In this document: positions 1 through 32,712 of the stretch, piece after piece
Numbering within the stretch: the stretch's first letter is position 1
Layout: every line of letters starts with the position of its first letter
Assembly (NCBI GenBank): GCA_030834165.1
Contig: JAURFU010000023.1
Location: 1 to 32,712 of the forward strand
Direction of reading: 5' to 3'
Source: Verrucomicrobiota bacterium
GTDB lineage: Bacteria > Verrucomicrobiota > Verrucomicrobiia > Opitutales > UBA953
Length of the DNA: 32,712 nucleotides
Notes under the pieces: model-generated
What the model was told of the DNA's origin: nothing
The model's input: the letters and a program-made list of their open reading frames with translations, nothing else
Databases searched by the model: none
Program-made: the position numbers and the translations under genes

Positions 1-1179
1 GCGGGCGACGACCAGCGTGCCGGTGAGCGCGAGGCGCGTGGTGACGGGGTGCTTCGAAAGCTCGACGCGGATGTCCGCCATGGGCCGGTTGAGGTCGATC
101 TTCACGACCTTGGTCGCGTCGGCATGCTTGCGCGCCTCGGCCGGGATGAAGCGGCCGGGGTCCGTCTCGAGCTGCTCGATCCAGATGCCGTCCTTGTCGA
201 TCCTGGCCTTGGCGTTGCGGTCGGCGGAACACGAGACGGCGAGGCCGATCGGGCACGAGGCGCCGTGACGCGGAAGGCGGACGACGCGCACGTCGAGGGC
301 GAACCACTTGCCGCCGAACTGCGCGCCGATGCCGAGCTGATGCGCGACCTTGAGGAGCTCGGCCTCGAGCGCGGTGTCGCGGAAGGCGCGGCCATGCTCG
401 TTGCCCGAGGTCGGGAGCGCGTCGTAATAATGGGTCGAAGCCAGCTTCACGGCCTTCATGGTCGCCTCGGCGGAGGTGCCGCCGATGACGAACGCGAGGT
501 GATACGGCGGGCAGGCGGCGGTGCCGAGCGACTGCATCTTCTCGGTCAGGAACCTGACGAGGGACTTCGGGTTCAGGACGGCCTTGGTCTCCTGGTAGAG
601 GTAGCACTTGTTCGCGGAGCCCCCGCCCTTGGCGACGAAGAGGAACTCGAACTTCGCACCGCTCACGGCGGCGATGTCGATCTGCGCGGGGAGGTTCGTG
701 CCGGTGTTCTTCTCGGCGTAGAGATCCAGCGGCGCGAGCTGCGAGTAGCGGAGGTTGTTCTGCGCGTAGGCCTGGTAGACGCCCAGCGAGAGCGCTTCGG
801 CGTCGTCGCCGCCGGTCCAGACCTGCTGGCCCTTCTTGGCGGTGACCTGCGCGGTGCCGGTATCCTGGCAGAACGGCAGCACGCCCTTCGCGGCGACCTC
901 GGCGTTGCGCAACATGGCGAGCGCGACGGCGCGGTCGTTGTCGCTGGCTTCCTTGTCCGCGAGGATCGCGGCGACCTGCTCGAGGTGCTCGGTGCGGAGG
1001 TAGAAATTGATGTCATGCAACGCCTGGTTGGCGAGCAGCGTGAGCCCTTCCGGGGCGACCTTGAGCACGGGCTTGCCGTCGAACTCCGCGACGGAGACGT
1101 GCTCCTGGGTGAGCAGGCGATACTTCGTGGTATCGGGGCCCAGCGGGAAAGGATCCTGGTAATGGAAGGAAGAGGCCAT
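1..1179 (-). CDS. fumA: Class I fumarate hydratase, 3' end outside window
   Basis: Single-chain class I fumarase, which interconverts fumarate and malate in the cytosolic TCA cycle using an oxygen-sensitive 4Fe-4S cluster. The 393 visible residues follow the E. coli FumA/FumB pattern from the N-terminus ([19 protein letters not shown]) onward. The three cluster cysteines sit at C104 (PFCQDTGTA), C223 (TAACPPYH) and C317 (AVSCSADRN), each one residue before the E. coli positions. Family members have about 550 residues, so roughly 155 C-terminal residues lie beyond base 1. The ATG at 1179 is chosen because the protein then begins like FumA; an in-frame GTG lies three codons upstream. No clear ribosome site is seen. 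It follows ygfZ on the same strand after 46 nt, so co-transcription is likely. Confidence 0.95.
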
Positions 1180-1225
1180 CGCCGTCACGATGAGGAACGG
1201 CGGACCGCCCGCAAACGGAAACAGG

Positions 1226-2011
1226 TCAACGCGCGGGCATCACGGCCGGGGCGCCTAGGCGTACGCCGCCCAGCTCCGCGCCTTCGGGCAGATCGACCGA
1301 CACCAAGGCCAGCCCGGCGTCGCCGGCGGCGGAACGGACCACGCCCGCGACCTTGCCTTCCGAAGTCTTCAATTCCTGCCCGACCACGACCGACCCGGAA
1401 ACCCGGCGGAGGATGCGGCGCAGCGAACCCATGGACTGGATGCGCGCCATGACCTCCTGACCGAGGTAACAGCCCTTCGTATAACTCACCCAAGCCTCGA
1501 GGCCGCACTCCTGCGGGAACTCGTTGGCGCCGCAATCGGCCGGCACAGCCGGCACGCCGGCGCGGACACGGAGAGCCTCGAGTTCTTCGCGGCGCCCCGC
1601 CTCTCCCGGCATGGCGGCACCGGCCGGCGTGAGCATGTCCCAGGCCACGACGCCGAAGCGACGGGTCGGAAAAAGCTTCGCGCCGGCGACGGAGGGCTCA
1701 GCGCCCCAGACGACCCATCGCCCCCAGGTCGGAGTCTCATCGGTCGCGACGACATCGTCGGCGATGACGTTGGCGGTCACGATGGCGATGGTCTCCTCCG
1801 CGGTCAGATGCGGGCAAAGCAAAAGAAAGGAACCGTCGGTTTCCTTGGCGACGACCGTGTGCGCGAGCACGCGACCCTTACGGTTAAGCCAGAGCGCGTC
1901 GGTCAGGGCGACCTTACGCAGGTCCGCCGTGCACTGCCCTTGCAGGAAAGCCGCCGCATCCTCGCCCGTCACCCGGACGACCGCGGCGGGTGCTGGCGCA
2001 TGACGAATCAT
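1226..2011 (-). CDS. ygfZ: YgfZ/GcvT-domain folate-binding protein
   Basis: A 261-residue member of the YgfZ (COG0354) branch of the aminomethyltransferase fold. These folate-dependent proteins support assembly or repair of iron-sulfur enzymes. The diagnostic motif KGCYLGQE is present about two thirds along, followed by VMARIQSMG, and the N-terminus has the family pattern [10 protein letters not shown] and [11 protein letters not shown]. The frame stays open far upstream, but the ATG at 2011 gives a family-sized protein and overlaps the pgpA stop by one base (TGATG), which suggests translational coupling. It is third in pgsA-pgpA-ygfZ-fumA. Its place just before a 4Fe-4S fumarase fits the known role, though a specific client link is inference. 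Confidence 0.9.
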
Positions 2012-2487
2012 CAAAGGAGATCCCAAAGCCAGGCGATGCCGTGCAGCGCGAGGTTCGCGTAGATCGCGGCCATGACGTCGTCCAGGACGATGCCGAAGCC
2101 TCCGGGCAGCTTCTCGAGCGTCTTGATGCCGAAGGGCTTCGTGATGTCGAAGAGACGGAACAGCAGGAAGCCGAGCACGATGAACAGCAGCGAGGATCTG
2201 GTGCTCTGGTAGACGTAAGGATTGAAGAGGAAGACCAGGGGCATCGCGGCGAACTCGTCGAGGATGACCTCGGAAGGGTCCTTCTTCCCGATGATCGCCG
2301 CGGCCACGCCGCACAGCAGGACCGAAGCCAGGACGACCAGCGCGTCGAAGAAGAATTCGTGGTGCCAGCCTTTGACGTGCGCGAGGCGCACGACCGTCGC
2401 CCACCAGAGCAGGCCGGCCGCGGAACCCCAGGTGCCCGGCGCCTTCAGGCGGCCCAGCGGACCGAGCGTCGCGATCGGGACCATCAT
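2011..2487 (-). CDS. pgpA: Phosphatidylglycerophosphatase A
   Basis: A 158-residue integral membrane phosphatase that removes the terminal phosphate of phosphatidylglycerophosphate to give phosphatidylglycerol. PgpA hallmarks are visible: APGTWGS near the N-terminus, DEFAAMP in the middle, FRLFDITKPFGI, and the C-terminal GGFGIVLDDVMAAIYA. Hydrophobic stretches between them fit several membrane spans. The start is ATGATG at 2487, overlapping the pgsA stop in an ATGA arrangement, so upstream in-frame codons are ignored. It sits directly after pgsA, which makes its substrate: two consecutive steps of one pathway encoded with overlapping ends. Confidence 0.93.
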   Translation of the reverse strand: MMVPIATLGPLGRLKAPGTWGSAAGLLWWATVVRLAHVKGWHHEFFFDALVVLASVLLCGVAAAIIGKKDPSEVILDEFAAMPLVFLFNPYVYQSTRSSLLFIVLGFLLFRLFDITKPFGIKTLEKLPGGFGIVLDDVMAAIYANLALHGIAWLWDLL

Positions 2488-3128
2488 GAAGCCAGGCCGG
2501 GCAGATGCCGGCGATGCCGGATGAGGTAGCTGGCGCCGGAGATCACGGTGATGAGCACCGCGAGCCAGAAGAGGCCCGTGATGATCAGCTCCCAATGCTG
2601 GTGCCACTCCGCCGAAAGTTTCCAGTGCGTCTCATAGGCGCGCAGGCCGATGAGGTGTCCGATCGCGAGGATCTGCAGGAAAGTCTTGAGCTTGCCGAGG
2701 CCCTCGGCCTCGAGGACCTGGCCGGAGGCGGCCGCCACGAGGCGGAGACCGGTGATGAGGAATTCACGGATCAGGATCAGCACCACGCCGAAGGACGTCA
2801 GCAGCACCACCGAGGCGTCGGGCGAGACCGGCACCCCCGCGTCGTCCCAGCGTGTGACCGGGAGGCAGTCGATCGCGGCGAGCCCGATGAGCAGGCCGAG
2901 GATGAAGACCTTGTCGACCAACGCGTCCATCAGACGGCCGAAGTCGGTCACGGCGTCCAGCTTCCGGGCGATCCAACCGTCGAAGATGTCCGTCAGGGCC
3001 GTCAGGATGAACAACGCGAGGGCGGCGCTGGCCCAGGGGCCGGCCCAATAAGTCCAGACCAGGATCAGGAAGATGGCCGGCAGGCGGGCCGCGGTCAGGA
3101 GATTGGGAAGATGCCGAAGAAAACGCAT
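2484..3128 (-). CDS. pgsA: CDP-diacylglycerol-glycerol-3-phosphate phosphatidyltransferase
   Basis: A 214-residue membrane enzyme that joins CDP-diacylglycerol and glycerol 3-phosphate to form phosphatidylglycerophosphate. The complete CDP-alcohol phosphatidyltransferase motif is present: D47, D50, G51, A54, R55, G64, D68 and D72 in the correct spacing. Several hydrophobic segments follow, including VVLLTSFGVVLILI and LIITGLFWLAVLITVI. The ATG at 3128 gives the normal N-terminus MRFLRHLPNLLTAARLPAIF; a longer open frame upstream is antisense to coaD and rejected. The gene heads the operon with pgpA, ygfZ and fumA and diverges from coaD across 54 nt, which must hold promoters for both directions. 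Confidence 0.94.
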   Translation of the reverse strand: MRFLRHLPNLLTAARLPAIFLILVWTYWAGPWASAALALFILTALTDIFDGWIARKLDAVTDFGRLMDALVDKVFILGLLIGLAAIDCLPVTRWDDAGVPVSPDASVVLLTSFGVVLILIREFLITGLRLVAAASGQVLEAEGLGKLKTFLQILAIGHLIGLRAYETHWKLSAEWHQHWELIITGLFWLAVLITVISGASYLIRHRRHLPGLAS

Positions 3129-3182
3129 GCGGGCTTGCGGAAAGGATGTTCCCGACCGAGAGTGAGCCGCAACAGGAAAACG

Positions 3183-3683
3183 ATGCCCCGCCCCGCCCGC
3201 ACCGCCGTCTATCCCGGCACCTTCGATCCGGTCACGCTGGGGCATCTGGACGTTCTCCGGCGCGCCTCCCGTCTCTTCGACCGCGTGATCGTCGCCGTCG
3301 CCCCGAGCGACAGCAAGGGGCCTTGGTTCTCGGTGAAGAAACGACTCGAGATGGCGCGTGAAGCCTGCAAGGGCATCCGCAACGTCAAGGTCCTCGAACT
3401 CAAGGGACTCACCGTCGAGTTCGCCCACCGCCACAAGGCCGCCGCCATCATCCGCGGCCTCCGCAAATTCAGCGATTTCGAGTTCGAATTCGACCTGGCC
3501 CACGCCAACCGCCTGATGGCCCCCGAGATCGAGACCGTCATCCTGATGCCCAGCCAGGACCAGTTCGTGACCTCCTCGAGCTTCGTGAAGGACATCGCCC
3601 GGCATAAGCTCTCCCAGGCCGCGGCCTTCGTCCCTCGCTGCGTCCTGCCCCGCCTGCGCCGCAGGCTGGCGGAAAAGGCCTGA
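3183..3683 (+). CDS. coaD: Phosphopantetheine adenylyltransferase
   Basis: A 166-residue cytosolic enzyme of coenzyme A synthesis that transfers AMP from ATP to 4'-phosphopantetheine. The nucleotidyltransferase signature is at YPGTFDPVTLGH (T18 and H21 form the TxGH motif). Further family blocks are SVKKRLEM, AAIIRGLRKFSDFEFE and MPSQDQFVTSSSFVKDI, the last matching the usual ISSTxVR region. Length is close to the typical 160 residues. The ATG at 3183 is supported by AGGA five bases upstream, one of the few purine-rich ribosome sites in the window. It diverges from pgsA and is followed by tig after 101 nt. Confidence 0.95.
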   Translation: MPRPARTAVYPGTFDPVTLGHLDVLRRASRLFDRVIVAVAPSDSKGPWFSVKKRLEMAREACKGIRNVKVLELKGLTVEFAHRHKAAAIIRGLRKFSDFEFEFDLAHANRLMAPEIETVILMPSQDQFVTSSSFVKDIARHKLSQAAAFVPRCVLPRLRRRLAEKA

Positions 3684-3784
3684 AAAGGCCCTCCTCCGCT
3701 GTTGACCGTAGGGGGGAGTTCTATTTGCTCGGCCGTTCCCCCCGCGACCAAGACCCGCCCGGGGCCTCCCTCCCTTTATATCCC

Positions 3785-5074
3785 ATGGACATCAAAATCC
3801 AAGAAACCAACCCGACCCGCCGCTCCGTCACCGTGACGGTCCCCGCCGCGACCGTCGCCGCCGCCGAGAAGGAAGTCGTCAAGGGCTTCACCCGCGAGGC
3901 CGCCCTCCCCGGCTTCCGTCCGGGCAAGGCGCCGGAAGCCATCGTGCGCCAGAAGTACGGCAAGCAGATCGCCGACGAGGTCAGCCAGCGCCTCCTCTCC
4001 CAGGGATATGAACGCATCCAGCAGGAGAAGTCCTTCACCATCTACACCGTCGCCGACGTCCAGAAGGAAGCCGGCTCCGGCGCCGACGCCGTCTTCCGCT
4101 ACGAGGTGGACGTCGTCCCCGAGTTCAAGACCCCCGACTGGAAGGCCGTCAAGGCCCCCGTCGAGGAAGTGACCGTCACCGAGGCCGACATCGACCAGCA
4201 CCTCCAGAAGATCCTCGAGCAGCGCGCCCGCTACGAGAAGACCGAAGACGCCGCCGCCAAGGGTGACTACGTCCGCATCGGCTACGTCGGCACCGTCGAC
4301 GGCAAGCCCGTCAGCGAAGTCGACGCCGAGGCCAAGTCCTACGGCAGCGCCGAATCCACCTGGGAAGAAGCCGGGGCCGAAGGCGCCGCCGTCGCCGTCC
4401 CCGCCATCGCCCAGGCCGTGATCGGCCTCAAGGCCGGCGCCACCGCCCAGGCCGAATACGTCTTCCCCGCCACGCATGAGCGCGAAGCCCTCCGCGGCAA
4501 GAAGGTGTCCTACGCCATCACCGCCAGCGAAGTCCGCCGCAAGGAGATCCCCAAGGTCGACGAAGCCTTCTGCAAGGCCGTCGGCGTGAAGGACGCCGCC
4601 GAACTGCGCGACCAGCTCCGCAAGGGCATCGAAGGCTCCAAGAAGCAGGCCGCCGAGACCGCCCGCCGCGAGAAGGCCGTCGACGCCCTCCTGGCCGGCC
4701 TCGACTTCCCCCTGCCGGAATCCGCCGTCCTCTCCGTCGCCCAGGGCCTCTTCTACCAGTACGCCGAGATGCGCCTGCGCTCCGGCACCAAGCCCGAAGA
4801 GCTCGAGACCCAGCGCGACGACATCCTCGCCGAAGCCAAGAAGGCCGCCGCCCTCCGCGTCCGCGCCCAGTTCGTGCTCTCCCGCATCGCCGAGGAGCTC
4901 AAGCTCGAGGTGACCCGCGAGGAGCTCAGCTCCGCCATCATGCAGGCCGCCTACGCCGCCCAGACCCAGCCCGAAAAGCTGGTCAAGGACCGCCAGCGCC
5001 TCGCCGAGATCCGCCGCGACACCCTCCTCAACAAGGCCCTCGACGCCGTCCTCGCCGGCGGAGTCGCCGCCTGA
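3785..5074 (+). CDS. tig: Trigger factor
   Basis: A 429-residue ribosome-associated chaperone with peptidyl-prolyl isomerase activity. The N-terminal ribosome-binding signature GFRPGK is at residues 43-48. An FKBP-like domain begins at GDYVRIGYVGTVDGKPV, and a long alpha-helical C-terminal region follows, rich in alanine, lysine and glutamate. The start at 3785 gives MDIKIQETNPTRRSVTV, as expected for the family; a frame extension of 20 codons upstream has no family resemblance. The leader is C-rich (CTTTATATCCC) with no Shine-Dalgarno site. A TTGACC at 3702-3707 could be a -35 box, but no -10 box lies at normal spacing. It leads the tig-clpP-clpX block. Confidence 0.95.
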   Translation: MDIKIQETNPTRRSVTVTVPAATVAAAEKEVVKGFTREAALPGFRPGKAPEAIVRQKYGKQIADEVSQRLLSQGYERIQQEKSFTIYTVADVQKEAGSGADAVFRYEVDVVPEFKTPDWKAVKAPVEEVTVTEADIDQHLQKILEQRARYEKTEDAAAKGDYVRIGYVGTVDGKPVSEVDAEAKSYGSAESTWEEAGAEGAAVAVPAIAQAVIGLKAGATAQAEYVFPATHEREALRGKKVSYAITASEVRRKEIPKVDEAFCKAVGVKDAAELRDQLRKGIEGSKKQAAETARREKAVDALLAGLDFPLPESAVLSVAQGLFYQYAEMRLRSGTKPEELETQRDDILAEAKKAAALRVRAQFVLSRIAEELKLEVTREELSSAIMQAAYAAQTQPEKLVKDRQRLAEIRRDTLLNKALDAVLAGGVAA

Positions 5075-5119
5075 GGTTGAGATTTCGCCCGTTCCGGGCA
5101 CAGTCCTCCCCGCACCACC

Positions 5120-5716
5120 ATGTCCTACATCATTCCTAACGTCGTCGAACGCGACGCCCGCGGCGAGCGAGCCTGGGACATCTACAGCCGCCTCCTCAAG
5201 GACCGCATCATCTTCATCGGCTCGCCGATCTACGATGACGTGGCCAACGCGGTCATCGCCCAGCTGCTCTTCCTGCAGATGGAGGACCCGAAGAAGGACA
5301 TCTCGATCTACATCAACTCGCCCGGCGGCTCCATCACCGCCGGCATGGCCATCTACGACACGATGAACTTCCTGTCGTGCGAGGTGAACACCTACTGCAT
5401 CGGCCTCTCGGCCAGCATGGCCACCGTCCTCCTCGCCGCCGGCACCAAGGGCAAGCGCCACGCGCTCCCCAACTGCCGCGTGATGATCCACCAGCCCAGC
5501 GGCGGCGCCACCGGCCAGACGTCCGACATCTCGATCGCCGCGAAGGAGATCCTCCGCTGGCGCGACACCCTCAACCACGTCCTCGCCAAGCACAGCGGCA
5601 AGACGCCCGAGGAACTGCAGCGCGACTCCGACCGCGACTTCTACATGACGGCCGAGCAGGCGAAGGCCTACGGCCTCGTCGACCACGTCGTGATGCCCAA
5701 GCCGGGCCGCGCCTAA
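5120..5716 (+). CDS. clpP: ATP-dependent Clp protease proteolytic subunit
   Basis: A 198-residue cytosolic serine protease subunit that forms the ClpP barrel and partners with the ClpX unfoldase encoded next. The catalytic triad is S99 (in GLSASMA), H124 (MIHQPSGG) and D173 (DRDFYM). The oxyanion/strand region INSPGGS is intact. Family members usually read GQAASM where this one has GLSASM, a small variation that keeps the serine. The start is the first ATG after tig, 45 nt beyond its stop, with a C-rich leader and no Shine-Dalgarno motif. The gap to clpX is 4 nt. Two exported relatives of this domain are encoded at 29611-32146. Confidence 0.97.
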
Positions 5717-5720
5717 GCCC

Positions 5721-7037
5721 ATGTCCGGCGACCGCGCCGAGAGCTGCTCCTTCTGCGGCAAGCCCGCCGCCCAGGCCGGCAAGCTGATCGCCGGACCCGG
5801 CGGCGTCGGCATCTGCGACGCCTGCGTGGGCACCTGCGGCCGCCTCCTCGAACGCGAGAAGACGCGCGACGCCAAGCCCGCGGCGGCCGCCGGCGGCCCC
5901 GCCGTGCAGGAGGCCCCCGCCAAGACCCCGCTCGCCCCGATCAAGCTGATCGCGCCGACGCAGCTGCGCCTCGAGCTCGACGCGCACGTGATCGGCCAGG
6001 CCCACGCGAAGAAGGTCCTCTCCGTCGCCGTCTTCAACCATTACAAGCGCCTCAACGACCGCCGGAAGCCCGCCGGCGCCGCCCAGGCCGGCGACCTCGC
6101 CGACGTCGAGCTCGACAAGAGCAACGTGCTGCTGATCGGCCCGACCGGCACCGGCAAGACCCTCCTCGCCCGCTCGCTCGCCCGCATGCTCGACGTGCCG
6201 TTCGCGATCGCCGACGCGACGACGCTCACCGAAGCCGGCTACGTCGGCGACGACGTCGAGACCGTCATCCTCCGCCTCCTGCAGGCCGCCGACATGGACG
6301 TCGAACGCGCCCAGCGCGGCATCGTCTTCATCGACGAGATCGACAAGATCGGCCGCAAGTCCGACTCGGCCTCGATCACCCGCGACGTGTCCGGCGAAGG
6401 CGTCCAGCAGGCCCTGCTCAAGCTCCTCGAGGGCACCATCTGCAACGTCCCGCCCGCCGGCGGCCGCAAGCACCCGGAGCAGCAGTGCATCCGCGTCGAC
6501 ACGGCCGACATCCTCTTCATCTGCGGCGGCGCCTTCGCGGGCCTCGACCGCATCATCGCCCGCCGCGGCGGCGCGAAGTCCCTCGGCTTCGTCCCCCCGC
6601 GCAACGACGCGCCTTCCCTCTCGGCCGAACAGATCGTCGCGGGCCTCCAGCCCGAGGACCTCTTCTCCTTCGGGATGATCCCGGAGTTCGTCGGCCGCCT
6701 GCCCGTCATCTCGGTCCTGGAGCCCCTCGACCGCGAGGCGCTCATCCGCATCCTGACCGAGCCGCGCAACGCCGCGACCAAGCAGTACCGCAAGCTCTTC
6801 GCGCTCTCGGGCATGTCCCTTGAGTTCACCCGCGAATCCCTCGAGGCCGCCGCCGACAAGGCCCTGGCCCTCGGCACGGGCGCCCGCGGCCTCCGTTCCG
6901 TGCTCGAAGGGGTGCTCCTCGAGACCATGTACGCGCTGCCCGAAGCCGCCGCCGGTTCGAAGTTCACGGTGACGGCCGAAGCGATCCGCGGCGAACAGCC
7001 CGTGTCCGTCGTGGCGCCGAAGAAGAAAGCTTCCTGA
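5721..7037 (+). CDS. clpX: ATP-dependent Clp protease ATP-binding subunit ClpX
   Basis: A 438-residue AAA+ unfoldase that feeds substrates to ClpP. The N-terminal zinc-binding domain has C9, C12, C32 and C35. The Walker A motif GPTGTGKT is at residues 140-147, Walker B is IVFIDEID, and the pore motif GYVGDDVE is present. The ClpP-docking IGF loop appears as LGF within KSLGFVPP. A linker rich in alanine and proline (about residues 48-72) joins the zinc domain to the AAA+ core. It starts 4 nt after clpP and ends 5 nt before hisA, so all three are probably one transcript. The leader ends AAGCCC with no ribosome site. Confidence 0.97.
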
Positions 7038-7042
7038 CCTCC

Positions 7043-7774
7043 ATGCTCGCCTATCCGGCCATCGACATCCGCGGCGGTCGCTGCGTCCGCCTCAGCCAGG
7101 GACGTGACGACGCCCGCACCGACTACTACAAGGACCCGGTGGAGCCGGCCGTCGTGTTCGCCCAGGCCGGCGCGGCGTGGATCCACGTCGTCGACCTCGA
7201 CGGCGCCTTCGGCGGCGCGCCCCTCAACCTCCCGGTGCTCAAGCGCATCGCGGCGCTCGGTCCGAAGATCCAGTTCGGCGGCGGCATGCGCGACCGCGCG
7301 ACCGCCGAGGCCGCCTACGAAGCCGGCGCCAGCCGCGTCGTCATCGGCACGCGCGCCGCGACCGACCCCGCCTTCCTCCGCGAGATGGCCCAGGCCCACG
7401 GCCCGCGTCTCGCGGTCGGCATCGACGCCAAGGACGGCCTCGTCGCCGTCAAAGGCTGGACGGCCGTGACGGCCCTCAAGGCGACGGAGTTCGCCAAGGA
7501 AGCCGGCGAGCTCGGCGTCTCGACCGTCATCTACACCGACATCGCCACCGACGGCATGCTCACGGGTCCGAACTGGTCCTCGCTCGAAGCGGTGCTCAAG
7601 GCCTGCCCCTGCGGCGTGATCGCCTCCGGCGGCGTGTCCGGCACGGCCGACGTCGCCCGCCTCGCGGAGATGGCCAAGGCCTACCCGAACCTCGTCGGCG
7701 CCATCGTCGGCAAGGCCTTGTACGAAGGCCGTTGCGACGTCGCCGGATTGCTCAAGGCCACGGGCGAACGCTGA
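7043..7774 (+). CDS. hisA: HisA, ProFAR isomerase of histidine synthesis
   Basis: A 243-residue (beta/alpha)8-barrel enzyme of the fourth step of histidine synthesis, isomerising ProFAR to PRFAR. The general base D8 lies in PAIDIRGG and the general acid D128 in GIDAKDG. Phosphate-binding motifs FGGGMRD and ASGGVSG, and the family string YTDIATDGMLTGPN, are clear. No inserted or missing blocks are seen. It begins 5 nt after clpX. Such tight linkage of a biosynthetic gene to the Clp unfoldase is not the usual his operon arrangement. hisD follows after one exported hypothetical protein; hisF, hisH and hisB are not in the window. Confidence 0.95.
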   Translation: MLAYPAIDIRGGRCVRLSQGRDDARTDYYKDPVEPAVVFAQAGAAWIHVVDLDGAFGGAPLNLPVLKRIAALGPKIQFGGGMRDRATAEAAYEAGASRVVIGTRAATDPAFLREMAQAHGPRLAVGIDAKDGLVAVKGWTAVTALKATEFAKEAGELGVSTVIYTDIATDGMLTGPNWSSLEAVLKACPCGVIASGGVSGTADVARLAEMAKAYPNLVGAIVGKALYEGRCDVAGLLKATGER

Positions 7775-7847
7775 GCCCGGCCGGGGCGTCCGGCGCCGCC
7801 CTTCCGATGCTTGCCAAGCAGGCACCCCCGCCCAACATCGCCCCTCC

Positions 7848-8603
7848 ATGGCCCTGTTCCGCCGACTTTCCGCGCTGCTGGCGACGTTCCTGTTCGCCGC
7901 GACGAGCGGCCTTGCCGCCGACAAGCCCCTGAGCCTCGACGAAGTGATCGCGAAGGCCCGCGCGGCCGCGGCCGCCGACCCGGCCGCCCTGACGAAGGTC
8001 CGCTCACTCCGCCTGGAGTTCACGTCGGCCGACGAGAAGGGAAAATCCCAAGGTCGGATGACGCTCACGCTCGCCGCCCCCGGCTACCGCCATCAGCTCT
8101 CGGCCTCCGACGAACCGGCCACGACGACCATCGTCTGCGCCGGCCGGCTCGAAGGCTGGACCACCCGTCAGCGCGGACCGCTCACGCCCAAGGAGATCCG
8201 CCCGGTCACGTTCGAGGAATTCCGCAAGCTGCAGGACATGGCCCGCGACGACCTGGCGTTCTTCGCCGCGCCGGCGCCCGAGGTCGGGACCGCCGAATAC
8301 AAGGGTCTGACGGAAGTCTCCGGCCGCGCCACCCACGCCGTGCACTACGCCTACGCCAGCGGCTTCCGCATCACGCGTCACTTCGACGCCAAGACCTTCG
8401 CCCTCGTGGCCTCCGACCAGCTCACCCCGGCCCGGGAACTGATCCGTCAGCAGGTGGAGTCCTTCGTCGAAGTCGACGGCTTGCGCTTCGCCGCCAAGGA
8501 GACCGTCACCATCGAAGGCCGCAAATCCGGCGAGGTGACCTACGGCCGGATCCAGGTGAACCCCGCCTTGACCCCGGGTCTTTTCGATTTTCCTACCTTC
8601 TGA
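7848..8603 (+). CDS. Exported protein, LolA/LolB-like fold possible
   Basis: I do not recognise a firm family. The 251-residue product starts with a clear signal peptide (arginine-containing n-region, hydrophobic LLATFLFAATSGLA, likely cleavage after LAA), so it is exported. The rest is a beta-strand-rich mature domain with phrases such as GRMTLTLAAPGYRHQL, ARELIRQQVESFVEVDGLRF and GEVTYGRIQVNPAL. These resemble outer-membrane lipoprotein-sorting (LolA-like) domains, where a sheet covers a hydrophobic cavity; that is inference. There is no lipobox cysteine. The gene is 73 nt after hisA and 4 nt before hisD, so it is probably co-transcribed with them, with no obvious link to histidine synthesis. 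The leader ends CCCCTCC before ATG. Confidence 0.7.
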   Translation: MALFRRLSALLATFLFAATSGLAADKPLSLDEVIAKARAAAAADPAALTKVRSLRLEFTSADEKGKSQGRMTLTLAAPGYRHQLSASDEPATTTIVCAGRLEGWTTRQRGPLTPKEIRPVTFEEFRKLQDMARDDLAFFAAPAPEVGTAEYKGLTEVSGRATHAVHYAYASGFRITRHFDAKTFALVASDQLTPARELIRQQVESFVEVDGLRFAAKETVTIEGRKSGEVTYGRIQVNPALTPGLFDFPTF

Positions 8604-8607
8604 GCCC

Positions 8608-9900
8608 ATGACCTTCCTCCGTTTCCGCGCCAAGGACTTCCGCGCCCAGCTCAGCGCCTTCGTGGGCACGGGCGAAGCGTCTCCCGACGTGCGCGCCGCC
8701 GTCGCCGGCATCATCGCCGACGTGAAGAAGCGCGGCGACGCCGCCGTGCTCGCCTACACCGCGAAGTTCGACCGCGCCAAGCTCACCGCCGCCCGCCAGC
8801 GCATCCCGCTCGCCGAGCTGCGCCGCGCGGCCGCCGGCCTCGCCCCGGCCAAGAAGAAGGCCTTCGACGAAGCCGCGAAATGCGTCACCGCCTTCCACGC
8901 CCGCACGCTGCCGAAAGGCTGGACGGCGAAGAACCCTCACGGCGCCACGGTCGGCGAACGCCACCATGCGATCCGTCGCTGCGGCCTCTACGTCCCCGGC
9001 GGCCAGGTGCCGCTCGTCTCCACGGTGCTGATGACGGCGCTGCCCGCCAAGGTCGCCGGCGTCCCCGAACTCTGCGCCTGCACGCCGCCCGGACCCGACG
9101 GGAAGATCAATCCGGACATCCTCGCCGCCCTCTACCTCTGCGGCGTGACCGAAGTCTACGCCGTCGGCGGCGCCCAGGCGGTCGCCGCGATGGCCCTCGG
9201 CACCCGCACCATCGCGCCGGTCGACAAGATCTTCGGCCCGGGCAACACGTTCGTGACCGAAGCCAAGCGCCAGGTCTTCGGCCTCGTCGGCGTCGACCTC
9301 CTCCCCGGACCGAGCGAGGTGATGATCATCGCCGACCGCACCGCGCGTCCCGAGTGGGTCGCGGCCGACCTCTGCGCCCAGGCCGAACACGGCAGCGGCA
9401 AGGAGAAGCTCTATCTGGTCACGGAAACCGAAGCCTTCGCCAAGCAGTGCCTCGCCGCCGCCCGCGCGCAGTCCGCCACGCTCTCCCACGGCGAGAAGAT
9501 CCGCAAGGCGCTCGACGCCAAGGTCTGCGCCATCCTGGTCCCGAAGATCGAGGACGCGGCCGAAGCGGCCAACCTCGTCGCGCCCGAACACCTCGAGCTC
9601 ATGGTCGCGCCGGCGAAGCTCAAGGCGCTCTCCGCGCGCATCACCACGGCCGGCGCCATCCTCCTCGGCCACCACACGCCCACGGTGCTCGGCGATTTCA
9701 CGGCCGGCCCCAGCCATACCCTGCCCACCGGCGGCACGGGCCGTTTCTTCAGCGGCCTGCGCGTCGCCGACTTCCTCCGTCGCACGAGCCTCGTGGAATA
9801 CTCCCCGGCCTCGCTCAAGAAGGCGGCCGGCGTGGTCGACGCGTTCGCCCGCATGGAGAGCCTCGACGCGCACGGGCGCTCGCTGAAGGTCCGCCTCTGA
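8608..9900 (+). CDS. hisD: Histidinol dehydrogenase
   Basis: A 430-residue zinc enzyme that oxidises L-histidinol to histidine in two NAD-dependent steps. Zinc and catalytic motifs are visible: Q and H in CAQAEHGSG, E and H in APEHLELM, D in LGDFTAGPSH, and the C-terminal H in DAHGRSLKVR. NAD-binding region blocks (YVPGGQVPLVSTVLM, IFGPGNTFVTEAKR, GPSEVMIIAD) are standard, as is HTLPTGGTGRFFSGLRV near the C-terminus. The start codon lies 4 nt after the preceding gene. The stop codon is only 7 nt from the stop of the convergent hisN, and both stops lie in one small hairpin (9897-9911). Confidence 0.97.
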   Translation: MTFLRFRAKDFRAQLSAFVGTGEASPDVRAAVAGIIADVKKRGDAAVLAYTAKFDRAKLTAARQRIPLAELRRAAAGLAPAKKKAFDEAAKCVTAFHARTLPKGWTAKNPHGATVGERHHAIRRCGLYVPGGQVPLVSTVLMTALPAKVAGVPELCACTPPGPDGKINPDILAALYLCGVTEVYAVGGAQAVAAMALGTRTIAPVDKIFGPGNTFVTEAKRQVFGLVGVDLLPGPSEVMIIADRTARPEWVAADLCAQAEHGSGKEKLYLVTETEAFAKQCLAAARAQSATLSHGEKIRKALDAKVCAILVPKIEDAAEAANLVAPEHLELMVAPAKLKALSARITTAGAILLGHHTPTVLGDFTAGPSHTLPTGGTGRFFSGLRVADFLRRTSLVEYSPASLKKAAGVVDAFARMESLDAHGRSLKVRL

Positions 9901-9911
9901 GCGGCGCTCAG
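9897..9911. other. Small palindrome containing both hisD and hisN stop codons
   Basis: CTGAGC at 9897-9902 pairs with GCTCAG at 9906-9911 around a GGC loop. The TGA of hisD and the reverse-strand TGA of hisN fall symmetrically in the two arms. No T-run follows on either strand, so it is not a convincing intrinsic terminator; it may slow convergent transcription or be coincidental. Confidence 0.4.
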
Positions 9912-10681
9912 TCGCGCAGGGTCCGCATCACCTCCGCGTGCAGCTTCGGCGCCGCGGCGATGAGGTTGCCCGCCTTGACCGGATCGCCGCCGTCCCAGGC
10001 GGTCACGACCGCGCCGGCGCCGCGCAGGACGGGGAGCACGGGCACGAGGTCCCACGGATTCATGATCGGGTCGGCGACGACGTGCGCGCGGCCCGCGGCC
10101 ACGAGCAGGTGGCCGTAACCGTCGCCCCAGGTGCGCACATGGGCGACGCTGTCCGCGAAACGGTTCCAGCGGACGTCGCGGTGCAGGCGACGGATGTTGT
10201 CGAGGTCGGTGGAGACGACGACGGCCTCCTTGAGGGAGGCTTCGGCGACGCGCACGGGGCGGCCGTTCAGCTCGCAGGTGACGTTGTCGCCGAGGATGCG
10301 TTCGCCGAGCACGGGCTGGTCGATGAGGCCGAGGACGGGCCTGCCTTCGTGGCGCAGGCCGATCAGGGTCACGTAGAGAGGGACGCGGGAGAGGAAGGAC
10401 TTGGTTCCGTCGATGGGATCGAGCACCCAGCAGTACTCGGCGTCGACGTTCTCCGGACCGAACTCCTCGCCGAGGATGCCATGGTCCGGATAGGCCGCCT
10501 TGATAGCCGCGCGCATGCGGCGCTCGGCTTCCTTGTCGGCGACGGTCACGGGCGTGCCGTCGGACTTGACCTCGACCTCCGTCTCGACGCGCGCGTGCGC
10601 CGCGAGCAGGACCTCGCGGGCGAGGTCCGCGAGTTTCCCGGCGAAGGCCTTGAGCTCTTTCTGACGCGCTTCCGGAAGCAT
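9908..10681 (-). CDS. hisN: Histidinol-phosphatase, inositol monophosphatase family
   Basis: A 257-residue magnesium-dependent phosphatase of the inositol monophosphatase superfamily. Metal-binding residues are visible as E72/E73 (GEEFG), D88, D91, G92 and T93 (DPIDGTKSF) and D211 (NPWD). WVLDPIDGTKSF, the TWGDGYGHLLVAAGRA segment and NPWDLVPVLPVL match the histidinol-phosphatase (HisN) subgroup rather than SuhB or CysQ. Convergence on hisD, whose substrate it would produce, supports that assignment. The start ATG at 10681 has no strong ribosome site. An inositol-phosphatase or related activity cannot be excluded from sequence alone, but HisN is the best call. Confidence 0.85.
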   Translation of the reverse strand: MLPEARQKELKAFAGKLADLAREVLLAAHARVETEVEVKSDGTPVTVADKEAERRMRAAIKAAYPDHGILGEEFGPENVDAEYCWVLDPIDGTKSFLSRVPLYVTLIGLRHEGRPVLGLIDQPVLGERILGDNVTCELNGRPVRVAEASLKEAVVVSTDLDNIRRLHRDVRWNRFADSVAHVRTWGDGYGHLLVAAGRAHVVADPIMNPWDLVPVLPVLRGAGAVVTAWDGGDPVKAGNLIAAAPKLHAEVMRTLRD

Positions 10682-10770
10682 GCCCCAGAGGTAAGCCCGG
10701 ACGGCCCCCGCTCCAAGCGAAAAGCCCTGCGCAGGCTTGAACCCGGCCCTCGCCGCGCGAGACTCGCCCC

Positions 10771-12141
10771 ATGCGGTCCGCCTTGCTGCTCTTCGGCCTG
10801 CTCGCCCTCGCGACGACGAGCCTCCGCGCCCGACCCTGCCGCATCGAGATCGTCGAAGCCGACGGCTGGCCGGTGCCCGGCGTCGAACTCCGTACCGTCC
10901 ATGGCGTCCGCCTGGTCTCCGACAACGCCGGGCTGATCGCCTGCGACCTGCCGGAACTGATGGGACGTGAGACCTGGTTCGGCGTGCACGGCCACGGCTA
11001 TGAAGTCCGCGCCGACGGCTTCGGCTACCGTGGCGTGCGCCTGACGCCAGAACCGGGCAAGACGATCAAGGTGACGGTCGAACGCACGATCCTCGCCCGG
11101 CGCCTCGGCCGGCTCACCGGCGCCGGCCTCTTCGCGGAAGCCCAGAAGCTCGGCGAAGAGCCCGACTGGAAAGAAAGCGGCGTGCTCGGTTCCGACAGCG
11201 TGGTCACGGCCGAATTCGGCGGCCGACTGCACTGGTTCTGGGGCGACACGAACCTCGCGCATCATCCGCTCGGCATCTTCCACGTCGCCGCGGCCATGAC
11301 CGACGGCTTCGTTCCTCCGGCCCGGCCGCCGCTGCGGCCTAGCTTCGAATACGTGACCGAGACGAGCAAGGACGGCGGCAGACGTCCCCGCGGCGTGGCC
11401 CGTCTGCCCGGCGAAGGTCCGACCTGGCTCTGGGGCGCGGTCACGTTGCCCGACGCGCAAGGCAAGCCTCACCTGGTCGCGGTCGCCCAGAAGGTGAAGG
11501 GAGACATGCGCGCCTATCGCTGGGACCTCGTCGAATGGGACGCGGCGGCCTCGTCCTTCCACGCGCTCCGGACGATCTGGTCGGCTGACGAAGCCCATTC
11601 CACGCCGCCGCCCCTGCCCGAAGGCCATGCGGTGCCATGGACCGACGGAGAAGGCCGACGCTGGATGCTGTTCGGCAACACCTTCCCGACCCTGCGCACG
11701 CCGGCGACCTACGAGGGCTGGCGCGACCCGGCGAACTGGACCTCGCTGCCCGCCGAGAACGTGGCGACGACGACGGACGGCCGACGTATCCGCGCGCACC
11801 GCGGGCACGTCGCCTGGCATCCCTGGAGCCGGAAATGGCTCGCGGTGTTCACCGAGCACGGCGGCAGGCCCTCCGCGCTGGGCGAGATCTGGCTGGCGGA
11901 GGCCGCGGCGCCGACGGGCCCGTGGACCGACGCCCGCAAGGTGCTCTCGCACGCCGATTATTCCTTCTACAATCCCATCCTGCATCCGGAGTTCTTCCGG
12001 GAAGACTCGCCGGTGGTCCATTTCGAGGGCACCTACACGACGACCTTCTCGGGCAACAAGCAGCCGACGCCTCGTTGGGACTACAATCAGGTGCTCTACC
12101 AGCTCGACCTCTCCCGGCCGCCTTTCGCGTCGGGAAAATAA
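10771..12141 (+). CDS. Exported beta-propeller-like protein of unknown function
   Basis: A 456-residue protein with a typical signal peptide (MRSALLLFGLLALATTSLRA, cleavage near residue 21). The first about 90 residues after it look like a small carboxypeptidase-regulatory-like or transthyretin-like fold (EADGWPVPGVELRTVHGVRL, then PGKTIKVTVER). The rest contains repeated sheets with aromatic phrases such as GRLHWFWGDTNLAHHPLG, GEGPTWLWGAVTLPD and WHPWSRKWLAVFTEHGG. This is reminiscent of five-bladed propeller glycoside hydrolases (GH43-like or DUF4185-like), with GDT and EIWLAEA as typical turns. No catalytic triad can be assigned with confidence. It stands 89 nt from divergent hisN, with a C-rich sequence before ATG. 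Confidence 0.65.
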   Translation: MRSALLLFGLLALATTSLRARPCRIEIVEADGWPVPGVELRTVHGVRLVSDNAGLIACDLPELMGRETWFGVHGHGYEVRADGFGYRGVRLTPEPGKTIKVTVERTILARRLGRLTGAGLFAEAQKLGEEPDWKESGVLGSDSVVTAEFGGRLHWFWGDTNLAHHPLGIFHVAAAMTDGFVPPARPPLRPSFEYVTETSKDGGRRPRGVARLPGEGPTWLWGAVTLPDAQGKPHLVAVAQKVKGDMRAYRWDLVEWDAAASSFHALRTIWSADEAHSTPPPLPEGHAVPWTDGEGRRWMLFGNTFPTLRTPATYEGWRDPANWTSLPAENVATTTDGRRIRAHRGHVAWHPWSRKWLAVFTEHGGRPSALGEIWLAEAAAPTGPWTDARKVLSHADYSFYNPILHPEFFREDSPVVHFEGTYTTTFSGNKQPTPRWDYNQVLYQLDLSRPPFASGK

Positions 12142-12151
12142 GCCCGCCTGC

Positions 12152-12180
12152 TTGACGGCGCGGCGCGCGGGCGGGATGGT
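12152..12180 (+). promoter_or_regulatory. Candidate promoter for the DUF2071 gene
   Basis: TTGACG at 12152-12157 matches the -35 consensus at five of six positions. At 17-bp spacing lies GATGGT (12175-12180), a weak -10 with three of six matches. The start codon at 12187 is only 6 nt further on, so the transcript would have almost no leader. Seen by eye only. Confidence 0.3.
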
Positions 12181-12186
12181 AGTCCG

Positions 12187-12927
12187 ATGGACGAAGCCAC
12201 CCAACGCCTGCTCGCCGCGCGCCGCCGCCCGGACCGCCGCGCGTTGCTGCGCCAGCGGTGGGACCAGCTGTTCTTCCTCCATTGGCGCGTCGATCCCGCC
12301 GCGGTCGCCCGTCGACTGCCCCCTGGCCTGACGCCCGACCTCTTCGAAGGCGAGACGCACCTCGGCATCGTCGGCTTCCGCATGATGGGCCTCCGCCCGG
12401 AAGGCCTGCCCGCCCTGCCCTGGCTGTCTTCGTTCAACGAACTCAACGTGCGCGTCTACGTGCGCGACGCCTCCGGCGAACCGGGCGTGTGGTTCCTGTC
12501 GCTGGACTGCGACCGCGACCCGGCCGTCCGCATCGCGCGCACGTTCTTCGGGCTGCCCTACGAACACGCCCGCGTCACCCATCGGCCCTTCGGCGAACGC
12601 TGGACGATGGACTGCCAACGCGAAGGCTTCGCGCACGCCGCGCGCTACGCCTGGAAACCGCTGACGCCGCCGGCTCCCGCCGAACCCGGCACGCGGCCCT
12701 TCCACCTCGCCGAGCGCTACAACTTCTTCTCCGTCCGCCGCGGACGCCTGCTCCGGGGCCAGGTCCATCACGCCCCCTACGCGCTCAGCCTCGCCCAGCT
12801 GACCGCCTGGAGCGAGCAGCCGGTCGAGTGGGACGGCTTCCCGCTCGCCGGCCGCGCGCCGGACTTCGCGCATTGCTCCGCGGGCGTCGACGTCGAGGCC
12901 TTCGGCCTCGTCCCCGCCCATGCGTAG
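12187..12927 (+). CDS. DUF2071 (YqjF-like) protein
   Basis: A 246-residue cytosolic protein of the DUF2071 family, whose biochemical role is not established. The N-terminal hallmark is clear: a tryptophan-rich WDQLFFLHWRVDP followed by ARRLPPGLTPDLFEGETHLGIVGFRM. The middle NELNVRVYVRD and VWFLSLDCDRDPAVRIAR and the later FHLAERYNFFSV are also family-like. No signal peptide or membrane segment is seen. It ends 8 nt inside the following HAD gene, so the two are translationally coupled. No ribosome site is evident; a candidate promoter at 12152-12180 would give a leaderless or near-leaderless mRNA. Confidence 0.82.
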   Translation: MDEATQRLLAARRRPDRRALLRQRWDQLFFLHWRVDPAAVARRLPPGLTPDLFEGETHLGIVGFRMMGLRPEGLPALPWLSSFNELNVRVYVRDASGEPGVWFLSLDCDRDPAVRIARTFFGLPYEHARVTHRPFGERWTMDCQREGFAHAARYAWKPLTPPAPAEPGTRPFHLAERYNFFSVRRGRLLRGQVHHAPYALSLAQLTAWSEQPVEWDGFPLAGRAPDFAHCSAGVDVEAFGLVPAHA

Positions 12928-13570
12928 GCGACTCCGCGAATACCGGCACGCGGTCTGGGACTGGAACGGCACCTTACTGGACGACACGTGGCTCTGCTGC
13001 GCCTCGCTCAACCGGCTGCTGGCGGAAGACGGCCATCCGCCGGTCGATCCGGCGCTTTACCGCGAGATCTTCCAATTCCCCGTCATCAAGGTCTACCAAG
13101 CCATCGGCTTCACGCCCGACGAAGCCTCCTTCCGCGCGATGTCCGTCCGCTTCATGGCGGCCTACGAAGCGCGCAAGGCCGAGTGCCGCCTGCACGACCA
13201 CGCCGAGACGCTCCTCGCCGGGCTGTCCGCCGCCGGCCTGACCCACTCCGTGCTCTCGGCCTACGAACGCACGCTCCTCGCCGGGACCCTCGCGCACTAC
13301 GGCCTCGCCGACCGCTTCCGCAAAGCCTGCGGCGGCGACGACATCCATGCCGGCAGCAAGGAGGAACGCGCCCGACGCCACCTGGCCGACCTCGGCGTGC
13401 GCCCGGAGGACGTGATCTACTTCGGCGACACCGCCCATGACGCGGAGGCGGCCGCGGCCATGGGGGTCGATTGCGTGCTGGCCGCCCATGGCCACCAGCA
13501 TCGGACCAGGCTGGAGGGGCTGGGCGTCCGGGTGGTCGACGGGTTCGGCGAACTATTGGCCGAACTCTGA
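12920..13570 (+). CDS. HAD-family hydrolase, phosphoglycolate phosphatase-like
   Basis: A 216-residue haloacid dehalogenase superfamily phosphatase with an alpha-helical cap after motif I. Motif I is WDWNGTLLDD, with the nucleophile and acid aspartates in DWNGT (a W-N variant of DxDGT, in which the second aspartate is replaced by asparagine). Motif II is the serine in HSVLSAY, motif III the lysine in AGSKEERA, and motif IV DVIYFGDTAHDAEAA. The asparagine variant in motif I occurs in some HAD members and may alter the acid/base step. It overlaps the DUF2071 gene by 8 nt. Substrate unknown; phosphoglycolate or a pyrophosphate-type role is speculative. Confidence 0.85.
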   Translation: MRRRLREYRHAVWDWNGTLLDDTWLCCASLNRLLAEDGHPPVDPALYREIFQFPVIKVYQAIGFTPDEASFRAMSVRFMAAYEARKAECRLHDHAETLLAGLSAAGLTHSVLSAYERTLLAGTLAHYGLADRFRKACGGDDIHAGSKEERARRHLADLGVRPEDVIYFGDTAHDAEAAAAMGVDCVLAAHGHQHRTRLEGLGVRVVDGFGELLAEL

Positions 13571-13668
13571 GCCGAACCCGAGCCTGAAGCCGGGGTCAGA
13601 CATGGCAGCCCCCTCCGTTTTGGTTGCCCTCCGGTACCCGGTCGGGTTCTTATCCCCACCCCCCTCCC

Positions 13669-15834
13669 ATGTCCCCCCTTGCGGCGCCCACCGCGCTCGA
13701 CCCTGATATCACCGATTCGCCGTGGCTCGTCCTGGCGCTCGCCATCCTCATCGCCTTCTCCGTCTACCTCATCCTTCGCTCCAAACGTAAAGCCATGGCC
13801 AACACCCCTCCCTCCTCCGACGCCAACGACGAGATCGCCGACGTCAAGAAGGCCGGCGCCGAAGGATTCGGCTCCGTCGAACAGGTCTTCCCGCCGAGCG
13901 CCGACTTCGTCGCCAAGGCGCGCGTCAAAGGCATGGACGGCTACGAAGCCCTCTACCGGCGCTCGATCCAGGACCCCGACGGCTTCTGGGCCGACGAGGC
14001 GAAGGAGCTCGCCTGGTTCCAGCCCTGGACAAAGGTCGTCGACGAATCCAAGAAGCCGTTCTTCCGCTGGTTCGTCGACGGCAAGACCAACGTCGCCTAC
14101 AACTGCCTCGACGCGCAGGTCGCCAAGGGCCTCGGCGACAAGGTCGCGATCGTCTACGAAGGCGAGCCCACCGCCGACGGCAAGGCCGTCGAGGTCCGCC
14201 GCATCACCTACCGCGAGCTGCTCGCCGAGGTCAGCCGCTTCGCCAACGTGCTCAAGGGCATGGGCCTGAAGCGCGGCGACACCGTCGCGATCTACATGCC
14301 GATGGTCCCCGAGCTCGCGATGGCCGTCCTCGCCTGCGCCCGCCTCGGCGTCGTCCACTCCGTCGTCTTCGGCGGCTTCTCCGCCGAATCCATCCGCGAC
14401 CGCGTCAACGACGCGAAGTCCAAGGCCGTCATCACGATGGACGGCGGCTACCGCCGCGGGAAGTTCCTGCCGCTCAAGCAGACGGTCGACGAGGGCGTGA
14501 AGGACTGCCCGACCTGCGCGCACGTGCTCGTGCTGCAGCGCCACCCGGGCAAGCCCGACGCGGGCTGCGGCATGCAGGCCGGCCGCGACGTCTGGTATCA
14601 CGAGGCCGCCGCGAAGGTCGCCGACCGGTGCGAAGCGGTCCAGCAGGAGGCCAACGAGATGCTCTTCCTGCTCTATACTTCCGGCTCCACCGGCAAGCCC
14701 AAGGGCATCATGCACAGCGTGGGCGGCTACATGGTCCACGCCTACGCGACCAACAAATACGTCTTCGACCTGCGCGGCGACGACCTCTTCTGGTGCACCG
14801 CCGACGTGGGCTGGGTGACCGGCCACACCTACGTGGTCTACGGCCCGCTCCTCAACGGTTCCACGGTGCTGATGTACGAGGGCGCGCCCGACGCCCCCGA
14901 CTACGGCCGCTTCTGGAAGATCATCGAAGACCACAAGGTCACGGTCTTCTACACCGCCCCGACCGCCATCCGCGCCTTCATGAAGTGGGGCGACGAGTGG
15001 GTGAAGAAGCACGACCTTTCCTCGCTCCGCCTGCTCGGCTCCGTCGGCGAACCGATCAACCCCGAAGCCTGGCTCTGGTATCACCGCAACATCGGCGCCG
15101 AACGCTGCCCGATCGTCGACACGTGGTGGCAGACCGAGACCGGCGGCCACATGATCACGCCGATGCCCGGCTGCACGCCCACCAAGCCCGGCTCGGCCAC
15201 GCTGCCCTTCTTCGGCGTCGACGCCGCCGTCCTCGATGAGCACGGCAACGAGACCGACCACGGCATCCTCGCCATCCGCAAGCCGTGGCCGGGCATCACG
15301 CAGGGCATCTTCGGCGACGAGAAGCGCTACGTGGAGACGTACTGGAACCGCTGGGGCGGCAAGTATTACTTCCCCGGCGACGGCGCCATCCGCGACAAGG
15401 ACGGCTACCTCTGGATCACGGGCCGCGTCGACGACGTGGTCAACGTCTCCGGCCACCGCATCGGCACGGCCGAGCTGGAGGCGATCTTCATCGAGGACGC
15501 GGCGGTCGCCGAGTCCGCGGTCATCGGCGTGAAGCACGAGCTGAAAGGCCAGGGCCTCATGGCCTTCGTCATCCTGAAATCCGCCGCCGCCAAGACGGTC
15601 GACGAGGCCGCCCTCGCGAAGAAGCTCAACGGCATGGTCGACGCGAAGATCGGCAAGTTCGCCCGCCCGGAACGCATCGTCTTCGTGCCCGACCTGCCGA
15701 AGACCCGCTCGGGCAAGATCATGCGCCGCCTCCTGCGCGACATCTCCGAAGGCCGCGAACTCGGCAACGTCACGACCCTGGCCGACCCGGCCGTGGTCGA
15801 AGCGATCAAGGCCAAGTTCGCCGCGAAAGCCTGA
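13669..15834 (+). CDS. acs: Acetyl-CoA synthetase with possible N-terminal membrane anchor
   Basis: AMP-forming acetyl-CoA synthetase, converting acetate, ATP and CoA to acetyl-CoA. The adenylate-forming signature YTSGSTGKPKG, the block VDTWWQTETGG, the hinge region YWITGRVDDVVNVSGHR and the acetylatable-lysine motif PKTRSGKIMRR are all present. The family core begins around the ATG at 13795 (MANTPPSS), giving 679 residues. The same frame is open and strongly C/G at third positions back to an ATG at 13669, adding 42 residues with a hydrophobic helix (about residues 19-36) followed by RSKRK. The positive charges after the helix would leave the enzyme on the cytosolic side. The longer start is reported because the extension looks coding. 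Neither start has a Shine-Dalgarno site. A terminator follows 20 nt after the stop. Confidence 0.93.
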   Translation: MSPLAAPTALDPDITDSPWLVLALAILIAFSVYLILRSKRKAMANTPPSSDANDEIADVKKAGAEGFGSVEQVFPPSADFVAKARVKGMDGYEALYRRSIQDPDGFWADEAKELAWFQPWTKVVDESKKPFFRWFVDGKTNVAYNCLDAQVAKGLGDKVAIVYEGEPTADGKAVEVRRITYRELLAEVSRFANVLKGMGLKRGDTVAIYMPMVPELAMAVLACARLGVVHSVVFGGFSAESIRDRVNDAKSKAVITMDGGYRRGKFLPLKQTVDEGVKDCPTCAHVLVLQRHPGKPDAGCGMQAGRDVWYHEAAAKVADRCEAVQQEANEMLFLLYTSGSTGKPKGIMHSVGGYMVHAYATNKYVFDLRGDDLFWCTADVGWVTGHTYVVYGPLLNGSTVLMYEGAPDAPDYGRFWKIIEDHKVTVFYTAPTAIRAFMKWGDEWVKKHDLSSLRLLGSVGEPINPEAWLWYHRNIGAERCPIVDTWWQTETGGHMITPMPGCTPTKPGSATLPFFGVDAAVLDEHGNETDHGILAIRKPWPGITQGIFGDEKRYVETYWNRWGGKYYFPGDGAIRDKDGYLWITGRVDDVVNVSGHRIGTAELEAIFIEDAAVAESAVIGVKHELKGQGLMAFVILKSAAAKTVDEAALAKKLNGMVDAKIGKFARPERIVFVPDLPKTRSGKIMRRLLRDISEGRELGNVTTLADPAVVEAIKAKFAAKA

Positions 15835-15854
15835 ACCTACGGCCAGCCCCCCCT

Positions 15855-15885
15855 AAAGCCCCGACCCCGTCGGGGCTTTTTGTTT
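15855..15885 (+). terminator. Intrinsic terminator after acs
   Basis: An 11-bp perfect stem is formed by AAAGCCCCGAC (15855-15865) and its complement (15869-15879) around a CCC loop. It is followed by a run of T interrupted by one G. Position, stem strength and tail make it the clearest terminator on the plus strand in this window. Confidence 0.93.
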
Positions 15886-15994
15886 GCATCAGTTAACTCA
15901 AAGGGAGGCCGGAAGCCGGATGCTTTGCATAAGCAAAAGCCTGAATGCCTCTGCTTGATTGCCACTTGCCGGCCCCGGCCCTGGCCCCGGTTCT

Positions 15995-16091
15995 AGCCCT
16001 GAATCAATTCAGCCCTCAACGCAGCCCTCCGTCATCTGCCATCTGTCATCGCCCTCTTGCCTCCACCCTCTTCGCCCCTTACACCTTACCC
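15995..16091. repeat. Degenerate 7-nt-period repeat tract upstream of the first TlpA-like gene
   Basis: From 16025 the sequence falls into consecutive heptamers of the type CCCTCCG (16025), TCATCTG (16032), CCATCTG (16039) and TCATCGC (16046), then CCTCTTG and CCTCCAC, and ends with the half-copies CCTTAC at 16078 and 16085 just before the ATG at 16092. Words TTCAGCCCTC and CTGTCATCG recur in the array at 23793-23926. The stretch between the terminator and this tract (15886-15994) holds a GC-rich near-repeat of GGCCCC and no recognisable gene. Confidence 0.6.
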
Positions 16092-16616
16092 ATGCGCCTC
16101 CCCACGCTCCTCCTGCTCCTCCTGACGACCCTCGGCTTCGCCGCGCCGAAAGCTCCGACGCTCAACGTCGGCGACAAGGCTCCGACGAAGCTGCCGTCCG
16201 GCTGGATCAAGGGCGACCGCGTCTCGGCGCTGGACCCGAACAAGACGTACCTCGTCGAATTCTGGGCGACCTGGTGCCCGCCCTGCGTCGCTTCGATCCC
16301 GCATCTCTCCGAACTCCAGAAGACGCTCAAGGCCGACGGCGTCCAGGTGATCAGCGTCCATGTCTCCTCCGGCGTCGAAGCCGCCGACGCGTACGTGCGC
16401 AAGAACGGCAAGCAGATGGAATACACCGTCGCGAAGGATGCCAATGGTGCGATGGGCAAGGCCTGGCTCGAGGCCGCCGGCCGGAACGGCATCCCCTGCG
16501 GCTTCGTGGTCGCCGGCGGCAAGATCGCCTACATCGGCCATCCGGCTTCGCTCAACGCCGAGAAGATCCGCGGCTTCATCGCGGAAGCCAAAGCCGCCGC
16601 TCCTGCTAAGAAGTAA
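16092..16616 (+). CDS. Exported thioredoxin-like (TlpA/ResA-type) protein
   Basis: A 174-residue exported thiol-disulfide protein. The N-terminus (MRLPTLLLLLLTTLGFAA) is a signal peptide with cleavage near residue 18. The thioredoxin active site is C62-P-P-C65 in FWATWCPPCVASIPHLSEL, as in TlpA/ResA proteins that reduce or isomerise disulfides, often for cytochrome c maturation. The cis-proline region reads NGIPCGFVVAGGKIAYIGHP. The frame is open further upstream, but only the ATG at 16092 starts with a signal peptide. It is preceded by a heptamer-repeat leader. A paralogue lies 285 nt downstream. A role with the cytochrome c protein at 27614 is conceivable but not shown. Confidence 0.9.
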   Translation: MRLPTLLLLLLTTLGFAAPKAPTLNVGDKAPTKLPSGWIKGDRVSALDPNKTYLVEFWATWCPPCVASIPHLSELQKTLKADGVQVISVHVSSGVEAADAYVRKNGKQMEYTVAKDANGAMGKAWLEAAGRNGIPCGFVVAGGKIAYIGHPASLNAEKIRGFIAEAKAAAPAKK

Positions 16617-16632
16617 GAAAGCCTAGGGCGAA

Positions 16633-16660
16633 GCGGTTGGCGGTAAGCGGTTGGGCAAAA
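16633..16660 (+). repeat. Heptamer tract, GCGGTTG type
   Basis: GCGGTTG at 16633 and 16647 flanks GCGGTAA at 16640, in exact 7-nt phase. Bases 16639-16655 are the left copy of a 17-bp inverted repeat whose right copy is at 16828-16844. The same heptamer family reappears at 23721-23755 and, reversed, at 29380-29407. Confidence 0.65.
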
Positions 16661-16698
16661 CAACCCCGGCCAATCATCCGGTCTCCGATCACCCTTTG

Positions 16699-16714
16699 AG
16701 CCAGTCGACTGGCT
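16699..16714. repeat. 16-bp perfect palindrome
   Basis: AGCCAGTC (16699-16706) is followed directly by its complement GACTGGCT. It lies inside the segment bounded by the 17-bp inverted repeats. It does not share the 9-3-9 layout of the neighbouring hairpin family. It could be an operator-like site; no evidence beyond symmetry. Confidence 0.5.
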
Positions 16715-16721
16715 TGAGCGA

Positions 16722-16742
16722 GGGCTCGGCGTAGCCACGCCC
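16722..16742 (-). repeat. 21-nt palindrome family, copy 1 (degenerate)
   Basis: Arms GGGCTCGGC and GCCACGCCC around a GTA centre pair at seven of nine positions. The element is followed by CTACC, the reverse complement of the family's GGTAG flank, which fixes the orientation. Confidence 0.5.
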
Positions 16743-16778
16743 CTACCCTTCGGCCGCCATCCGGCAGCCCAACCCCTA

Positions 16779-16799
16779 GGGCAGCACGCGGTGCTGCCC
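16779..16799 (-). repeat. 21-nt palindrome family, copy 2
   Basis: Perfect 9-bp arms GGGCAGCAC and GTGCTGCCC around GCG, with CTA before and CTACC after. The 29 bases at 16776-16804 are identical to 29576-29604, about 12.8 kb away. Confidence 0.8.
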
Positions 16800-16827
16800 C
16801 TACCTCGAGTCATCGGCTATGCGCATT

Positions 16828-16844
16828 CCCAACCGCTTACCGCC
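16828..16844 (-). repeat. Right copy of a 17-bp inverted repeat
   Basis: Exact reverse complement of 16639-16655. The two copies bound a 206-bp non-coding segment holding two hairpin-family elements and a 16-bp palindrome. There is no open reading frame of note inside and no obvious target-site duplication outside. Confidence 0.7.
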
Positions 16845-16901
16845 TTTTCCTAACGACAACCCCATCTTGCCTCCCTTTATCTGACACCCAATATAACACC
16901 T

Positions 16902-18029
16902 ATGCGCGCCCTGCTCCTGCTGCTGCTCACGGCCACCCTTTCCGCCGCCGGCCTGAAGGTCGGCGATCCCGCCCCGGCGACGCGCCCCGCGACGATGCTG
17001 CAAGGCGAGGCGGTGAAGGAGTTCAAGAAAGGCGAAGTCTACGTCTTCGAATGCTGGGCGAGCTGGTGCGGACCCTGCGTCGCCGCGATCCCGCACCTCG
17101 ACGAACTGCATCGCAAGATGGGCAAGAAGGGCGTCGTGATCACCGGCGTCAACGTCTGGGAGAGCGAACGCGACGCGGCCTCCGCCCAGCGCGCCAAGGA
17201 CTTCCTCAAGGCCCAAGGCGACAAGATGTCTTACCGCGTGGCGCTCGGCGGCAAGGCCTTCATCAAGGACTGGCTCGAGGCCGCGGAGGTGAACGGCATC
17301 CCGCACGCGTTCGTGGTCGCCGAAGGCAAGATCGCCTGGACCGGCCACCCGGCCCAGCTGACGACCGAGATGCTCGGCGACATCCTCACCGGCACGCCTC
17401 TCGCCGCCGCCGCGCCCATCGCCGACAAGATCCCCCAGCGCCGCCTGAGCAAGCCCGCCGTCCCGGCCGGCACCGCTCCGAACGACCCGGAGATGGCCGC
17501 CGCGCAGGCGAAGCTCGACGCGCTCTCCGAAGCGATGCGCGCCCGCGATTGGGACGCCGCCGAGAAAGCCCTGCCCGCCGCCGCCGGCGTGCTGCCCAAG
17601 CAGGAAGGCCAGGAACTCCGCGATTCCATCGAAGCCCAGATCGGCCTCGCCCGCGGCGATCCCACCAAATTCTACGCGCAGCTGCAGAAGGTCGCCGAAG
17701 AGGAGTTCGATGACCCGGAGGCCTTGAACGAGATCGCCTGGCGCCTGCTCACGATGAAGGCCTTCGCCCAGAAGCCCAACCTCGCGCTCGCGGAGAAATG
17801 CGCCGTGCAATCGGTGAAGCTCACGAAGGAAGAACACCCCGACAAGCTCGACACCCTCGCCCGCCTCCGCTGGCTCCAGGGCAAGAAGGAGGAAGCCATC
17901 CGCCTGCAGATCAAGTCCGTCGACAAGGCCGAACCCGGCGAGATGAAGGCCGCCCTGCAGAAGACCCTCGATTCGATGCTCAAGGGGATCCTGCTCCCGG
18001 CCGAGGACGAGGAAGAACTCCCGCGCTGA
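16902..18029 (+). CDS. Exported thioredoxin-like protein with helical C-terminal region
   Basis: A 375-residue exported thioredoxin-fold protein. The signal peptide is MRALLLLLLTATLSAAG; the active site is C56-G-P-C59 in WASWCGPCVAAIPHLDELHRK, and the cis-proline loop reads NGIPHAFVVAEGKIAWTGHP. After about residue 190 a low-complexity alanine/proline linker leads into a roughly 170-residue alpha-helical region (AQAKLDALSEAMRARDWDAA, DPEALNEIAWRLLTM, DTLARLRWLQGKKEEA) that looks like tetratricopeptide-type repeats. Such fusions suggest a docking role for the C-terminal half. It is a longer paralogue of the protein at 16092. TATAAC at 16892-16897 is close to a -10 box but only 4 nt from the ATG, so promoter and start remain uncertain. 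Confidence 0.88.
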   Translation: MRALLLLLLTATLSAAGLKVGDPAPATRPATMLQGEAVKEFKKGEVYVFECWASWCGPCVAAIPHLDELHRKMGKKGVVITGVNVWESERDAASAQRAKDFLKAQGDKMSYRVALGGKAFIKDWLEAAEVNGIPHAFVVAEGKIAWTGHPAQLTTEMLGDILTGTPLAAAAPIADKIPQRRLSKPAVPAGTAPNDPEMAAAQAKLDALSEAMRARDWDAAEKALPAAAGVLPKQEGQELRDSIEAQIGLARGDPTKFYAQLQKVAEEEFDDPEALNEIAWRLLTMKAFAQKPNLALAEKCAVQSVKLTKEEHPDKLDTLARLRWLQGKKEEAIRLQIKSVDKAEPGEMKAALQKTLDSMLKGILLPAEDEEELPR

Positions 18030-18090
18030 GCGGCTGTCTCCTTCGGGCGAATCACTGTCCGTTTCCACCCCCTCGCTCCTTCGGTCTTTC

Positions 18091-18118
18091 CCATACTCCA
18101 TACTCAATACTCCATACT
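18091..18118 (+). repeat. Four-unit heptamer repeat before a start codon
   Basis: CCATACT occurs at 18091, 18098 and 18112, with CAATACT at 18105, in exact 7-nt phase. It ends 5 nt before the ATG at 18124. This is the cleanest of the heptamer tracts and occupies the place where a ribosome site would be expected. Confidence 0.75.
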
Positions 18119-18123
18119 CTCGT

Positions 18124-19386
18124 ATGCTAGACCGCCGCGACTTCCTGAAACTCTCCGCCCTGGCCTCGCTTGGCGCGCTCGCCGGCTGCGCCACCGCGCC
18201 GCAAGGCGCCCGCATCCGCGCGATCACCCGCGGACCGAAGTTCCACTGGCGCGGCTACTACGACAAGTTCCTGTTCTCCGCCGACGACCGCTTCGTGCTC
18301 GCGAACGAAGTCGATTTCGAAGGCCGCTCGCCGACGACGGCCGATTCGATCCGCGTCGGGATGGTCGACACGCAGGACGGCGACCGCTGGATCGACCTCG
18401 GCGGTTCCAACGCCTGGAACTGGCAGCAGGGCTGCATGCTCCAGTGGATCCCGGGCTCGGACCGCCTCGTGGCCTGGAACGACCGCGAAGACGGCCGCTT
18501 CGTGACGCGCGTCCTCGACGTGAAGTCCAACCGCACGCGCACGCTGCCTCATCCGTTCTACACCCTCAGCCCGGACGGCCGCACGGCCTTCGCGCCCGAC
18601 TTCGCCCGTCTCGACGTCACCCGCCCCGGCTACGGTTACGCGACGGGCGCCGAGCGCGACATCTGGAAACTCAAGCCGACGCCGGACGACTCGGGCATCT
18701 GGCGCATGGACATGGCCACGGGCCGCCGGGACATGCTCTTCACGCTCGCCGACGCGGCGAAGATCCCGTTCACCGGCCCGGCCGCCGCGGCCTTCAAGCC
18801 GGGAGCGGTCCACTGGTTCAACCACCTCCTCTGCAACACGGACGGCACCCGCCTCTTCTTCCTCCACCGCTGGCGTAATCCGGGCGAGAAGGCCGCCTTC
18901 CGCACGCGGGCGCTGACGATGAGCGTCGACGGCGGCAAGGTCCACGTGATGGACCCCAACGGCGGCACGTCGCACTTCGTCTGGCGCGACCCGCGGCATA
19001 TCTTCGCCTGGGCCTGGCACCCGTCGCACGGCGAACGCTTCTACCTCTACAAGGACCTGAGCGACGAGGTCACGGTCGTGGGCAAGGACGCCATGCCGTC
19101 CAATGGCCACAACACCTACCTCCCGAACACGAACGACGAGTGGGTGCTCAACGACACCTACCCGCAGGGTCCCGAGAAACTGCAGCGGCCGTATCTCTAC
19201 CACATCCCGACCGACCGCCGCATCGAGGTCGGGGCCTTCCCGACGGTGACCGCCATCAACGGCAAGGAGTGGCGCTGCGACACGCATCCCTCCGCCAGCC
19301 GCAGCGGCCGCCAGTTCTGCTTCGACTCCGCCCACGCCGGCGGCCGTCAGGTCTACGTGGCCGACATCTCCGGCCTGCTGGGCTGA
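18124..19386 (+). CDS. Tat-exported lipoprotein with beta-propeller-like domain
   Basis: A 420-residue exported protein of a family I cannot name. The N-terminus has a twin-arginine motif (R4-R5 in DRRDFLKLSA) and a lipobox LAGC with C22, so it should be folded in the cytosol, exported by Tat and lipidated. The mature part has repeated WD40/TolB-like strands: DRFVLANEVDFEGRSP, CMLQWIPGSDRLVAWNDREDG, TLSPDGRTAFAPDF, DGTRLFFLHRWRNPG, HIFAWAWHPSHGERFY. Histidines and tryptophans cluster in blade turns (GAVHWFNHLL, NGHNTYLPNTND), compatible with metal or sugar binding. Relation to oligogalacturonate-lyase-like propellers is possible but unproven. It follows the thioredoxin-like genes after a heptamer-repeat leader. 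Confidence 0.75.
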   Translation: MLDRRDFLKLSALASLGALAGCATAPQGARIRAITRGPKFHWRGYYDKFLFSADDRFVLANEVDFEGRSPTTADSIRVGMVDTQDGDRWIDLGGSNAWNWQQGCMLQWIPGSDRLVAWNDREDGRFVTRVLDVKSNRTRTLPHPFYTLSPDGRTAFAPDFARLDVTRPGYGYATGAERDIWKLKPTPDDSGIWRMDMATGRRDMLFTLADAAKIPFTGPAAAAFKPGAVHWFNHLLCNTDGTRLFFLHRWRNPGEKAAFRTRALTMSVDGGKVHVMDPNGGTSHFVWRDPRHIFAWAWHPSHGERFYLYKDLSDEVTVVGKDAMPSNGHNTYLPNTNDEWVLNDTYPQGPEKLQRPYLYHIPTDRRIEVGAFPTVTAINGKEWRCDTHPSASRSGRQFCFDSAHAGGRQVYVADISGLLG

Positions 19387-19415
19387 GCCGTCACGGGACC
19401 GTCGCTCAATCGCGC

Positions 19416-19444
19416 TTCCCATCCGCGGAGGGGGCCTGCATAGT
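19416..19444 (+). promoter_or_regulatory. Candidate promoter of the PPK2 gene
   Basis: TTCCCA at 19416-19421 and CATAGT at 19439-19444, separated by 17 bp, each match the housekeeping consensus at four of six positions. The start codon is 8 nt beyond the -10 box, implying a leaderless or nearly leaderless mRNA. No other site is evident in this gap. Confidence 0.35.
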
Positions 19445-19452
19445 CCTTCCCG

Positions 19453-20877
19453 ATGGCCCCCCGCAGCGTCCTCGAGCGATCCCGCTCCGCCCTCCACCTC
19501 CGCCTCCTGGCCGCGCAGCGCCGCCTGGTGACGAAGCAGCACGGCGCGGTCATCGTGCTCGGCGGCAACGACCGCCTGGCCGCCTCCGAACTCGCCAACC
19601 AGCTGACGGAATGGTTCGACGCCCGCACGGTGCGCGTCTGCGCCCCGGACGCGGCCTCGGCCGCGGGCCGCCCCTTCCTCTGGCCCTACTGGCAGGACGT
19701 CCCCGCGAAGGGACGCATCACGATCGTCGTCGGCGACTGGCTCACCCGCACGGCGGTCGAAGCCGCGCATGACGAAATCAACGGCGAACGCCTGCGCGCC
19801 CGCCTGAAGTCGCTCCGGACGTTCGAGGAGATGCTCGCGGCCGACGGGACGTCCGTCGTGAAGGTCTGGCTCGAGACGCCGGAGAAGACCTTGCGCAGAC
19901 GCCTCCGCGAGGCCGAGGACACCGACGCCGAAGGCTGGGCCGTCACGGACGACGACCTGCTGCTCGCGAAGAAGAGCAGCCTGACCCTGGCCCGGGATCT
20001 CCGCGCCCAAGGCAGCGGCAAGAACCTGCCCTGGAAGGTGGTCATCGGCGGCGCCGAGACGAAGCTGCGCGACCTCCACGCCGGCCAGGCCATCGCCGCC
20101 CAGCTCAACCAAGCCTCCCGTCGTCGCGCCGCCGCCAAGGCCAAGAAGCCGGGCTCGCGTCCGCGCGGCCTGCTCGAAAGCGCCGCCCCGCACCCGACCC
20201 TCGACAAGAAAGGCTACGGCCAGCAGATGGCCAAGCTGCAGGTCCGCCTCGGCCGCCTGACGCGCCGCGCCCACGAACAAGGCGTCTCGACGGTGGTCGT
20301 GCTCGAAGGACCCGACGCGGCCGGCAAGGGCGGCGCGATCCGGCGCCTCTGCGGCCTGCTGGACGCCGCGCATTATCAGGTCTTCCCGACGCCCGCTCCG
20401 ACTCCCGAGGAGAAGGCGCGCCATTACCTGTGGCGTTTCTGGAACAAGGTCCCGACGCAGGGACGCCTGGCCGTCTTCGACCGCTCGTGGTTCGGACGCG
20501 TGATGGTCGAGCGCGTGGAGGGCTTCGCGCAGGACGCCGAGTGGGCCCGCGCCTACGCCGAGATCAACGACTTCGAGGCCCGCCTGGCCGAAGCCGGCAT
20601 GGTGGTGCTCAAGGTCTGGATCAACATCTCGAAGGAAGAGCAGCTGCGCCGCTTCCGCGCCCGCGAGGAATCCCCGCACAAGCGTCACAAGATGACGGCG
20701 GAAGATTACCGCAACCGCAAGAAGTGGGACGCCAACCTGCGCGCGGCCGAGGACATGATCGCCCGCACCGACACCCCGCATGCCCCGTGGGTGGTGGTCT
20801 CGGCCGACGACAAGCGCTTCGCGCGCGTGGCCACGCTCAAGGCCGTGTGCCGCGCGTTGTCCGACCGCCTCGACTGA
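19453..20877 (+). CDS. Two-domain PPK2, polyphosphate:AMP phosphotransferase type
   Basis: A 474-residue polyphosphate kinase 2 family protein with two tandem PPK2 domains, the layout known for enzymes that phosphorylate AMP to ADP with polyphosphate. The C-terminal domain keeps Walker A (GPDAAGKG, about residues 286-293), the Walker B/lid block FDRSWFGRVMVERVEGF, and HKRHKMTAEDYRNRKKWD. The N-terminal domain is degenerate: its loop reads VLGGNDRLAASE, without the lysine, while WPYWQDVPAKGRITIVVGDW and LRTFEEMLAADGTSVVKVWL keep the fold. It is probably structural or regulatory, as in other two-domain PPK2s. A lysine/arginine-rich linker (RRRAAAKAKK) joins the halves. The gene's last 41 nt overlap the convergent mutY. 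Confidence 0.9.
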   Translation: MAPRSVLERSRSALHLRLLAAQRRLVTKQHGAVIVLGGNDRLAASELANQLTEWFDARTVRVCAPDAASAAGRPFLWPYWQDVPAKGRITIVVGDWLTRTAVEAAHDEINGERLRARLKSLRTFEEMLAADGTSVVKVWLETPEKTLRRRLREAEDTDAEGWAVTDDDLLLAKKSSLTLARDLRAQGSGKNLPWKVVIGGAETKLRDLHAGQAIAAQLNQASRRRAAAKAKKPGSRPRGLLESAAPHPTLDKKGYGQQMAKLQVRLGRLTRRAHEQGVSTVVVLEGPDAAGKGGAIRRLCGLLDAAHYQVFPTPAPTPEEKARHYLWRFWNKVPTQGRLAVFDRSWFGRVMVERVEGFAQDAEWARAYAEINDFEARLAEAGMVVLKVWINISKEEQLRRFRAREESPHKRHKMTAEDYRNRKKWDANLRAAEDMIARTDTPHAPWVVVSADDKRFARVATLKAVCRALSDRLD

Positions 20878-21904
20878 GCCACTCGCCGAGCCAACGGCGA
20901 TGCGGCCCGCTCAGCGCGGCGCCGTCGAGGTCCGCCGTGCCCACCCACTCGAGCTCGGCATCCTTCGCCCACTTACGCAGGTCCGCGGCCTTGGGCGCGA
21001 CGGCGAAGAGTTTCTCCTCATAGGTGACCGTGCCGATGGTGCGACGACGCACGAGCGCCGGCTCCCCGTCGGGCTCAAGTCCGAGCGACGACAGGACCGG
21101 GATCTCCGCCATGCCGGCGAGACGCCTGGCCCCGGGCGGATTACGCCTCAGGAGGATCTGGTCGTCGCGTCGGACGAGCGCCCGGTCGACGTCGGCTTCC
21201 TTGCGCTCCTTGGAGACGAAACGCGGCAACGTCGCGGCGTCGCCCTGCGCCTTGGCGTCGCACCAAGCGGCCAAGGGACAGCGGCCGCAGTCCGGCACGC
21301 CCTTGCGGCAGACCGTCGCGCCCAGCTCCATCATCGCCTGGTTGAAGTCGCCGGGGCTCTTCGGGTCGACGAGCTCATCGGCGCGCCCGGTGAAGAGCTT
21401 GGCCGCCGAGGAGGCGTCGCGTAGCTTGGCGCGCATGCCGTCGAGGCGGGCGAGCACGCGGACGACGTTGCCGTCGACGACCGCGACCGGTTCGGCGAAG
21501 GCGATGCTGGCGATCGCGGCGGCGGTATAAGGGCCGACGCCCTTGAACTCGCGCCATTCGGCGGCGGTGCGCGGCGGATGCGGCAAGGCCGCGACCTGAC
21601 GGGCCAGGGCGAGCAGGTTGCGGGCGCGGGAGTAATAGCCGAGCCCGGCCCACAGGGCCATGACCTCGGCCTCCTCCGCGCGGGCGAGCTGCGGGAAGTC
21701 CGGCCACCTGGCCGTCCAGCGCTCGAAATACGGGATGACGGTCGCGATCTGGGTCTGCTGGCACATCAGTTCCGAGACCACGGTCCGGTAGGCCGAGACT
21801 TCCTCCCGCCACGGCATGGGCCGGCGATGACGGGCGAACCAGGCCAGCAACGCCTTCCGCATCGCGGGAACGCGGTCAGGACGGCTGGTCTGGGCGGAAG
21901 GCAT
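20837..21904 (-). CDS. mutY: A/G-specific adenine DNA glycosylase
   Basis: A base-excision repair enzyme that removes adenine mispaired with 8-oxoguanine. With the ATG at 21904 it has 355 residues; an ATG at 21862 (MRKALLAWFARHRRPMPW) is an equally possible start. The catalytic glutamate is in SELMCQQTQ, the helix-hairpin-helix is FKGVGPYTAAAI and the catalytic aspartate is in VVDGNVVRVLAR. A 4Fe-4S loop with C-x6-C-x2-C-x5-C spacing (VCRKGVPDCGRCPLAAWC) is intact. The C-terminal third is the Nudix-like 8-oxoG recognition domain. Its 3' end runs 41 nt into PPK2, tail to tail, and its start diverges from rnhC across 46 nt. Confidence 0.95.
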   Translation of the reverse strand: MPSAQTSRPDRVPAMRKALLAWFARHRRPMPWREEVSAYRTVVSELMCQQTQIATVIPYFERWTARWPDFPQLARAEEAEVMALWAGLGYYSRARNLLALARQVAALPHPPRTAAEWREFKGVGPYTAAAIASIAFAEPVAVVDGNVVRVLARLDGMRAKLRDASSAAKLFTGRADELVDPKSPGDFNQAMMELGATVCRKGVPDCGRCPLAAWCDAKAQGDAATLPRFVSKERKEADVDRALVRRDDQILLRRNPPGARRLAGMAEIPVLSSLGLEPDGEPALVRRRTIGTVTYEEKLFAVAPKAADLRKWAKDAELEWVGTADLDGAALSGPHRRWLGEWLSRGGRTTRGTRP

Positions 21905-21950
21905 GGATGGGGCTGGATTCGGAGGCCAACTCGGGTAGACCTTGGGACTC

Positions 21951-22961
21951 ATGGCACGAAAGGCAAAGCAGGACTCCGACGACGAGCCGAAGAAAGTCGC
22001 GATGCACACGCTGAAGCTCGACGCGGCCCAGGCCGCGAAGCTCCGCGCGATCCTGGTCGCCAAGGGCTGGGTGTCCTTCCCCGTCGACCACTCGGCCTTC
22101 GCGTTCAAGGGCGAGAACCTGAACATCGTCCATTATAAGTCCGGCAAGTGCGTCATCTCCGGCAAGGGCACCGAGGACTTCGTGAAGTTCACCCTCGAGC
22201 CCGACGTGACGGGCCAGGCGGTCCTCGGCTACGAGGCCGAGAACAACCCGGAGTGGTTCGAAGAACACGCCGGCCTCGACGAGTCCGGCAAGGGCGACCT
22301 CTTCGGTCCGGTGGTCTCGGCCTGCGTCGTCGCCACGGGCGAGATGACCCGCGAGTGGATCGAGCTCGGCATCAAGGACTCGAAGAAGCTCACCGACGCG
22401 AAGATCGCCGAACTCGACCGCGTCATCCGCTCCACGCCCGGCGTGGCGGTGAAGACGACGTTCATGCGGATGGCGAAATACAACGAGCTGCACTCCCGCT
22501 TCGGCAAGAACCTCAACCGCCTGCTGGGCTGGATGCACGCGACGTCGTGCGAGGAAGCCCTCAAGGATTTCGAACTGCAGCACCAGCGCCGCCCGAAGTG
22601 GGGCCTGCTCGACCAGTTCTCCGAAGAGCCGCTCGTGCAGAAGGAACTCGCCCGCAAGGGCGTCGAGTTCGACCTGCGCATGCGCACCAAGGCCGAGTCG
22701 GACCCCGTCGTCGCGGCCGCTTCCATCGTCGCCCGCGCCGCCTTCGTCCGCGAGCTCGACCGTCTTTCCCAGGACGGCGGCGTGCACCTGCCCAAGGGCT
22801 CGGGCTCCGAAGCCAAGAACGCCGGCATCGAACTCGTCGGCCGCCTCGGCCCGGCGATCTTGGTCAACTTCGCCAAGCTCCATTTCAAGACGGCCTACGA
22901 GGTCCGCGGTCTCGAGCCCCCGGAATCCAAGCCGTTCGTCCGCCGCAAGAAAGCGGAATAA
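21951..22961 (+). CDS. rnhC: Ribonuclease HIII
   Basis: A 336-residue type 2 ribonuclease H that cleaves RNA in RNA-DNA hybrids. The N-terminal about 90 residues form the TBP-like substrate-binding domain characteristic of HIII (FAFKGENLNIVHYKSGKCVISGKG without a break in the motif order). The catalytic block is D110-E111 in LDESGKGDLFGPVV, with D116 also typical of HIII. Further motifs are IKDSKKLTDAKI, WGLLDQF and AESDPVVAAASIVARA. The ATG at 21951 is used rather than an ATG three codons upstream because the leader ends there. rnhB follows 3 nt after the stop, so the two RNases H are made from one message. Confidence 0.93.
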   Translation: MARKAKQDSDDEPKKVAMHTLKLDAAQAAKLRAILVAKGWVSFPVDHSAFAFKGENLNIVHYKSGKCVISGKGTEDFVKFTLEPDVTGQAVLGYEAENNPEWFEEHAGLDESGKGDLFGPVVSACVVATGEMTREWIELGIKDSKKLTDAKIAELDRVIRSTPGVAVKTTFMRMAKYNELHSRFGKNLNRLLGWMHATSCEEALKDFELQHQRRPKWGLLDQFSEEPLVQKELARKGVEFDLRMRTKAESDPVVAAASIVARAAFVRELDRLSQDGGVHLPKGSGSEAKNAGIELVGRLGPAILVNFAKLHFKTAYEVRGLEPPESKPFVRRKKAE

Positions 22962-22964
22962 CCC

Positions 22965-23714
22965 GTGGCCTCGCTGGCGTCATTCGACCGCAAGAAGGGC
23001 GCCGACCGCCCCGGCATCGCGGGCGTCGACGAAGCCGGCCGCGGTTCGCTCTGCGGCCCGGTGGTCGCGGCGGCGGTCCTGCTCGACGCCGGCTTCTACG
23101 GCGAGCCGGCCTGGCTGCGCAAGCTGTCCGGTGCGAATGATTCGAAGAAGCTGACGGCGGAGAAGCGGGCCGAACTCCGCGAGGCGATCGCGAAGATGGA
23201 GGCCGAGGGCAGGCTGCGCACCGCCTGGGCCGCCGGCTCGGTCCTCGAGATCTCGGCCCACAACATCCTTGGCGCCACCCGCCTCGCGATGGCCCGCTGC
23301 ATCGCCAAACTGGCCGTGGGCCCGATCGCCCCGCTCTTCGCCGCCGCCGGCACGGAGGGCGAACTCTTCGGCCGGACCGACGCGCGCACTTTCCTGGTGC
23401 TCGTCGACGGCCTGCCGTTGCGTCCTTTCGCCTGGGCGCACGAGTCCGTCAAAGGCGGCGACGGCAAGAGCCTCGCCATCGCCCTCGCCTCGATCGTGGC
23501 GAAGGTCGAACGCGACCGGATGCTTGTCGAAATGGATGCCCGGTATCCGCACTACGGTTTCGCCACCCACAAAGGCTACGGCACGCCGGAACACGTCGAA
23601 GCCCTGCGCGCCCACGGCCCCTGCCCTGAGCACCGCGAACTCTTCGTCCGCACCATCCTCGCCGGCGATCCTCCTCCCGCCGAATCGACGGATGGAGAGT
23701 TTAGTTTCGAGTAG
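22965..23714 (+). CDS. rnhB: Ribonuclease HII
   Basis: A 249-residue type 2 ribonuclease H, which incises at single ribonucleotides in DNA as well as RNA-DNA hybrids. The catalytic pair D22-E23 is in GVDEAGRGSLCGPVVAAAV. Other family blocks are NDSKKLTAEKRAEL, FLVLVDGLPLRPF, KGGDGKSLAIALASIVAKVERDR and the C-terminal HKGYGTPEHVEAL. The start is a GTG at 22965, 3 nt after rnhC; no ATG gives the complete family N-terminus. Compared with short HII enzymes (about 200 residues) it carries a modest insertion before FLVLVDG and a C-terminal tail. Tandem rnhC-rnhB looks like divergence of two distinct subfamilies, not a recent duplication. Confidence 0.93.
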   Translation: MASLASFDRKKGADRPGIAGVDEAGRGSLCGPVVAAAVLLDAGFYGEPAWLRKLSGANDSKKLTAEKRAELREAIAKMEAEGRLRTAWAAGSVLEISAHNILGATRLAMARCIAKLAVGPIAPLFAAAGTEGELFGRTDARTFLVLVDGLPLRPFAWAHESVKGGDGKSLAIALASIVAKVERDRMLVEMDARYPHYGFATHKGYGTPEHVEALRAHGPCPEHRELFVRTILAGDPPPAESTDGEFSFE

Positions 23715-23720
23715 AGACCA

Positions 23721-23755
23721 AGGTGGCGGCGGTTAGCGGCTAGCGGTTGGCGGTT
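23721..23755 (+). repeat. Five-unit heptamer repeat after rnhB
   Basis: Units in exact 7-nt phase begin at 23721 (GGTGGCG), 23728 (GCGGTTA), 23735 (GCGGCTA), 23742 (GCGGTTG) and 23749 (GCGGTTA). Both unit types recur in other gaps of the window (16633, 29332, 29380). Confidence 0.75.
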
Positions 23756-23792
23756 AGTGCTCCTCTTCGGTCACTTACCCCTGCCTCTTCTT

Positions 23793-23926
23793 CGATTCAG
23801 TCATCGATTCAGTCCTCTGTCATCGATTCAGCCATCTATCGTTCAATTCAGCCCTCCATTCAGCCCTCTGTTTCGGCGCCCCCATCCGTCATCGATTCAG
23901 TCCTCTGTTCTCTACTCAGCCCTCTA
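23793..23926. repeat. ATTCAG-based interspersed repeat array
   Basis: The hexamer ATTCAG recurs at short intervals, embedded in 12-nt units of the type TCATCGATTCAG alternating with 7-nt units such as TCCTCTG or CCATCTA. Successive copies are therefore 12 or 19 nt apart. The array fills the gap and runs up to the reverse-strand stop codon of the symporter at 23924. Related words are present at 16000-16050. Confidence 0.65.
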
Positions 23927-25804
23927 CCTGCTTCCGCTATCCACCCACATCTCCCGCGTCACCTTGAGGAGCACGTAACCGCTGACGGCAAAGACGGCGG
24001 TCAGGACCCAGGCCATCTTGAGGCGGGAGGGATCGCCGGCGGCGTAGAGGAAGTTGCCGATGGCGAAGAGCGAGCCCCAGATGAGCGCACAACCGGCGAT
24101 CCAGCCCACGAAGGCGGAGCCGACGCGGTTCTCCTGAGCGATCTCGGCATCGGTCACACCGGCTTCGGCACGGATGTCCGTCCAACCGGGACCGGCGGGC
24201 TTCACCTTCTGACAGAATGAGATCAAGGTCGCGCGGTCCGTCTGCGGACCGACGTAGGCGGTGACGAGCCAGGCGATGGTCGTGAGGCCGACCTGCCAGA
24301 GGGTCGTGGTGGCGAAATCCGCCTGCGGCAGGGCCATCGGGACGCCCACGGCGGTCACGAGCGACATCACCATGGCGACGACTTCGCACCAAGCGGAGAC
24401 GCGCCACCAGAACCAGCGGGCGATGTAGAGCAGGCCCGTGCCGGCGCCGATCGAAAGCAGGACCTGGAAGGCCGCCTGCGCGGAGGTCATGTACAGGCTG
24501 AGCACGGCCGCGACGACGTAGAGCAGGACGGTCGAGAGCCGGCCGACGTTCACGTAGTGGGACTCGGAGGCGTCCGCTTTCACGAAACGACGGTAGAAGT
24601 CATGCACGAGATACGACGAGCCCCAGTTGAGGTGCGTCAGGATAGTGGAGGAGTTCGCCGCGATGAGGCCGCCGATCATCAGGCCGACGAAACCGACCGG
24701 CAGGAACATGAGCATGGCCGGGAAGGCGGAGTCATGTCCGATGAGGTCCGGGTCCGCGGCCGGGAAGGCCGACTTGATGGCCGCGAGGTCGGGATAGATG
24801 ATGATCGAGCACAGCGCGGTGATGATCCACGGCCACGGACGCAGCACGTAGTGGGCGATGTTGAAGAAGAGCGTGCCGCCGAGGGAGTCCTTCTCGGATT
24901 TCGACGCGAGCATGCGCTGGGCGATGTACGAACCGCCGCCGGGCTCGGAACCGGGATACCAGTTGGCCCACCAGCTGACGGCGATCGGCAGGATGAAGAT
25001 CATCAGCGCCAGCTCCGGCATCGTGAAGTTGGGAAGCATGTCCAGGATCGGCTGACCCTTGCCGTCCGACACCGACATCACCGGCACGCCCTCGGTGGTG
25101 ACCACCTGCTGGGTCGAGAGCTTCGAGACCAGCGCCTTCAGGCCGGCCCAGCCGCCCGCGCCCTTGCCGACCAGGCGTTCGCCGACCTCGACGAGCGAGA
25201 ACCAGGCGGCCGCGAACACGGCGGTCATCTTGATGAAGAACTGCACCATGTCGATGACCAGCACGCCCCAGAGACCGGAGTGGGCGGCGAAGACGACGTT
25301 CAGGATGCCGCAGACGACGATGGTCTGCCAGGCCGGCATGCCGAAGAGGATGTTGGCGATCTTGCACGCGGCGAGGGTCACCATGCCCATGATGAAGCAG
25401 TTGAAGAAGAGGCCGAGGTAGACGGCGCGGAAGCCGCGCACGACCGAGGCGGCGGTGCCGGAATAGCGGTGCTCGTAGAACTCGAGATCGGTCATGACAC
25501 CCGAGCGGCGCCAGAGGCGGGCGAAGAAGAAGACGGTGGCGACGCCGGTGAGCACGAAAGCCCACCACTGCCAGTTACCGGCGACGCCGTATTTGCGGAC
25601 CTGCTCGGTGACCCAGTTCGGGGTGTCGGACGAGAACGTGGTCGCCACCATCGACAGGCCGGCGAGCCACCACGGCACCGAGCGGCCGGAGGCGAAGAAC
25701 TCGGCGGTGCTGCCACTCGAGCGCTTGGCGAGGAAGAGCGCGGGGACGAAGCAGATCAGGATCGAGACAGCGACGATGACCCAATCAATCCAGGTGATAT
25801 TCAT
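23924..25804 (-). CDS. Sodium:solute symporter family transporter
   Basis: A 626-residue integral membrane transporter of the sodium:solute symporter (SSS) family, which couples sodium entry to uptake of sugars, organic acids or similar solutes. About 13-15 hydrophobic helices can be traced, beginning with IDWVIVAVSILICFVPALFL. Family features include FFASGRSVPWWLAGLSMVATTFSSDTP early on, with the SSS-typical serine/threonine sodium-site region, and the middle block GLMIGGLIAANSSTILTHLNWGSSY. A soluble loop lies near residue 230-260. The ATG at 25804 gives a normal N-terminus. Substrate is unknown; the neighbouring exported oxidative pair (26081-29182) may act on the same compound class, which is inference. 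Confidence 0.9.
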   Translation of the reverse strand: MNITWIDWVIVAVSILICFVPALFLAKRSSGSTAEFFASGRSVPWWLAGLSMVATTFSSDTPNWVTEQVRKYGVAGNWQWWAFVLTGVATVFFFARLWRRSGVMTDLEFYEHRYSGTAASVVRGFRAVYLGLFFNCFIMGMVTLAACKIANILFGMPAWQTIVVCGILNVVFAAHSGLWGVLVIDMVQFFIKMTAVFAAAWFSLVEVGERLVGKGAGGWAGLKALVSKLSTQQVVTTEGVPVMSVSDGKGQPILDMLPNFTMPELALMIFILPIAVSWWANWYPGSEPGGGSYIAQRMLASKSEKDSLGGTLFFNIAHYVLRPWPWIITALCSIIIYPDLAAIKSAFPAADPDLIGHDSAFPAMLMFLPVGFVGLMIGGLIAANSSTILTHLNWGSSYLVHDFYRRFVKADASESHYVNVGRLSTVLLYVVAAVLSLYMTSAQAAFQVLLSIGAGTGLLYIARWFWWRVSAWCEVVAMVMSLVTAVGVPMALPQADFATTTLWQVGLTTIAWLVTAYVGPQTDRATLISFCQKVKPAGPGWTDIRAEAGVTDAEIAQENRVGSAFVGWIAGCALIWGSLFAIGNFLYAAGDPSRLKMAWVLTAVFAVSGYVLLKVTREMWVDSGSR

Positions 25805-25908
25805 GGCGGGGCGCGGGGTTGGGATGTTTCTCCCTCACCCTGCCCCATGTGGCAACCGCGTTCCCCTCGCTGATATGACCACTTCGGAGCATTAGGGTCT
25901 CGAGGTAG

Positions 25909-25929
25909 GGTCAGCACTGCGTGCTGACC
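25909..25929 (+). repeat. 21-nt palindrome family, copy 3
   Basis: Perfect 9-bp arms GGTCAGCAC and GTGCTGACC around TGC, preceded by CTCGAGGTAG and followed by TAGTTG. The left flank is shared with copies 2 (reversed) and 8. Confidence 0.8.
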
Positions 25930-25946
25930 TAGTTGCCGAACTCCTA

Positions 25947-25967
25947 GGTTGGCACGCAGTGCCAACC
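25947..25967 (-). repeat. 21-nt palindrome family, copy 4
   Basis: Perfect 9-bp arms GGTTGGCAC and GTGCCAACC around GCA, preceded by CTA and followed by CTACC. It lies 17 nt from copy 3 in opposite orientation, and its arms differ by paired changes. Confidence 0.8.
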
Positions 25968-25981
25968 CTACCTGACACAGC

Positions 25982-26002
25982 GGATGCGATGTCATCGCAT
26001 CC
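25982..26002 (-). repeat. 21-nt palindrome family, copy 5
   Basis: Arms GGATGCGAT and ATCGCATCC around GTC are perfect and followed by CTACCC. The arm sequence is unrelated to the GCAGCAC type but length and flank are the same. Confidence 0.75.
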
Positions 26003-26011
26003 CTACCCAAA

Positions 26012-26039
26012 GAAAAAGGGCGCCGAACGGCGCCCTCTT
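26012..26039 (-). terminator. Intrinsic terminator of the cytochrome/propeller operon
   Basis: AGGGCGCCG (26017-26025) pairs with CGGCGCCCT (26028-26036). Read on the minus strand the stem is followed by TTTTTCT, as expected of a terminator for the gene ending at 26081. The rest of the 25805-26080 gap holds the three palindromes listed above and no gene. Confidence 0.85.
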
Positions 26040-26080
26040 AAATCTCCGGCCCTCAGGCCCTCGTGTCCTCGAGCCCTCCC

Positions 26081-27592
26081 TTACTTGGCCGGGATCTCGT
26101 TCAGGGTATACCAACCTTCGCTGTGCCAGAGCGCATCGCCGGACTTGGCCTTGATGTCGCCGAGCACGAGGTGATGGATGTGGCCGCGGACGAGACCGTC
26201 GACGACGAGGCGTACCTTGAGTCCGTCGGCGGAGACGGTGGCGGACTTCACGGTCGGCGTGGTCTGGTCGACCTCGGGGCTGCCGTAGCTCGACTGGTAG
26301 ATGTAGGTGAAGGTATCCATCGCGTAGTTCTTCACGTCGGCGGCCGCGGCGGCGTCCACCGGCTGGGTGAAGGTGACTTCGAAGCCGTCGGCGCGGGCGG
26401 AGATGTCATGCATCTCGAAAGGCACCTTGCCCTTGAAGCGCACGCGCTCGAAGGTGAAGGTCTTCGAACCGCGCGAACCCCAGCCGCGGTTGGATCCGCC
26501 GATGAAGAGCGTGCCGTCTTCCTGGTCCATGCGGACCGGGATCAGGCCGGCCTCGAACCCGCCGAGGAAGTGGAACACGGCGCCCTGATAGAGGCCGTTG
26601 ACCTGCTCGAGGTTGACGCGCTGGACCTGCGAAGCGGTCTGCTCGCCGACGAGCATCTGGCCTTCCCAGGGACCGAACTTGCCCTTGGTCATGTCGCAGG
26701 AGACGCCGGAGGGGGAGTTGCCGACCTTGCCGTGCGGCAGGATGACCGCCGGGGGCACGAACTCGGGGAACTTGAGGCGCTCGGTGAGGATGCGCGAACC
26801 GCTGGTCGGCTCGGGCGGCGCGGGGAAGCCCAGGAGCGGGGCCGACTTGTTGCCGGTGGGGTTGCCCTGGAAGGATCCGGGGCGCAGCCACTTGAGCGAA
26901 GAGGAACCGTTCCACACGCCCTGGTTATCGGTGTAGAAGAAGTCGCCCTTGTCGTTGTGACCGATGCCGCCCGGAGAGCGGATGCCGGAAGCGACGGGGA
27001 TGAACTTGCCTTCGGGCGTGATCTTCGCCGCCCAGCCGCGCCACGGGGAGTGGGCGTGGAAGGAGCCGGTCAGGCAGAGGACCATCCAGACGTCGCCGTT
27101 CTTGTCGGGATCCGAACCGAAGGCGTATTCATGGTAGTCGCCGCTGATGCCCCACTTGGAGCAGATCGTGTCGAAGCTGTCGGCGCGGCCGTCGCCGTCC
27201 TTGTCCGTCATGCGGGTGTGCTCCGGACGCTGGGTGGCGAAGAGCGAGCCGTCCTTCCAGAACATGCCGAGCGGCTCGTGCAGGTTGGAGGCGAACTTGG
27301 TCCACTTGACCTTGGAGACATCGGCTTCGTAGGCGCCTTCGGCGACCCAGACGTCGCCGCGGCGGGTGCCGATGGCGACCTTCTTGCCCGGGAGGAGCGC
27401 GATCGAGGAGACCTCGCAGACCTCGCCGGCCGGCGTGGGGATCTCGAGGCGCTCGTAAAACTCAGGCTGGCGGGATTCGGCGGCGCGGACCGAGTCGACG
27501 GTCGCGAGCTTGCCGGAGTTCGGCTTGGCCGGTGCGGCGGAGGCGGTGACGGCGAGGCCGGCGACCGCGAGGAGGAGGGAGAACTGCTTCAT
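26081..27592 (-). CDS. Exported beta-propeller, PQQ-sugar-dehydrogenase-like
   Basis: A 503-residue exported protein with signal peptide MKQFSLLLAVAGLAVTASA. The body resembles the six-bladed propeller of soluble sugar dehydrogenases and related PVC-group exported proteins: SSIALLPGKKVAIGTRRGDVWV, NLHEPLGMFWKDGSLFATQRPE, GIRSPGGIGHNDKGDFFYTDNQG and FIGGSNRGWGSRG. Calcium-binding-like loops DKDGDGRAD and DPDKNGD are visible near residues 130-165. A final domain (about 395-503) is sheet-rich. PQQ binding and enzyme activity are not certain from sequence. It starts 21 nt after the cytochrome c protein and ends before a strong terminator, so the two form an operon and may pass electrons between them. 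Confidence 0.8.
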   Translation of the reverse strand: MKQFSLLLAVAGLAVTASAAPAKPNSGKLATVDSVRAAESRQPEFYERLEIPTPAGEVCEVSSIALLPGKKVAIGTRRGDVWVAEGAYEADVSKVKWTKFASNLHEPLGMFWKDGSLFATQRPEHTRMTDKDGDGRADSFDTICSKWGISGDYHEYAFGSDPDKNGDVWMVLCLTGSFHAHSPWRGWAAKITPEGKFIPVASGIRSPGGIGHNDKGDFFYTDNQGVWNGSSSLKWLRPGSFQGNPTGNKSAPLLGFPAPPEPTSGSRILTERLKFPEFVPPAVILPHGKVGNSPSGVSCDMTKGKFGPWEGQMLVGEQTASQVQRVNLEQVNGLYQGAVFHFLGGFEAGLIPVRMDQEDGTLFIGGSNRGWGSRGSKTFTFERVRFKGKVPFEMHDISARADGFEVTFTQPVDAAAAADVKNYAMDTFTYIYQSSYGSPEVDQTTPTVKSATVSADGLKVRLVVDGLVRGHIHHLVLGDIKAKSGDALWHSEGWYTLNEIPAK

Positions 27593-27613
27593 GTTAAGGG
27601 ATTCCGTCGGGGA

Positions 27614-29182
27614 TTAGCGGTAGGAGTAGCCGAGCACGGCGGTCTCGCCGGGCTTCAGGGTAAGCGTGAGGGTCTTCGCGGCGGCGTCGGCCTGGAGGGC
27701 CGGACCGGAGACGGAGCGGACGAGCAGGCCGCCGGCGAGCTCGACGGCGCCGTCGGCCGGAGCGGTGACCGCGAGGTCGCGGGCGAGCGTGATGACGAGC
27801 GGCCTGTCACCGGTCGCCTTGAGCGTGCGGGTCAGCGCGGGCTTGGCGCCGCCGGCCGAGGGAACCCAGGCGTCGCTGAGCGCCACGCCTTCGCCGGCGG
27901 AGCGGAAGGTCGGGTTGCCGGCCTTGTCGAGGTCGTAGCCCTTGAACTCGGCGGCGAGATTCACCGGCGAGAACTTCCATTCCTTCTCTTCCTTCGCGCG
28001 GTCGAAGCGGACGACCGCGCCGGCGGCGCCGGCGAGGGCGACGGCCTGACCGTCGGAGAGCTTGATGACGTTCGTGCCCGCGGGCGGCTCGTTGCCGGCG
28101 CCACGGTCGGTCCAGTGGTGGCCGCCGTCCATGAACTTGCCGGTCCAGATGAGTTCGGCGGCGAGGTTGTCGGCGCTGTAGGCGATGTTCAGTCCGTTGG
28201 GGAAGCCGATGCCGATCGCGCGCGGGGTGGTCTTGTCGATGAAGTTACGGTAGATCGCGGCCACGCCGTCCTTGGCCTCGATCGGGATGAAGACCTTCTC
28301 CTTCACGGCCTTGGCCTTGGTCTTGGAGAGCCACTGGATGTCCTTGTCCTTCGGGCCCTTGTACCCGAGCACGACGACTTCCTGGCCGGCGAACTCGACG
28401 TATTCGAGGCGGAACGGAGTGAGCCCCTTCTTGAGGATGACGGGGACTTCCTTGCGGCGGCCGCCGACGGGACCGATGCCCTTGATCTCGGCGATGCGTT
28501 CGCCGCCGATGTAGAGGGCGCCGAAGTCGTCGCAGTCGAAGACGAAGTTATACTTGCCGTCGGCGGGAGCGTCGAACTGGGCGGTCCAGACCATCGCGAA
28601 GGCGTCCTTCTGGCCGGACTGGGCGACGTCGATGACGCCGGCGTTGAAGTCTTCCATCAGCGCGGGCTTCAGGGTCGAGAAGTCCGGCAGGGTCTTCCAC
28701 TCGCCCTTGTACATCGTGCCCACGAGGTTCTTGAGCGCGGTCTTCGCCGGCGGGAACGGATGGGCCTTGAGCAGCTCGGCGGCGGTCCACGGGGTCGTGC
28801 GCTTGGCGGTCGCGGCGCGGACGGACTTCACCTCATCGACGGAGACCGGTCCGGCGCCGTTGGCGAAGGTCTTGCGGACGTAGGTGAGCACGGCGGCGAT
28901 CTTCTCGTCGCTGAGCACGGCTCCCTGGGGCGGCATGTCGATGGCGTAGGACTTGCCGGCGACTTCGACCGGACCGCTCAGGCCGTTGAGCACGATCTTG
29001 ATGGAACGGGCCGGGGCGCCTTTGGGCCATTCGCTGCCCACGAGGGGGGGCAGGCCGTTGAGTCCCTTGCCGTCGGGGCCGTGGCAGGCCCCGCAGAGGG
29101 TGTTATAGATCTGGGCGCCGTCTTCGGCGGCCGTCACGAAAACGGCGGAAGCCAAGAGGGCGAGGAGCGACGAGGTGCGCAT
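27614..29182 (-). CDS. Exported cytochrome c with PA14-like domain
   Basis: A 522-residue exported protein. After the signal peptide (MRTSSLLALLASAVFVTA) comes a class I cytochrome c domain of about 90 residues with heme motif C30-G-A-C33-H34 and a likely axial methionine M83 in IDMPPQG. A PA14-like sheet domain follows at about 150-260 (AMVWTAQFDAPADGKYNFVFDCDDFGALYIGGERI, written here as one motif region with key residues D-D-F and G-A-L-Y-I-G-G). The C-terminal half is an uncharacterised sheet-rich region (DGVAAIYRNFID, AELIWTGKFMDGGHHWTDRG) known in PVC exported proteins. The ATG at 29182 gives the signal peptide and has GGAGG at 29193-29197, 10 nt upstream on the minus strand, the best Shine-Dalgarno match in the window. 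The propeller gene follows after 21 nt. Confidence 0.85.
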   Translation of the reverse strand: MRTSSLLALLASAVFVTAAEDGAQIYNTLCGACHGPDGKGLNGLPPLVGSEWPKGAPARSIKIVLNGLSGPVEVAGKSYAIDMPPQGAVLSDEKIAAVLTYVRKTFANGAGPVSVDEVKSVRAATAKRTTPWTAAELLKAHPFPPAKTALKNLVGTMYKGEWKTLPDFSTLKPALMEDFNAGVIDVAQSGQKDAFAMVWTAQFDAPADGKYNFVFDCDDFGALYIGGERIAEIKGIGPVGGRRKEVPVILKKGLTPFRLEYVEFAGQEVVVLGYKGPKDKDIQWLSKTKAKAVKEKVFIPIEAKDGVAAIYRNFIDKTTPRAIGIGFPNGLNIAYSADNLAAELIWTGKFMDGGHHWTDRGAGNEPPAGTNVIKLSDGQAVALAGAAGAVVRFDRAKEEKEWKFSPVNLAAEFKGYDLDKAGNPTFRSAGEGVALSDAWVPSAGGAKPALTRTLKATGDRPLVITLARDLAVTAPADGAVELAGGLLVRSVSGPALQADAAAKTLTLTLKPGETAVLGYSYR

Positions 29183-29247
29183 AAGGGGGTAGCCTCCATC
29201 AAGCCCCATATTCCCGTCGGTGCAAGTCGGATAGGAACGGGAGGCAG

Positions 29248-29268
29248 GGACAGCACCACGTGCTGTCC
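29248..29268 (+). repeat. 21-nt palindrome family, copy 6
   Basis: Perfect 9-bp arms GGACAGCAC and GTGCTGTCC around CAC, preceded by GAGGCAG (one change from GAGGTAG) and followed by TAGGTG. Confidence 0.78.
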
Positions 29269-29271
29269 TAG

Positions 29272-29315
29272 GTGCAAAAGTGCAAACCGGCCTACGGCCT
29301 GTGCAAAGGTGCAAA
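29272..29315 (+). repeat. Paired GTGCAAA words around a small hairpin
   Basis: GTGCAAA occurs at 29272, 29280, 29301 and 29309: two pairs with 8-nt spacing. Between the pairs GGCC (29289-29292) and GGCC (29296-29299) can fold around TAC. Confidence 0.6.
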
Positions 29316-29331
29316 TGTGGATGCAGTTTCA

Positions 29332-29407
29332 GGTGGCGGGTGGCAGCCCCGGGTGGCGGGTGGCGGGATCTGCAATTCCTAACCGCTAACCGCATACCGC
29401 CTGCCGC
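29332..29407. repeat. Heptamer tracts GGTGGCG and TAACCGC
   Basis: GGTGGCG-type units run in 7-nt phase from 29332 to 29366. TAACCGC follows at 29380 and 29387, ATACCGC at 29394 and CTGCCGC at 29401. The second tract is the reverse complement of the GCGGTTA type seen at 23728. The whole 29183-29610 gap (428 nt) is made of such repeats, the palindromes listed here and a terminator; no gene is seen in it. Confidence 0.65.
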
Positions 29408-29413
29408 GGGTAG

Positions 29414-29434
29414 GGATGGGATGACATTGCATCC
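29414..29434 (+). repeat. 21-nt palindrome family, copy 7 (degenerate)
   Basis: Arms GGATGGGAT and ATTGCATCC around GAC pair at seven of nine positions; preceded by GGGTAG. It is the decayed counterpart of copy 5, in the opposite orientation. Confidence 0.55.
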
Positions 29435-29449
29435 GCTGCATCGAGGTAG

Positions 29450-29470
29450 GGGCAGCACCGCGTGCTGCCC
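29450..29470 (+). repeat. 21-nt palindrome family, copy 8
   Basis: Perfect 9-bp arms GGGCAGCAC and GTGCTGCCC around CGC, preceded by TCGAGGTAG and followed by TAGCTG. Confidence 0.8.
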
Positions 29471-29486
29471 TAGCTGCCTTGGGTAG

Positions 29487-29507
29487 GGTTGAGCGGCCCG
29501 CTCAACC
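29487..29507 (+). repeat. 21-nt palindrome family, copy 9
   Basis: Perfect 9-bp arms GGTTGAGCG and CGCTCAACC around GCC, preceded by GGGTAG. It lies 2 nt from copy 10, which faces the other way. Confidence 0.78.
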
Positions 29508-29509
29508 GA

Positions 29510-29530
29510 GGCTGACCGAGCCGGCCAGCC
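29510..29530 (-). repeat. 21-nt palindrome family, copy 10
   Basis: Arms GGCTGACCG and CGGCCAGCC around AGC pair at eight of nine positions, followed by CTACC. Confidence 0.7.
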
Positions 29531-29549
29531 CTACCTAATACCTCGTAAA

Positions 29550-29574
29550 CAAAAGGCCGCCAGAAGGCGGCCTT
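29550..29574 (-). terminator. Intrinsic terminator of the exported protease operon
   Basis: AAGGCCGCC (29553-29561) pairs with GGCGGCCTT (29566-29574) around AGAA. On the minus strand the stem is followed by TTTTGTTT. It lies 36 nt beyond the stop of the gene at 29611. Confidence 0.85.
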
Positions 29575-29578
29575 GCTA

Positions 29579-29599
29579 GGGCAGCACGCGGTGCTGCCC
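29579..29599 (-). repeat. 21-nt palindrome family, copy 11
   Basis: Perfect 9-bp arms GGGCAGCAC and GTGCTGCCC around GCG, preceded by CTA and followed by CTACC. It sits between the 29611 stop codon and the terminator, and the 29 bases at 29576-29604 are identical to copy 2. Confidence 0.8.
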
Positions 29600-29610
29600 C
29601 TACCCTGCGC

Positions 29611-30933
29611 TCAGCGCGCGCGATACAGGCCCTGGGGATCGTAGAGCCACCAGGCGTCGAACGGATTGGCGAGGGCCGGGAGTTCGAAATACGGACGGCC
29701 CTTGTCGTCGACGCGCGAGACGACCCCGGAGACTTCGGTGCGGGTCGGCGGCTGGGGGAGCGGCGAAGGCATGGCGGTCGGGGCGACCGGCACGGGCAGC
29801 AGGTCGAGCACGGCGGTCTCTTCGATGCGCTCGATGACGTGGTCGACCCACTTGAGCTCCTTGGCCTTGTCGCCGAAAGCCTGCCAGTCGCCGGTGGAAT
29901 CGTTGGCGTACATCTGCTTCACGAATTCCTCGAGCGAGATGCCCATCTTCCTGGCCACCGGGGTGGCGAGGCGGTCGAACCACTTATTGGTGAAATCGAT
30001 CTGCTCCTTGAGCACGGTCATGTTGCCGCGGACGACGTTCGAGGCCTGGTGATGGAGCAGGATGGTGTTCGGGTAGCAGTAGGAGCGCTCGGCCAGCGTG
30101 CAGATGACGGCCGTCATCGAGGCGGCGAAGCCTTTCACGACGACGTGCACCGGAGCCTTGGAGGCGGCCATGGCCTTCTGGATCTGGTAGCCCGCGGCGA
30201 CGGAACCACCCGGGGAGTTGTCGACGACGATGAAGATCGGGAACTCGGAGGACTGGTTGTTATAGAAGGCGATGCGCGTGCAGACGTAGTCGGCCAGCTG
30301 CTCGGTCACGGCGCCGTTGAAGGCGATGCGACGGTCGCTGACGTACAGCACGCCGTCGACGAGCGGGTCCTTGAGATACTTCGGCTTGGCCTTGCTGGCG
30401 ATCTTGCGGGCCTCGTCTTCCTTCTGGAAGCGCTGGATCTCGTTGGAGAGGCGGGCGACGGTGTTGGCGGCCTCGAGCTGGAGCTGCTTGGCCTCGGCTT
30501 CGAGTTCGCGGATCTTGTTGGAGCGTTCGGCCAGGCGGGCGGTGGAACGGGCGGATTCGAGCGCGGCCTGGCGCTCGAGCTTGGCGCGTTCGTCCTCGAG
30601 GGCGGCGGCTTCGGCGGAAGCCTTCGCGAGACGGAGCGAACGCTCGGCGGTCAGGCGGGCGACCTCGGCCTGCAGCGGGGCGAGCTCCTCGGCGCGCTTG
30701 GCTTCGGCAAGGGCGAGCTCGGCGTCGATGCGGGCCTTCTGGGCACGCATGCTTTCGGCTTCCTTCATCGCGGCCTTCTGCTGCGGGGTGAGTTCGTCGC
30801 GGGGCGCGGCCACGGGAGCCGGAGCCGCGGGAGCAGCGGGAGCAGCCGGGGCCGGCGCGGCCTGCTGGGCGAGGGCGTTCGCGGCCGCGAAGACGGCGAG
30901 CGCGAGGACGCGGAGGGAGGTGCGGAGATGCAT
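29611..30933 (-). CDS. Exported coiled-coil protein with ClpP-type protease domain (second of pair)
   Basis: A 440-residue exported protein with three parts. Residues 1-22 are a signal peptide (LRVLALAVFAAANALA), followed by an alanine/proline linker (24-44). Residues about 48-175 form a long charged helix typical of a coiled coil. Residues about 190-370 are a ClpP-fold serine protease domain with S272 (GFAASM), H295 (LLHHQAS) and D349 (TGDWQAF), plus the oxyanion strand DNSPGGS. The segment ending KWVDHV aligns without gaps with the cytosolic ClpP of this window around D173. A proline-rich spacer leads to a C-terminal FDAWWLYDP motif shared with its upstream neighbour. No ATPase accompanies it. 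Function is unknown; periplasmic proteolysis or a scaffold role is inference. It follows its paralogue after 19 nt, with C-rich sequence before ATG. Confidence 0.85.
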   Translation of the reverse strand: MHLRTSLRVLALAVFAAANALAQQAAPAPAAPAAPAAPAPVAAPRDELTPQQKAAMKEAESMRAQKARIDAELALAEAKRAEELAPLQAEVARLTAERSLRLAKASAEAAALEDERAKLERQAALESARSTARLAERSNKIRELEAEAKQLQLEAANTVARLSNEIQRFQKEDEARKIASKAKPKYLKDPLVDGVLYVSDRRIAFNGAVTEQLADYVCTRIAFYNNQSSEFPIFIVVDNSPGGSVAAGYQIQKAMAASKAPVHVVVKGFAASMTAVICTLAERSYCYPNTILLHHQASNVVRGNMTVLKEQIDFTNKWFDRLATPVARKMGISLEEFVKQMYANDSTGDWQAFGDKAKELKWVDHVIERIEETAVLDLLPVPVAPTAMPSPLPQPPTRTEVSGVVSRVDDKGRPYFELPALANPFDAWWLYDPQGLYRAR

Positions 30934-30952
30934 GGGGGGTTGTGTTATGAAA

Positions 30953-32146
30953 TCAGCGGAGGACGAATTCGACGGTGGGGTCGTACATCCACCAGAGGTC
31001 GCAGGGGCCGAGCGGCGGCAGGGCCTGGCGGACGCGGCCGTCCTGGTTCTTGCCGGCGTTGAAGCCGTCGGGGTTGGGCTCGGCCACGACGGGCGGCACG
31101 GCGCCGGCCACGGTGAGGGAATCTTCGGACATGCGGTCGACGACGTCGGTCACCCACCTGCGGCGGCCGGCCTCGTCGCCGAGGATCTTCCAGTCGCCGG
31201 TCGAGGTGCCCTTGTACATCTGGGCGACGAAGTCGTCGACGGTCGTGCCGATGCGGGCGGCCACCTTCTCGAAGATGCGCTCGCACCAGACCTTGCTCCA
31301 CTTGAGCTGTTCCTTAAGCTGGGTGACGTTGCCGCTCAGGCCGACGGAGGCCTGGTGGTGCAGCACGATGGTGTTCGGGTAGACGAACGAACGCTTCGCG
31401 AGGGTGGTGACGATCGCGGCCATCGAGGCGGCGTAACCCTTCACGACGACGTAGACCGGCGCCTTGGAGGTCTCCATGGCCTGGAGCATCATGTAGCCCG
31501 ACATCACGGAGCCTCCCGGCGAGCGGTCGATGACGATGAAGATCGGGGCTTCGCTATCGAGGGCGTTATAGAAGGCGATGCGGCCGCAGACGAACTGGGC
31601 GAGCTTGTCGTCGACGCGTCCGTTGAACGGGATGCGACGGTCGGAGATGTGCAGCACGCCGTCGATGAGCGGATCCTTCGGGTAGGCGATCTTCGCGCCG
31701 CTGGCGACCTCGGCGGCCTTGGCCTGCAGGCGCGCGATCTGCCCGAGCGACGAGACCTTGGCGTATTCGACGGAAACTTCGGCGAAGGCGAGACGGGACT
31801 GCACTTCGAGTTCGGCGCGGGCGCGGTCCTTGTCGGCCGAAGCGACGGCGGCCAGGGCGGCGCGGAGGGCGGCTTCGAGCTTAAGCTTAGTCTGCTCGGC
31901 TTCGATCGGCGCGGCGGCGGCCTCGGCGCGGGCGGCGCGGAGGGCGGCTTCGGCTTCGAGCTTACGGAGTTCGAGCGCCTGGTTCAGCGCGGCGAGCTTG
32001 CGCTGCGAAGCGGCCAGATCGAGACGGGCGCGGATGAGGTCGGTCTCGATCTCCGCCTTGATGACCTCGGGGGTCTTCTTAACCGGGCTGAACTGCGCCA
32101 TGAGGGGCGCGGCGAGGAAGAGGAAGACGTAAGCCAGGCGCGACAT
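30953..32146 (-). CDS. Exported coiled-coil protein with ClpP-type protease domain (first of pair)
   Basis: A 397-residue paralogue of the next gene with the same layout. The signal peptide is MSRLAYVFLFLAAPLMA; a strongly helical alanine/glutamate/lysine-rich coiled coil spans about residues 25-148; the ClpP-like domain spans about 155-340. The triad is S241 (GYAASMAA), H264 (VLHHQAS) and D318 (TGDWKIL), with DRSPGGS as oxyanion strand. The C-terminus ends in CDLWWMYDP, matching FDAWWLYDP of the partner. The ATG at 32146 is the only start giving a signal peptide; its leader is TTACCCCC without a ribosome site. It heads a two-gene operon closed by the terminator at 29550-29574. It may form mixed rings with the partner, as paired ClpPs do; this is inference. 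Confidence 0.85.
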   Translation of the reverse strand: MSRLAYVFLFLAAPLMAQFSPVKKTPEVIKAEIETDLIRARLDLAASQRKLAALNQALELRKLEAEAALRAARAEAAAAPIEAEQTKLKLEAALRAALAAVASADKDRARAELEVQSRLAFAEVSVEYAKVSSLGQIARLQAKAAEVASGAKIAYPKDPLIDGVLHISDRRIPFNGRVDDKLAQFVCGRIAFYNALDSEAPIFIVIDRSPGGSVMSGYMMLQAMETSKAPVYVVVKGYAASMAAIVTTLAKRSFVYPNTIVLHHQASVGLSGNVTQLKEQLKWSKVWCERIFEKVAARIGTTVDDFVAQMYKGTSTGDWKILGDEAGRRRWVTDVVDRMSEDSLTVAGAVPPVVAEPNPDGFNAGKNQDGRVRQALPPLGPCDLWWMYDPTVEFVLR

Positions 32147-32215
32147 GGGGGTAAGGACTGTTTTGACAGATATATGGTTCCCTTGAAGTCCATTTTTGGC
32201 AAATCTGCCGGCATC

Positions 32216-32712
32216 ATGGACGTCGACGCCCCCATCACCCTCTTTAACCGCCACACGGGGCGGATGGAGACCGAGCAGGTCTACGGTGAGAAGTGGCTGC
32301 GGCGCATCTACGGCAACCCCCTCGGCAAGCTGACCCTCCATACCGTCGTCAAACGGGCCCTTTTCTCGAAGCTCTACGGCATGGCCATGGATCGCCCGAG
32401 CAGCGCGCGTCGCGTCGAACCCTTCGTGAAGGCCTTCGGCCTCGACCCGGCCGAGTTCGCCGATCCGGACCTGAAGTCCTACCGCACCTTCAACGACTTC
32501 TTTTACCGCAAGCTCAAGGCCTCCGCCCGGCCCGTCGACGCGCGCGCCGAGATGGCCGTGCTGCCTGCGGACGGACGTCACCTCGGCTTCCCGGATGCCT
32601 CGCGCGTGAAAGGCATCTTCGCCAAGGGCCAGACCTTCGATATCCCCGCGCTCGTCGCCGATCGCGCGCTCGGCGAACGCTACGCCCGTGGTACCGTCGT
32701 GTGTTCACGCCT
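32216..32712 (+). CDS. psd: Phosphatidylserine decarboxylase, 3' end outside window
   Basis: The first 165 residues of a pyruvoyl-dependent phosphatidylserine decarboxylase, which makes phosphatidylethanolamine at the membrane. The N-terminal pattern ITLFNRHTGRMETEQVYGE, then YRTFNDFFYRKLKASARPV and LPADGRHLGFP, matches the longer chlamydial-type enzyme. The self-cleaving serine motif (usually GST near the C-terminus) is beyond the window. The ATG at 32216 fits this family; an in-frame ATG at 32174 would add 14 residues. It diverges from the exported protease operon. A perfect TTGACA at 32163-32168 has no -10 box at usual spacing. With pgsA and pgpA at the other end, the window holds three phospholipid-synthesis genes. 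Confidence 0.93.
   Translation, partial: MDVDAPITLFNRHTGRMETEQVYGEKWLRRIYGNPLGKLTLHTVVKRALFSKLYGMAMDRPSSARRVEPFVKAFGLDPAEFADPDLKSYRTFNDFFYRKLKASARPVDARAEMAVLPADGRHLGFPDASRVKGIFAKGQTFDIPALVADRALGERYARGTVVCSR

Follow-up and report, generated by a model that had tools for sequence, protein, structure and literature searches.

The locus described here raises the question of how a protease with the fold of ClpP could act outside the cytoplasm, where it would have to work without ATP. ClpP is the textbook example of an ATP-fed chamber protease and is also an antibiotic target. The window, that is, the entire 32,712-nucleotide stretch of DNA analyzed, includes two adjacent genes on the minus strand, each of which was predicted to encode an exported protein with a ClpP-fold domain. 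The upstream gene B (30953-32146) encodes 397 amino acids in 398 codons including the stop, and the downstream gene A (29611-30933) encodes 440 amino acids in 441 codons including the stop. Because only 19 bp (30934-30952, minus strand) separate the stop of B from the start of A, and an intrinsic terminator with a 9-bp stem and a T-rich tail is found 3' of gene A (29553-29574, minus strand), B-A looks like a single two-gene transcript, consistent with an operon. The interpretation favored here, to which we assign a probability of roughly 0.6, is that the pair encodes an exported ClpP-fold serine protease of the cell envelope, which has A and B as its two subunits and works independently of ATP.

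The source assembly (2.25 Mb in 150 contigs, 81% complete) represents an Opitutae-type verrucomicrobial bacterium, with the window located on contig C66. A phosphatidylserine decarboxylase gene lies upstream of the pair in divergent orientation, starting from 32216, and a separate cytochrome c/PA14 gene lies downstream. The canonical cytosolic clpP (5120-5716, plus strand, 270 bits to CLP_protease), which served as a comparator and is not part of the system, was found elsewhere in the window as the initial annotation had reported. It is flanked by the trigger factor gene (3725-5074) and clpX (5721-7037), and this tig-clpP-clpX cluster (3725-7034) is apart from the A/B pair. In addition, the source genome encodes a second ordinary clpP on contig C69 (22113-22649; L002, L132), which is away from clpX and has a Prc-type protease gene approximately 1.6 kb downstream of it.

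Protein B is composed of a signal peptide (MSRLAYVFLFLAAPLMA-Q), a helix at residues 26-148, a ClpP-fold domain at approximately residues 164-340, and the tail motif LPPLGPCDLWWMYDP. Protein A includes a signal peptide (MHLRTSLRVLALAVFAAANALA-QQ), an Ala/Pro linker, a helix at residues 50-179, a ClpP-fold domain at approximately residues 186-374, a Pro-rich linker, and the tail motif LPALANPFDAWWLYDP. Both proteins matched the Pfam CLP_protease model (77.4 bits for A and 74.2 bits for B, against a cut-off of 20.2), and sequence matches to solved ClpPs were also found. The ClpP domain was well formed in the AlphaFold2 model of B, which aligned to 6pbu_E with a Z of 23.0 and an rmsd of 2.0 Å over 166 residues at 24% identity, and the length of the ClpP handle helix was kept both in the alignment and in this model (residues 274-299). 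The model of A was poor outside its helix (mean pLDDT 59.8, pTM 0.24), probably because just 29 related sequences were supplied, and the ClpP assignment of A rests on its sequence.

The long helix stands where ClpP has its axial N-terminal loop and first helix, while the Pro-rich linker and the conserved tail are additions relative to ClpP. In AlphaFold2 models, a single continuous helix was predicted in both A (pLDDT approximately 84-91) and B (approximately 69-84). The helices are about 125 residues long (120-130), rich in Ala, and carry many charges. The initial annotation had described them as coiled coils of about 125 residues, of which the length and the helical nature were borne out. 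A classical coiled coil was not supported, as a global Fourier test gave no signal above that of shuffles and heptad periodicity was weak in a local test (z of 1.8 for A and 0.95 for B, versus 7.4 for a tropomyosin control). Given such a weak heptad repeat, the evidence is stronger for a long helical arm than for a coiled coil. Similarly, a conserved C-terminal tail was found as proposed, while the exact WWxYDP turned out to be one form of a wider motif, LP-x-L-x-P-x-D-[WY]-[WYF]-x-Y-[DN]-P-x-x-[YF]-R, which occurs with variations in all families (WW, YW, YF, WM, or WA among relatives, with Y[DN]P). In the most distant member found (L101; genome G121, 5997-7325), the reading frame runs out into an unrelated sequence past the catalytic Asp and the tail is absent, perhaps as the result of an assembly frameshift.

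The likeness to ClpP (MEROPS S14; PF00574) extends over a fold of approximately 165 residues, the Ser-His-Asp triad, the SPGGS and ASM/HQ motifs, and the handle helix length. In contrast to ClpP, A and B have predicted export, a 125-residue helix in place of the axial loops, an extra conserved C-terminal tail, and an altered AAA+ docking pocket and Arg sensor, and their genes do not adjoin clpX. A and B were therefore regarded as a variant of the ClpP kind, since they share its fold and triad but score below the equivalog cut-off and differ in docking pocket and predicted location. Specifically, A and B scored 52.2 and 53.0 bits to the NCBIfam clpP equivalog (cut-off 308.6), 19.3 and 17.3 bits to the SppA model TIGR00706 (cut-off 155), 17.7 and 20.3 bits to NfeD1b_N (cut-off 40), and 62.2 and 53.8 bits to the phage ClpP-related head maturation protease (cut-off 120; E-values of 6e-17 in NCBIfam and 8e-20 in PHROG), and PF01343 gave no match.

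No curated exported-protease family thus claims A or B, with the NCBIfam and NfeD/SDH models all below their cut-offs, and the architecture was absent from the curated models of Pfam, NCBIfam, and PHROGs. No paper on an exported ClpP of this architecture was found in the literature accessible to the search. The specific architecture is apparently undescribed, as initially suggested, but the principle of an ATP-free ClpP-fold enzyme beyond the cytoplasm has precedents in SppA and NfeD1b. SppA (S49) is an envelope-facing ClpP-fold protease with no ATPase, a Ser-Lys dyad, and a bowl form; genomes with A and B encode it in a gene of its own, and the triad of A and B is Ser-His-Asp rather than Ser-Lys. 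Phage head-maturation proteases, another precedent for the principle, are also ClpP-fold enzymes without AAA+ partners; they resemble A and B in fold and in the ATP independence proposed for the pair, whereas A and B occur without phage context. The NfeD1b/PH1510-type protease, a ClpP-class enzyme whose gene adjoins those of SPFH proteins (PMC2636767), resembles A and B in having an envelope ClpP-like protease domain without an ATPase and in a weak profile similarity. Unlike NfeD1b, which is without the long helix and tail, A and B contain no detectable NfeD domain and have no SPFH gene as a conserved neighbor.

The proteins of the A/B family are predicted to be exported by a Sec or lipoprotein signal. 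Despite widely differing sequences, the orthologues in relatives begin with a hydrophobic segment and then an AxA-like cleavage site. In gut Opitutales, the second gene, which occupies the position of gene A, encodes a lipobox in place of the ordinary signal (MFAGC, LLGGC, or VLSGC). The lipobox pattern had nine matches, and for three of these (L023, L031, and L037) an ordinary signal peptide with SAQ at its end is the more likely reading. Because N-terminal hydrophobicity partly guided the choice of start codons, the export-signal count of 140/140 is not independent evidence, and such evidence comes instead from the shared position, the cleavage sites, and the lipoboxes. From these signals we infer a periplasmic location for the family.

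The pocket that receives the LGF loops of AAA+ partners was found to be rebuilt in the family. The equivalents of Y60, Y62, and F82 have been described as conserved pocket residues in a study of ClpC1-ClpP docking, and in B. subtilis ClpP, mutation at Y62 or F82 largely removed caseinolytic activity (PMC11005422). Among 156 family members, the column of E. coli Y62 was occupied by Val in 152, Ile in three, and Met in one, and the F82 column by Ala, Ser, Thr, or Gly in all 156. Lys was found in 156/156 members in the column of E. coli M92, a residue of the docking pocket. With this pocket rebuilt, the loss of the ATPase partner is therefore readable from the residues themselves. The genomic setting agrees with the initial suggestion that an ATPase partner is missing: no dedicated ATPase was found beside the pair, and no neighboring gene recurs across families or distant genomes. 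A conserved neighbor as a partner or substrate was also rejected, as recurrence was limited to close relatives and reflected lineage-local synteny. In apo Streptomyces ClpP, the C-terminus covers the LGF-loop pocket (PMC11005422), which makes the aromatic tail of A and B a candidate pocket cover; by this analogy, the conserved tail may occupy the same place.

In the favored reading of an exported, ATP-independent protease, A and B would pass through Sec and then assemble into a ClpP-like ring, which would be a homomer in genomes with one gene and a mixture of A and B in those with both. In place of the axial loops of ClpP, the N-terminal helices would extend from the apical face, forming a stalk up to approximately 19 nm long (125 residues at 1.5 Å each). 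Such a stalk could keep the chamber away from a membrane and restrict or collect the material entering it, while the tail motif might cover the pocket used by the LGF loops in ClpP. The enzyme would most likely clear peptides and unfolded proteins from the periplasm, a housekeeping role suggested by its presence in 35 of the 36 good genomes of the bacterial family of the window alongside SppA, Prc, and HtrA-like proteases. A fuller version of this mechanism is doubtful when taken as a whole: a self-sufficient envelope ClpP with a ring, a membrane-attached helical stalk replacing the axial gate, the tail occupying the LGF-loop pocket in cis, a chamber active without an ATPase, and mixed A/B rings in Opitutales. 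Under cis docking, the conserved tail Asp would face the invariant pocket Lys.

Ring formation is suggested by analogy with ClpP. Arg170, which lies beside the catalytic Asp and is the ring-ring Arg sensor of ClpP double rings, was Gly in 152 of 155 members, and its absence counts against the ring. This observation is consistent with an ATP-independent peptidase that forms no closed ring, but rather a membrane-tethered open assembly, such as an SppA-like bowl or a small NfeD1b-like oligomer, in which the helix would be both tether and oligomerization handle. The exported ClpP-fold relatives SppA and NfeD1b indeed function without AAA+ partners, and a weak match to NfeD1b_N was found in 29/29 A-type sequences. 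However, the similarity to ClpP (E-value of 1.6e-21) is far stronger than that to NfeD (0.0028) or SppA (0.0007), the triad is not of the Ser-Lys type, and the handle helix retains its ClpP length, so we consider an open assembly unlikely.

A further alternative is compatible with the ring of the favored reading and differs from it in the role of the helices. These could be Skp-like, substrate-catching tentacles of an ATP-independent chaperone-protease that passes unfolded exported proteins to the chamber. The length of the helices, their Ala-rich composition, and their many charges would suit such a function, as would the general retention of the proteins in the family with no partner gene. 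Similarity to Skp/OmpH was not detected by Pfam, and neither the model nor the weak heptads separate a stalk from a tentacle; we regard the tentacle role as rather improbable.

The coordinates initially given for both genes were confirmed, as were the ClpP-fold domain and the complete triad, by Pfam, the alignment, and the B model, and the predicted export signals were consistent across relatives. The triad is S272/H295/D349 in A and S241/H264/D318 in B; both align with S97/H122/D171 of E. coli ClpP and are complete in the window pair. The triad was invariant in a first set of relatives (57/56/56 for Ser/His/Asp in the second gene and 55/55/55 in the first). In an alignment of 158 members including distant families, it was complete in about 152 of the 155 that span the sites, so that the triad does not vary freely. 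Neither of the two outcomes that the initial annotation had named as refuting its reading, placement in a well-characterized exported protease family or free variation of the triad, was observed. The three deviants are the second gene of G305 (G/S/E), the first gene of G397 (G/E/Q), and a member from one low-completeness assembly (Asp to Asn). In G305 and G397, the triad-dead copies retain the export signal or lipobox, the ClpP domain, and the tail, and the gene next to each keeps an intact triad. The two dead copies group in a FastTree tree, perhaps through long-branch attraction, and they may derive from one loss event or from two. A structural envelope scaffold with vestigial catalysis, to which the tolerance of full triad loss in one copy in two genera could point, is very improbable, given the intact neighbor of each dead copy and the retention of all three residues in about 152/155 members across distant families. 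A and B are thus supported by their sequences as catalytically complete ClpP-fold serine proteases.

The distribution of the architecture was analyzed in 388 genomes of the phylum, where 33 matched the profile of A at an E-value of 1e-79 or better and the next matches were ordinary ClpPs at approximately 1e-22. A single-protein query of genome contigs matched only Opitutae-type loci. A phage or plasmid origin was rejected, as no full-length relative was found in phage and plasmid collections or viral contigs. In the family of the window, whose genomes are of 1-3 Mb, the architecture was present in 71 of 79 genomes. At least two matches were found in 60 of these, usually side by side with B ahead of A, and the pair was adjacent in practically all loci with both sides on the contig. 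Nine of the 11 single-match genomes belong to the genus g199, which has a single copy, and at least the match in G450 sits at the end of a contig. Elsewhere in the class, the architecture was present in 43 sampled genomes, as a single copy in 41, in tandem in one (L086; G278, 5963-8554), and as two copies 160 kb apart in one (L090/L091; G200), with the latter two outside the Opitutae pair lineage. In the genus of the window, A-type and B-type sequences formed separate, well supported clades, while the grouping of the gut lineages was weak.

Pairing is thus not universal. Because most other genomes of the phylum with this architecture have one copy, the pair is best read as the product of a duplication (or of retention) specific to its lineage, and in its single-copy form the protein would work without a partner. 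The hetero-oligomer that the initial annotation proposed from the pairing is partly supported by analogy, as the gene order is fixed and a triad-dead copy stands beside an intact one in two genera, as in ClpP/ClpR; it is weakened by the single-copy architecture in nearly all other families that carry it and in g199. ClpR has no triad yet remains in a complex with ClpP (PMC7966870). The ClpP/ClpR cores of cyanobacteria, plastids, and apicoplasts (PMC7966870) resemble the pair in being built of paralogous subunits and in that one subunit can lose its triad beside an intact partner. They differ in that an ATPase drives them and that they are not sent through a bacterial inner membrane, whereas both triads are kept in most genomes with A and B. 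Replacement of SppA was rejected, as SppA was found in most of the genomes that carry the family, including the source genome. With SppA, Prc, and HtrA-like proteases present alongside, A and B would add to this set rather than replace it.

What is new at this locus is probably an exported family of ClpP-fold proteins with a long helical arm and a rebuilt ATPase socket, acting outside the cytoplasm without ATP. The rebuilt pocket is the one in which acyldepsipeptides act. If the reading is correct, an exported branch without the ATPase socket would illustrate how a chamber protease can operate in the absence of ATP; as a conserved branch, it would be a natural experiment on ClpP gating. The family would also supply a missing piece of envelope proteostasis in Verrucomicrobiota, a subject on which little is known.

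A REP-like palindrome, GGGCAGCACCGCGTGCTGCCC, was observed at 29445-29604 of the window and also at 16779-16799, 25909-25929, and 29248-29268. Compensatory variants of its arms were found (GGTCAGCAC..GTGCTGACC and GGACAGCAC..GTGCTGTCC), and the terminator region behind gene A is bracketed by two inverted copies. With up to two mismatches, the palindrome had 67 matches in the 2.25-Mb genome, versus 0 for a reversed control.
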